From NCBI GenBank assembly GCA_016874795.1, contig VGTG01000030.1:1-46488 (forward strand): a stretch of 46,488 bases of DNA. The letters run 5' to 3'. The translations under genes and the position numbers were made by a program. The notes below the pieces were generated by a model. The model did not search any database, had not been told where the DNA came from, and saw only the letters and a program-made list of their open reading frames with translations. The stretch's first letter is position 1, and each line of letters begins with the position of its first letter. This stretch comes from Deltaproteobacteria bacterium. GTDB lineage: Bacteria > Desulfobacterota > Binatia > UBA12015. This document shows, piece by piece, positions 1 to 46,488 of this stretch.

Positions 1-1
1 C

Positions 2-109
2 CTCGACGTACTGTTCGAGTACGCCTGCGTCGCCCTCCGGTCCGAGGCTCGCGAATCTTCCGCACTCTCGACCGCCTCGCGACGTGATCTGGTGAGAAAT
101 GCAGGCTAG
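2..109 (+). CDS. Possible 3' end of a truncated gene
   Basis: An open frame enters from the left edge and ends at a TAG at 107-109, giving about 35 C-terminal residues (it begins LDVLFEYACVAL). The first fifteen codons nearly all end in G or C, as in genuine genes of this window; the later ones do so less. The stop directly abuts the end of the minus-strand gene at 110, as convergent genes do here. No family can be recognised from so little sequence, and it may be non-coding. Confidence 0.25.
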   Translation, partial: LDVLFEYACVALRSEARESSALSTASRRDLVRNAG

Positions 110-427
110 CTAGCGACCGAGGGCGACGATCTCGAGCGAGACGCCGTAGACGCGCGTCAGCAGCAACGCGAGCGCGATCACGGCGACGAGGAGCGTTCCG
201 AGCGCTCCGACGGCGACTCCCGCGAGGACGAGTCCGAGCAGCAAGCCCGCGAGCCCGACCACCGGTGCGACGAGCTCGGGCTGGTTGAACGGCTCGACCG
301 GATGGCTCAAGCGCACGAGCTCGCGAGCGCCCTGCGGAGTGAACAGGCTCTCGGGCAGCTGCGCGCGGAGCCCTTCCCAGAACGCCCCTACCTGCTCGAC
401 CAGCATTCGCCAGGAGAACTCCAGCAT
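110..427 (-). CDS. Small two-helix membrane protein
   Basis: This 105-residue protein is of unknown function. Residues 1-50 are soluble or amphipathic and rich in aromatic and acidic residues. Two hydrophobic helices follow at about 53-73 and 75-95, rich in Gly, Val and Leu and separated by a very short turn, so a hairpin in the inner membrane is likely. A GAAGGGG sequence lies nine bases before the ATG. It is the last gene of the minus-strand sigma/anti-sigma cluster, 49 bases after the preceding stop, so it may be co-transcribed with it. I do not recognise a family. Confidence 0.65.
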   Translation of the reverse strand: MLEFSWRMLVEQVGAFWEGLRAQLPESLFTPQGARELVRLSHPVEPFNQPELVAPVVGLAGLLLGLVLAGVAVGALGTLLVAVIALALLLTRVYGVSLEIVALGR

Positions 428-476
428 CGCGTCGATCCCCTTCGGTGTCTCGTCCGCCGGCGGCGCGAGCCCGCGG

Positions 477-1046
477 CTACCAGTTGCCCGGCTGCCCCTC
501 GGCGACGTGCGCCCCGATCCAGATGATCAGTACCCCACCCTCGTAGCCGGGTCCACCGACGAGCACCTTGCCCTGCTGCCCGAGCGTCAAGTCGCTGTTC
601 ATCAGCACCTGCTCGCCCTGCACGAGCGCGACCTGCAGGGCGACACCTCCCTCGGTCCGGCGGGTCGGGACGACGCGGAGATGGCGGCCGCCCGGGATGT
701 CGAAGCTCGCGTGCGAGCCCCAGGCCATCCGCCGATCCTCGTGGTCCATCAGGCGGTACGAGCCGTAGCGGAACAGGCGCACGAGCTGCGGCTTCAAGCC
801 GGCGAGGCGCTCGTCCTCCTCGGGCGTGCTGCGCGCCGTCGTCGCCGCACCGGGCGAGCCGGCGGCGCCCCCAGAAGCGCCTTCGCGCGGCGAGGCGTCG
901 CGCGCGAGGAGAGTGCCGACCTGGATCATCACCTGCTCGTCCGCCGCGGCGGTCGCCGGCACCGACAGCAGCAGCAGGCACGTCAGTGCCGTGCGTCGGC
1001 GTCCGGAGCGGCTCGCCCGCGTCACGGCCAAACGCGGCGAGATCAT
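477..1046 (-). CDS. Secreted protein of the sigma/anti-sigma operon
   Basis: This 189-residue protein starts at an ATG whose first base lies within the anti-sigma gene end (ATGA overlap), which decides the start over an upstream in-frame ATG at 1121. The N terminus is a signal peptide: Arg-rich to about residue 18, a Leu-rich core (TCLLLLSVPA), and a likely cut after an Ala-rich site near residue 35. A low-complexity Gly/Ala/Ser linker follows. The C-terminal half looks folded, with beta-type patterns such as GGVALQVALVQGEQVLMNS. No family was recognised. Coupling to a sigma/anti-sigma pair suggests an envelope protein made with, or monitored by, that regulon; this is inference. Confidence 0.7.
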   Translation of the reverse strand: MISPRLAVTRASRSGRRRTALTCLLLLSVPATAAADEQVMIQVGTLLARDASPREGASGGAAGSPGAATTARSTPEEDERLAGLKPQLVRLFRYGSYRLMDHEDRRMAWGSHASFDIPGGRHLRVVPTRRTEGGVALQVALVQGEQVLMNSDLTLGQQGKVLVGGPGYEGGVLIIWIGAHVAEGQPGNW

Positions 1047-1828
1047 CGCGGCGTGGGTGCGGAAGCCGGCCGCGGATCGGACTCGCCGATCCAGATCACG
1101 GCCGCGGAAGGCTCGCTCCACATCGCCATCGCGCCGCCGGAGTGCTCGAGAGAATCGATCTGTACCTGCCGGCTCGCTCCGCCCTTCGCCGCCGCCTGCT
1201 TCGCTTGGGCCATGAGATCGCCGGCGACGCGCGGGTCGACCGCTCGACGCCCGTCGGCGACTGCGACCGTGCTCGCATCAATTGGACCGCGCGGAGCGCG
1301 ACGCGCGCTCGACCCGGCTTCGGCGACGATCGGATTCGCTTCCTGCGGGCGTTGCGCGAAGGTGCGGGCGGCCTCCTCTTCGGACCCGTCGCCCAGGAAG
1401 AGGAACATCGCGGCCGCGGCGGCGATCGCCGAGATCGCTCCGACGGAAAGCGAGCGGTAACGCGTCGACCGGGTCTCCCGTCGTGCGGTCTCGCGGCCGC
1501 GCTCGACGCGCGCCGGACGCTCGCCGACGAGCAGGCCGCGGACGGTGGAGGTCGCGGCGGCGAGACGCCAGCCGCTCTCGGGAGCCGACTCCGGGCGGGC
1601 GCTGCCCACGCCCGCCTGGACCGCGTTCCAGATTCCCACGACGTCGCCCTCGTCGATCTGGGCCTCGATCGTCGAGACGAGCAGCTCCTGGACGTTCTCC
1701 TTCTCCTGCAGCTCGCGCTCGCAGGCCCGGCAGCGAGTGATGTGCAGCGCCGCCTCGCGCATCAGGCGACCGTCGAGCTCGCCGTCGAAGAAGGTGTCGA
1801 GCAGACGCTCCGCCTCGCGACAGTTCAC
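1043..1828 (-). CDS. Anti-sigma factor with zinc-finger ZAS domain
   Basis: This 261-residue membrane anti-sigma factor very probably holds the sigma factor encoded just before it at the inner face of the membrane. The N terminus carries the zf-HC2/ZAS signature: Cys3, then His29-X3-Cys33-X2-Cys36, the zinc ligands of this family. A single membrane helix lies at about 127-146 (Ala-rich, ending MFLFLG), leaving about 115 residues outside. The GTG start at 1828 is chosen because it overlaps the sigma stop as GTGA; an open frame continues 25 codons upstream but inside the sigma gene. The extracytoplasmic part has no recognised sensor fold. Confidence 0.9.
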   Translation of the reverse strand: MNCREAERLLDTFFDGELDGRLMREAALHITRCRACERELQEKENVQELLVSTIEAQIDEGDVVGIWNAVQAGVGSARPESAPESGWRLAAATSTVRGLLVGERPARVERGRETARRETRSTRYRSLSVGAISAIAAAAAMFLFLGDGSEEEAARTFAQRPQEANPIVAEAGSSARRAPRGPIDASTVAVADGRRAVDPRVAGDLMAQAKQAAAKGGASRQVQIDSLEHSGGAMAMWSEPSAAVIWIGESDPRPASAPTPR

Positions 1829-2427
1829 ACGAACTCCTTGAGTCGTGCCTGGAGCTTCTTGCGAGCGTAGTGCAGGCGGCTCATCACCGTTCCCTTGGAG
1901 CATTCCATGACTTGGCTGATCTCCTCGTACGAGAGACCTTCCAATTCTCTCAGTAGTATCACGGCTCTGTGATCCGGGGTCAACTCGTCGATGGCCTGGC
2001 GGACGCGCTCGCGCAGCTCGGAATCCTTCGCCACCTCGAAGGGATCCTTGGCCGGATCATCGTCGGCGACGCGATCGAGCGGGCTCTCGGGAGACGCTTC
2101 GCCGCTCGGCGGGCGCGGGGTCTCGACGATCGGCCGGCGCCACTCGCGGCGCTGGTAGTCGATCGCGAGGTTGACCGCGATCCGATAGATCCACGTGTAG
2201 AAGCTCGCATCACCCTTGAACGCACCGAGCGACCGATAGGCCTTGATGAAGGTTTCCTGGGCGACCTCGAGTGCCGCTTCCCGGTCGTGCAGCATCCCGG
2301 TGACCACGCCGAGGATCCGCCGCTGATACCGCTCGACCAGCTCGCGGAAGCCCTCCTGGTCACCTTCGGCAGCACGCCGGACGAGGTCCCATTCGCTCTT
2401 CTCCGCAGCCACTAGACGGTGCTCCAT
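1825..2427 (-). CDS. rpoE: ECF (RpoE-type) RNA polymerase sigma factor
   Basis: This 200-residue group 4 sigma factor directs RNA polymerase to promoters of an extracytoplasmic stress regulon. Region 2 spans about 25-95, with the typical EVAQETFIKAYRSL and FYTWIYRIAVNLAIDY segments. An acidic, proline-rich linker covers about 96-138. Region 4 (140-195) includes LTPDHRAVILLRELEGLSYE and a helix-turn-helix at 165-190. The length and order are standard for the RpoE-like group. It begins 10 bases after polA, so it is probably read from the polA transcript as well as from any promoter of its own. Its stop overlaps the anti-sigma start, which would keep the two proteins in balance. The gene symbol denotes the type only; orthology to E. 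coli rpoE is not shown. Confidence 0.93.
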   Translation of the reverse strand: MEHRLVAAEKSEWDLVRRAAEGDQEGFRELVERYQRRILGVVTGMLHDREAALEVAQETFIKAYRSLGAFKGDASFYTWIYRIAVNLAIDYQRREWRRPIVETPRPPSGEASPESPLDRVADDDPAKDPFEVAKDSELRERVRQAIDELTPDHRAVILLRELEGLSYEEISQVMECSKGTVMSRLHYARKKLQARLKEFV

Positions 2428-2437
2428 GAACGGAAAT

Positions 2438-5071
2438 TCACCGCAAACCCGCCCAGTTCGGGCCGGTTTTGAGATCGACTGCGAGCGGCACCGCGAGCGC
2501 CACGACGGATTCCATGTGCTCCCGCACGAGACGGCCCGTCGCCTCCATCTCGGCCTCGGGGACCTCGAAGAGAAGCTCGTCGTGGACCTGGAGGAGCATC
2601 CGGGCGGAGGCGCCCTCGGCCGCGAGGACGCGATCGACGGAGAGCATCGCGAGCTTGATGATGTCCGCCGCGGTGCCCTGGATCGGGCTGTTCCACGCCA
2701 TGCGCTCCGCGGCCTGGCGGCGGTTCGGCTCGCGCGCGAGGAGCTCCGGCAGATAGCGCCGGCGGCCGATCAGCGTCTCGACGTAGCCGACCTCGCGACC
2801 ACCCGCGACGACGCGGTCCGCGAACTCGCGCACGCACTCGTAGCGCTCGAAGTAGCGGCGGATGTAGGTCTCGGCCTCGGCTAGCGGAATCGAGAGCTCG
2901 CGTGACAGCCGCTGCGGACCCATCCCGTAGAGGATGCCGAAGTTGATGACTTTGGCCTTGTTGCGCATTTCCGAGGTGACCGCCTCGGGCGCCACGGCGA
3001 AGACCTCCGCGGCCGTGCGGCGGTGGATGTCCTCGCCGCTCCGGAACGCCTCGACGAGGACCGGATCTTCCGTCAGGTGCGCGAGGACGCGCAGCTCGAT
3101 CTGCGAGTAGTCGCCGGCGAGGAACCTCCAGCCCGGCGGTGGAACGAACGCTTCGCGGATCCGCCGTCCCTCCGCGGTCCGGACCGGGATGTTCTGGAGG
3201 TTCGGATCGCTCGAGGAGAGCCGGCCCGTCGCGGCCACGGCCTGGTTGAACGACGTGTGCAGCCGGCCGGTCTTCGCGTCGACCAGCGGCAGAAGCCCGC
3301 TCACGTAGGTCGAGAGGAGCTTGCTGAGAGCGCGGTGCTCGACGATCTTCGCCGGCAGCGGATGCTTCTCGGCGAGCGCCGCCAGCACGTCCGCATCGAC
3401 GGAGAGACCGGTCTTGCCGCGCCGCACGCCCTTCGTCGGCAGCTTCAGGCGGTCGAACAGCACCTCGCGGAGCTGCTGCGTCGAGCCGATGTTGAACGGA
3501 CCGCCGGCGAGCTCGTGGATCTCCCGCTCGAGAGCGCGGACGCTCGCCGAGAACTCGGCTCCGATACGCTCGAGCACCTCGCGGTCGACGAGGATGCCGT
3601 GCGACTCGATCCGCGCGAGCACGCGCGCGAGGGGAAGCTCGACGTCGCGGTAGAGCGACTCGAGGCCCTGCGCCGCGATCTCCGCGCGAAGCGCGGGACC
3701 GACGTCGAGGAGCGTTCCGGCGATCGCGCCGGCGCGCTCCGCCGCGGAGAGCTCCTCCTTCGGAGAAGGGAGAGTGCGGCCGAGGCGCTCGCTCGCGAGC
3801 GCGTCGATGCCGTGACCCCGGCGCGAGGGATCGAGCAGGTACGAGAGCAGGAGAGCGTCCTGCACCTCGGCCGCGCCGACCTCGCGCGCGTCCTCGCCGT
3901 CGAGGCCGCTCGCGTGCAGCGCCTGCTTCAGGTCGTCGACGAGGACGACGCCGGGGCCGCGTCCGGAGAGCACCTGCCGGAGCGACTCTCCCGGTGCCGT
4001 CGTCAGGATCTCCTCGCCGCCGATCGCCGCGAGCGCGACCGACGCGGCGCGCGGCGGGATGCCGGGCGTGCTCGGGACGAAGGCGATTCCTACGGCGACG
4101 CCGCTCGCGCCTTCGAGGAGCGCTTCGATCTCGCCCGGCGCCGCGACGCGGACCGTCCGCTTCTGCGCGCTCTCGGGCGCCTCCGAGCCGTCGAGGTACT
4201 CGGCGAGGAGCTTCGCGAACTCGAGCTCGCGCGACAGCTCGCGCAGCTCCATCTGATCGGGCTCGTGCGCCGCGAGGCGCGTCTCGTCGAAGTCGATCTC
4301 CAGGTCACAGCGGATCGTCGCGAGGAAGCGGCTCGCGATCGCGTCCTCGCGACCCGCCTCGAGCTGGCTCCGGAGACGTGCCGCGCCGCGGAGCCCGAGC
4401 CCTCCGAGCTCGTCCAGCCGCTCGTACATGGCGTCGATCGATCCGAAGTGGCCGATCAGCGCCTTCGCGGTCTTCTCGCCGACGCCGCGGACGCCCGGGA
4501 TGTTGTCGATCGAGTCGCCCATCAGGCCCATGACCTCGACGACCTGGCCCGGGCCGACGCCGAAGCGCTCGCGGACCTCGTCCTCGCCCGTCACGCGATC
4601 GTACATCGTGTCGATCAGGCGGACGCGCGGGCCGACGAGCTGCATCATGTCCTTGTCGCTGGTGACGATGTGGACGTCGCGCGTCTCGGCGACCGCACGC
4701 CGCGCGAGCGTCCCGATCACGTCGTCGGCCTCGACGCCCTCGACCTCGAGCAGCGGGAGGCCGAGCGCCTTCACGATCCGCTTGACGTAGGGGATCTGCC
4801 GGCGCAGGTCCGCCGGCGTCTCGGAGCGCGTCGCCTTGTAGCGCTCGTCGGCCTCGTCCCGGAACGTCTTGCCGGGCGCGTCGAACACGACGACGATCCG
4901 GCAGTCCGGCTTCTCGCGGAGCAGCTTCGTCAGCATGCTCGTGAAACCGTAGACCGCGCCGGTCGGCGTCCCCTGGCGGGTCGTCAACGGCGGAAGGGCG
5001 TGGAACGCGCGGAAGAGGATGCCGCTGCCGTCGACCAGACAGAGTGGTTCCCGTTCGGTCGCTGCGGACAC
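2438..5071 (-). CDS. polA: DNA polymerase I
   Basis: This 877-residue polymerase fills gaps and removes RNA primers during replication and repair. The 5'-nuclease domain occupies about 1-290, with GVEADDVIGTLA, TSDKDMM and the GVRGVGEKTA helix-hairpin-helix. The polymerase domain has motif A (DYSQIELRV, Asp654), motif B (RNKAKVINFG, from 703) and motif C (VHDE, about 829-832). The middle domain (about 305-480) lacks the acidic residues expected of a 3'-5' exonuclease: the DxE of motif I is not found, and motifs II and III are not recognisable. Proofreading is therefore probably lost, as in Taq polymerase. It heads the minus-strand cluster that continues into the sigma factor. Confidence 0.97.
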   Translation of the reverse strand: MSAATEREPLCLVDGSGILFRAFHALPPLTTRQGTPTGAVYGFTSMLTKLLREKPDCRIVVVFDAPGKTFRDEADERYKATRSETPADLRRQIPYVKRIVKALGLPLLEVEGVEADDVIGTLARRAVAETRDVHIVTSDKDMMQLVGPRVRLIDTMYDRVTGEDEVRERFGVGPGQVVEVMGLMGDSIDNIPGVRGVGEKTAKALIGHFGSIDAMYERLDELGGLGLRGAARLRSQLEAGREDAIASRFLATIRCDLEIDFDETRLAAHEPDQMELRELSRELEFAKLLAEYLDGSEAPESAQKRTVRVAAPGEIEALLEGASGVAVGIAFVPSTPGIPPRAASVALAAIGGEEILTTAPGESLRQVLSGRGPGVVLVDDLKQALHASGLDGEDAREVGAAEVQDALLLSYLLDPSRRGHGIDALASERLGRTLPSPKEELSAAERAGAIAGTLLDVGPALRAEIAAQGLESLYRDVELPLARVLARIESHGILVDREVLERIGAEFSASVRALEREIHELAGGPFNIGSTQQLREVLFDRLKLPTKGVRRGKTGLSVDADVLAALAEKHPLPAKIVEHRALSKLLSTYVSGLLPLVDAKTGRLHTSFNQAVAATGRLSSSDPNLQNIPVRTAEGRRIREAFVPPPGWRFLAGDYSQIELRVLAHLTEDPVLVEAFRSGEDIHRRTAAEVFAVAPEAVTSEMRNKAKVINFGILYGMGPQRLSRELSIPLAEAETYIRRYFERYECVREFADRVVAGGREVGYVETLIGRRRYLPELLAREPNRRQAAERMAWNSPIQGTAADIIKLAMLSVDRVLAAEGASARMLLQVHDELLFEVPEAEMEATGRLVREHMESVVALAVPLAVDLKTGPNWAGLR

Positions 5072-5125
5072 TGCGGACGCGTACCAACGCGACTACCGGA
5101 AGTCCATTTGACCGCCCGCGTTTCC

Positions 5126-5154
5126 TTGACAACAATTTGGAGCGTCACTAAGTA
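5126..5154 (+). promoter_or_regulatory. Possible sigma-70 promoter for the ABC module
   Basis: A perfect TTGACA at 5126-5131 lies in the AT-richer gap between the divergent polA and ABC ATPase starts. At a 17-base spacing the -10 candidate (TAAGTA, 5149-5154) matches the consensus poorly, so the call rests on the -35 box and the position. Confidence 0.3.
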
Positions 5155-5191
5155 GCCGAGCTCTGTACGCGGGCGTTGACGTGAACCGCAG

Positions 5192-5929
5192 ATGATCGAA
5201 GTCCACGAGCTGACAAAGCGCTACGGGGATCGGGTCGCGGTGGAGAGCATCAGCTTCACCGCCGAGAAGGGCCGAGTGCTCGGCTTCCTCGGGCCGAACG
5301 GCGCGGGCAAGACCACGACCATGCGGATGCTGACGGGCTTCCTTCCCCCGTCCTCCGGAACGGCGCGTGTCGCGGGGTACGACGTCGCCACCCAGTCCGA
5401 CGAGGTGCGCCGGCGCATCGGGTATCTCCCGGAGAACCCGCCGCTCTACCCCGAGATGACGGTCCGGTCGTACCTGACCTTCGTCGCGCGGCTGAAGGGC
5501 GTGCCGCGCGCGCACCTGGCCGCCGCGCGCGACCGCGCGATCGAGCGGATGGGCCTGACCGACGTCGCCGGGCGGCTCCTCGCGCACCTCTCGAAGGGCT
5601 ACAAGCAGCGCGTCGGGCTCGCCCAGGCGCTCGTGCACGAGCCCGAAGTCCTCGTCCTGGACGAGCCGACGATCGGCCTCGATCCGCGGCAGATCATCGA
5701 GATCCGCGGGCTGATCCGCGGTCTCGCGGGGGAGCGCACGGTCATCCTCTCGACGCACATCCTGCCCGAGGTCTCGCAGCTCTGCGACAAGGTCGTGATC
5801 ATCAACGAAGGCCGCATCGTCTGCGAGGATCTGCGCGAGAACCTGACGCGCAACGCGAGCCTCGAGGAAGTCTTCCTGCGCTCCATCACCCGGGACACGG
5901 CCGCCCGCGAAGCGGAAGCGACCGTCTGA
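5192..5929 (+). CDS. ABC transporter ATPase, GldA-like
   Basis: This 245-residue ATPase powers the exporter encoded by the next genes. It has a complete nucleotide-binding domain: Walker A GPNGAGKT at 34-41, signature LSKGY at 133-137, Walker B LVLDEP at 154-159 and the switch His189. The C-terminal tail (LEEVFLRSI) is typical of ABC-2 drug and lipid exporters. The same gene order (ATPase, ABC-2 permease, GldG-like protein, DUF4340 protein) is widespread, and the first three resemble GldA, GldF and GldG of Bacteroidota gliding motility. In other phyla the cargo is unknown, so gliding should not be assumed here. Confidence 0.93.
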   Translation: MIEVHELTKRYGDRVAVESISFTAEKGRVLGFLGPNGAGKTTTMRMLTGFLPPSSGTARVAGYDVATQSDEVRRRIGYLPENPPLYPEMTVRSYLTFVARLKGVPRAHLAAARDRAIERMGLTDVAGRLLAHLSKGYKQRVGLAQALVHEPEVLVLDEPTIGLDPRQIIEIRGLIRGLAGERTVILSTHILPEVSQLCDKVVIINEGRIVCEDLRENLTRNASLEEVFLRSITRDTAAREAEATV

Positions 5930-5944
5930 GCGGAGCGATCACCG

Positions 5945-6721
5945 ATGCGCAACGTCTTCGCCATCGCCGGCCGCGAGTTCCGCTCGATCTTCACGTCGCC
6001 GATCGCCTACGTCGTCCTGACGGGATTCCTGCTGCTGGGCGGCTGGTTCTTCTTCAACCTCGTCGCCCGCTTCAACCTCCTCGTGTCGCTGTACTCGAGC
6101 TTCCAGCAGATGGGCGACGCGTCGGCGCAGCTCAACCTGAACGAGATGGTTCTCGCTCCCCTCTTCCAGAACCTCGCGGTCGTGCTCGTGATCCTCGTGC
6201 CGATGATCACGATGCGGAGCTTCGCCGAGGAGAAGCGGACGGGGACGTACGAGCTTCTGCTGACGTCGCCGGTGGGTACGGGCCAGATCGTCGTCGGGAA
6301 GTTCCTCGGCGCCGCCGGCTTCATCGCGATCATGGTCGCGCTCACGAGCATCTACGGCTTGATCCTCGCAGCGTACGGCAACCCGGAGATCGGTGTGATG
6401 GCGGCGGGCTACCTCGGGCTCCTCCTTCTCGCGATCACGTTCGTCGCGGTCGGGCTCTTCGCTTCGTCGCTCACCGAGAACCAGATCATCGCGGCGGTGA
6501 CGGGGCTCGTGATGCTCCTCCTCCTCTTCGTGATCGCGTGGCCCGCGGACTCGCTGCCGGAGACGCCCGGAGCGATCCTCCGCTACCTCGCCGTGACCGA
6601 GCATTTCGGACAGATGGTGACGGGCATCATCGACACGAAGAGCCTCATCTACTTCGCCTCCATGATCGTCGGCGGGATGTTCCTGACGCAGCGGTCGGTC
6701 GAATCGGTCCGCTGGCGCTGA
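5945..6721 (+). CDS. ABC-2 type permease, GldF-like
   Basis: This 258-residue integral membrane protein forms the channel for the preceding ATPase. About six hydrophobic helices are visible, starting near residues 18-40 (SPIAYVVLTGFLLLGGWFFF) and continuing through segments such as VVLVILVPMITMRSF and LLLAITFVAVGLFASSL. The cytoplasmic EEKRTGTYELLLTSPV stretch is a hallmark of ABC-2/NatB-like permeases. It starts 15 bases after the ATPase stop, with a CGGAG element nine bases before the ATG. The next gene follows after 14 bases, so all four genes are likely one transcript. Confidence 0.9.
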   Translation: MRNVFAIAGREFRSIFTSPIAYVVLTGFLLLGGWFFFNLVARFNLLVSLYSSFQQMGDASAQLNLNEMVLAPLFQNLAVVLVILVPMITMRSFAEEKRTGTYELLLTSPVGTGQIVVGKFLGAAGFIAIMVALTSIYGLILAAYGNPEIGVMAAGYLGLLLLAITFVAVGLFASSLTENQIIAAVTGLVMLLLLFVIAWPADSLPETPGAILRYLAVTEHFGQMVTGIIDTKSLIYFASMIVGGMFLTQRSVESVRWR

Positions 6722-6735
6722 GCCCCTCGACTGCG

Positions 6736-8271
6736 ATGCGTAGAACCGGATCGTTTCTCGGTCTCGTCGGCCTGATCCTCCTCTTCTTCGGGGCCGCTTC
6801 CTACCTCCTGACGGGAGTGCTCGAGCCGTACTCGGCGATCCACCTGATCGTCGGGACCGTCTTGATCGTCGTCTATCTCGCGGGGAGCTTCCGCGATCTC
6901 GGCGAGCTCTTGTCCGCACGCTCGACCCGCTACGGCGCGAACATGGTCCTCTACTCGGTGCTGTTCGTGGCGCTGCTCGTCGGCGTCAACTGGTGGGGAG
7001 CGCAGCACAACGAGCGCTTCGACCTGACCGAGGAGAGCGTCTACACGCTCGCACCGCAGGCGCGGCAGGTGCTCGAGGGCCTCGACCAGGATCTCGTGTT
7101 CCAGGCGTTCCTCGAGGGCGGTCACGACCCGACGGTCGAGCGGCTCCTCGACAGCTTCAAGACCTCGTCGCCGCACGTCAAGGTCGAGCTCGTCGACCCG
7201 GAGCTCCAACCCGAGGTCACACAGCGCTACGAGATCACCGCCTACGGAACGGTGCGCGTCGCCTACGGCGAGCAGGCGACGACCGTCGCGCAGCCGACCG
7301 AGGAATCGCTGACCAACGCGCTGATCAAGGTCACGCGCGCGAAGGAGCAGACGATCTACTTCGTCCAGGGCGAGGGCGAGCCGAGCATCGACGACGCCCA
7401 GTCCGCGGACGGCTACGCGCAGGCGAAGAAGGACCTCGAGAACGAGCAGTACCGCGTCGAGCCCCTCGTCCTGATCCAGGAAGGAAAGGTGCCCGACGCC
7501 GCGGACGTCCTCGTGCTCGCGGCCCCGGCGCGGCCGCTCAATGCGCACGAGATCGAAGCGATCGACGTCTATCTCGCTGCCGGCGGGCACGCGATGATCC
7601 TCCTGCCGCCGCGGACCGGCACCGAGCTGGCGCCGACCCTCGCGAAGTACGGCGTCGTCCTCGGCAACGACGTCGTCGTCGACCAGGTCGTGCGCATCTT
7701 CGAAGGTCCGGCCCTCGGCTTGAACCCGATCGTCGAGACCTACGGAGCACACCCGATCACCGAAGGGCTTCGCGAGCGCACGATCTTCCCGCTGACGCGC
7801 ACCGTGACGCCCGGCGAGAGCAAGCCCGGCCTCACGGTGACGTCGATCGCGAAGACGAGCGTGTCGAGCTGGGCGGAGACGAACCTCGACGCGCTCTTCG
7901 AGCAGAGCGTGGCGACGCTCGAGGAGACCGATCAAGGGGGGCCCGTCTCGATCGGGGTCGCATCCACCGCGGAGCTCGAGGAGCTCGGCCTGGGCAAGGG
8001 ACAGGCGCGGCTCGTCGTCTACGGCACCGCCGCGTTCGCGAACAACCAGTACCTCAACACGCTCTTCAATCGCGATCTCTTCCTGAACTCGGTCGGCTGG
8101 CTCGGCGGACAGGAAGAGCTCGTCTCGATCCGCCCGCGCACGCTTCGCGCCTCGCGCGTTCAGTTCAGCCGCGACGAGGCGACGGCGATCTTCTACCTGT
8201 CGGTCCTGATCGTGCCGGAGATCCTGCTGGTGCTCGGCCTCGCCGTCTGGTGGCGACGATCGCGCCTCTGA
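6736..8271 (+). CDS. GldG-like ABC transporter auxiliary protein
   Basis: This 511-residue protein has two or three N-terminal membrane helices (about 7-28, 33-55 and 72-90), a large exported domain that begins with the family-typical RFDLTEESVYTLAPQ, and a C-terminal helix ending WWRRSRL. The exported part resembles the ABC_transp_aux (GldG/IflA) domain. The ATG at 6736 is chosen because it follows the permease stop closely; the frame stays open upstream only inside the permease gene. It probably assembles with the ATPase and permease. Cargo and function are unknown in this group of organisms. Confidence 0.88.
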   Translation: MRRTGSFLGLVGLILLFFGAASYLLTGVLEPYSAIHLIVGTVLIVVYLAGSFRDLGELLSARSTRYGANMVLYSVLFVALLVGVNWWGAQHNERFDLTEESVYTLAPQARQVLEGLDQDLVFQAFLEGGHDPTVERLLDSFKTSSPHVKVELVDPELQPEVTQRYEITAYGTVRVAYGEQATTVAQPTEESLTNALIKVTRAKEQTIYFVQGEGEPSIDDAQSADGYAQAKKDLENEQYRVEPLVLIQEGKVPDAADVLVLAAPARPLNAHEIEAIDVYLAAGGHAMILLPPRTGTELAPTLAKYGVVLGNDVVVDQVVRIFEGPALGLNPIVETYGAHPITEGLRERTIFPLTRTVTPGESKPGLTVTSIAKTSVSSWAETNLDALFEQSVATLEETDQGGPVSIGVASTAELEELGLGKGQARLVVYGTAAFANNQYLNTLFNRDLFLNSVGWLGGQEELVSIRPRTLRASRVQFSRDEATAIFYLSVLIVPEILLVLGLAVWWRRSRL

Positions 8272-8290
8272 GGCTCCGCTTCGGCGTTCC

Positions 8291-9694
8291 ATGAGCTTCC
8301 GCAACACCGCGATCCTCGCCGTCGTCGTGGCGCTCCTCGGCGCGTACCTCTACTTCGTCGAGCGGCCCGCACTCGAGAAGGGAGCGGAGAAGGAGCTCCT
8401 GCTCGAGGTCGAGCCCGACCTGGTGACGCGCGTCGAGATGGTCACCGCGGACGGCGCCGTCGAGATCGCGCGCGAGGAGGAGACCTGGAAGATCGTCGCG
8501 CCGGTCCAGGCCGCTGCGGACCAGAAGGCCGTCGAAGCGCTCGTCCGCACGGTCGCGGAGGCGGAGCAGAAGCGCGTCGTCGACGAGAGCCCCGAGAGCC
8601 TCGCCCCCTTCGGGCTCGAAGCGCCCGAGGTCCTGGTGAAGCTCACGGGAAAGTCGGGACCGCTTCCCGCTCTCGCGATCGGGAACGCGGCGCCGATCGG
8701 GTTCAACGCCTACGCGCGGCGCGGCGACGAGCCCGCCGTCCTCCTGACGACGGGCACGACGCGCTCCGCCCTCGACAAGAAGCTGAAGGACCTGCGCGAC
8801 AAGACGATCCTCACGGTCGACGAAGCCGGCGTCGAGGAAATCACGCTCCGCCCCGCGGACGGCGAAGCCGTCGTCCTCCGGAAGGACGGCGAATCGTGGC
8901 AGATCCGTGAGCCGATCGAAGCGCGTGCGGACGGCACGAAGGTGCAGAGCCTGCTCGGCAGCCTTCGCGCCCTTCGCGCCACCGACTTCGTCGCGGAGAC
9001 CGGCGCGGAGGCGCTCGCGGCCCGCGGGCTCGCTCCGCCGCAGCTCGAGATCGTCGTGCAGACGACGACGGAGCCGAAGGAGAAGCGCCTTCTCGTCGGT
9101 GCGGAGATCGAGAGCGGCGACGAGGCCGCTCCCGGCGAGGGCTCCGTCAAGCAAGTCGCCGCGACGAGCCCGCCGAGCGAGCAGATCTACCTGGTCGCTA
9201 CGCACGTGCTCTCGAGCCTCGGCAAGACCGCGTCGGACCTGCGCGACAAGACCGTCGTCCGCGTCGCGGCGGAAGACGTCTCCTCCGTCGACGTGAAGCG
9301 CGCCGACGGCGAGGGCTACGAGCTCGTGAAGAAGGACGGAGGCTGGTCGCTCGCGGGCGACCTCGGCGCCGAGACGGATCCGCTCGTCGCGCAGCGCTTC
9401 GTCGACGACGTCTTCGCGACGAAGGGCGAGACGGTCGCGAGCGAGTCCGGAGACCGGACGCCCTTCGGGCTCGCGACGCCAGCTATGACGATCACGCTCC
9501 GCGATGCGAAGGGCGGCGATCTCGGCGCGCTCGTCGCGGGCCTCGCGGGCGACGACGACGGGCTCGAGTACTTCGTCGCGGCGGCCGGGGACGGGCCCGT
9601 CTTCGCGATCCGCGACTTCAACTACCGGCGGATCGACAAGAAGCCCGGCGAGCTGACACAGGCCGGTACGGACAACGAGGACGCCGGCGAGTAG
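8291..9694 (+). CDS. DUF4340 protein with internal repeats
   Basis: This 467-residue protein has one N-terminal membrane anchor (about 5-25) and a periplasmic remainder. Three related units are visible. Each starts with a 'V..I/V.' strand followed by a D-G-containing hairpin and a tryptophan (EETWKI near 60, GESWQI near 203, GGWSLAG near 350). The second and third units are each preceded by a DLRDKT motif. This matches the DUF4340 family that accompanies GldG-like genes. It is the last gene of the plus-strand ABC operon, 19 bases after the GldG-like stop. It may form the outer-facing part of the exporter; no enzyme motif was seen. Confidence 0.85.
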   Translation: MSFRNTAILAVVVALLGAYLYFVERPALEKGAEKELLLEVEPDLVTRVEMVTADGAVEIAREEETWKIVAPVQAAADQKAVEALVRTVAEAEQKRVVDESPESLAPFGLEAPEVLVKLTGKSGPLPALAIGNAAPIGFNAYARRGDEPAVLLTTGTTRSALDKKLKDLRDKTILTVDEAGVEEITLRPADGEAVVLRKDGESWQIREPIEARADGTKVQSLLGSLRALRATDFVAETGAEALAARGLAPPQLEIVVQTTTEPKEKRLLVGAEIESGDEAAPGEGSVKQVAATSPPSEQIYLVATHVLSSLGKTASDLRDKTVVRVAAEDVSSVDVKRADGEGYELVKKDGGWSLAGDLGAETDPLVAQRFVDDVFATKGETVASESGDRTPFGLATPAMTITLRDAKGGDLGALVAGLAGDDDGLEYFVAAAGDGPVFAIRDFNYRRIDKKPGELTQAGTDNEDAGE

Positions 9695-9718
9695 CCGGCC
9701 GCGGCAGCGCCAGGGGCT

Positions 9719-10792
9719 CTACGAGTCGCGCAGGCCTGCGAGGAGCGCGTCGATCTCCGCGTCCGTACCGACCGTGATCCGCAGCGAGTCCGGGACCTCG
9801 CGGAAGTGCCGCACGAGGATCTTCCGCTCGCGGAGCGCCCCTGCCACCCCCGACAGGTCCTCGCCGGGACGGCGCGCGAGGATGAAGTTCGCCTGCGACG
9901 GCAGGACCTGGAAGCCGAGCCGCTCGAGCTCCTTCGTCAGACGCGCGCGCGTCGTGCGAACGCGCTCCGCGTGGCGGCGCATCGCCGCCTGGTCCTCGAG
10001 CGCCGCGAGCGCGCCCGCCTGGGCGAGACGGCTGACGTTGTAGGAATCGCGCACCTTGTGGAGCTCGTACGCGAGCTCGGCCGACGCGAGCGCCAGGCCC
10101 ACGCGAAGTCCCGCGAGCGAGTAGGCCTTCGAGAGTGTCCGCAGCACGACGACGTTCGGACGCCGACGGACGAGGGCCAGCGCGTTCCGGTCGGCGAAGT
10201 CGGCGTAGGCTTCGTCGACGACGATCACCGCGTCCGGACGCGCGAGCGCGAGCGCATCGATCCGCTCGATCGGCACGACCGTTCCGGACGGCGCGTTCGG
10301 ATTGCAGATGAAGAAGAGCCGCGCGTCGGCGCGCTCGAGCTCTTCCGGCAGTGAGAAGTCCGTCGGGAACGGCACGCGGACGGAGCGCGCGTCGTGCAGC
10401 GCGACGAGCGTGTCGTAGAGCGAGTACGTCGGAACCGGATACGCGACGCCTTCGCCCGGACCGACGACCGCGCGCACGAGGATCGAGAGGAGCTCGTCCG
10501 AGCCGTTTCCCACGACCACGCCGTCGGCGTCGAGGTCGTAGAGTCGCGCCGCGATCTCGCGCACCTCGCGCGCGGTCGGATCCGGATAGAGAACCAGGCG
10601 ATCGCACGCTTCGACGATCGCCTTCCGCACGCGCTCCGACGGCGGATAGGGGTTCTCGTTCGTGTTGAGCTTGATGAAGCCGTCGCCGCGCGGCTGCTCG
10701 CCGGGAACGTACCCTTCGATGCGCGCGATCTCCGGACGCACGAGCGCACGCGCGGTTTGCGCGGGACTCGTGTCGTTCGGTCTCGTCGCCAT
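9719..10792 (-). CDS. hisC: Histidinol-phosphate aminotransferase
   Basis: This 357-residue, fold-type I PLP enzyme converts imidazole acetol phosphate and glutamate to histidinol phosphate in histidine synthesis. Visible active-site features are Asn166 (NPNAPSG), the Asp193/Tyr196 pair (DEAYADF), the Schiff-base Lys222 (LSKAYSLAG) and the phosphate-binding Arg230. LNTNENPY near residue 42 is the usual N-terminal signature. The ATG at 10792 is preferred to one 36 bases upstream because a GGAGG lies 11 bases before it. No other his gene is nearby. Some HisC homologues act on aromatic amino acids, so substrate is not certain. Confidence 0.92.
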   Translation of the reverse strand: MATRPNDTSPAQTARALVRPEIARIEGYVPGEQPRGDGFIKLNTNENPYPPSERVRKAIVEACDRLVLYPDPTAREVREIAARLYDLDADGVVVGNGSDELLSILVRAVVGPGEGVAYPVPTYSLYDTLVALHDARSVRVPFPTDFSLPEELERADARLFFICNPNAPSGTVVPIERIDALALARPDAVIVVDEAYADFADRNALALVRRRPNVVVLRTLSKAYSLAGLRVGLALASAELAYELHKVRDSYNVSRLAQAGALAALEDQAAMRRHAERVRTTRARLTKELERLGFQVLPSQANFILARRPGEDLSGVAGALRERKILVRHFREVPDSLRITVGTDAEIDALLAGLRDS

Positions 10793-10844
10793 GCCTAAAG
10801 TCGCCTCCTCGCCCGGCCGAACTAGCACCTAGAGCGGCCGGAGC

Positions 10845-11099
10845 ATGAAGCTGAGCCTGACCTATAGCGCATACCGCGAGATGGAGCAGATCCCGGGTTC
10901 GCCGCTTCGTGAAATCGGCGAGGCCATTCTCGGGCTCGCCGAGGATCCTCTGCCGGCCGGCTCCGCAGTGCTCGAAGGACAGGGAGGATGCCTCTACCTC
11001 CCGATCAACGAGTACTACATCCTCTACTACATCGACGAGGACGACAGCGCGCTGACGGTCCTCGGTGTGGTCGAGGGCCCCGTCCAAACCTTGCACTGA
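10845..11099 (+). CDS. RelE/ParE-superfamily protein without visible antitoxin
   Basis: This 84-residue protein has the RelE/ParE outline: an N-terminal strand, two helices with Ile/Leu spacing, and a C-terminal sheet reading YLPINEYYILYYID then LTVLGVVEG. This resembles the usual 'yR..vGdyRviY.id...'..VL.V.hR' pattern. The conserved arginines of active RelE are absent: the strand has Asn-Glu-Tyr where Arg-Val is usual. No antitoxin gene adjoins it; hisC diverges on one side and hairpins follow on the other. It could be a solitary, inactive or differently used member. Confidence 0.6.
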   Translation: MKLSLTYSAYREMEQIPGSPLREIGEAILGLAEDPLPAGSAVLEGQGGCLYLPINEYYILYYIDEDDSALTVLGVVEGPVQTLH

Positions 11100-11115
11100 A
11101 CCGCTTGCCGACCTT

Positions 11116-11211
11116 CCGCGCGCGAAGCGCGCGGCCGAGCGGAGAGCGAGCGGGGGCGTGGAGAGGCAGCGGCTTGGCCGCTGCCTTGGCGAGGGGGCGG
11201 CGCCCCCTCGC
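11116..11211. repeat. Array of three perfect GC-rich hairpins
   Basis: Three perfect inverted repeats stand in series. An 8-bp stem is at 11116-11123/11127-11134 (loop GAA). A 9-bp stem is at 11165-11173/11177-11185 (loop TTG). A 10-bp stem is at 11189-11198/11202-11211 (loop GGC). All loops are exactly three bases. The array fills the gap between two convergent genes. It could act as a two-way transcription end, or be a REP-like dispersed element. There is no U-tract, so a classical intrinsic terminator is less likely. Confidence 0.75.
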
Positions 11212-11216
11212 TTCGA

Positions 11217-11972
11217 TCAGATCTTCTTGCTGTCGAAGCGGCGGTCGGGGGATTTCAGGCCGAAGCTCTCGGGACTCGATCCGATGAGGGCGACGGCGAG
11301 GACCTTCGGGACGTAGTGCCGCGTGATCGCCGGCAGGAGCCCGCGCTCCGCCAGCTCGAAGAAATTCGCCCGCGGGCGTCCCACGAGGGCCTGCTGAACC
11401 CGCCCCGAGCCGGCGTTGTACGCCGCCAGGGCGAGCCCCCAGCTCCCGAACTCGTCGTGGAGGTCGCGAAGGAGCCGCGCTGCGGCGCGTGAGGACTTCG
11501 CCGGGTCGCGCCTCTCGTCGACCCGCCCGTTCACCGTGAGGCCGTACAGCCGGGCGGTCCCGGTCGTGAACTGCCAGAGGCCGCCGGTGCCGCGCCCCAT
11601 GGCGTCCGCCCGGAAGTGGCTCTCGATGATGGGAAGGTAGGCGAGCCCCATCGGGACACCCTCACGCCGGAATTCCCGCTCGATGATCGGGAGATAGGGC
11701 AGCCCCCGCTGGAGGGAGGTCTGGAGGGTGAAACGGTGCTCCCGGGCCATCTGGGTGGCCTGCCGGGTCACCGTGGGGTGGGCCGTGAGCCGCTTCAGGC
11801 CCGCGGAATCCACCACCTGGGCCGAGCTCGCTCCCGACATCGCCACTGCTGCAGCACCCGCCGGATCGATCTCTCCGAGCCGAATGCTGCGCTGCAGCGG
11901 TCCCATTCCACATCCGAAGCACACCAGAGCTGCGGTGAGCCCGCTGCCGACGCCGAGGTATGGATTGCGCAA
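11217..11972 (-). CDS. Lytic transglycosylase, SLT/MltD type
   Basis: This roughly 251-residue enzyme cleaves the glycan strand of peptidoglycan between MurNAc and GlcNAc. The catalytic Glu lies in YLPIIESHF, followed by GLWQFTTGTARLYGL and the AYNAGSGRVQQAL motif, all typical of the SLT family as in MltD. An N-terminal hydrophobic stretch (GLTAALVCFGCG) looks like a signal peptide, possibly a lipoprotein one, although the CFGC site is not a canonical lipobox. The start is uncertain: I place it at a TTG (11972) just upstream of this signal, because the frame above it reads like non-coding sequence. Confidence 0.8.
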   Translation of the reverse strand: MRNPYLGVGSGLTAALVCFGCGMGPLQRSIRLGEIDPAGAAAVAMSGASSAQVVDSAGLKRLTAHPTVTRQATQMAREHRFTLQTSLQRGLPYLPIIEREFRREGVPMGLAYLPIIESHFRADAMGRGTGGLWQFTTGTARLYGLTVNGRVDERRDPAKSSRAAARLLRDLHDEFGSWGLALAAYNAGSGRVQQALVGRPRANFFELAERGLLPAITRHYVPKVLAVALIGSSPESFGLKSPDRRFDSKKI

Positions 11973-12221
11973 CTCCCCGGTACCCCCCTCTCTATCCGAC
12001 GCCGCCCCCCCCCGGGCGGCCCCGCCCCATCCCCGCCACGGTGGCCGGGTCCGGTTGCCGGTGGTCGCGTTTCCTTGCTCGAAGAATGGGCGGCTGTCAA
12101 GTTTGGTCCGAACGGACCCGGAGAGCCCTTCGGGGCCATCCGGAGCCCTTTCGGAGGCCTCCGGACGCCGTCTGCCGGCCCTTTCGTTGCCGCCCGCCCC
12201 CGCCTGGTCTAGCCAGGGGAG
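11973..12221. other. Divergent intergenic region
   Basis: This 249-base gap separates the minus-strand transglycosylase from the plus-strand selenoprotein cluster. It holds a nine-base C run (12005-12013). A perfect TTGACA on the minus strand (12100-12095) could be a -35 box for the transglycosylase, but the -10 at 17 bases is poor. A 12-base palindrome with GGAGGCCTCC at its core lies at 12152-12163. No convincing gene was found inside. Confidence 0.4.
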
Positions 12222-12695
12222 ATGCTTTCGGTGTCTTCGAGGGAGAGAGTTAGCTCGGTCGCTGCGGCAATCGCTCTCGTGCTCGCCGGATGCGCCGGCG
12301 ACGGTCCGGGACCGGGAAGCGCTTCGGGAGACTTCGCGGAGATCCAGACCGAGATCTTCGACGTGAGCTGTATTTCGGCGGGTTGCCACGGTGCAGTGTC
12401 GCCGCAGGGCGGGCTCACGCTCGTCGCCGGTCTCTCGTACGACCAGCTCGTCGACGTCGAGCCGACGAACGCCTTCGCGCGCGACATGGGTCTCCTGCGC
12501 GTTGCGCCGGGCCTCGTCGACGACAGCTACCTCGTCCGGAAGCTCACCGGTAACCTGACGCCCGGTGAAGGCATCCGCATGCCGCAGGGCGCAGCGCCCC
12601 TTTCCGACGACCAGATCCAGCTCGTGATCTCCTGGATCGCCGACGGCGCGCCGCCGCCGAGCGACGAGCCGACCCCGACGCCGGACGTCCAGTGA
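12222..12695 (+). CDS. Lipoprotein with CX4CH cytochrome-like motif
   Basis: This 157-residue protein has a lipoprotein signal with lipobox LAGC (Cys24) and a short Gly/Pro linker. Cys50-X4-Cys55-His56 (CISAGCHG) then sits in the setting seen in small cytochrome-type domains ('I....C...CHG', later MPQGAAPLSDDQIQLVISWIADGA, a pattern like the end of class I cytochrome c with a Met ligand). The usual heme motif is CX2CH; a CX4CH spacing is known but unusual, so heme attachment is plausible, not proven. The start may instead be the GTG at 12231, since AGGGGAG stands directly against the ATG. It precedes the selenoprotein gene by 59 bases. Confidence 0.8.
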   Translation: MLSVSSRERVSSVAAAIALVLAGCAGDGPGPGSASGDFAEIQTEIFDVSCISAGCHGAVSPQGGLTLVAGLSYDQLVDVEPTNAFARDMGLLRVAPGLVDDSYLVRKLTGNLTPGEGIRMPQGAAPLSDDQIQLVISWIADGAPPPSDEPTPTPDVQ

Positions 12696-12740
12696 CGTTG
12701 CCGCTTGCGTCGGTGGAGCCGGCGCACGACAAGATCCGCC

Positions 12741-12747
12741 AAGGAGG
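12741..12747 (+). promoter_or_regulatory. Ribosome binding site deciding the selenoprotein start
   Basis: AAGGAGG lies seven bases before the ATG at 12755. It rules out the longer in-frame start near 12692, whose extra residues read like intergenic sequence. Confidence 0.85.
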
Positions 12748-12754
12748 CGAAGCC

Positions 12755-13297
12755 ATGGCCCAGATCGAGATCCTCTCCCCGGTGTCCCTCGGATCCGCCG
12801 AGGTGCGGCCGCTCGCCCCCCGCCTCGACTCCCTGCGGGGGAAGCGGATCGGCATCCGGCGCGACGACACGTGGCGGTCCTTCGAGATCTTCGCCGAGGA
12901 GCTCGGCCGCCTCTTCCGGGAGCGGCTCGACGTGGCCGAGGTGGTCATGTTCGATCCGCAGCTCCGGATCGGCACGCCCGAGGACGAGAGCGCCCGGGTC
13001 GAGGAGTTCGCCCGGAGCGTCGACGCCGCGGTGGTCGGCCTCGGTACTTGAGGGTCCTGCACGTCGTGGAGTGTCCACGACACCGCCATCTGTGAAAGCA
13101 CCGGCGTCCCGGCCGTCGTCGCCCTGACGGAGGTCTTCGCCAACCTCGCCGCGACCGCGGCGCGGGCGCGCGGCTACCCGGACCTCCGGACCCTCGTCCT
13201 GCCACACCCCATGGAGACGAAGACGGTCGAAGAGATCCACGCCATCGTCGAGGCGCGCTTCGAGGAGATCGTCGCGATGCTCGCCGAGCGGCCGTGA
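12755..13297 (+). CDS. UGSC-family selenoprotein (in-frame TGA = Sec99)
   Basis: This is a 180-residue selenoprotein. The frame from the ATG at 12755 meets TGA at 13049-13051 after 98 codons. It then continues without another stop to 13297, with GC-rich third positions and protein-like sequence (TSWSVHDTAICES, VALTEVFANLAATAA). The TGA begins the tetrapeptide Sec-Gly-Ser-Cys (99-102), the signature of the UGSC selenoprotein family, whose non-selenium members have Cys at that place. The hairpin needed for bacterial Sec insertion lies just downstream (13063-13081). UxxC is a redox motif, so a thiol/selenol oxidoreductase role is likely; the substrate is unknown. An ordinary gene caller would stop at 13051 and drop the active site. 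No sel genes lie in this window. Confidence 0.93.
13063..13081 (+). promoter_or_regulatory. Bacterial SECIS-type hairpin
   Basis: A perfect 7-bp stem (GTCGTGG at 13063-13069, CCACGAC at 13075-13081) closes a five-base AGUGU loop. It starts 11 bases after the TGA, which puts the loop G residues 20-22 bases from the TGA. This fits known bacterial SECIS elements: a short stem within the coding region with a G (usually GU) in the apical loop, recognised by SelB. The hairpin is also translated, as the residues after Sec-Gly-Ser-Cys. Confidence 0.85.
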
Positions 13298-13342
13298 CCG
13301 CGCCCGCTTGACCGCGCCCGGAAGGTCACCGATCCTCTCGGC

Positions 13343-14452
13343 GTGGCCCGCGGCACCCTCGTCTCCGAGCGCTTCCGCTTGCCCGACGATCCCGCCGAGC
13401 TCTACGCGTTCGTCGAGAAGGCGGGCTGGGGCGACGGCTTCCCGGTGATCCCCCCGACCGAGGACCGCGTGCAGGCGATGCTCGACGCGACGCCGCGCGC
13501 GCCGGCCGACTCCCTCGGCATGGTCGAGCCCCGCCGGGGCGAGGCGACGGTCGAGAAGGTCGCGATCAACGCCGTCCTCGCGGGCTGCGTGCCCGAGGTC
13601 TTCCCGGTCGTCCTCGCCGCGGTCGAGGCGGTGATCCAGCCGGAGTTCAACCTCTACGCGGTCAACACGACGACCTGCTGCGCCACCCCGGCGCTGATGA
13701 TCAACGGCCCCGCGCGCCGCACCCTCGGCATCGAGTGCGGGTACTCCTGCCTCGGCCACAACGGGCGGGCGAATGCGACGATCGGCCGCGCTCTCCGCCT
13801 CGTGCTGCGGAACGTGGGCGGAGCGGTTCCCGGCACCGGCAGCAAGTCCTGCTTCGGACAGCCGGGCCGCGTCTCGCTCTGCTTCGGCGAGTGGGAGGAG
13901 CGGAGCCCCTGGGAGCCGTTCCACGTGCGGCGCGGCTTCGCCGCGGACGAGAACGTGATCACCGCGACCTGCGCGACCGGGACCCAGGACATCGCCGACG
14001 TCTTCGCGGAGACCGGGGACGAGCTCGCCGACGTCCTCGCGCACGGGATCGACTGGATCGGCAACAACAAGGTGCTCGTCCCGCAGGGCGACGGCGACAT
14101 GCTCCTCCTCCTCTGCCCGGACTTCGCCTACAAGATCGCGCGCGACGGCTACTCGGTGCCGGACCTGCAGCAGATGCTCTTCGAGAGGACGCGGACGCCG
14201 ATCGAGCGCTGGCCGAAGGCCTACTGGCCGAAGCTCGAGGAGCGCGGCTACGTCGAGAGCGACGGCACGGTCCCACTCGCAGCGCGGCCCGACCAGTTCC
14301 TGATCGCGGTCGCGGGCGGGGAGTCCGGCCACCACGCGGTCTACTTCTGCACGTTCGGATTGACGTGGACCGTGAGCCGTCCGTTCTCCCTCGCGGGCGC
14401 CCTCGCCGACGAGGGCGAGTTCTGCGAGCTCCCTTCGACGGCGGGTTCGTGA
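13343..14452 (+). CDS. Cysteine-rich protein downstream of the selenoprotein
   Basis: This 369-residue protein starts at a GTG 45 bases after the selenoprotein stop. No signal peptide is seen, so it is probably cytoplasmic. Clustered cysteines stand out: Cys112-Cys113 (TTTCCATPA), Cys132 and Cys136 (ECGYSCLGHNGRANATIGRA), Cys170 and Cys180 (SCFGQPGRVSLCFGEW) and Cys210 (TATCATGTQD). Conserved-looking Gly/Asn/His residues surround them. This could be a metal or cluster site, or a set of redox thiols. I recognise no family. Close spacing to the UGSC gene, and the overlap with the next gene, suggest that the three work together. The start could lie a little later, for example at a TTG near 13379. 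Confidence 0.85.
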   Translation: MARGTLVSERFRLPDDPAELYAFVEKAGWGDGFPVIPPTEDRVQAMLDATPRAPADSLGMVEPRRGEATVEKVAINAVLAGCVPEVFPVVLAAVEAVIQPEFNLYAVNTTTCCATPALMINGPARRTLGIECGYSCLGHNGRANATIGRALRLVLRNVGGAVPGTGSKSCFGQPGRVSLCFGEWEERSPWEPFHVRRGFAADENVITATCATGTQDIADVFAETGDELADVLAHGIDWIGNNKVLVPQGDGDMLLLLCPDFAYKIARDGYSVPDLQQMLFERTRTPIERWPKAYWPKLEERGYVESDGTVPLAARPDQFLIAVAGGESGHHAVYFCTFGLTWTVSRPFSLAGALADEGEFCELPSTAGS

Positions 14453-14979
14453 GCCGCCGCTTCGCGAGCGCCGCCGCAGCGGCGCTCCTCTTCCTCGGCG
14501 CGGCCCCGGTCGCGGCCGAGCGGGAGGTCGGCGACGTGCTGCCGTTCCGCATCGTCTACGGCAACCCGGGCGCGAAGCCTCCGGAGGAGACCGCCTGCTA
14601 CGTCTGGAGCGAGGGCGGCCGACTGCACGTCGGCATCACCTCCGACGGGACGCCGCGCGAGGTCGACGGCGAGCTTCGCGTGACCTCCGGCGGCGTGCTG
14701 AAGGACGTCGGCCTGCAGTCGCAGACGCTCCGCATCCGGCAACCCTCGCCCACGGTGCTGCAATTCGACCTCCGGACGACCGGCGGCGAGCAGGGATTCG
14801 ACGTCGTCCTCGCCGGCGACGTCGCCGCAGTCACGATCGACCTCCGCATCGACGGCTCGCCGAAGCCTGAGGCGCTTCGCATCGGCGGGCAGCAGGAGCG
14901 CCCGCGCGGCCTTCCCGCGAAGCTCGCCCTCACCGGCGCGCGCGCGAGCTGGATCGAGCGCTTCGGATTCGAGCCGTGA
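14449..14979 (+). CDS. Secreted protein of the selenoprotein cluster
   Basis: This 176-residue protein begins at a GTG that overlaps the previous stop as GTGA, so translation is probably coupled. Residues 1-23 are a signal peptide (VSRRF, an Ala/Leu core, cut after APVAA). The mature part looks all-beta (VLQFDLRTTGGEQGFDVVLAG, VAAVTIDLRIDG) with a single Cys near residue 48 (ETACYVWSEG). No family was recognised. It may receive electrons or substrate outside the membrane, but nothing in the sequence shows this. Confidence 0.75.
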   Translation: MSRRFASAAAAALLFLGAAPVAAEREVGDVLPFRIVYGNPGAKPPEETACYVWSEGGRLHVGITSDGTPREVDGELRVTSGGVLKDVGLQSQTLRIRQPSPTVLQFDLRTTGGEQGFDVVLAGDVAAVTIDLRIDGSPKPEALRIGGQQERPRGLPAKLALTGARASWIERFGFEP

Positions 14980-14995
14980 GCCCTCGTCGCGCTCG

Positions 14996-15439
14996 CTAAC
15001 GCTTCAGGATGAGCTCGATCGGCAGCCCGTCGGGGTCGCGCACGAACGCCGCGACCGCGCGGTCCCCCCCGGCAGCGATCCGCGTCGGCCGATCGACCGA
15101 AGCCCCCTGCTCCTCGAGTCGCGCGAGGGCCTCGTCGACGTTCGCCACCTGCACGGAGAGATGCGTGAGGCCGAGGTCGTTGATGCGGCGCTCGGGCGGG
15201 CGCGCGGGCGATCTCGGCGAGCCGAAGTGCAGGAGCTCGAGCCGGAAGCCGTCGCGCTCGATGTAGACCGCGTGGAGCTCGACGTCGCGGAGCGAGAGGA
15301 GCGTGTCGCTCGGCTCTCCCGCGACGCGAAGCTCGCTCGTCACCGTGAAGCCGAGCGCGTCGCGATAGAACGCGATCGATCGCTCCATGTCCGAGACGCA
15401 GATGCCGATGTGGGACACCCTCGCGACCGTTCCGGACAA
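14996..15439 (-). CDS. Glyoxalase/VOC-fold protein
   Basis: This 147-residue protein has the vicinal-oxygen-chelate fold of glyoxalase I and dioxygenases. It has two beta-alpha-beta-beta-beta units: VSHIGICVSDMERSIAFYRDALGF with metal-ligand candidate His10, then INDLGLTHLSVQVANVDEA with a second His, and a C-terminal RDPDGLPIELILK with a Glu ligand. A TTG is chosen as start because GGAGG lies five bases upstream, inside the hemB stop region. The gene begins two bases after hemB, so it rides on the heme operon. Its substrate is unknown. Confidence 0.88.
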   Translation of the reverse strand: MSGTVARVSHIGICVSDMERSIAFYRDALGFTVTSELRVAGEPSDTLLSLRDVELHAVYIERDGFRLELLHFGSPRSPARPPERRINDLGLTHLSVQVANVDEALARLEEQGASVDRPTRIAAGGDRAVAAFVRDPDGLPIELILKR

Positions 15440-15441
15440 GC

Positions 15442-16425
15442 CTACCTCCACGCGCAGCGACGCGCCGCCGATTCGGCGAAGTACGTGAGGATCAGATCGG
15501 CGCCCGCGCGATGGATCGCAGTCAGCGTCTCGTCGACGACGCGCTCCTCGTCGAGCCAGCCGCGCTCCGCCGCCGCCTTGATCATCGCGTACTCCCCGCT
15601 CACCTGGTACGCCGCGACCGGAACGTGGCAGGCGGCCCGCACCGCGGCGATCACGTCGAGATTCGGAAGAGCCGGCTTCACCATCACGAGGTCCGCTCCC
15701 TCGGCGAGATCCTGCTCGAGCTCGCGGAGGGCCTCGCGTCCGTTCGCCGGATCCATCTGGTAGCTCCGGCGATCGCCGAAGGCGGGCGTCGACTCGGCGG
15801 CGTCGCGGAACGGGCCGTAGAAGCCCGAGGCGTACTTGACCGCGTACGAGAGGATCGGCGTCCGCTCGAAGCCCGCCTGGTCGAGAGCGCGCCGGATCGC
15901 ACCGACGCGCCCGTCCATCATGTCGGAGGGCGCGACGACGTCCGCTCCCGCGCGCGCGTGCGACACCGCCTCGCGCGCGAGGAGCTCGAGCGTCGGGTCG
16001 TTCGCGACGTCCTCGCCGTGCAGCACGCCGCAGTGGCCGTGATCCGTGTACTCGCAGAGGCAGACGTCGGTGATCAGCGTCATCTCGGGGACATCCTTCC
16101 GGAGCGCCGCGAGCGCCGCCTGCACCACGCCGTCCTCGCGCCAGGCGTGCGTCCCCGTCGGGTCCTTTCCTTCCGGGATCCCGAAGAGGATCACGCTCCG
16201 CACGCCCGCTTCGAACGCCCGATTCGCCTCCTCGCCGACGCGGTCGACGGACCAGCGACGGACGCCGGGCATCGACGCGACCGCCTCCGCCTTTCCCCGA
16301 CCGGGAACGACGAACAGCGGCAGCACGAGCGAAGCGGGATGGAGCCGCGTCTCGCGGACGAGCGTCCGCAGACGCTCGCTGCCGCGGAGACGCCTCGGAC
16401 GGACGGTCGGGAACTCGCCGGGCAT
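15442..16425 (-). CDS. hemB: Porphobilinogen synthase (ALA dehydratase)
   Basis: This 327-residue enzyme condenses two 5-aminolevulinate molecules to porphobilinogen. The zinc site is present as Cys122, Cys124 and Cys132 ([14 protein letters not shown]), the type found in E. coli and animals. The Schiff-base lysines are Lys197 ([13 protein letters not shown]) and Lys250 ([10 protein letters not shown]). Its ATG overlaps the stop of the cobA-hemD fusion by one base (TGATG). It follows hemA, hemC and hemD in the pathway cluster. Confidence 0.97.
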
Positions 16426-17972
16426 CAGGCTTCCTCCTGCTCACCCCGTCGAAACGACTCGACGACGGCCGCGGCGAGCGCCGGGATCGTGTACTCCTTC
16501 GGCATCACGTCGACGCGAAGACCGGCTTCGCGCGCCGTCTGCGCCGTGATCGGGCCGATGCACGCGACGCGCGCTTCCGCGACGCGCTTCCTCCCTTCCT
16601 TTTCGTCGGCCCGATCGAGAAGGCCGAGAAAGCTCGTCACCGTGCTCGAGCTCGTGAACGTCAAGCAATCGAGCGGACCGTCCTCGAGCACGGCGCGCAA
16701 GCGCTCTGTACCCTCGATCGGCGCGACGCTCTCGTAGGTCTGCACCTCGTCGACGTCGGCGCCGCGCGACCGGAGGCCGTCCGGCAGGACGGCGCGCGCG
16801 CCCGCGGCGCGCGGCAGGAGCACGCGCGCACCCTTCAGATCGTACCCCGCCATCGCTTCGAGAAGCCCCTCCGCACGGAAATCGTCCGGGACGAGATCGG
16901 GCTTGAGGTGCCGCTCCTCGAGAGAGCGCGCCGTCTCCGTCCCGATCGCCGCGATCCGCGCGCCGTGAAGGACGCGCAGGTCGCGACCCGAAGCGAGAAG
17001 ACGATCGAAGAAGACCTCGACGCCGTTGGCGCTCGTGAGCACGATCCACTGGTACGAATCGAGGCGCTCGAGCGCCGCTTCGAGCTCCGGGCTCGCGAGA
17101 CGTCGCACCTCGATCACCGGGCACTCGACGACGTCCGCCCCCTGCTCGCCGAGGAGGCGCGAGAAGCGGCTCGCCTGCGCGCGCGTCCGCGTGACGAGGA
17201 TGCGACGGCCGAAGAGCGGTCGGTCCTCGAACCAGCGCATCCGTCCCCGCAGCGACACGACGTCGCCGATGACGACCGTCACCGGCGGCCGGAGGCGCTG
17301 CGCCGCGACGAGCTCCGTCAAGCTGCCTGCCGTTCCCTCGACGACGCGCTGCCGCGGCGTCGAGGCCCAGCGGATGGCCGCAGCGGGCGTGCCCGGAGCG
17401 AGACCCGCCGCGAGCAGGCTCTCGAGATTCGATCGGAGCTGCGTCAAGCCCATCAAGAGTACCAGCGTGTTGCCCGCGGTCGCCAGCTGGTCCCAGCGGA
17501 CGCGCGCATCCGCCTTGCCCGGGGACTCGTGGCCGGTCAGCACGGTCACGCCCGAAACCCAGTCGCGATGCGTGACGGGGATCCCGGCATACGCGGGCGC
17601 GGCGAGCGCCGACGTCACGCCCGGCACGATCTCGAAGCGGAGCCCTGCCGCGAGAAGCGCCTCCGCCTCCTCGCCCCCGCGGCCGAACACGAGAGGATCG
17701 CCGCCCTTGAGCCGCACGACCGTGAGTCCGGCGCGCGCGCGCTCGACGAGCAGCGCGTTGATCTCGGTCTGCTCGAGGAGATGCGGACCGGCGCCGTGCT
17801 TCCCCGCGAACACGCGCTCCGCGCGCGCGGGAGCGTGCTGCAGCAGATCGGCGTTCGCGAGATAGTCGTAGACCACGACGTCGGCGCGTTCGAGGCACTC
17901 CTTCCCACGGAGCGTCAGGCAACCGGGATCGCCAGGACCCGCGCCGACGAGGTAGACGATGCCTTCGCCCAC
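16425..17972 (-). CDS. cobA-hemD: Fused uroporphyrinogen-III C-methyltransferase / synthase
   Basis: This 515-residue fusion joins two steps. Residues about 1-245 are the SAM-dependent methyltransferase that makes precorrin-2 for siroheme and cobalamin ([53 protein letters not shown]). Residues about 255-515 are uroporphyrinogen-III synthase ([48 protein letters not shown]). Such fusions are common in Gram-positives and deltaproteobacterial lineages. With the precorrin-2 dehydrogenase at the head of the cluster, siroheme or B12 synthesis is fed directly. The start is a GTG with a weak ribosome site. Confidence 0.95.
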
Positions 17973-18028
17973 GCACGAGAGGTATCCCCGGCTCCGAACC
18001 CTGGCAAGCGCATGCGAAGGACGTTAGC

Positions 18029-18442
18029 GTGCTCCGCATGTCGCGCTTCCTCGCGATCGCGGCGTCCGTCGCAACGCTCGTGCTCGCGGCGACGATCTCG
18101 ACGCGCGCGGCCGACGAGGAGCCGCCACGTGGTGTCCGCCCGGGTCGAGACGTCGAGATGCGAGGCGAGCTCGTCGAGATCGGCTGCTACCTGCGCGACG
18201 GGAGCCGCGGGCTCGGCCACAAGACCTGCGCGCTCACCTGCCTGAAGAACGGCGGCCGCCTGGCGTTCCTCGAGGACGACACCAGCACGCTGTATCCCCT
18301 CGCGGGCTCGACCCCCGCGAGCGACCCGAGCACGGCCGTGCGCGAGGACATCGCTGCGCACGTCTCGGTGCACGGACGCGTGTACGAGCGCGCGGGGAGC
18401 CGCGTCCTCGTGATCGAGAAGGTCGACCGTCTGAGAGATTAG
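18029..18442 (+). CDS. Secreted three-cysteine protein inside the heme cluster
   Basis: This 137-residue protein has a signal peptide (about 1-28, Ala/Leu-rich, ending TRAADE). The mature part carries Cys53, His64, Cys67 and Cys71 (EIGCYLRDGS, GHKTCALTCLKNGG), then a small beta domain (LAFLEDDTSTLYPLAG, VSVHGRVYERAGSRVLVIEKV) that recalls an OB-like fold. The pattern 'G-C-Y-L...H..C...C...G' resembles widespread uncharacterised exported proteins and could bind a metal. It lies opposite to, and between, hemC and cobA-hemD; its stop overlaps hemC's stop by four bases. The start could be the second Met at 18038. Confidence 0.78.
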   Translation: MLRMSRFLAIAASVATLVLAATISTRAADEEPPRGVRPGRDVEMRGELVEIGCYLRDGSRGLGHKTCALTCLKNGGRLAFLEDDTSTLYPLAGSTPASDPSTAVREDIAAHVSVHGRVYERAGSRVLVIEKVDRLRD

Positions 18443-19431
18443 CCCTGGCTCGACAGGTCGCGCTCGATCTCGTCGAGGATCTCGCGCGCGCCCTCGCGAC
18501 AGAGACGGCTCGCGAGCTCCGAGCCAACCGCCTCCGGGTTCGCGACCGAGCCCCTGCTCCGGCCGCGGACGATCCGCTTCCCGTCGAGGCTCGCGACGAG
18601 ACCGTCGAGCTGGAGCGCGTCCCGGGCGACGTTCGCCGTCGCGAAGGCGGCGACGGGCACGACGCAGCTCGCGCCGAGGTCGCGGAGGAACGCGCGCTCC
18701 GCGGCGCACGCCGCCGCCGCCGCAGGATCGTTCAACAGCGAAACGCGGGCCTGCGTCGCGGCGTCACCCGCGCGGCTCTCGACCGCGAGGGCGCCCTGCC
18801 CCGGCGCCGGAAGGAACGACGCGACCTCCAACGGCCGGGGGCGAAGCGCGACGCCGAGACGACCGAGACCCGCCGCTGCGAGCACGACGGCGTCGACGTC
18901 GCCGCGACGGACCTTCTCGACACGCGTGTCGATGTTGCCGCGGATAGGCACGGTCTCCACGTCGGGCCGGCGCGCGGCGATCTGTGCGCGGCGACGGAGG
19001 CTTCCCGTGCCGACGCGCGTCCCCGGGGCGAGAAGGGCGAGCGCCTCGTCGCCGCTCGCCGCGTCGGCGCCCGATCCGTCGACGTCCTCGCGCAAGATCA
19101 GGACGTCGCGCACGTCGGCGCGCGTCGTCACCGCCGCGAGCGCGAAGCCCTCGGGCAGCTCCGCCGGCATGTCCTTCAGCGAGTGGATCGCGAGGTCGAT
19201 CTCGCCGCGCTCGAGCGCCTCCTCGAGCTCCTTGATGAAGAGACCCTTGCCGCCAACGCGCGCGAGCGACACATCCGCGAGCCGGTCTCCCGACGTGCGC
19301 ACGACGACGAGCTCGACCTCCAATCCTTCCTGCTCGAGCCGCGCCGCGGTCTGACGCGACTGCGCGAGAGCGAGAGCGCTACCGCGGGTTCCGATGCGGA
19401 GCCGCGGGCCCCGCCGCGTCTCAGCCGCCAT
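18439..19431 (-). CDS. hemC: Porphobilinogen deaminase
   Basis: This 330-residue hydroxymethylbilane synthase joins four porphobilinogens into a linear tetrapyrrole. Cys256 (LGASCVVPVAAF) holds the dipyrromethane cofactor. Asp87 (HSLKDMP) is the catalytic aspartate, and the GTGSLRRRAQI segment binds the growing chain. The ATG lies 11 bases inside the hemA end. Its product goes to the HemD half of the next gene on this strand. Confidence 0.97.
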   Translation of the reverse strand: MAAETRRGPRLRIGTRGSALALAQSRQTAARLEQEGLEVELVVVRTSGDRLADVSLARVGGKGLFIKELEEALERGEIDLAIHSLKDMPAELPEGFALAAVTTRADVRDVLILREDVDGSGADAASGDEALALLAPGTRVGTGSLRRRAQIAARRPDVETVPIRGNIDTRVEKVRRGDVDAVVLAAAGLGRLGVALRPRPLEVASFLPAPGQGALAVESRAGDAATQARVSLLNDPAAAAACAAERAFLRDLGASCVVPVAAFATANVARDALQLDGLVASLDGKRIVRGRSRGSVANPEAVGSELASRLCREGAREILDEIERDLSSQG

Positions 19432-20788
19432 CCGGCTCGTCGTCCGAAGTCGTCTCGAGCGCGAACAGCCGATGCAGGACCTCCGCCATCTCGGCGGCGT
19501 CTCTTCCCTCCTCGTCGAACGCGAGCTGCTTCAGGGTAGTCGTCGGGGGGTGCAGGATCTTGTTGACGATCGATTGCGTCATTGCCTCGAGGACCCGCCG
19601 CTCGTCGGGACCGACCGTCGCGAGCGAGGCGAGCGCGCGCTCGAGCTCCGCGCGGCGGATCGCGTCGAGCTTCCCGCGCAGTGCCACGATCGTCGGCGTC
19701 ACGTCGCTTGCGGCGAGCATTCTCCAGAAGGTCTCCGCCTCGGCGCGAACGATCTCCTCCGCGCGCTCCGCTTCCTTCTCCCGCTCGGCGCGATGGTCGT
19801 CGGCGACGCGAGACAGGTCGTCGATGTTGTAGACGTACACGCTCTGCAGGTCGTTGATCGCCGGGTCGAAGTTCCGCGGCATCCCGAGGTCGATGAAGAA
19901 CATCGGCCGACGGCGACGCGCGCGCAGGACCTCGTGGAGGTGCGAGGGACCGAGCACATAGCCGGCGGTCGCAGTCACCGATCCGAGCACGACGTCGGCG
20001 AGGTGCAGATAGTGCGGGAATTGATCGAACGGGACCGGCGTCCCGCCGAAGCCGCGCGCGAGCTGGACGGCGCGGTCGAAGGAGCGATTCGTCACGATCA
20101 CGTTCGCGACGCCCGCGCCGAGGAGGTGGCGCGCGGCGAGCTCGCTCATCTTGCCGGCACCGATCAGCATCGCGGTCTTGTCGCCGAGGTCGTCGAAGAT
20201 CCGCTGTGCGAGATCGACGGCCGCCGAGCTCACCGAGACCGCCTTCGTCGCGACGCCCGTCTCCGTCCGGACGCGCTTCGCGACGCGAAAGGACGACTCG
20301 AAGCAACGCTGCAGCACACGCGCCGAAGCGGACTTCTCGACCGCGCGTCGGTACTGCTCTTTCAGCTGCCCGAGGATCTGCGGCTCGCCGACGACCATCG
20401 AGTCGAGGCTCGAGGCGACCCGGAAGAGATGCTGCACCGCTTGACGGCCGCGGTGCACGTAGCGGTGCTCCGCGAGCGTCGCCGGCGGCAGGCTTCGATC
20501 CTCCGCGAGGAACGCGGTGACCGCCTCGACGACGTCCGCTCCACGCGCCGACACGCCCACGAGCTCGACGCGGTTGCACGTCGAGAGCACGACGGCCTCG
20601 TTCAGCGGGAGGTGCCCGATGGCTCGCTGGGCGACGTCGCCGACCTCGACTTCCGGGATCGCGAGCTTCTCGCGCAGCTCGATGGGACACGTCCGGTGGT
20701 TCAGACCGATCACCCAGATCTCGAGGTCGCGCTCGCGGACGCCGCGAGCGCGCAGGGGCCGTACGATGGCGCCGTCGCGGTTGCTCAT
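19421..20788 (-). CDS. hemA: Glutamyl-tRNA reductase
   Basis: This 455-residue NADPH enzyme reduces glutamyl-tRNA to glutamate-1-semialdehyde, the first step of the C5 heme route. Cys71 is the nucleophile (VVLSTCNRVEL), the NADPH fold has LIGAGKMSELAARHLL, and the C-terminal dimer helix is present. An N-terminal extension of about 20 residues precedes the usual start of the fold. The ATG overlaps the upstream hemX-like stop as ATGA. In other bacteria this enzyme is controlled by heme and proteolysis; no such signal is visible here. Confidence 0.97.
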   Translation of the reverse strand: MSNRDGAIVRPLRARGVRERDLEIWVIGLNHRTCPIELREKLAIPEVEVGDVAQRAIGHLPLNEAVVLSTCNRVELVGVSARGADVVEAVTAFLAEDRSLPPATLAEHRYVHRGRQAVQHLFRVASSLDSMVVGEPQILGQLKEQYRRAVEKSASARVLQRCFESSFRVAKRVRTETGVATKAVSVSSAAVDLAQRIFDDLGDKTAMLIGAGKMSELAARHLLGAGVANVIVTNRSFDRAVQLARGFGGTPVPFDQFPHYLHLADVVLGSVTATAGYVLGPSHLHEVLRARRRRPMFFIDLGMPRNFDPAINDLQSVYVYNIDDLSRVADDHRAEREKEAERAEEIVRAEAETFWRMLAASDVTPTIVALRGKLDAIRRAELERALASLATVGPDERRVLEAMTQSIVNKILHPPTTTLKQLAFDEEGRDAAEMAEVLHRLFALETTSDDEPDGG

Positions 20789-21606
20789 CCGAACGCGTCC
20801 GCGTGCTGGCCGGGGGCAAGGATGCTGACGCCGATGAAGGCGACGAACAGAACGCCGAATCCGACGATCGTGAGCGCCGCGGCGCGTCGCCCGCCCCAGC
20901 CGACCGTGACGCGGCCGTGCAGGAGAATCGCATAGATCATCCAGATGATGGTCGTCCAGATCGTGCGCGGCTCCCAAGACCAGAAGCGTCCGAAGTAGAG
21001 CTCGGCCCACAGCACGCCCGTGACGATGCTGAGCGTCAGCAGGACGAAGCCCCACGTCAGGAACTTGAAGTTGACGTTGTCGAGACGCTCGAGGCTCGGA
21101 AGGCGCCAGACGAAATCGCCGACGTGGTGCGCCTTCAGCTGGCGCTCCTCCCAGAGGTAGACCAGGCTCACGACGCAGGCGAGGGCGAACGCCGCGTTCC
21201 CGAGGTACGCGAGGCTCACGTGGACGAGGAGCCACGGGCTGCGCAGCTCCGGCGGGAGATTCGGCGCGCCGCCGTGATCGACGAGTGCGGCAATGACGCC
21301 GATCACGCCGATCGGCCCGACGACCGCTCCGAGCACCGCGAGGCGCAGCCACACCTGCGTCACGAGATAGACGCCCGCGAGAAGCAGGGCGAAGAACGCC
21401 ACCTGCTCGGAGAAGCCCGTTACCGCGATCGTCCCGACGTGCATCGAGCGATCGGCGAGAGCGCCCGCCTGCGCCAGGAAGCCGACGATGAGGGCGCCCG
21501 TCGCGGTCCGCCAGGCGAGACCGTCGGGACGCACGAGGCTCCAGGCACCCGCGAACGTGGCGACGAGGTAGCTCGCGAGGCTGAGCTTCAGGAGCAAAGG
21601 CTCCAT
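20785..21606 (-). CDS. hemX: HemX/CcsA-like cytochrome assembly membrane protein
   Basis: This 273-residue protein has about eight membrane helices. Near its end it carries FWSWEPRTIWTTIIW followed by an HG, the conserved loop of the CcsA/CcmF/HemX family (often 'W.WD..E.W..I.W', 'YLH'). Placed directly before hemA, it matches HemX of the Bacillus hemAXCDB operon, which lowers HemA levels. A second possibility is heme delivery to c-type cytochromes. It starts three bases after the precorrin-2 dehydrogenase stop. Confidence 0.85.
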   Translation of the reverse strand: MEPLLLKLSLASYLVATFAGAWSLVRPDGLAWRTATGALIVGFLAQAGALADRSMHVGTIAVTGFSEQVAFFALLLAGVYLVTQVWLRLAVLGAVVGPIGVIGVIAALVDHGGAPNLPPELRSPWLLVHVSLAYLGNAAFALACVVSLVYLWEERQLKAHHVGDFVWRLPSLERLDNVNFKFLTWGFVLLTLSIVTGVLWAELYFGRFWSWEPRTIWTTIIWMIYAILLHGRVTVGWGGRRAAALTIVGFGVLFVAFIGVSILAPGQHADAFG

Positions 21607-21609
21607 GGA

Positions 21610-22266
21610 TCACTCGTCCCGAGCGGCGCGCGTCCGCGCACGCGGGAGACCTTGCAGGGCCTCGCGCGTCATCCTCTCGACACGAGCTTCGTCTCCCTGG
21701 CGCAGCGCTTCCAGGAGTCCCTCGTCGAGAAGGCGCGTGAAGGCATGCCCGCGTGCCTCGCCGCGCTCGAATCGCACGCGCAGCTCGCCGAGGACTTCCG
21801 CGGCCTCGCCGAACTCGGGTCCGAGAGCCGCATCGATCTCGTCGCGCACCCGCCGCGCGAGAGCCGGGCTCGCTCCGCCCGTGCTGACGGCCACCTGCAG
21901 CGGTCCGCGCTCGAGAAGCGCCGGCATCAGGAACGTGCAGTTCTCGGGCTCGTCGGCGGCGTTCACCCAGACGCCCTTCTTCTCCGCTTCGGCGGCGATC
22001 TCGCTCTGCACCTTGGCGTCGTTCGTCGCCGCAAAGACGAGACGCACTCCGCCGAGATCGCTCGCACGGAAGCGTCGGCGAGCGATCCGGAGCCCGTCCT
22101 CGCGAGAAGCGAGGCGCTCCATCTCGGCGCCGATCCCGGGCGCGACGACCGTCACGCGAGCACCGCCGCGCACGAGCGCACCAGCCTTGCGAGCCGCGAT
22201 CGCGCCAGCACCCACGACCAGGACGGGGCAGTCCTTCAGATCCAGCATCACGGGGAGGTAACGCAT
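21610..22266 (-). CDS. Precorrin-2 dehydrogenase (siroheme synthase N-domain type)
   Basis: This 218-residue Met8/SirC-type enzyme oxidises precorrin-2 to sirohydrochlorin with NAD and may insert iron. The Rossmann loop VVGAGAIAARKAGALV lies near residues 17-32. NAADEPENCTFLMPALLERG holds the conserved Asp. AVSTGGASPALARRVRDEID is the family's C-terminal signature. Length matches stand-alone members. GGAGG lies four bases before the ATG. It leads the minus-strand tetrapyrrole operon, complementing the CobA half of the fused gene further down. Confidence 0.92.
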   Translation of the reverse strand: MRYLPVMLDLKDCPVLVVGAGAIAARKAGALVRGGARVTVVAPGIGAEMERLASREDGLRIARRRFRASDLGGVRLVFAATNDAKVQSEIAAEAEKKGVWVNAADEPENCTFLMPALLERGPLQVAVSTGGASPALARRVRDEIDAALGPEFGEAAEVLGELRVRFERGEARGHAFTRLLDEGLLEALRQGDEARVERMTREALQGLPRARTRAARDE

Positions 22267-22330
22267 CCTGCCTCCGAGGTAGCACAGGCGCGCCGTGTTG
22301 GGGATGCGGCTCGAGGCCGGGGACCGGCGC

Positions 22331-23752
22331 CTAGCCGCTGACGGGGATCTTCAGGCGAGTCCCGACCCGGAGGTGCTGGGGCTTCCGGACCCCGTTCAGG
22401 CCCTGGATCGCAGTGACCGAAGTCCCGTATTTCCGGGCGATCGCCGCGAGGGTCTGTCCCGGCTTCACCTCGTGGAACCGGTACGCAGGGAGGCCCTTCT
22501 CTTCACGCCGCGCGGCCGCCTGCGTGGTCGCGAGGTGTCCGTCCCTCGCCGAGAGCGGGACGCGGAGCGAGTAGCCCCCGGGGATCGAGGCGCTGCCGTC
22601 GATCACCCGCGGCAGGAAGGCCGGGTTCAAGGCGACGAGCTGGTTCGAGGGCACGCCGACGTGCTGCGCGGCTTGATGGACGCGCATCGGCCGGGAGAGC
22701 CGTACCTCGCGCGACCGCGGCGCCGGGACCGGGGCGATCGGACCGAAGTACTCGTTCTCCCGCGCGACGACGTCGATCGCGGCGAGGAGCTCCGCGTAGA
22801 AGTTCCGCGAGGCGAAGCCGAACGCGGTCCCCCTGTACTCCCGCGCGATCCGCCCGATGTCCTTGGACCCGACCGATCGCACGGCGCGCGAGATGCCGCC
22901 GCAGCCGTGGTTGTATGCCGTCACCGCGAGCGGCCATTCCCCGAGCGTCTTACGATCACGGCGCAGGTGCTGCGCCGCCGCGTGCGTCGAGCGCAGCGGA
23001 TCGCGCCGCTCGTCGATCAGCGCATCGACGCGCATGTACTCGCGGCCCGTCCGCGGCATGAACTGCCAGACGCCCGCGGCACCCACCTTCGAGTAGGCGT
23101 CGAGGTCGAAGGTCGACTCGATCATCGGCATGACGGCGAGCTCCGGCGGCACACCGTGCGCTCGCAGGATCCGCTCCATCTCGGCGCGGTAGCCCTTCTG
23201 TCGTGCGAGGCCGGCCCGGAAGCGCTCCCGAAGACCGCGCTGCCCGCGCACGCGCTCGGCGGCCTGCTGGTACTTCTGACTTCCGGGAACGTTGCGGAAG
23301 AGATCCCGCACGCGCCGCTCCTCGGCGCCGAGCCCGGCAGCGTTGCCGCCCGACCGTTGCAGTCGTCTGAGGATCCTACGGTAGCGCTCCTGCGCGGCCT
23401 TGACGTCGATCTCGCGCTGGCGCTCCTGCGCGCCGTTCAGCCGCCCGTCCGGTCCGGCCCAATCGCGGAAATCGAGGACCGTGTAGACCTTGTCGAGATA
23501 CCAATCGTCGTGGATCACGACCTGGTGCTCGGAGTACTTCGCGAAGATGTCGCGCCAGAAGGCGACGTTCGGCGCGAGAGCCGCGGGCCGCGGCAGCTCC
23601 GATGACGCGGCAGCGGCTTGCGCGATCGCCATGGCGACGAGCCAGGCGGCGATCGCGACGAGTCCGAGCCGCAGCGCGAGACCGCGCGTGGGAGTGCGGA
23701 GCTTCGCTCGCCCGGGCGCGGGAGCCGTCAGATCCAGTTCCGCCAGTCTCAA
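22331..23752 (-). CDS. LysM lytic transglycosylase, MltD-like
   Basis: This roughly 473-residue envelope enzyme has a signal anchor (LGLVAIAAWLVAMAIAQA), a long helical N-terminal part and an SLT domain. The catalytic Glu is in MPMIESTFD, followed by AGVWQFMPRTGREY and AYNHGCGG. One clear LysM follows at the end (YRFHEVKPGQTLAAIARKYG), preceded by a weaker repeat. MltD of E. coli has the same order. The start is uncertain: the TTG at 23752 after GAGAGG is chosen, and a GTG at 23764 is the alternative. LysM keeps the enzyme on peptidoglycan. Confidence 0.85.
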   Translation of the reverse strand: MRLAELDLTAPAPGRAKLRTPTRGLALRLGLVAIAAWLVAMAIAQAAAASSELPRPAALAPNVAFWRDIFAKYSEHQVVIHDDWYLDKVYTVLDFRDWAGPDGRLNGAQERQREIDVKAAQERYRRILRRLQRSGGNAAGLGAEERRVRDLFRNVPGSQKYQQAAERVRGQRGLRERFRAGLARQKGYRAEMERILRAHGVPPELAVMPMIESTFDLDAYSKVGAAGVWQFMPRTGREYMRVDALIDERRDPLRSTHAAAQHLRRDRKTLGEWPLAVTAYNHGCGGISRAVRSVGSKDIGRIAREYRGTAFGFASRNFYAELLAAIDVVARENEYFGPIAPVPAPRSREVRLSRPMRVHQAAQHVGVPSNQLVALNPAFLPRVIDGSASIPGGYSLRVPLSARDGHLATTQAAARREEKGLPAYRFHEVKPGQTLAAIARKYGTSVTAIQGLNGVRKPQHLRVGTRLKIPVSG

Positions 23753-23844
23753 GTTCCTCTCCACTCTCCCCACCACCGCCACACGGACACCGCGCGAGGC
23801 GTCCAAGACCGGGCGCTCCACCACAGGATGGCCCGGCTGCAAGG

Positions 23845-23874
23845 CTGCTACCAGAGACGTTCGGAGGCGGTCAA
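23845..23874 (-). promoter_or_regulatory. Possible promoter of the LysM transglycosylase
   Basis: On the minus strand TTGACC (23874-23869) is followed after 18 bases by TAGCAG (23850-23845). It lies in the 146-base gap after mutM, about 100 bases upstream of the gene. The -35 is close to consensus, the -10 is only fair. Confidence 0.3.
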
Positions 23875-23898
23875 CGATTTTGCGTCTCCCGAGCGCAA

Positions 23899-24705
23899 CT
23901 ACGTCTGACAGCGAGGGCAGTAGAACGTGCCGCGGCCGGCGATCACGCTGCTCCGGATCGCGGTGCCGCAGCGCCGGCACGCTTCGCCGGCGCGATCGTA
24001 GACGTGGAAGGACGACTGGAACTCGCCCGGGTTCCCCTCCGCGTCGCGATAGTCGAGAAGCGAGGAGCCGCGCGCTTCGATCGCGCGCTCGAGCACCGAG
24101 CGCACCGATTCGACGAGACGCCCCGCTTCCTCGCGACGCATGCGGCCGACGCGTCGGCTCGGACGAATCCCGGCCTCGAAGAGCGCCTCGTTCGCGTAGA
24201 TGTTGCCGACTCCGGCGACGCGCCGCTGGTCCATCAGGAGCGACTTCACGGTCACACGACGGTGGCGCAGGCGCAGGCTCCACAGGAGCTCGGCCGTGAA
24301 GTCGGGCCCGAGCGGCTCGATGCCGACGATGCCGAGGTCCGCTTCGTCCGACGAGAGGAGCATCAGCCCGAACCGCCGCGGATCGCGGTAGAAGAGCTCC
24401 CCTCCCCCCTCGAGGCGCACGCGCACGTGGACGTGCGTCAGCTCGGGAGGCGGGGTCCCGAAGCAGAGCCGCCCGCTCATGCCGAGGTGGACGACCCAGC
24501 GGAGGCCGTCTCCGACGTCGATGAGGATGTACTTCGCGCGACGATCGACCGCGGCGACCGTCCGCCCCTCGAGACGCCGAGCGAAGTCCGCGGCGACCGG
24601 GCGGCGAAGGCGGCGCTCCCGCACCTCGACCGCTTCGATCCTCCGGCCGACGAGATGCGGGCGAATCGTCCGGCAAACGGTCTCGACCTCGGGCAGCTCA
24701 GGCAC
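23899..24705 (-). CDS. mutM: Formamidopyrimidine-DNA glycosylase
   Basis: This 268-residue base-excision enzyme removes 8-oxoguanine and other oxidised purines and nicks the abasic site. The catalytic Pro2-Glu3 (MPELPEVETV), Lys58 and the helix-two-turn-helix are present. The C-terminal zinc finger has Cys243, Cys246, Cys263 and Cys266. VGNIYANEALFEAGI is the family signature. Its start lies eight bases inside the rsmA end. Confidence 0.96.
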   Translation of the reverse strand: MPELPEVETVCRTIRPHLVGRRIEAVEVRERRLRRPVAADFARRLEGRTVAAVDRRAKYILIDVGDGLRWVVHLGMSGRLCFGTPPPELTHVHVRVRLEGGGELFYRDPRRFGLMLLSSDEADLGIVGIEPLGPDFTAELLWSLRLRHRRVTVKSLLMDQRRVAGVGNIYANEALFEAGIRPSRRVGRMRREEAGRLVESVRSVLERAIEARGSSLLDYRDAEGNPGEFQSSFHVYDRAGEACRRCGTAIRSSVIAGRGTFYCPRCQT

Positions 24706-25495
24706 GTGCGGTCGCCTCGTCCGCGAGAGTCGCGAACTCCGCGAGGCTCAAAGTCTCCGCGCGCCGCGTCGGCTCGATGCCCGCGCGAGCGAGCACGTCC
24801 TCCGTCGCGGAGCCGAACACCGCACCGAGGGTGTTCCGCAGCATCTTCCGTCGCTGCGAGAACGCGGCGCGAACGACGCGCCGGAAGTCGCTCGGGCTCG
24901 CGACCGGCACGCGCGGCGAAGCGGCGACATCGAGCCGCACGACCGCCGACTCGACCTTCGGCACCGGACGGAATGCGCTCGCGGGCACGGTGAGCACGAG
25001 AGAGGCCGAAGCCCAGAGGCCCGTCAGCACCGTGAGCCCGCCGTAGGCGCGCGAGCTCGGCTCCGCGCAGAGCCGCTCCGCCACCTCGCGCTGCAGCATC
25101 ACGACGATCCGCGGAAAGCGATCGCGCGTCTCGACGAGGCGCTCGACGATCGCGGTCCCGCTCGAGTACGGCAAGTTCGCGACGACGACGAGCGGCTCCG
25201 GTGGAAGCTCCGCGAGGTCGAGGCGGAGGAAGTCGGACTCGATCACCGTCAAGTTCGGGAGCTGCGACCGCTCGAGCGCGCCGGCGAGCTTCTCGTCGAT
25301 CTCGACGGCGACGACACGCGCGCCCGCTCCGAGGAGGACGCGCGTCAGCACCCCGTGCCCCGGTCCGATCTCGAGCACACGCTCTCCGGGACGGAGCGTC
25401 GCCGCGGCGACCGTACGGCGCGCGACGTCGGCGTCGACGAGGAAGTTCTGTCCCAGAGCCCGGCGCCGGGCCGCGCTCCCGCTCGCCCGCGCCAT
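24698..25495 (-). CDS. rsmA: 16S rRNA dimethyladenosine transferase
   Basis: This 265-residue KsgA-type enzyme dimethylates two adjacent adenines in helix 45 of 16S rRNA during small-subunit maturation. LGQNFL (14-19), the SAM loop EIGPGHG (42-48) and the catalytic NLPY (107-110) are all in place, followed by the SQRRKMLRNTL motif of the C-terminal domain. It begins one base after the tsaD stop, so the two genes are coupled. Confidence 0.96.
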   Translation of the reverse strand: MARASGSAARRRALGQNFLVDADVARRTVAAATLRPGERVLEIGPGHGVLTRVLLGAGARVVAVEIDEKLAGALERSQLPNLTVIESDFLRLDLAELPPEPLVVVANLPYSSGTAIVERLVETRDRFPRIVVMLQREVAERLCAEPSSRAYGGLTVLTGLWASASLVLTVPASAFRPVPKVESAVVRLDVAASPRVPVASPSDFRRVVRAAFSQRRKMLRNTLGAVFGSATEDVLARAGIEPTRRAETLSLAEFATLADEATARA

Positions 25496-26509
25496 TCAGG
25501 CGATCGCTTCGGGCTCCACGCGCGGGCCGAGGGCGAGCTCGGCGCGGGCGTTCAGCGAGAGCGGATCGGCTTCCCCGCGCGCGAGCCGGCGCCAGCCGGC
25601 GTACGCGATCATCGAGCCGTTGTCGGTGCAGCGCTTCAGCGCGGGCACGCGGAGATCCGCGCCCTCCTCGCTCGCCATGCGCGCCATCGCCTCGCGCAGC
25701 GGACCGTTCGCGGCGACGCCCCCCGTCACGACGACGCAGCGGGCACCGGTCGCCACGAGCGCTTGCCGGGTCACCTCGACGAGGGTCGTCACGATCGCGT
25801 TCTGGAACGAGGCCGCGACGTCCGCCGGCATCGCGTCCGGCTCGCGCTCGAGCGTCAAGCGCAGAGCGGTCTTGAGGCCGCTGAAGCTCATGTCGAGGGC
25901 CGCGCCGCGGACGCGAGGCCTTGCGAAGCGGAATCTCTGCGGATCGCCCTCGCGCGAAAGACGCTCGATCTCTCGCCCACCGGGGTAGCCGAGCCCGAGG
26001 AGCTTCGCCGCCTTGTCGAACGCCTCTCCCGCGGCGTCGTCGCGCGTCTTTCCGAGGAGCGCGTAGCTCCCGTCCTCGCGCGCCCAGTAGAGCGCCGTGT
26101 GCCCTCCGGAGACGACGAGTCCGAGGAACGGACGGGCGAGAGGCTCGTCGAGCTCGATCGAGAGCAGATGACCCTCGATGTGATTGACTCCGACGAACGG
26201 AATGCCGCGGGCGCGCGCGATCGCCTTCGCCGCGGAGAGCCCGACGAGGAGACAACCGACGAGACCCGGGCCTTGCGTCGCGGCGACGCCGTCGAGGTCG
26301 TCGAGGGCGAGTCCCGCCTGCTCGAGCGCGCGCTGCACGACGGGGACGACGTGGCGGATGTGGTTCCGCGCCGCGAGCTCCGGGACGACGCCGCCAAACG
26401 GGGCGTGCACCTGATCTTGCGACGACACGATGCTCGCGCGCTCGCGGCCGTCCTCGACGATGCCGGCCGCGGTGTCGTCGCACGACGACTCGAGCCCGAG
26501 GACGATCAC
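25496..26509 (-). CDS. tsaD: tRNA threonylcarbamoyladenosine synthase TsaD
   Basis: This 337-residue ASKHA-fold enzyme transfers the threonylcarbamoyl group to A37 of ANN-reading tRNAs, working with TsaB, TsaC and TsaE. LGLESSCDDTA starts the fold. His110 and His114 (GVNHIEGHLLS) bind the metal. The GTG at 26509 is chosen because it overlaps the preceding stop as GTGA and starts exactly at the conserved fold; the frame above is inside the lipoprotein gene. No tsaB or tsaE gene adjoins it. Confidence 0.95.
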   Translation of the reverse strand: MIVLGLESSCDDTAAGIVEDGRERASIVSSQDQVHAPFGGVVPELAARNHIRHVVPVVQRALEQAGLALDDLDGVAATQGPGLVGCLLVGLSAAKAIARARGIPFVGVNHIEGHLLSIELDEPLARPFLGLVVSGGHTALYWAREDGSYALLGKTRDDAAGEAFDKAAKLLGLGYPGGREIERLSREGDPQRFRFARPRVRGAALDMSFSGLKTALRLTLEREPDAMPADVAASFQNAIVTTLVEVTRQALVATGARCVVVTGGVAANGPLREAMARMASEEGADLRVPALKRCTDNGSMIAYAGWRRLARGEADPLSLNARAELALGPRVEPEAIA

Positions 26510-27129
26510 GGGGCGAGCCTCCGCAGCGCTTCGCGCGCGGTTTGATTCGCAGACGAGATGCGCAGGGCGCGACGATACGCCGCGATCGCTCCGTCCTGAT
26601 TCCCTTCGATCTCCAGAAGCTCGCCGTTCAGGGCGACGACCTCCGCGAGCCACGGCGCGCTCGGGTCTCGTCGCGCCGCCTTCTCGAGATCGGCTCTTGC
26701 ACGGTCGATCGACCCCTCGGCGAGATACGCCTGCGCGCGAATCACGTACGGCGGGATCGTCGCGGGCGAATCCTTGATGGCCTCGTCGAGGAGCTCGATC
26801 GCCTGCGTCGTGGTTCCACCGTCGAGCTCCTCACGGGCCCGCTGCGCGAGACGGAGGGCCATCGCCTCGCTCTTCGGAGTCTCGACGGTGATCCGCGCCG
26901 TCAACGACTCTCGCGTGACGTCCGTGCCGACCGGAGTCGGTCCGGTGACGCGATCAGGCGGAAGACGCGTCGGCTCGGTCTCGATCGGCGGCGCCAGCGG
27001 CGCGGCGCGCCGCCGCGGTGCTGGACCACGCACGACGTCTGGCGCGCACGCCGCGAGAGCTCCCACGGCGAGAAGCGCGAGCACGACCGCCGGTGGGCGG
27101 GAGCGTGTGGCTATCGAACCTGCGGCCAT
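26506..27129 (-). CDS. TPR-repeat lipoprotein
   Basis: This 207-residue protein has a lipoprotein signal ending in LAAC (Cys28), a proline-rich linker to about residue 60, and then at least two tetratricopeptide-type helical pairs (TTQAIELLDEAIKDSPATIPPY, GSIDRARADLEKAARRDPSAPW, GNQDGAIAAYRRALRIS). Such proteins hold envelope complexes together. It lies between a bifunctional penicillin-binding protein and tsaD, so a role as a helper of peptidoglycan synthesis (LpoA/YbgF-like) is possible but only inferred. Confidence 0.85.
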   Translation of the reverse strand: MAAGSIATRSRPPAVVLALLAVGALAACAPDVVRGPAPRRRAAPLAPPIETEPTRLPPDRVTGPTPVGTDVTRESLTARITVETPKSEAMALRLAQRAREELDGGTTTQAIELLDEAIKDSPATIPPYVIRAQAYLAEGSIDRARADLEKAARRDPSAPWLAEVVALNGELLEIEGNQDGAIAAYRRALRISSANQTAREALRRLAP

Positions 27130-27218
27130 GATCGATCGGCGGCACCGATGTACCGACGGCTCTCGCCGGTGAGGAGGCGAACCGAGACGGCCCGTCGGCC
27201 CGCCTTCGCAAGAGCCTC

Positions 27219-29648
27219 CTAGCCAGCCGCCGCGGGCGGCGCAAAGGCGACGGGTCTCGCGTCGTCGGGCGGAGCGTCACTCGGCGGAAGATCCTCCGAC
27301 CCTCCGCTCGCGGGAGCATCGATCGGCTCGGCCGGAGCGCGGCCGGGCGCAGCTCCGGGGATGTCGAGAGGATCGGACCAGACCGGCTCCTCCCCCGTCA
27401 AGAATGCCTCCTCGATCAGGAACGGATCGCCCGGCGTCGGAGCTTCCGGCGGCGTGCCGCTCCGCCGATCGACGGCGACGAGCGTCACGCCGGGCGGCGC
27501 CTGGAACGGTCGCGGAGGCGAGTCCGCCATCGCCCCCTGCATGAACGTGGTCCAGATGGGGAGCGCCGCTCTGCCGCCGGAGAGGTTCAGCGACTCCTCG
27601 CCGTCGAAGCCCACCCAGGTTCCCGCGAGGAGATCCGGCGTGAAGCCGATGAACCACGCGTCTCGGTACGCGTTCGTGGTTCCCGTCTTTCCGGCAGCGG
27701 GACGCGAGAAGCCGAGCGTCCGCGCGCTTCGTGCGGTTCCCTCCGCGAAAACGCCTTCGAGCATGTGAGTCACGACGAACGCCGCCGCGGGCGGGACGAC
27801 GCGCTTCATCGCCGGGACCTCGCCGAGGATCTCCTGCCCGTCTCGCGCGTCGACGCGGCGAATCGCGAACGGCTCTGCGTGCGTGCCTCCGCTCGCGAAG
27901 ACGCCGTAGGCGCCGACCGTCTCGAGGAGGCTCAGCTCCGCGGCGCCGAGGATGACCGAGGGCAAGCGCGGGATCTCCGAGCGGATACCCATCTCGCCCG
28001 CGAGATCGACGATCGAATCGAGACCGACCGCTTGTGCGATGCGCGCGGTTGCGGCGTTCGAAGACTGCTCGAGAGCGGAGCGCACGGTGATCTCGCCGAG
28101 ATAGCGGCCGCCGTAGTTGCGCGGCGTCCAGCGGCGATTTCCGTCGTACTCCCACGTGAACGGGGAGTCCTCGACCAGCGTCGCCGGCGTGATGTGCCGC
28201 TCGGGATCGGTCGCGACCACGCCCGCGAGGAAGACGATGGGCTTGAACGCCGATCCGACTTGACGCCGCCCCTGCGTCGCCCGGTCGAACTGGCTCTCCG
28301 CGTACTTCCGTCCGCCGACGAGCGCGCGGATCGCGCCGGTGTGCGGCGCGATCGCGACGAGGGCGCCTTCGAGACGGTCCTTTCCTTCGGCGACGCGCAG
28401 TCGCGAATGCTGCTCCTCGAGGCGAAGCAGCCCCTCGCTCACCGCCTTCGCCGCTTCCTCCTGCATCAGCGGGTCGAGCGTCGTGTAGATCTGCAGCCCC
28501 TCGGTCGTCAGCACCTCGTCCGAAAATCGCTGCGCGAGCTCGCGCTTCACGTAGTCGACGAAGAACGCGGCGTCGCCAACCTCGCGGCGCGGCGCGGCGA
28601 CCTGCAGCGGACGCGCGATCGCCGCCTGGTAGGTCGCCTCGTCGATCTCGCCGGCGTCGCGGAGCCCGCGCAGGACGGTGTCGCGGCGGGTCTGCGCCCG
28701 CTTCGGCTCGCGAGACGGCGAGTACGCGTTCGGCGCGCGGATCAGCCCGGCGAGCAGCGCCGCCTCCGCGACGTCGAGATCGCGGGGATCCTTGCCGAAG
28801 TAGAAGTCCGAAGCCTCCGCGACGCCGAAGATCCCGCGCGCGCCCTTCTGACCGAGGTAGATCTCGTTCAGGTAGTTCTCGAGGATCTGCATCTTCGAGT
28901 AGCGCTGCTCCGCGATCAGGGCCATCGCCATCTCCTCGAGCTTCCGCGACATCGTGCGGTCGGAAGTCAAGAAGAAGTTCTTCATGAGCTGCTGCGTCAG
29001 CGTGCTGCCGCCCTGCCGCACCGCTCCGGCGCGGAGGTTCGCGACGACCGCGCGTGCGACGCCCATCGGGTCGACGCCCTCGTGCTCGAAGAAGCGGTTG
29101 TCCTCGGTCACGAGGATCGCGCGGATCAGGATCGGCGTCACGTCGGTGACGTGCACGGCCCGACGGTTCTGCCACTCGCCCTCGTAGATGCCGGTCAGCT
29201 CCTCCGGCTCGAGCGAGACGGCGCCGAGGTCGTCGCCGCTCTCGAGGTCCTGGACGGCGGCGATGCGCTCCCCGTCGAGGACGAGCCGCGCGAGCTGCGT
29301 GCGATCGCGACCGCGCGCTCCCGGTCGCAGCGCAATCTCGAGCGCGCCGTCCGTTCGCCGGTACTCTCCGCCGGCGCGGGGCGTCGCCTCGACCGCACGG
29401 TAGCGCAGCCGCTCGAGCCGCCGGGGGACCTGCGCCTCCGCGAGGTGGAGCCCGGGGTGCAGGAGGAACTCGTCGCTGTAGATCCGGGACGGGAAGTCCC
29501 ATCGGCGGCCCGCGAACTTCTCGTCCACGACATGAGCGAGATGGCCGTACACGACCCAGCCGGCGACCGCCGCTGCCGCGCCGAGTGGAACCACGGCCAG
29601 CAGCAGAGCGATCGCCAAGGATCCCAGGCGTCGTCGCCCGACGCCCAC
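27219..29648 (-). CDS. mrcB: Bifunctional penicillin-binding protein 1B
   Basis: This 809-residue class A PBP polymerises glycan strands and cross-links peptides. One membrane helix (about 10-32) is followed by a UB2H-like segment (about 50-140, starting WDFPSRIYSDE) specific to PBP1b. The glycosyltransferase domain has Glu182 (TEDNRFFEHEGVD) and RQGGSTLTQQL. The transpeptidase domain has the nucleophile Ser466 (SAFK), SSN and KTGTT. The C-terminal 80 residues are a Pro/Ala-rich tail. The GTG start has AAGGAGA five bases upstream. UB2H binds the lipoprotein LpoB in E. coli; the TPR lipoprotein gene next door is a candidate partner. Confidence 0.95.
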   Translation of the reverse strand: MGVGRRRLGSLAIALLLAVVPLGAAAAVAGWVVYGHLAHVVDEKFAGRRWDFPSRIYSDEFLLHPGLHLAEAQVPRRLERLRYRAVEATPRAGGEYRRTDGALEIALRPGARGRDRTQLARLVLDGERIAAVQDLESGDDLGAVSLEPEELTGIYEGEWQNRRAVHVTDVTPILIRAILVTEDNRFFEHEGVDPMGVARAVVANLRAGAVRQGGSTLTQQLMKNFFLTSDRTMSRKLEEMAMALIAEQRYSKMQILENYLNEIYLGQKGARGIFGVAEASDFYFGKDPRDLDVAEAALLAGLIRAPNAYSPSREPKRAQTRRDTVLRGLRDAGEIDEATYQAAIARPLQVAAPRREVGDAAFFVDYVKRELAQRFSDEVLTTEGLQIYTTLDPLMQEEAAKAVSEGLLRLEEQHSRLRVAEGKDRLEGALVAIAPHTGAIRALVGGRKYAESQFDRATQGRRQVGSAFKPIVFLAGVVATDPERHITPATLVEDSPFTWEYDGNRRWTPRNYGGRYLGEITVRSALEQSSNAATARIAQAVGLDSIVDLAGEMGIRSEIPRLPSVILGAAELSLLETVGAYGVFASGGTHAEPFAIRRVDARDGQEILGEVPAMKRVVPPAAAFVVTHMLEGVFAEGTARSARTLGFSRPAAGKTGTTNAYRDAWFIGFTPDLLAGTWVGFDGEESLNLSGGRAALPIWTTFMQGAMADSPPRPFQAPPGVTLVAVDRRSGTPPEAPTPGDPFLIEEAFLTGEEPVWSDPLDIPGAAPGRAPAEPIDAPASGGSEDLPPSDAPPDDARPVAFAPPAAAG

Positions 29649-29674
29649 GCTTCTCTCCTTCCGGTCGCGTTACC

Positions 29675-31267
29675 TCACTTCGAAGGCTTCAGCGCGAGGA
29701 ACACGGTGTTCTCTCCGCGCCGCACCAGGAGCAGGACGCTCTTTCCTTCGGCGCTCTTCTTGATCTGCTCCATGTAGACGTCGACGTTGTCGACCGGCTT
29801 GCGATTGACCTCGAGGATCACGTCGCCGCGACGAAGGCCGGCGTCCGCCGCCGGCGTGCCCGGCTCGACGCTCGACACGAGAACGCCCTGCAGGTCGGCC
29901 GAGAGTCCGAGGGACTCCGCGATCTCGGGCGTGAGGTTCTGCACCGTCAGCCCGTAGGCCTCCGACTCGCCCTGGGCGAGCTGCAGCTCCTCGTCCTTCA
30001 TCTCGCCGATCTCGAGATCGAGCGCGACCTCCTCGCCGTCGCGGATCACCTTGATCGGCACGCTCTTGCCGATCGGCTCCCGTGCCACCATCAGCGGCAG
30101 CGAGGTCGACTCCTCGACCGGCTTGCCGTCGAACTCGACGATCACGTCGCCGACCTTGACGCCGGACTTCTGCGCCGGTCCGTCCTTGACGACGTCGGCC
30201 ACGAGCGCGCCGTGCGCCTTCTTCATGCCGAGCGACTCGGCGATCTCGGGCGTGACCTTCTGGATCATCACGCCCATCCAGCCGCGGGTGACGCGGCCCT
30301 TCTCGCGAAGCTGTGGAATGAGCTCCTTCGCGAGGTTGATCGGGATGGCGAAGCCGATGCCGATGTTGCCGCCGCTCCGGCTGAAGATCGACGTATTGAT
30401 GCCGACGACGCGGCCGTGCAGGTCGAGAAGCGGTCCGCCCGAGTTGCCGGGGTTGATCGGCGCATCGGTCTGGATGAAGTCGTCGTAGTTGCCCTGGCCG
30501 ATGAAACGGCCCTTCGCGCTGACGATGCCGGCGGTGACGGAGAACTCGAGGCCGAACGGATTTCCGATCGCCATCACCCACTCGCCGACCTTCAACGTCT
30601 CGGAATCACCGAAGGAGATCGCGGGAAGCTCGTGGTCGGCCTGGACCTTCAGCACCGCGATGTCCGTCTTCGGGTCGCGTCCGATGAGCTCTGCCTTGTA
30701 CTCCGAGCCATCGTTCATCTTGACGCTGATCGACTCGGAGTTCTCGACGACGTGGTTGTTCGTCAGGATGTAGCCGGCGGGATCGAAGATGAAGCCCGAG
30801 CCGAGGCTGCGGCGCGGCATCGGCCGGCGTGGCATCGGTCCGAAGAAGCGCTCGAAGGGTTCCCAGAACTCTCGCGGATCGGGACCGCCGGGACCACCCG
30901 GTGCGCCCGGTGCGCCGGGGTCACCCGGTCCTCCGGGTCCGCCCGGTCCTCCGGGTCCGCCGTGGAAACCGCCGCCGTTGTCGCCGCCTTCCTTGTTCTC
31001 GCTGGAGATGTTGACGACGGAGTCGCGCAAACGCGCCGCGAGCTCCGAGAAGTCCGGCAGGCTGCAGCTCGAGCACACGTTGCCGTTCGTTTCGGCCGCT
31101 TCGCCGGGCAACGCGGTGGGCGGCGTCTCCGGTGCGGGTGCTTCTTCGACGCCGGCGCTCGGCTCGGCGACCGCCTCGTTCGGAGCCTCGCCGCGATAGC
31201 GTGCGGCAAGCACGCCGACGGCGAATCCGAGCAGTAGGAGAACGACAACCTTGGAAAGGCTACGCAT
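29675..31267 (-). CDS. degP: HtrA/DegP-type serine protease with collagen-like insert
   Basis: This 530-residue periplasmic protease/chaperone handles misfolded envelope proteins. A signal anchor (about 7-22) is followed by an acidic linker and CSSC (65-68). The trypsin-like domain has His172 (TNNHVV), Asp202 (KTDIAVLKV) and Ser276 (NPGNSGGPL). Two PDZ domains lie at about 330-400 and 435-515. Residues 103-129 are nine perfect Gly-X-Pro triplets, placed where DegP has its flexible LA loop. It sits between a DUF1844 gene and mrcB. In other species such genes answer to envelope-stress sigma factors; no matching promoter was identified here. Confidence 0.95.
   Translation of the reverse strand: MRSLSKVVVLLLLGFAVGVLAARYRGEAPNEAVAEPSAGVEEAPAPETPPTALPGEAAETNGNVCSSCSLPDFSELAARLRDSVVNISSENKEGGDNGGGFHGGPGGPGGPGGPGDPGAPGAPGGPGGPDPREFWEPFERFFGPMPRRPMPRRSLGSGFIFDPAGYILTNNHVVENSESISVKMNDGSEYKAELIGRDPKTDIAVLKVQADHELPAISFGDSETLKVGEWVMAIGNPFGLEFSVTAGIVSAKGRFIGQGNYDDFIQTDAPINPGNSGGPLLDLHGRVVGINTSIFSRSGGNIGIGFAIPINLAKELIPQLREKGRVTRGWMGVMIQKVTPEIAESLGMKKAHGALVADVVKDGPAQKSGVKVGDVIVEFDGKPVEESTSLPLMVAREPIGKSVPIKVIRDGEEVALDLEIGEMKDEELQLAQGESEAYGLTVQNLTPEIAESLGLSADLQGVLVSSVEPGTPAADAGLRRGDVILEVNRKPVDNVDVYMEQIKKSAEGKSVLLLVRRGENTVFLALKPSK
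30881..30961 (-). repeat. Collagen-like Gly-X-Pro tandem repeat in degP
   Basis: Nine codon triplets encode Gly-Gly-Pro, Gly-Asp-Pro or Gly-Ala-Pro in a row (residues 103-129 of the protease). The DNA holds near-identical 9- and 18-base tandem units, so slippage could change the copy number in frame. Confidence 0.9.
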
Positions 31268-31300
31268 GAACCTCAGTCCTTCGAACCGGTGCTGCCGGGG

Positions 31301-31825
31301 TTACGCGCCCTCTACGCGGGTCAGCTGTACGTAGCGAATCCGCAGGTCGTAGAGGATGCGTGAGAGCAGAGCTTGCTCGTCCGCGGTCAGATTGCCTTGG
31401 GTCTTCCGCTCGAGAACCCCGAGCAGATCGATGACGTCGCGAGCCGCGGCGAGGTCTCGGTGGATCTCTCCGCCGGGTCCTTCCGGGATCTCGCCGAGAC
31501 ACATGAGAGCCTGCGTGCTGAGGCTCAGGACGAGCGTTCCGAAGCTCGGCTCGAGGGACTCGCCGGGCTCGGCGTCGTAGGGTGCGCCGCGCGGCTCGCC
31601 GAATTGCGGCGATGCGGGCTCGCTCGGACGCCTCTCGCCGGGGTGCGGAGGCGGCGGTGCCGCTCGCGCGGGCTCCGGAGAAGGCGCGGAAGGCTTCGCC
31701 GAGGACGCTTCCTTCTGCCCCTCTTCGTCGACGTTGCGCTCGCTTCCGTCCGACGCGAAGCGCCGCCGATCGATCACGCGGAAGGAGGGCTCGCCGTCCC
31801 GATCGCGATCGTCCCCCTCCCTCAC
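31301..31825 (-). CDS. DUF1844 domain protein
   Basis: This 174-residue protein has a disordered N-terminal two thirds rich in Pro, Glu, Ala and Arg, then a helical DUF1844 domain in the last 75 residues (FGTLVLSLSTQALMCLGEIP, DLAAARDVIDLLGVLERKT). The family is common in Myxococcota, Acidobacteriota and relatives but its function is unknown. The GTG start is supported by GGAAGGG five bases upstream. It sits 40 bases after htpX and 33 bases before degP, between two envelope proteases, which hints at a stress-linked role. Confidence 0.88.
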   Translation of the reverse strand: MREGDDRDRDGEPSFRVIDRRRFASDGSERNVDEEGQKEASSAKPSAPSPEPARAAPPPPHPGERRPSEPASPQFGEPRGAPYDAEPGESLEPSFGTLVLSLSTQALMCLGEIPEGPGGEIHRDLAAARDVIDLLGVLERKTQGNLTADEQALLSRILYDLRIRYVQLTRVEGA

Positions 31826-31865
31826 GAAGACCCTTCCGGCCAGAGGGCCCTGGCGGTGCGGAGGC

Positions 31866-32720
31866 TCACCGCGCTCCCGCCATCGCCCGCAGCCGCCGCA
31901 CCCGCTCGGTCGTCGGCGGATGGGTGCTGAACAGGCTCGCGAAGCGGGCGCCCCGGAGAGGGTTGACGATGAAGAGGTGCGCCGTCGCCGGGCTCGCATC
32001 GAGCGGAACACGCTGGTTCGCGCGCTCGAGCTTCTCCAGCGCCGAGGCGAGCGCAAGAGGATTTCCGACGTAGCGGGCACCCGACTCGTCCGCCTCGAAC
32101 TCGCGGCCGCGAGAGATCGCGAGCTGGATCAAGGTCGCTGCCAGCGGAGCGAGGAGCATGGTGAACAGGAGCTCGAGGCCCCCGCCGCCTTCCTCTTCGT
32201 CGCGCGCGGCGCCGCCGAAGATCATCGCCCACTGTGCCATCTGCGCCAGCATCATCACCGCGCCCGCGAGGGTCGCCGCGATGGTAGACGTCAGGATGTC
32301 GCGATTCTTCACGTGCGCGAGCTCGTGCGCGAGAACTCCCTCGAGCTCGCTCTCGTCGAGAGTGCGCAGGATCCCGTCGGTGACCGCGATGGCGGCGTGG
32401 GAGGGATTTCGGCCCGTCGCGAAGGCGTTCAGCGCCTCGGTCGGGATCAGGTAGAGAGCAGGAGTCTCCGGAAGACCTGCCTTCACGCGGAGGTTGTTGG
32501 CGATCCGGTGCAGCATCGGCAGCTCGCCGGGCTTCACGGGCCGCGCGCCGAAGGCGCGCAGGACGAGCTTGTCGGAGTACCAGTAGCTTCCGAAGTTCAT
32601 GATCGCGGCGAAAACCAGCGCCATCATTGCGCCGCCGCGGCCGCCGAGAGCGCCTCCGACCCACACGATGAGCGCTGTGAGGACGGCGAGAAGCGCCGTC
32701 GTACGAAGGGTACTTCTCAT
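31866..32720 (-). CDS. htpX: HtpX-type membrane zinc metalloprotease
   Basis: This 284-residue M48 protease degrades damaged inner-membrane proteins. Two N-terminal helices (about 8-25, 30-48) precede the zinc motif His132-Glu133-x-x-His136 (AHELAHVKNR). Two more helices are followed by the third ligand in GREFEADESGARY. FSTHPPTTERVRRL near the end is typical of the family. The ATG at 32720 gives a standard length. It starts a minus-strand run (htpX, DUF1844, degP, mrcB, lipoprotein, tsaD, rsmA, mutM) with gaps of 89 bases or less. Confidence 0.95.
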   Translation of the reverse strand: MRSTLRTTALLAVLTALIVWVGGALGGRGGAMMALVFAAIMNFGSYWYSDKLVLRAFGARPVKPGELPMLHRIANNLRVKAGLPETPALYLIPTEALNAFATGRNPSHAAIAVTDGILRTLDESELEGVLAHELAHVKNRDILTSTIAATLAGAVMMLAQMAQWAMIFGGAARDEEEGGGGLELLFTMLLAPLAATLIQLAISRGREFEADESGARYVGNPLALASALEKLERANQRVPLDASPATAHLFIVNPLRGARFASLFSTHPPTTERVRRLRAMAGAR

Positions 32721-32751
32721 GGGCAAGCGGTAATGCCGCCCCCACGGGATG

Positions 32752-33657
32752 TCAAGGTAGCGCAGCGTGGACGGCGGCCCAGACGCGCTCGAGCGCGCCA
32801 TCGTGCGCGCCGCGAAGATCGACGTGGACGCTGTGCGAACCGCGCGGACCGAACCGCTCCGGAGCCGTCGTCGTGAAGACCGTCGTCGTCGCGATGCCGA
32901 GCGCGGCCGCGACGTGACTCGGCCCGGAGTCGCAGCCGACGTACGCGTGCGCTTCCCCGAGAGCGGCAACGAGCCCCCGGATGCTCCCGGGTCGAAGCAC
33001 GCGGTCCACCTGCCCTTCCCAACGGCGCTCCTCGCCGACCTCCGCGGGGCCGAGCAGGACCGTCGTCGATCCGCCCGAGGCACGCCGCCATCGTTCGGCG
33101 ATCCCGCGGAGGAGAACCTCGGGCACGCGCTTCGCCGCTCCGCCGCTTCCGGGATGTAGGACGAGCCGGGGCCTTGCTCCATCGTTGCTCGCGCCACTCT
33201 CGTGCGGCGGCACCAGCGCAGGCGTTGCAGCCGTCCCCGGAGGAGCGCCGACGGCCGCCAGCATCTCGTCGCAGGCATGCACCGGGCCCTTCCGCGCCGG
33301 AAAAGGGAGCACGAGTGCGCGCCCGGTCGACTCGAGATGCTCTCGGAAAACCGCGTTCGTCGCGCCCGTGAAGCTCACGATCGCGGCGAACCCGTCGATC
33401 CATCCGAGCGCCTCGCGCGCCTCGCCGCCGGAAGGCGCGAACGCGCGCGCGATCTCCGGTGCGTCGAGCGAGCGAACGTGCGGCCGACACGGAAAGAGCG
33501 CCGCCACCTCCGCCGCGGCGCCGCGCGCGCAAAACGTCGAGACCTCGTCGCGCGCGAGCCAGCGTACGGCGGGCTCGGCGCATACGGCGTCGCCGAGCGC
33601 GCCGGGGAACAGGACGAGCGTGCCCTGGCGACGCGATCCGGCGCCTTCTCTCTCCAC
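32752..33657 (-). CDS. Glycosyltransferase family 9 (heptosyltransferase-like)
   Basis: This roughly 301-residue GT-B enzyme resembles LPS heptosyltransferases. The N-terminal half begins TLVLFPGALGDAVCAEPAVRWL. The donor-binding half has LVLHPGSGGAAKRVP and YVGCDSGPSHVAAALGIATTTVF, close to the family signature 'G.DSG..H.AaA...P'. Acceptor and sugar are not known, but an outer-membrane glycolipid core is likely. The GTG at 33657 is chosen; an ATG at 33684 would overlap the divergent cysK start. Confidence 0.88.
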   Translation of the reverse strand: MEREGAGSRRQGTLVLFPGALGDAVCAEPAVRWLARDEVSTFCARGAAAEVAALFPCRPHVRSLDAPEIARAFAPSGGEAREALGWIDGFAAIVSFTGATNAVFREHLESTGRALVLPFPARKGPVHACDEMLAAVGAPPGTAATPALVPPHESGASNDGARPRLVLHPGSGGAAKRVPEVLLRGIAERWRRASGGSTTVLLGPAEVGEERRWEGQVDRVLRPGSIRGLVAALGEAHAYVGCDSGPSHVAAALGIATTTVFTTTAPERFGPRGSHSVHVDLRGAHDGALERVWAAVHAALP

Positions 33658-33682
33658 CGGCCATCCGCTAGCATTCCTTCTC

Positions 33683-34621
33683 ATGCCGATGCCCAATCTC
33701 GTCGCGGAGTCGCCGCTCGAGCTCATCGGCGAGACACCGGTCGTTCGACTCGGCCGCACCGAGCAGCCGGAAACCGCCGAGATCTGGGCGAAGCTCGAGC
33801 TCGCAAACCTGGGCGGAAGCGTCAAGGACAGGATCTGCCTCGCGATGATCGAGGATGCGGAGCGGAGCGGCCGGCTCCAGCCCGGCGACGTCGTCGTCGA
33901 GCCGACGAGCGGGAACACGGGGATCGGCCTCGCGCTCGTCTGCGCCATCAAGCGCTACCGCCTGATCCTGACGATGCCCGATACGATGAGCGAGGAGCGT
34001 CGCAGCCTGCTCGCGGGCTACGGAGCGGAGCTCGAGCTGACGCCCGACTCGAAAGGCATGCACGCCGCGATCGAGCGCGCGCAGGAAATCGCGGCTCGCG
34101 AGCCGCGGGCGTTCCTGCCGCAGCAGTTCCGGAACCCGGCCAACCCCGACGCGCATCGGAGGACGACGGCGCCGGAAATCCTCGCCGCATTTCCCCGCCT
34201 CGACGCGTTCGTCGCCGGAGTCGGCACGGGCGGCACGATCACGGGCGTCGGCGAAGTGCTGAAGGAGGAGCGGCCGAATTGCCTCGTCGTCGCGGTCGAG
34301 CCGGCGAAGTCGCCCGTGCTCTCCGGCGGCGAGCCCGGCCTTCACGGAATCCAGGGGATCGGTGCGGGATTCGTCCCGGAGAACCTGCACCGCGGCGCCT
34401 ACGATCGCGTCCTGACGATCGAGGACGACGTCGCGGCGGAGACGGCGCGACGGCTCGCCCGCCAGGAGGGTCTCCTCGTGGGGATCTCGTCCGGCGCGAA
34501 CTGCGCCGCGGCCCTGGAGATCGCCCGCGAGCTCGGCCCCGGAAACATCGTCTTGACGGTCTTCTGCGATACCGGCGAGCGCTATCTGACGACGGACCTC
34601 TTCCGCGCGGAAGGGATCTGA
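33683..34621 (+). CDS. cysK: Cysteine synthase A
   Basis: This 312-residue PLP enzyme makes cysteine from O-acetylserine and sulfide. Lys48 (GGSVKDRI) binds PLP. The TSGNTGIGLA loop near residue 79 holds the substrate carboxylate. GVGTGGTITGVG binds the cofactor phosphate, and GISSGAN is at the C-terminal side. No clear ribosome site precedes the ATG; the second Met (33689) is an alternative. larE follows after one base, so sulfur chemistry links the two. Confidence 0.95.
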   Translation: MPMPNLVAESPLELIGETPVVRLGRTEQPETAEIWAKLELANLGGSVKDRICLAMIEDAERSGRLQPGDVVVEPTSGNTGIGLALVCAIKRYRLILTMPDTMSEERRSLLAGYGAELELTPDSKGMHAAIERAQEIAAREPRAFLPQQFRNPANPDAHRRTTAPEILAAFPRLDAFVAGVGTGGTITGVGEVLKEERPNCLVVAVEPAKSPVLSGGEPGLHGIQGIGAGFVPENLHRGAYDRVLTIEDDVAAETARRLARQEGLLVGISSGANCAAALEIARELGPGNIVLTVFCDTGERYLTTDLFRAEGI

Positions 34622-34622
34622 C

Positions 34623-35477
34623 GTGAGCCCGACGCCGTCCGCTCTGCTCGAAGCCGATCTCGCCGCGAAGCTCGAGACTCTGCGCAGCGGTCTTCGCGCC
34701 CTGCCCTCCGCGATCGTCGCCTTCTCGGGAGGAGTCGATTCGACGTTCGTGCTGCGCGTGGCGCGGGAAGAGATCGGCGAGGGCGTCGTCGCCTTGACGA
34801 CGACGTCCGCCTCGATGCCGGCGCGCGAGCTCGAGGAGGCACGACGGCTGGCGCGCGAGATCGGCGCCACTCATCGCGTCGTCGCGACGGACGAGGTCGC
34901 GATCGACGACTACGCGAGGAACCCGATCAACCGGTGCTACTTCTGCAAGGACAATCTCTACCGCATCTGCCACGAAGAGGCCGCCGCGCTCGACATCGCG
35001 ACGATCCTCGACGGCGTCAACGCCGACGACCTGGGCGACTTCCGTCCCGGCCTCGACGCCGCACGCGAGCAGCAGGTAAGACATCCCCTCGTCGAGGCGG
35101 CTCTCTCGAAGGACGACGTTCGGCGCTTGAGCGCGTCGCTCGGGCTGCCGACATGGGACAAGCCCGCCTCGCCGTGCCTCGCTTCGCGCTTCCCGTACGG
35201 AACGGCGATCACGCACGAGGGTCTCCAAAGCGTGGAGCGAGCCGAGGAAGCCCTGCGCGCTCTCGGCTTCCGCGAGTTTCGAGTGCGTTTCGAGGAGGAA
35301 ACGGCTCGACTCGAGATCGCAACGGAGGAGATGTGGCGCTGTCTCGATGAATCGGTGCGCGCTGCGATGGTCGACGAGGTGCGCGGTGCCGGATTCCGCC
35401 GCGTCGTGCTCGACCTCGCCGGCTTCCGGAGCGGAAGCCTGAACGAGGGCGTTCGCGTCAAGTCGCCGCGCGCCTAG
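34623..35477 (+). CDS. larE: LarE-type sulfur transferase (three-cysteine form)
   Basis: This 284-residue PP-loop enzyme adenylates and sulfurates pyridinium dicarboxylate in the synthesis of the nickel-pincer cofactor of lactate racemase-type enzymes. The PP-loop is SGGVDS (35-40). Cys105 and Cys108 (NRCYFCK) plus Cys185 (SPCLASR) form the three-cysteine set that in some LarE proteins binds an iron-sulfur cluster and permits repeated turnover, instead of sacrificing one Cys. The GTG start lies one base after the cysK stop. No larA, larB or larC gene is in this window. Confidence 0.9.
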   Translation: MSPTPSALLEADLAAKLETLRSGLRALPSAIVAFSGGVDSTFVLRVAREEIGEGVVALTTTSASMPARELEEARRLAREIGATHRVVATDEVAIDDYARNPINRCYFCKDNLYRICHEEAAALDIATILDGVNADDLGDFRPGLDAAREQQVRHPLVEAALSKDDVRRLSASLGLPTWDKPASPCLASRFPYGTAITHEGLQSVERAEEALRALGFREFRVRFEEETARLEIATEEMWRCLDESVRAAMVDEVRGAGFRRVVLDLAGFRSGSLNEGVRVKSPRA

Positions 35478-35492
35478 CGCGCGGCGCGACCG

Positions 35493-35975
35493 TCACGGAG
35501 CGAAGATCGTCCGCAGCTCCTCCATGATCTTCTCTTCGGAGTGCGAGCGGGCGATCGCGAGTTCCTTGACGAGGAGATTTCGCGCGGTGTCGAGCATCTT
35601 GCGCTCACCGAAGGAGAGCTCCTTGTCCCCCTTCAGCACGAACAGGTCACGCAGCACCTTCGCGATCTCGAGCACCGAGCCAGTCTTGATCTTCTCGGTG
35701 TACTCTCGATAGCGCCGATTCCACGTCTGCTGGTCGATCTCGACCTTCTTGTCACGCAGAATTTTGTAGACCTTCGAGACGGTGTCCTTGCCGATGATGC
35801 GACGAAGACCAACGGACTCCACGTTCTCCGTTGGCACCATGATGGTCATGTCGTTCTCGAGAAAGCGCAGCATGTAGAACTTCTTCTCGGTGCCTGCGAT
35901 CGTCTTGCTCTGAACGCTTTCGATGACACCGACCCCATGGGCCGGGTACACGACCTTCTCGCCAACCTTGAACAT
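35493..35975 (-). CDS. carD: CarD-family RNA polymerase-binding regulator
   Basis: This 160-residue protein binds the RNA polymerase beta subunit through an N-terminal Tudor-like domain (FKVGEKVVYPAHGVGVIESV, MLRFLENDMTIMVPTENVE). Its basic C-terminal helical domain contacts promoter DNA near the -10 element (WNRRYREYTEKIKTGS is typical). In mycobacteria and others it stabilises the open complex at rRNA promoters. GGGAGGG lies upstream of the ATG. The gene stands alone, convergent with larE. Confidence 0.95.
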   Translation of the reverse strand: MFKVGEKVVYPAHGVGVIESVQSKTIAGTEKKFYMLRFLENDMTIMVPTENVESVGLRRIIGKDTVSKVYKILRDKKVEIDQQTWNRRYREYTEKIKTGSVLEIAKVLRDLFVLKGDKELSFGERKMLDTARNLLVKELAIARSHSEEKIMEELRTIFAP

Positions 35976-36005
35976 CTCGTTGGAGCCCTCCCGGTGAGAC
36001 TTTGT

Positions 36006-36034
36006 AGGGTAACGGAAACTTTAGTTTGAAGCAA
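36006..36034 (-). promoter_or_regulatory. Likely carD promoter
   Basis: On the minus strand TTGCTT (36034-36029) and TACCCT (36011-36006) stand exactly 17 bases apart in an AT-rich pocket of otherwise GC-rich DNA, ahead of the carD leader. The -10 TACCCT departs from TATAAT at three bases, which would make the promoter dependent on an activator such as CarD itself (inference). Confidence 0.4.
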
Positions 36035-36083
36035 CCGTCGAATCTCGGTCTCGGCAGAGTGTTAGCACGCCGCGAAGCGCGTT

Positions 36084-36569
36084 TCATGACACGTCGCGGC
36101 ATCCATCGCTCCACTCCATCACGATCGCGTCCCGGCTCTCTCCGTAATATCCGCGACGCCGTCGCTTCTCGATGAAACCGAGCTCTGCATAGAGCGCACG
36201 CGCCGCTGCATTCGCGTCCTCGACTTCGAGAGTGACAAGGCGAACGCGCGCTTCGCGCGCCTCCTCGAGCAGCGATCTCATCAGCAAGCGACCGAGCCCC
36301 GCACCGCGCTCGGCGACGGCGACCGCGAGATCGAGAAGATGCATCTCGTCCACGACGTGCCAGCGCACGAGATAGCCTGCGACCGTCGCCGGCGTCGCCG
36401 TTCGGTGCGCCACGATGGAGCGCGAGAACGGCACGCGCAGCTCGTTCTCGAACGTCGTCCACGTCCACGGCGTCGCGGCCCACTCGCGCTCGATGGCGAC
36501 GACCTGGGGAAGGTCCGCAACGTTCATGTCGCGGATCCGAAAATCGCTCGCCGTGCGCGCGCCGCTCAC
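36084..36569 (-). CDS. rimI: RimI-like GNAT N-acetyltransferase
   Basis: This 161-residue acetyltransferase resembles RimI, which acetylates the N terminus of ribosomal protein S18. It has FRIRDMNVADLPQVVAIERE at the start, the acetyl-CoA loop RGAGLGRLLMRSLLEEA, LEVEDANAAARALYAELGF and a C-terminal RGYYG. The GTG start overlaps the fabH stop as GTGA; an open frame continues upstream only inside fabH. The substrate here is not proven. Confidence 0.88.
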   Translation of the reverse strand: MSGARTASDFRIRDMNVADLPQVVAIEREWAATPWTWTTFENELRVPFSRSIVAHRTATPATVAGYLVRWHVVDEMHLLDLAVAVAERGAGLGRLLMRSLLEEAREARVRLVTLEVEDANAAARALYAELGFIEKRRRRGYYGESRDAIVMEWSDGCRDVS

Positions 36570-37570
36570 CAGCGGAACAGCGCCGCCGCCCAGGTGAATC
36601 CCGCCCCGAAGGCGGCCAGACACACGAGTCGCCCCTCCGACACGCGGCCGTCGCGCATCGCCTCCGCGAGAGCGAGCGGAATCGAAGCGGCCGTGGTGTT
36701 GCCATAGCGGTCGATGTTGTTGACGACCTTGGCCTCGTCCATCTCGAGCGCCGCCGCGACGAACTGGTTGATGCGAAGGTTCGCTTGATGCGGAATGAGC
36801 ACGTCGAGGTCCTCGACACGCAGGCCGTTCGCGGCGAGCGCTTCCTGGATCACCTCGGGAAAGCGCGTCACCGCGTGCTTGAACACGTACCGCCCGCTCA
36901 TGCTCGGAAACGCGCGCGGCGCGTCGCCGTCGAGATCGGCCGGCTCGATGCGCGGCTTCTTGCGACTGCTCGCGGATTCCAGCCAGAGCTTCTCGGCGTA
37001 CCTTCCCTCCGCATGCAGATGCGTCGAGAGGAGCCCGCGCTGCGGATCCGGAGAAGGGCCGAGCACGACGGCGCCCGCGCCATCTCCGAAGATCACCGCG
37101 ACCTCACGGCCGCGCGTCGTCAGGTCGATGCCGGTGGAATGGATCTCCCCACCGACGACCAGGACGTGACGCGCTCGCCCGGCGCGGATCAGGGCGTCGG
37201 CGCTCGCGAGCGAATAGAGAAACCCCGAGCATTGATTGCGTACGTCGAACGCAGGGACCGAGCGCGCACCGAGCTTCGCGGCGAGGAGATTCGCGGAAGC
37301 CGGCCAGTCGATGTCGGGTGAGAGCGTCGCGTAGACGATCGCATCGATTTGATCGATCCCGACGCCCGCGCTCGCGAGCGCCTCGCGCGCCGCGATCGCG
37401 CCGAGATCCGTGCCGCCGCAATCGGCCGCGATGTGGCGGCGCTGTCGGATTCCCGTTCGCTGCTGGATCCACTCGTCGGAGGTGTCCATCACGCGCGATA
37501 GATCGTCGTTCGTCACGACGTTGTCCGGAACCGCGGAGCCGATGCCGAGGATGTGCGTTCTTTCGCTCAC
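36566..37570 (-). CDS. fabH: 3-oxoacyl-ACP synthase III
   Basis: This 334-residue KAS III starts fatty acid chains by joining acetyl-CoA (or another acyl-CoA) to malonyl-ACP. The catalytic triad is complete: Cys114 (RNQCSGFLYS), His261 (IPHQANLRI) and Asn291 (RYGNTTAAS). The GTG start has GGGTGAGG just before it, at the end of the preceding gene. Directly upstream on the same strand is a homologue without these residues. No other fab gene is nearby, so this pair may serve a special lipid rather than bulk fatty acids. Confidence 0.93.
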   Translation of the reverse strand: MSERTHILGIGSAVPDNVVTNDDLSRVMDTSDEWIQQRTGIRQRRHIAADCGGTDLGAIAAREALASAGVGIDQIDAIVYATLSPDIDWPASANLLAAKLGARSVPAFDVRNQCSGFLYSLASADALIRAGRARHVLVVGGEIHSTGIDLTTRGREVAVIFGDGAGAVVLGPSPDPQRGLLSTHLHAEGRYAEKLWLESASSRKKPRIEPADLDGDAPRAFPSMSGRYVFKHAVTRFPEVIQEALAANGLRVEDLDVLIPHQANLRINQFVAAALEMDEAKVVNNIDRYGNTTAASIPLALAEAMRDGRVSEGRLVCLAAFGAGFTWAAALFRW

Positions 37571-37574
37571 CGCC

Positions 37575-38594
37575 TCACCCGATCTCGATCGCCGCGGCTC
37601 CCCACGTGACCCCGGGTCCCGCCGCCGCGAGGAGGACGCGCGCACCGGGAGCGAGCTCGCCGTACCGCTGCTCGAAGCGGATCGGGAGCCCCGCCGCCAT
37701 CACGTGGCCGAACCGCTCCGTCGGGACGTCCACGCGCTCGGAAGCGAGACCTGCCGCGCTCGCCGCGGCGCGCGCCACCGGCGGCTCGACGTAGTCGACG
37801 AAGGCCGCCTCGACCGAGCCGGCGGACCAACCAGCGAGCTCGAGCACCTCGCGCATCGCCGTGAAGAGACGCTTCTCGACGATGGGCGCGAGCGCGGCGA
37901 AGTCCGCCTTCGGATAGTGCAGACCCGCGGCGAGGTTCTCGGCGGTGACGCGCAGGGGGTACTGACGGCTCGCGGGATACTCGCACCAGAAGCGGTCCGC
38001 GAGCGTGCCGTCGGAGTACCACCGAAGCGCACGCACGTGCGACCCTGCTTCGCCCGGTCCGACGACCGCCGCGGCCGCTCCGTCGGCGAGCCGCGGCGTC
38101 AAGTCGGCTCCCGACGGCGACTCGTCGAGCCCGGTCGAGAAGACCTCCCCCGCAGCGACGAGGATGCGCGTCTCCCCGCTCGCCGGCGCGCGGAACGCGC
38201 TCGTGCCGCCGGAGAGCGCGAGCGCGAGGTCGAGAGCGGCGAGGAACCCGGCACTCTGCGCACGCACGTCGAGCGCTCCCACCGTGTCGGCGCCGAGCTT
38301 GTCTTGCAGGTAGCAGGCCGAGCCCGGGAACGTGACGTCGGGCGTCGCGGTCGCGAACACGATCAGCGCGAGATCCGAAACCTCCGTTCCCGAGCGGCGC
38401 AGGGCGTCGTCGGCCGCGCGCCGAGCGAGGTCCGAAGGACCCTCGCCGGCCGGCGCATGATGGCGTCGTGCGATGCCCGTCCGGCGCGCGACCTCTTCTG
38501 CCGACGTTCGCAGCCGAGGCGCGAGCTCCTCGTTGGTGATCAGGGCGCCCGGAAGGTGCGCGCCGATCGAGAGGAGCCGAGGCTCAAGCGGCAT
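37575..38594 (-). CDS. FabH-like protein lacking the catalytic cysteine
   Basis: This 339-residue protein keeps the thiolase-type fold of KAS III along its whole length (LLSIGAHLPGALITNEEL, VFATATPDVTFPGSACYLQDKLGA, ADGAAAAVVGPG, a Gly-rich end). It lacks the catalytic residues. Ser114 replaces the Cys in RAQSAGFLAA, no HQAN is present (VEPP stands there), and His297 replaces the Asn in RFGH. It ends four bases before fabH, so the two are made together. PqsB, the inactive partner of PqsC in Pseudomonas, is a known parallel for such a pair. It may form a heterodimer with FabH or catalyse something else. Confidence 0.85.
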   Translation of the reverse strand: MPLEPRLLSIGAHLPGALITNEELAPRLRTSAEEVARRTGIARRHHAPAGEGPSDLARRAADDALRRSGTEVSDLALIVFATATPDVTFPGSACYLQDKLGADTVGALDVRAQSAGFLAALDLALALSGGTSAFRAPASGETRILVAAGEVFSTGLDESPSGADLTPRLADGAAAAVVGPGEAGSHVRALRWYSDGTLADRFWCEYPASRQYPLRVTAENLAAGLHYPKADFAALAPIVEKRLFTAMREVLELAGWSAGSVEAAFVDYVEPPVARAAASAAGLASERVDVPTERFGHVMAAGLPIRFEQRYGELAPGARVLLAAAGPGVTWGAAAIEIG

Positions 38595-40008
38595 CCGCCA
38601 TCCGCGGAAGCCGGGCCGCCGCCGAAGCCTTCACCAGGATGACCTCCAGCACCTTGTCGCGGTACCGGTGGACGAAGCCCACGCAGCGCTGGCCGAGCGG
38701 AATGCGCGTCGTGAAATCGGGCGGGAACGCCGGGGCCGTCGCCGCGACGGTGCGGAGCCGCTCGTCGACGACCTTGCCGTGCACCTGGAACCAGCCGCTC
38801 GCGAGCGAGAGATCGAGCTCGTAATCGGGCATCTCTTCACCGAGCCCGAGCTCTTCCTTGACGCCCGAAGGCGGGATGCGACGCGGCAGCTCGAGGCGGA
38901 GATAGTAGCCCGAGGGCCGCTCGTCGAAGGTGTAGATCTCGCCGTAGCGGCGCTCGCGCTCGGTCTTCTCGTCGTACGCGGCTTCCTTCGCGTAGTAGCC
39001 TTCGGCCGCGACGGCGCCGACCTTGCGGCTCGTCTCGGTGCGACCGAGGATCGGCAGGACGAGCGGCATCAGGAGCGGGCCGTAGATCGCACCGCGCCAC
39101 TTCACCTCCTCCGTCGGCTTCGCGAAGATCACGGCGTCGCGCAGGCGCCAGATCGCCTCGAGAGAGATTGCGACCGACGTCCAGAAGAACCACGGGAAGA
39201 CTTCCATCGTATAGAGGCTGCGCCCGAGGACGGCGACCGCGAACGCGACCGCGAGGATCGGAGCGACGATCAGGTGCACGAGCATGTTCAGCCCCGTCGA
39301 GCCCGCGGCGCTGAAGACCCGCTTGTCGTTGAACGCAGCCTCGAGCCGAGCCTTCGTCGACGCGGGCAACGCCCCGAGGAGCGGCTGCGCGAGAGCCACG
39401 AAGGCGCGCATCCCGACGCCGCCCGACCCGGTCGCGCCCTCGCGCGCGACGATGCCGACGACGTCCTCCCAGGCGAGAGGAAGCTCGCCCGTGAACGGTG
39501 CAGCGCGCCGCACGGGCTTCGCGAGAGGCGCCGAGATTTTCTTCTCGACCTTGCCCATCGGCAGGGCTGCCGGCGCTGCGGCGCGGGCGGGCGCGGCGGC
39601 TGCGACCGCGGGTGCCGCAGCCCCTGCGGCGGTTGCGGCCGCCCCGTTCCCCGCGGCGGCCTCACCGCCGTCGGCCTTCTTGAAGCGGGACGGATAGTCC
39701 GCAGGGAACGCTTGCTCCGGATGAAGCTCCTTCGCGCGCGCGAAGAGCGCCGCGTCCGTCTCCGGGATCGCGGGATTCGGAACGCAGCAGTCGACGGGAC
39801 AGACCGCCGCGCACGCTTCGTGATCGTAGAACCCGACGCACTCGGTGCACTTCTCGGGAACGATGTAGAAGATCTCGTTGCTCAGAGCGTCGTGCTTGGC
39901 GCCGTCGAGGCCGTCAAACTGAATCCCGCCCTGATAGATCGCGGTATTCGGACACTCCGGCTCGCAGGCGCCGCAGTTGATGCATTCGTCGGTGATCATC
40001 GTCGCCAT
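38584..40008 (-). CDS. Fusion: 2[4Fe-4S] ferredoxin, membrane segments, Hsp20-like domain
   Basis: This 474-residue protein joins unrelated parts. Residues 1-80 are a YfhL-type ferredoxin with Cys9, Cys12, Cys15, Cys19 and Cys54, Cys57, Cys66, Cys70, plus Cys74-Cys75. An Ala-rich linker runs from about 115 to 150. Hydrophobic helices are seen near 242-262, 270-288 and 306-323. The C-terminal region (about 356-462) reads like an alpha-crystallin domain: YYLRLELPRRIPPSG, YELDLSLASGWFQVHGK, FTTRIPLG and DKVLEVILVK match the Hsp20 strand order. It starts the minus-strand run leading to the FabH pair. Only the ferredoxin part is certain; an electron-transfer protein anchored in the membrane is the safest reading. 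Confidence 0.85.
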   Translation of the reverse strand: MATMITDECINCGACEPECPNTAIYQGGIQFDGLDGAKHDALSNEIFYIVPEKCTECVGFYDHEACAAVCPVDCCVPNPAIPETDAALFARAKELHPEQAFPADYPSRFKKADGGEAAAGNGAAATAAGAAAPAVAAAAPARAAAPAALPMGKVEKKISAPLAKPVRRAAPFTGELPLAWEDVVGIVAREGATGSGGVGMRAFVALAQPLLGALPASTKARLEAAFNDKRVFSAAGSTGLNMLVHLIVAPILAVAFAVAVLGRSLYTMEVFPWFFWTSVAISLEAIWRLRDAVIFAKPTEEVKWRGAIYGPLLMPLVLPILGRTETSRKVGAVAAEGYYAKEAAYDEKTERERRYGEIYTFDERPSGYYLRLELPRRIPPSGVKEELGLGEEMPDYELDLSLASGWFQVHGKVVDERLRTVAATAPAFPPDFTTRIPLGQRCVGFVHRYRDKVLEVILVKASAAARLPRMADAA

Positions 40009-40267
40009 CGCGACAGAACCTCCGGTTGCTCGATGTCTCGGCCGAGCCCGTGACGGACCCGTGCTTGAGCCGACAAGGTACAGGTTGGAAAATCGTAGAC
40101 AAGCGCGTGTCCGCGACGCCGCGGATGCTCGTCGGAAGCCCGCCTGCCGCGGTGCGGCGCCTTGTTTCTAGGGCATTCGTGTGGCATCTAGACGTTCCGA
40201 GAAGCCTGCTTTCGTCACGAGTCGTGGACGCGACCGTTGGCGCGAGGAAGAAGAGGAGGAGCGCAGG
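40009..40267. other. Divergent intergenic region
   Basis: This 259-base region separates the ferredoxin fusion from the Lpp-like gene. It is slightly AT-richer than its surroundings and holds one promoter candidate (40065-40093) and the lipoprotein's leader of roughly 170 bases. No further gene was found. Confidence 0.5.
40065..40093 (+). promoter_or_regulatory. Likely promoter of the Lpp-like gene
   Basis: TTGAGC (40065-40070) and GAAAAT (40088-40093) stand 17 bases apart; each matches four of six consensus bases. The transcript would begin near 40100 and run to the terminator at 40526-40564. Confidence 0.4.
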
Positions 40268-40501
40268 ATGAAGAGAACGAATCAGGTGACCGCCGTGGCC
40301 GTCGGGCTCGCGCTGGCCGCTTCCGTGGGAATGGGTTGCGCGAAGAAGGGCCCGAGCCCGGAAGAGCTCGCCGCACAGCGCGCCGAGCAGGCTGCATCCC
40401 GCGCCGAGGCTGCAGCGACACGCGCTTCGCAGGCCGCCGATCGCGCCGAGGCCGCTGCCGCCAAGGCGGAAGCGATCTTCCAGAAGGGCATGCGCAAGTA
40501 G
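40268..40501 (+). CDS. Lpp/OprI-like small murein lipoprotein
   Basis: This 77-residue protein has a signal peptide ending at Cys24 (VGMGC; not a perfect lipobox), a short linker, and then an Ala-rich heptad coiled coil (repeats like AEQAASRAEAAATRA) to the end. It finishes in MRK, with Lys77 last. Braun's lipoprotein Lpp and Pseudomonas OprI share this design and end in Lys; in Lpp this lysine is joined to peptidoglycan. GGAGGAG lies six bases before the ATG, and a strong terminator follows, as expected for a highly expressed single gene. Covalent linkage here is inference. Confidence 0.85.
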   Translation: MKRTNQVTAVAVGLALAASVGMGCAKKGPSPEELAAQRAEQAASRAEAAATRASQAADRAEAAAAKAEAIFQKGMRK

Positions 40502-40525
40502 TCTTCGGCCATAGAACGCCGAATA

Positions 40526-40564
40526 CGGAAGAGGCGACTCCCGATCCCGGGGTCGCCTCTTCCG
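40526..40564 (+). terminator. Strong intrinsic terminator after the Lpp-like gene
   Basis: A perfect 13-bp stem (40526-40538 with 40552-40564) closes a 13-base loop that can itself pair further. TTGTTG follows instead of a full T-run. It lies 24 bases after the stop codon and just before the convergent coaD end, so it may act on both strands. Confidence 0.85.
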
Positions 40565-40592
40565 TTGTTGGGCCCCAGCGCGAAGCGTGCGA

Positions 40593-41243
40593 TCAGCCAG
40601 CGCGCTTTTCTGCGAGGCGCTGCCGGAAACGCCTCATGACGGAGGCCGGAACCAGCGACCGCACATCGCCGCCGAAGGTCGCCACCTCCTTCACGAGACG
40701 CGAGCTCGTGTAGAAGTATTGCTCGCCCGCCATCATGAACACGGTCTCGATTTCGGGCCGCAGATGCCGGTTCATCATCGTCATCTGGAACTCATACTCG
40801 AAGTCCGAGACGGCGCGGAGACCGCGGATCAGGACGCGCGCCTTGACCCGCCGGGCGTAGTCGACGAGCAGGCCCGAGAACGAGTCCGCGACGAGCCGGT
40901 CGCGGAACTCCGGAAGAGCCTCCTTGATCATCGTCACGCGCTCCTCGGGCGTGAACATCGCATCGTCCTTGTTGGGATTGAAGGCGACGGCGACGGTCAC
41001 GCGCGGGAACACGTTGAAGGCGCGTCGGATGATGTCGAGATGTCCGTTCGTGATCGGATCGAACGAGCCCGGATAGATCGCCATCACGCCGTCCGAGGCT
41101 TGGGGAAGCTTCGTCCGCTCCGCGGACAGCTTGGCGGCCGCCGGCTTCGCGTGCTTCGCGAGCTTGACGGAAGCCTTCGCCCGCGGCTCCTTCGCGGTCG
41201 CGCCGCGGGACGGATGCGCGAGCTTCTTCTTAGGTGCTGCCAT
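40593..41243 (-). CDS. coaD: Phosphopantetheine adenylyltransferase with basic N-terminal extension
   Basis: This 216-residue protein performs the fourth step of coenzyme A synthesis, making dephospho-CoA from phosphopantetheine and ATP. The enzyme proper starts at residue 54 (MAIYPGSFDPITNGHLD), contains RGLRAVSDFEYE and ends with the SSRLVKEVA helix. Residues 1-53 are a Lys/Ala-rich extension not found in typical CoaD. The long start is preferred because GGGAGGGGAG precedes it and it overlaps the rsmD stop by 14 bases. A start at 41084 would give a standard-length enzyme. Confidence 0.93.
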   Translation of the reverse strand: MAAPKKKLAHPSRGATAKEPRAKASVKLAKHAKPAAAKLSAERTKLPQASDGVMAIYPGSFDPITNGHLDIIRRAFNVFPRVTVAVAFNPNKDDAMFTPEERVTMIKEALPEFRDRLVADSFSGLLVDYARRVKARVLIRGLRAVSDFEYEFQMTMMNRHLRPEIETVFMMAGEQYFYTSSRLVKEVATFGGDVRSLVPASVMRRFRQRLAEKRAG

Positions 41244-41826
41244 GGCTGGTCGTCTCCCCTCCCTCGGTCGATGCGGCGCTCGAGCGCAGCAGCGCGAGCC
41301 TGCTGTCCCCGTAGCGCCGATCGAGCTCCCGCTCGTACCCCCCGCTCACTTCGAAGTCTTCCTCGCGCGCGTGCTCGACGAGCACGAGGGCGCCTCCGCG
41401 CAGCACGCCGAACCGCTCGAGATCGACGAGCACGTCCCCGATCTGCCCTCGGCGGTAGGGCGGATCCATCAGCACGAGGTCGAAGCGGGCGCGTCCGGCG
41501 AAGCTCTCCAGAGCCCGCCGCACCGGCTGCACGCGGATCTCCGTGCGCGAAGCGAACCCGCAGGCCGCCGCGTTCTCGCCGAGAAGTCGAGCCACGCGGC
41601 GATCCTGCTCGACCGCGACGAGGCTCCGCGCACCTCGCGAGAGCGCCTCGAGACCGAGCGCCCCGGTCCCGGCGAACAGGTCGAGCACGCGTGCGCCCTG
41701 AATTGCATCGCGGTGCTCGAGTATGCCAAAGGCGGATTCGCGTAGTCGCGCGCCGCTCGGGCGGACGTGGAGACCACGCGGAACGTGCAGACGCCTCCCC
41801 TTCGCTTCGCCGGCAATCAGGCGCAT
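41230..41826 (-). CDS. rsmD: 16S rRNA (guanine-966-N2)-methyltransferase
   Basis: This 198-residue RsmD-type enzyme methylates G966 of 16S rRNA. MRLIAGEAKGRRLHVP starts the family, LDLFAGTGALGLEALSRGA binds SAM, and LVLMDPPYRRG holds the catalytic DPPY. It is usually next to coaD, as here, with overlapping ends. The ATG at 41826 lies about 70 bases from the divergent cofC. Confidence 0.94.
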   Translation of the reverse strand: MRLIAGEAKGRRLHVPRGLHVRPSGARLRESAFGILEHRDAIQGARVLDLFAGTGALGLEALSRGARSLVAVEQDRRVARLLGENAAACGFASRTEIRVQPVRRALESFAGRARFDLVLMDPPYRRGQIGDVLVDLERFGVLRGGALVLVEHAREEDFEVSGGYERELDRRYGDSRLALLRSSAASTEGGETTSHGST

Positions 41827-41897
41827 CGATCGGGACTCCGCGTCCGCACGCGAAGCGTTTTGCAGATCGACCCCAAGGGCGCAAGGTGAGTGACGAG

Positions 41898-42545
41898 ATG
41901 ATCTGGGCGATCGTCCCCGCCAAGCTCGGCGAAACCTCGAAGGAGCGTCTCGGCGCGGTTCTCGCGCCCGAGCTGCGGCGGCGACTCGCGCACGCGATGC
42001 TCGACGACGTGCTCGAAGCGCTCGGGCGCGCGCGCGGCCTCGCCGGGATCGTGGTCGTGAGCCGCGACGCTCAGGCCCTGGCGCTCGCGCAATCGCGCGG
42101 TGCCTGCACCGTCGCAGACTCCGGCGGCGGCTTGAACGCCTCGGTGCAGGACGGGATCGAAGCCTGCCGCGCACACGGCGCGACCGGCGTGCTCGTCGCG
42201 ATGGGCGACCTTCCGCTTCTCGAGGCCGCCGACGTCGAGACCGCGCTCGAGGCGCTGCCTTCGCGCGGTCTCGTGCTCGTCCCGTCTCTCGACGGAACCG
42301 GCACGAACCTCCTCGCCGCGCGCCCGGCAGAGCTCGTCCGACCTGCGTTCGGACCGGGAAGCCTCGCGCGCCATCTCGAGCTCGCTCGCGACGCCGACGT
42401 CACGGCCGTGCTCCAGCCGTGCGCGGGCGCGGCGCTCGACGTCGACACGCCGGACGACCTCGAGCGACTCCTCGCCGGACCGCCGCGCACCTCGAGCCAA
42501 CGCCTTCTCGCGGCGGGACCCGCGCGCGCCATCGCGAACGGTTGA
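41898..42545 (+). CDS. cofC: CofC/FbiD-type guanylyltransferase (coenzyme F420 pathway)
   Basis: This 215-residue nucleotidyltransferase resembles CofC/FbiD, which activates 2-phospholactate or phosphoenolpyruvate with GTP for F420 synthesis. IWAIVPAKLGETSKERLGAVL is the N-terminal signature, VLVAMGDLPLLEAADVE holds the metal site, SLDGTGTNLL follows, and FGPGSLARHLELA and LDVDTPDDLERLL close the family pattern. GGTGAG lies seven bases before the ATG; a GTG at 41886 is an alternative start. No other F420 gene is in the window. Confidence 0.88.
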   Translation: MIWAIVPAKLGETSKERLGAVLAPELRRRLAHAMLDDVLEALGRARGLAGIVVVSRDAQALALAQSRGACTVADSGGGLNASVQDGIEACRAHGATGVLVAMGDLPLLEAADVETALEALPSRGLVLVPSLDGTGTNLLAARPAELVRPAFGPGSLARHLELARDADVTAVLQPCAGAALDVDTPDDLERLLAGPPRTSSQRLLAAGPARAIANG

Positions 42546-42557
42546 AGCCGCGCGGCG

Positions 42558-42677
42558 CTACTTCTTCAGCTCCATCGGCTGGCCGCAGCACGTGAGATCG
42601 CCGGTTCCGGCCTTCGTCACGATGAACTGCGAGCCACACTTGCCGCACAGGTAGATCTTGCCGAGCTGGGTTGCCAT
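42558..42677 (-). CDS. Desulforedoxin-like protein (39 residues)
   Basis: This tiny protein has Cys11-X2-Cys14 (YLCGKCGSQF) and adjacent Cys30-Cys31 (LTCCGQPMELKK). This is the desulforedoxin pattern, in which four cysteines hold one iron as in rubredoxin, and which is also found as the N-terminal domain of desulfoferrodoxin. Length and the closing CCG-P-M motif fit. GGAGG lies six bases before the ATG. It follows the second enoyl-CoA hydratase gene by 13 bases and could be read with it, although a role in acyl-CoA metabolism is not obvious. Confidence 0.85.
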   Translation of the reverse strand: MATQLGKIYLCGKCGSQFIVTKAGTGDLTCCGQPMELKK

Positions 42678-42690
42678 CGAGCCCTCCGGT

Positions 42691-43458
42691 TCATCGACCC
42701 ACGAAGCGAGGACGGCGCCGCTCGCGAAAGCTCGCGATGCCTTCCCCCCGATCGCGGGTCGTTTGCAACAGGACGTACAGGTCGCCTTCGAGACGGAGAC
42801 CCTCGGCGAGCGGCAGGTCCGCCGCGGCGCGAATCGTCTCCTTGGCGAGCCGCTGCGCGACCGGAGCGCGGCTCGAGAGAATCGTCACGAGGCGTCGTGC
42901 TTCGCGCTCGAGAGCGGCGCGCGGCACGGCGCGGTTCAGAAGCCCGATCTCGGTCGCCTCCCGGGCGCCGATCGTCTCGCCGACGAGGAGCATGCGGAAC
43001 GCGCGCGCTTCTCCGACGATGCGCGGCAGCCGCTGCGTGCCGCCATGGAACGGCAGGACGCCCGCAGTCACTTGACCGAGGCCGACGCGGACGTGCGCCG
43101 CGGCGAGCCGCAGGTCGCAGGCCATCGCGAGCTCGAGCCCGGCGTCGCGCGCGTCACCCTGCAAGACGGCGAGGCAGGGAGCGCGTAGCGCGGCGATGGC
43201 CTCGATCCCGTCCGGTCCCTCGACGCACACGCCGGGTTCGTCGCCGAGGCAGAAGGCAGCGCCGCGGCTTCGCACGACGACGAGCTGGACGTCCTCGTCG
43301 AGGTCGACCTCGCGACAAGCGGCGACGAGCGCCGCGTGGGCGTCCTCGCCGAGCCTGCCCGAAGCGAGCGACAGCCGCAGCGTCACGACCGGTCCGTCGC
43401 GAACGACACCGACGGGCGGTGGCACGCGACGTCCCCGGGATTTCTCAGCGGGGCTCAA
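42691..43458 (-). CDS. Enoyl-CoA hydratase/isomerase homologue, doubtful active site
   Basis: This 255-residue crotonase-fold protein keeps the oxyanion region (AAFCLGDEPG) and the GGTQRLPRIVGE segment. By eye, neither catalytic glutamate of classical enoyl-CoA hydratase is found. The stretch before the GG motif reads VGLGQVTAG, with Gln where the first Glu is expected, and the next helix (ARAFRMLLVG) has no Glu where the second stands. It may be an isomerase, hydrolase or other crotonase type. Its start lies 14 bases inside the end of the acyl-CoA ligase gene. Confidence 0.85.
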   Translation of the reverse strand: MSPAEKSRGRRVPPPVGVVRDGPVVTLRLSLASGRLGEDAHAALVAACREVDLDEDVQLVVVRSRGAAFCLGDEPGVCVEGPDGIEAIAALRAPCLAVLQGDARDAGLELAMACDLRLAAAHVRVGLGQVTAGVLPFHGGTQRLPRIVGEARAFRMLLVGETIGAREATEIGLLNRAVPRAALEREARRLVTILSSRAPVAQRLAKETIRAAADLPLAEGLRLEGDLYVLLQTTRDRGEGIASFRERRRPRFVGR

Positions 43459-45010
43459 GCTGCTTCCGGAGCTCCTTGCGGAGGATCTTTCCGAGCGGAT
43501 TTCGCGGCAGCTCCACGAGGATCTCGATCACCTCGGGCTTCTTGAAGCTCGCGAGCCGGCTCCGGCAGAACTCCGTCAGCTCGCTGGGCGTCGCCGACAT
43601 GCCGGGGCGGAGGACGACCGCCGCCGCTACGGTCTCGCCCCACTCGAGGCTCGGGATGCCGACGACCGCGACCTCGTCGACCGCGGAGTGCGAGAGGAGG
43701 ATCCCTTCGACCTCCGCGGGAGCGATGTTCTCGCCGCCGCGGATGATCATGTCGTCGGCGCGCCCCACGAGGAAGACGTACCCTTCGTCGTCGATGTAGC
43801 CGAGGTCGCGCGTGTGGAGGAACCCGTCCGGCTCGCGGCGCGCGCCGCCCTCGACGTCGCCCGCGTACCCCTTCATCACGCGCGGTGTGCGCACGAGGAT
43901 CTCGCCGATCTCGTTCGGCGGGAGCGTCGCGCCCGCCTCGTCGGCGATCTTGATCTCGACGTCCGGCAGCGGCCGGCCGATCGACGTGAGACGGCGCAGG
44001 ACGATCTCGTCGCGGGCCGCATCCCCGGTCAAGCGGTGGTCGTCGGGGCCGAGCACGGTCAGCGTCGACGTCGTCTCGGTCTGCCCGAACGCGTTCACGA
44101 ACCCGCAGGTCGCGGGAAACGACTGCAGCGCGCGCCGGATCACCGGCAGCGGCATCGGCGCACCGCCGTACGAGAGGTTCGTCAAGCTCGAGAGGTCGTA
44201 CGTGGCGAAGCGCGGGTGATCGAGGATCTTCTTCAGCATCGTCGGGACGACGAACGCGTGCGTGATGCCCTCGCGCTGCACCGTCTCGAGCCATTCCTCC
44301 GGCTCGAACTGCGTCATCAGCACGAGCTTCCGGCCCGTCCAGATCGACGTCATCAAGTTCGTCGCGCCGGCGATGTGATACAGCGGAACGCAGTTGAGCG
44401 CCGCACCGCGCGGCTCGCCGTCCGCCATCTCGACCGTTCCGACGACGTACGCCGTGAAGTCGCCGAAGGTCAGGAGGACGCCCTTCGGAAGCGACGTCGT
44501 GCCGCTCGTGTACATCAGGATCGAGGTGTCGGTCTCCTCGACGTCGACCTCCTCCGCCTCCGACACTGCTCCGCCGATCAGCTGCTCGATCGATTCGTCA
44601 CGGCTTCCGTCGCCGTCGAGCGTCACCCGCGACAGGCCGGCGGGGCCGAGCCTCACGTTCGGCAGGACCTCGTCGACGAGCGAGCGATAGCGCTCCTCGA
44701 AGCAGAGCACGCGTGGATCCGCCTGACCGATCATGTGCTCGAGCTCGTGGATCTTCGCGCGATAGTTGAGCGGCACGAACGTCGCGCCGAGGGTCGCCGC
44801 GGCATAGTAGAGCTCGACGTAGCGGTGCGAGTTCGTCCCGATCGCGGCGACGCGCGCGCCGGGGCCGACGCCCCGCTGCGCGAGGGCGCTCGCCAGCCGG
44901 CGGACCCGGCTCAGCGTCTCGCCGTACGTCGCGCGACTGTTGCCGAAGACCAGGATCTCCTGTTCGGGAAACATCGCTGCGGGAAGAGAGAGAAAATTCG
45001 CGGTGTTCAT
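43445..45010 (-). CDS. Acyl-CoA synthetase (AMP-forming)
   Basis: This 521-residue ANL-family ligase activates a carboxylic acid to its CoA ester through an acyl-AMP. The ATP loop is YTSGTTSLPKG (167-177). FGQTETTS, the RADDMIIRGGENIAPAEVE hinge motif and the C-terminal Lys508 (NPLGKILRK) are complete. The substrate cannot be read from sequence; fatty or aromatic acids are both possible. The ATG overlaps the previous gene's stop as ATGA. With the two crotonase genes it forms an acyl-CoA pathway cluster. Confidence 0.93.
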   Translation of the reverse strand: MNTANFLSLPAAMFPEQEILVFGNSRATYGETLSRVRRLASALAQRGVGPGARVAAIGTNSHRYVELYYAAATLGATFVPLNYRAKIHELEHMIGQADPRVLCFEERYRSLVDEVLPNVRLGPAGLSRVTLDGDGSRDESIEQLIGGAVSEAEEVDVEETDTSILMYTSGTTSLPKGVLLTFGDFTAYVVGTVEMADGEPRGAALNCVPLYHIAGATNLMTSIWTGRKLVLMTQFEPEEWLETVQREGITHAFVVPTMLKKILDHPRFATYDLSSLTNLSYGGAPMPLPVIRRALQSFPATCGFVNAFGQTETTSTLTVLGPDDHRLTGDAARDEIVLRRLTSIGRPLPDVEIKIADEAGATLPPNEIGEILVRTPRVMKGYAGDVEGGARREPDGFLHTRDLGYIDDEGYVFLVGRADDMIIRGGENIAPAEVEGILLSHSAVDEVAVVGIPSLEWGETVAAAVVLRPGMSATPSELTEFCRSRLASFKKPEVIEILVELPRNPLGKILRKELRKQLEPR

Positions 45011-45768
45011 CGGCGGCGCTCGTGAGGGTTCATCTGCGGTGAGCCTCCTAACGTGCGCGCCAGGCGCTTCTCAAGCGAGAGCGCCTCGGCGAGGCGGAGG
45101 TCCCGCCCACGCCGGATCGCCTGCTTCAGCCCCCGGAGAACCGGTGAAGGCAGGCGAGCGACGCGTCCCGCGAGGCGATCGACCGCCCGCTCGAAGCGCT
45201 CCGGCGGGACCGCGAGCGAGGCAATGCCGAAGCGGGCGGCCGCGGCCCCGTCGATCCACTCGCCGGTGAGGAGAAGGTGCGCCGCCCGCCCCTCCCCCGC
45301 CGCGCGCGGCAGGGTCTGCGTCCCGCCGACGCCGGGGATCGCCCCGAGCCCGGTCTCGGGGAGACCCAGCCGCGCGTTCCGGGCGCAGACGATCAGGTCG
45401 CAGAGGAGAGCCATCTCGAGTCCGCCTCCGGCCGCGACGCCGTGCACCGCGGCGAGCGAGATGCACGGCAGCGCGACGAAGCGCGCCCAGACATCGCGCA
45501 CCGCGCGGATCTCGCGCGCACGGATCGGCGACGGCGCGGTACCGAACTCCGTCAAGTCTCCGCCGCTCGAGAACGCGCGGCCGGCGCCTCGCAAGACGAC
45601 GACGTGGACCGAAGCGTCCGACACCGCGAGCTCGAGCCCCTCCCAGAGCGCGTCGCGCATCGTCCGGTCGTAGGCGTTCAGCACCTCCGGACGATTCAGC
45701 GTGAGCGTCAGGATGCGCTCGTCCGACGCGTGGCGCTCGACGCGGACCGCGGGCTCGCAGCGCGTCAT
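45007..45768 (-). CDS. Enoyl-CoA hydratase/isomerase family protein
   Basis: This 253-residue crotonase has the usual features: LNRPEVLNAYDRTM, the oxyanion segment GRAFSSGGDL, HGVAAGGGLEMALLCDL, and LPETGLGAIPGVGGTQTL with one catalytic Glu. The second Glu position seems replaced, as in some isomerases and hydrolases. The ATG overlaps the amidohydrolase stop as ATGA. It probably acts on the CoA ester made by the ligase encoded next. Confidence 0.9.
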   Translation of the reverse strand: MTRCEPAVRVERHASDERILTLTLNRPEVLNAYDRTMRDALWEGLELAVSDASVHVVVLRGAGRAFSSGGDLTEFGTAPSPIRAREIRAVRDVWARFVALPCISLAAVHGVAAGGGLEMALLCDLIVCARNARLGLPETGLGAIPGVGGTQTLPRAAGEGRAAHLLLTGEWIDGAAAARFGIASLAVPPERFERAVDRLAGRVARLPSPVLRGLKQAIRRGRDLRLAEALSLEKRLARTLGGSPQMNPHERRR

Positions 45769-46488
45769 TCGAGCCCCGATTCCCCCGCAAACGGCCGGCC
45801 GCCGATCACCGTGTGCACGGCGCTCCACGACGCCAAGCCCTCTTCGCAGGGATCGGAGGCGAGAAGCGCCAGATCCGCGCGGCGGCCAGGCACGAGCCAG
45901 TCTCCGGTCTCCTCGCCGCGGACGCGCGCGGCGCCGCTCGTGAAGAGATCGAGCGCTTCCCACGGAGCGAGGCGCTCTTCTCCGCCGAGAAGCGTTCCCG
46001 TCGCCGAGCGCCGCGTCGTCGCGCCGGCGAAGCCGACGCGGGGATCGATCGGTGCGACCGGAGCGTCGCTGCCCGCGGCGACGAGGACGCCCGCCTCGCG
46101 AAGCGAGCGAATCGGATAGAGCCACGGCCAGAGCGGCTCCTCGATCTCACGCTCGTATTTGGCTCCGCGGGAGACGAGGAACGCGGGCTGCGTCACGACC
46201 GCGACGCGCGCCGCAGCGAGGCGACGAGCGAGATGGGGCGGGCAGAGCGAAGCGTGCTCGATGCGGTCCGGGCCCACACCTGCGCCCGCGCCCGGCCCGC
46301 GCGGCGGCGCCGAGGCGAGCACGTCGAGGACGGCGTCGGTCACGTCCGGCTCGACGGCGTGAACCGCGAGCGGCAGACCCCTTCGCCGGGCGGCGCAGAC
46401 GCGATCGCGGAACTCCTTCGCCCTCACGTCCTCCGTCGAGCGCGGCAAGAGCTTGACGCCCGCGATCTCGACGAGCCCCCGCGCTGCA
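45765..46488 (-). CDS. Amidohydrolase family 3 (YtcJ-like), 5' end outside window
   Basis: About 240 C-terminal residues of a metal-dependent amidohydrolase are visible; the gene continues beyond the right edge. Typical parts are LAVHAVEP and IEHAS (metal His residues), VTQPAFLV, the AGSDAPVAPIDPRVGFAGA segment with a metal Asp, and GRRADLALLASDP with VIGGRPF at the end. Family members include N-substituted formamide deformylases and exoenzymes of unknown substrate. It is the first gene seen in the acyl-CoA cluster. Confidence 0.88.
   Translation of the reverse strand, partial: AARGLVEIAGVKLLPRSTEDVRAKEFRDRVCAARRRGLPLAVHAVEPDVTDAVLDVLASAPPRGPGAGAGVGPDRIEHASLCPPHLARRLAAARVAVVTQPAFLVSRGAKYEREIEEPLWPWLYPIRSLREAGVLVAAGSDAPVAPIDPRVGFAGATTRRSATGTLLGGEERLAPWEALDLFTSGAARVRGEETGDWLVPGRRADLALLASDPCEEGLASWSAVHTVIGGRPFAGESGLE

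Follow-up and report, generated by a model that had tools for sequence, protein, structure and literature searches.

The Sec-containing protein GrdB and its relative PrdB each have a pyruvoyl partner subunit, GrdE in the case of GrdB and PrdA in the case of PrdB. GrdB-type proteins serve in the reduction of small substrates, and the accessible text of one study proposes a duplicated GrdB/GrdE pair for fluoroacetate (PMC10838667). Another selenoprotein family, UGSC, counted as one of the abundant selenoproteins in the GOS samples, with 255 sequences; the accessible part of that survey gives it no function, notes a UGSC/Unknown_1 fusion and calls Unknown_1 present in few aquatic organisms (PMC2398784). 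A thioredoxin fold has previously been suggested in print for UGSC. Within the limited literature that we covered, the available portions of texts naming both GrdB and UGSC draw no connection between the two.

Here we analyse a stretch of 46,488 nt (the window), read on the forward strand of contig VGTG01000030.1 of a Deltaproteobacteria bacterium (Binatia; UBA12015; GCA_016874795.1), in which an initial annotation had placed a UGSC selenoprotein gene. The UGSC family was known already; what this analysis adds to that first reading is the partner gene, the predicted fold and the link to GrdB.

Results

A UGA-containing gene of the UGSC family

The initial annotation described an in-frame TGA at codon 99, followed by Gly-Ser-Cys and a long open frame. 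This is what the sequence contains: 81 more sense codons, from codon 100, lie beyond the TGA and give a product of 180 aa in total (Table 1). The predicted truncation to 98 residues is correct when counted from the ATG, but the longest mechanical ORF ahead of the TGA has 119 aa and opens at an upstream in-frame GTG (position 12692). Since the ATG has its own GGAGG and the profile match begins at residue 5, we favour the ATG as the start.

Table 1. Coordinates of features in the window
Feature	Position	Strand	Remarks
Shine-Dalgarno-like AAGGAGG	12741..12747	+	7 nt 5' of ATG; includes GGAGG 12743-12747; sequence
UGSC family selenoprotein gene, 180 aa, TGA codon 99 = Sec	12755..13297	+	ATG at 12755, terminal TGA stop 13295-13297; profile match, orthologues
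Sec codon TGA and UGSC (Sec-Gly-Ser-Cys) motif	13049..13060	+	TGA 13049-13051; sequence, homologues
Putative bacterial SECIS hairpin, 8-bp stem, GUG loop	13063..13081	+	stem from 12th nt after TGA; 5' arm 13063-13070, loop 13071-13073, 3' arm 13074-13081
Conserved partner gene, 369 aa, GTG start	13343..14452	+	beside or fused to UGSC in relatives
157-aa ORF	12222..12695	+	directly upstream of UGSC
Haem biosynthesis genes	15442..19431	-	near the UGSC pair

The read-through protein matched the Pfam family UGSC (PF24696) with 138.1 bits over residues 5-177, the gathering cut-off being 25. Its score against the NCBIfam UGSC equivalog NF041046 was 95.7 bits, below the curated cut-off of 125, and for this reason we file it under PF24696 and not under the equivalog. 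The family assignment of the initial annotation thus stands for Pfam but not for the narrower NCBIfam model. The gene is the only UGSC gene found in its own genome. Across the phylum, at least 38 of 395 genomes carry UGSC, with at least 84 matches when the best eight candidates per genome are taken; among the 84 matches listed, 76 contain exactly one TGA, seven have no stop and one has a TGA together with other stops. Two of the seven stop-free matches were inspected and carry TGC (L050) and GGG (an extra domain in L044) at the Sec site. One genome of the same class (G198) has 12 UGSC matches, one of them partial. UGSC-domain paralogues without a Sec/Cys motif also occur, with Q-G-V-T at L055:5104-6822, where the domain is still fused to a partner domain, and G-D-R-C at L044:814-1317. 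No relative of the single UGSC protein was found in viral contigs.

Homologues had been named as the place to look for Cys at the TGA position, and there the frame continues: among 123 UGSC domain hits in the fetched loci, the Sec-site codon is TGA in 114, the Cys codon TGC in four, GGG in one and CAG in one, with three left unscored (one truncated hit and the two halves of a single Blastococcus TAG gene). The in-frame UGA therefore aligns with Sec or Cys in homologues, as in known bacterial selenoproteins, and the second Cys of the UxxC motif is present in 119 of 121 alignment rows. In a 120-row alignment (A5), one row, the Cys form L070, was entered with its terminator read as Cys. Since two of the loci, L127 and L206, cover one and the same piece of a contig, there are seven distinct Cys forms, some of them closely related.

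Five orthologues, taken from further genomes within the genus or family, are 61-73% identical to the window protein over the UGSC domain. All five keep the TGA, the frame downstream of it, the order of UGSC and partner, and all eight pairs of the stem described below. A read-level error at the TGA, which the initial annotation had named as a way for its reading to fail, is very unlikely since the same codon stands in five other genomes.

Sec machinery and the identity of the Sec-site codon

The initial reading also depended on selA, selB, selC and selD being present in the genome, and all four were found. SelB (334 bits) and SelA (538 bits) are encoded side by side on one contig (C26) of the same genome, which further encodes SelD (272 bits) and a tRNA-Sec(UCA) scoring 65 bits. 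A look for other Sec clients in this genome gave nine molybdopterin oxidoreductase matches, all of them free of stops over the matched part.

Sec-site codon and tRNA were compared over the 14 genomes of the window's family, tRNA-Sec being scored among the best 150 candidates per genome. A tRNA-Sec(UCA) is present in nine of nine genomes with a TGA-containing UGSC gene (G000, G403-G407, G410, G411 and G415). In the two Cys-only genomes, G408 and G412, none was found among these candidates, the best place being a tRNA-Ser. Three family genomes have no UGSC gene that we found; two of them (G409 and G413) gave no tRNA-Sec, and the third (G414, 63% complete) has one. Outside the family, with the same 150 candidates per genome, tRNA-Sec was found in four of five TGA genomes and in none of four Cys genomes, the one TGA exception being the MAG of L066. 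One of the outside Cys genomes (L127) is G408, so that there are five distinct Cys genomes in all, and no tRNA-Sec was found in any of the five.

Blastococcus sp. CT_GayMR19 has TAG at the UGSC Sec site (L100:9735-9737; L165). In this genome the Rfam model of tRNA-Sec scores best (66.7 bits) on a tRNA with anticodon CUA, which ARAGORN labels Pyl. The accessible text of PMC5330540, citing Mukai 2016, shows that UAG-coded UGSC in Geodermatophilaceae is already published. Judged from their sequences, the Sec-site codon and the tRNA change together across the UGSC genomes examined.

A hairpin in common register downstream of the Sec codon

A perfect hairpin at the SECIS position had been claimed for the window, and the stem indeed comprises eight uninterrupted base pairs in the register common to the family; like the SECIS of bacterial selenoproteins, it stands just downstream of the UGA. 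Among 100 synonymous recodings, one attains an uninterrupted stem of this kind (p 0.02). In overall folding energy this part of the window is unremarkable (z 0.68; 30% of its synonymous recodings are at least as stable), and an Rfam scan of 12700-13400 gave a single chance miRNA match.

The family as a whole gives a clearer signal. The counts took in 113 of the 114 TGA sites, which represent 108 distinct sequences. Over these 113 Sec sites, the 48 nt after the TGA are more stable than synonymous recodings (mean z -1.17, Wilcoxon p 1.3e-16), against a mean z of -0.18 (p 0.05) for a control stretch upstream. The loop centre of the best uninterrupted hairpin of at least five pairs lies 18-20 nt past the TGA at 86 of the 113 sites, compared with 29.5% of recoded hairpins; the window hairpin shares this register, and the control stretch has no such peak. 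In an ungapped alignment of the 113 sites, 84.4% of cells are paired, whereas slid registers reach at most 47.0%. Two-sided changes occur in 76 cells against 26.6 in shuffles, a count reached by none of 500 shuffles, though relatedness inflates such counts; the number of stem pairs with any two-sided change, six, does not exceed that in shuffles, of which 221 in 500 attain it. The clearest covarying pair is G-C in 63 sequences and C-G in 37. In it, the third position of a Trp/Cys codon pairs with that of a codon two further along, mostly Val or Ile, so that an amino-acid change on one side is offset by a frequently silent change on the other.

All eight pairs are found in 40 of the 113 Sec sites; the window and the Blastococcus gene have them, as do the orthologues. 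The seven distinct Cys forms, which are few and partly related, retain five to seven pairs, none of them all eight. Likewise, an AGT codon at the loop occurs in 86 of 113 Sec forms and in none of these few Cys forms.

Could the TGA still be a true stop, or the result of a sequencing error or of pseudogene decay, with the ORF beyond it a mere remnant? The unremarkable folding energy of the window hairpin taken alone would fit such a reading, as would a dN/dS of 0.90 downstream of the TGA in comparison with one orthologue, L205. Against the other four orthologues dN/dS 3' of the TGA is 0.28-0.43, the profile match runs straight through the codon, the stem covaries, the sel genes are present, and the five orthologues have kept codon, frame and stem. 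We consider a stop or lesion extremely improbable. On the evidence of its sequence and relatives, the gene is that of a 180-residue UGSC selenoprotein with UGA codon 99 as Sec, an additional member of a known family.

UGSC is paired with a conserved partner gene

The gene downstream of UGSC encodes a protein without a match in Pfam, NCBIfam or, by sequence, the PDB. A tblastn search nevertheless found a homologue of it in 29 of 30 UGSC-anchored loci, the window's own locus included, and in nine of these the two are fused. The exception is L037, with no partner in the surrounding 10 kb or so; in L050 the partner lies 1.3 kb from UGSC. In 11 of 11 further stretches fetched from the family, which come from 17 UGSC matches other than the window's own (and include L206, identical to L127), the partner adjoins UGSC. 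Conversely, 74 of 80 partner-anchored loci hold a UGSC domain; in the other six none was found even by a looser search, and two of these end at a contig edge. Partner-anchored counts are biased to loci with a partner, and the UGSC-anchored counts are the fair ones. Taking all 123 UGSC hits together, a separate partner lies just downstream in 47 and just upstream in 43, is fused in 27, lies more than 600 nt away in five and is lacking in one. Since both gene orders occur alongside fusions, UGSC and its partner are likely to form a physical unit. Tandem partner genes also exist: L085, L090, L093, L110 and L117 have a second (or third) one behind a single UGSC gene.

The partner is conserved too, with identities of 82% and 80% in the two of the five orthologous loci for which this hit was listed. 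Among 100 partners, D31, G32, P34, A80, G81, G122, P123, G148, R149, E183 and G325 are invariant, and Cys82 is conserved in 96. The UGSC/Unknown_1 fusion, as described in the accessible part of the GOS survey, is probably the same pairing.

We then compared the surroundings of the pair: out of 339 called ORFs, the 137 closest were set against 137 drawn at random from 257 distant ones. TctC was found 16 times near and 11 times far, and SBP_bac_5 nine times near and at most once far (it is not among the 25 far families listed). We judged this difference too weak to indicate a substrate, and the neighbourhoods point to none. In the window itself, the genes on the opposite strand near the pair encode ALAD (HemB), a fused uroporphyrinogen methylase/synthase and porphobilinogen deaminase, and the 157-aa ORF upstream contains a CISAGCH stretch and has no Pfam match over the cut-off.

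A predicted Rossmann-like fold

The structure of a natural UGSC-partner fusion from a Betaproteobacterium (L101) was predicted with high confidence (mean pLDDT 94.6, pTM 0.93). In this model the UGSC part has a short first strand followed by five strands, each with a helix after it and no beta-hairpin between, and the Sec, residue 104, lies just ahead of the third helix. In VIA the best matches were to alpha/beta domains, CheY-like ones among them (best Z 11.0, 118 residues aligned, 2.5 A). On this prediction, the UGSC subunit would fold as a Rossmann-like alpha/beta domain whose third helix begins at Sec. Together with adjacency in either order and the fusions, the confident fusion model leads us to infer strongly that UGSC and the partner product function together as a two-component enzyme.

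The thioredoxin fold follows the order beta-alpha-beta-alpha-beta-beta-alpha. The strict alternation of the L101 model, a predicted structure and not a solved one, does not follow that order and would speak against a thioredoxin fold for UGSC. No thioredoxin title appears among the 50 VIA matches listed, an observation that excludes nothing.

The window partner alone was also modelled confidently (pLDDT 93.2, pTM 0.92). Foldseek returned no match under E 0.001 (best 1.2e-3, TM 0.17) and the best VIA match had Z 7.0; we do not claim a new fold from such weak matches. PDB sequence searches with UGSC, the partner, GrdB and a set of short GrdB-like proteins gave nothing significant, the best E (0.0031) being to a designed protein, and no stretch passed on its own.

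Cyclic amide hydrolases and fumarate hydratases head the non-significant Foldseek matches of the partner, as might be expected if the pair used Sec as nucleophile or ligand without net redox turnover and served as a selenium-dependent lyase, hydrolase or binding protein. That no electron-donor family stands out among the scanned neighbours (first 25 families listed) would agree with this. These structural matches have a TM of about 0.2, however, the second Cys of UxxC is kept almost throughout, as in redox pairs, and the GrdB relatives of UGSC described below are reductases. A non-redox role is, in our judgement, quite improbable.

UGSC appears remotely related to the Sec domain of GrdB

Comparison of the UGSC and GrdB profiles with hhalign aligned 90 columns, Sec on Sec, with a probability of 96.4 and E 1.2e-9, where E refers to one profile pair and not to a database search. 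With the UGSC columns masked, E was still 2e-6, compared with 0.023 for the best of 60 column-shuffled decoys and 0.017 for reversed GrdB. In thirteen short GrdB-like proteins (L137-L145, L147, L148, L152 and L155), the match to the GrdB family PF07355 is confined to the last third of the model, and an in-frame TGA is read through (UGIC, UPVC, UPFC and others). UGSC aligned to this set with a probability of 90.9 and E 1.1e-6; masking the motif removed most of the signal (probability 52, E 1.4e-4).

Searches with the UGSC HMM agreed. It found six of six GrdB proteins, two at E below 1e-6 (from 1e-7) and four at E 0.02-0.09 (up to 0.093), and seven of the 13 short GrdB-like proteins at E up to 10 (best 0.005), with no match at E up to 10 among 274 neighbouring proteins. 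For the window protein itself no PF07355 match is listed at E up to 10, and its own genome gave none either. Weak matches to Peripla_BP_2 occur in four of 28 UGSC members (best 4.9e-5), so part of the similarity to GrdB could be general alpha/beta likeness. A weak match to Gly_reductase PF09338 (0.0089) was seen in one of the 28. In a comparison with GrdB alone, the partner shows no similarity. Profile comparison points to a remote homology, with Sec aligned on Sec, between UGSC and the catalytic Sec domain of GrdB, the B subunit of glycine/sarcosine/betaine reductase.

This homology bears on whether UGSC might instead be a general thiol oxidoreductase of thioredoxin fold, active for example in peroxide defence or thiol exchange. 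The UxxC motif, common to many thiol oxidoreductases, would suit that role. The relation to GrdB does not, nor does the alternation of five strands and five helices without a beta-hairpin, in so far as the strand order of a predicted homologue model can be trusted; a substrate-specific enzyme better accounts for a partner of roughly 370 aa and for as many as 12 matches in one genome. We regard a general thiol oxidoreductase as rather unlikely.

Discussion

Since GrdB-type proteins reduce small substrates and UGSC genes are likewise multiplied, we propose that UGSC and its partner form a two-component, Sec-dependent reductase. SelB and tRNA-Sec would decode UGA codon 99, with the hairpin serving as the putative SECIS, and UGSC would act with the partner product as one enzyme, presumably as a complex in the cell. 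The partner may hold a small organic substrate, which the Sec99-Cys102 pair would reduce; the resulting selenenyl-sulfide could then be re-reduced by a thioredoxin-like donor. Genomes with many copies may hold UGSC versions for different substrates. Taken as a whole, this picture of a Rossmann-like, GrdB-homologous selenoprotein, made through the SelB/tRNA-Sec/SECIS route, that works with its partner and most likely reduces a small substrate, seems to us likely.

More tentatively, and as something slightly less likely than not, we raise the possibility that UGSC and its partner represent an unrecognised class of Sec-dependent substrate reductases. Such a class would share an ancestor with GrdB, would have an uncatalogued partner in place of the pyruvoyl subunit, and would be spread over Binatota, Chloroflexota, Proteobacteria and further groups; the matches, as many as 12 in one genome, would be directed at different substrates. 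Routine annotation would cut the UGSC gene at its TGA and leave the partner nameless. The two-gene unit, the structural model and the link to glycine reductase make the function of the UGSC family testable.

Among known systems, the closest is the UGSC family itself (PF24696/NF041046), with which the window protein shares near full-length sequence, the UGSC motif, Sec at the same column, a SECIS in common register and the partner protein. It differs in scoring below the NCBIfam equivalog cut-off and in standing alone with a separate downstream partner where other members are fused. Thioredoxin-like UxxC selenoproteins have the Sec-x-x-Cys motif in common with UGSC, whereas UGSC is, in the model, an alternating alpha/beta domain that lacks a beta-hairpin. 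GrdB and PrdB resemble UGSC in a Sec domain of about 90 residues that aligns Sec on Sec, in the UxxC motif, in a conserved E..G.P and (H)P downstream, and in the expansion of paralogues in some genomes. In contrast to GrdB, the window protein has neither a PF07355 match nor the long N-terminal part, and the UGSC partner is not similar to GrdB.
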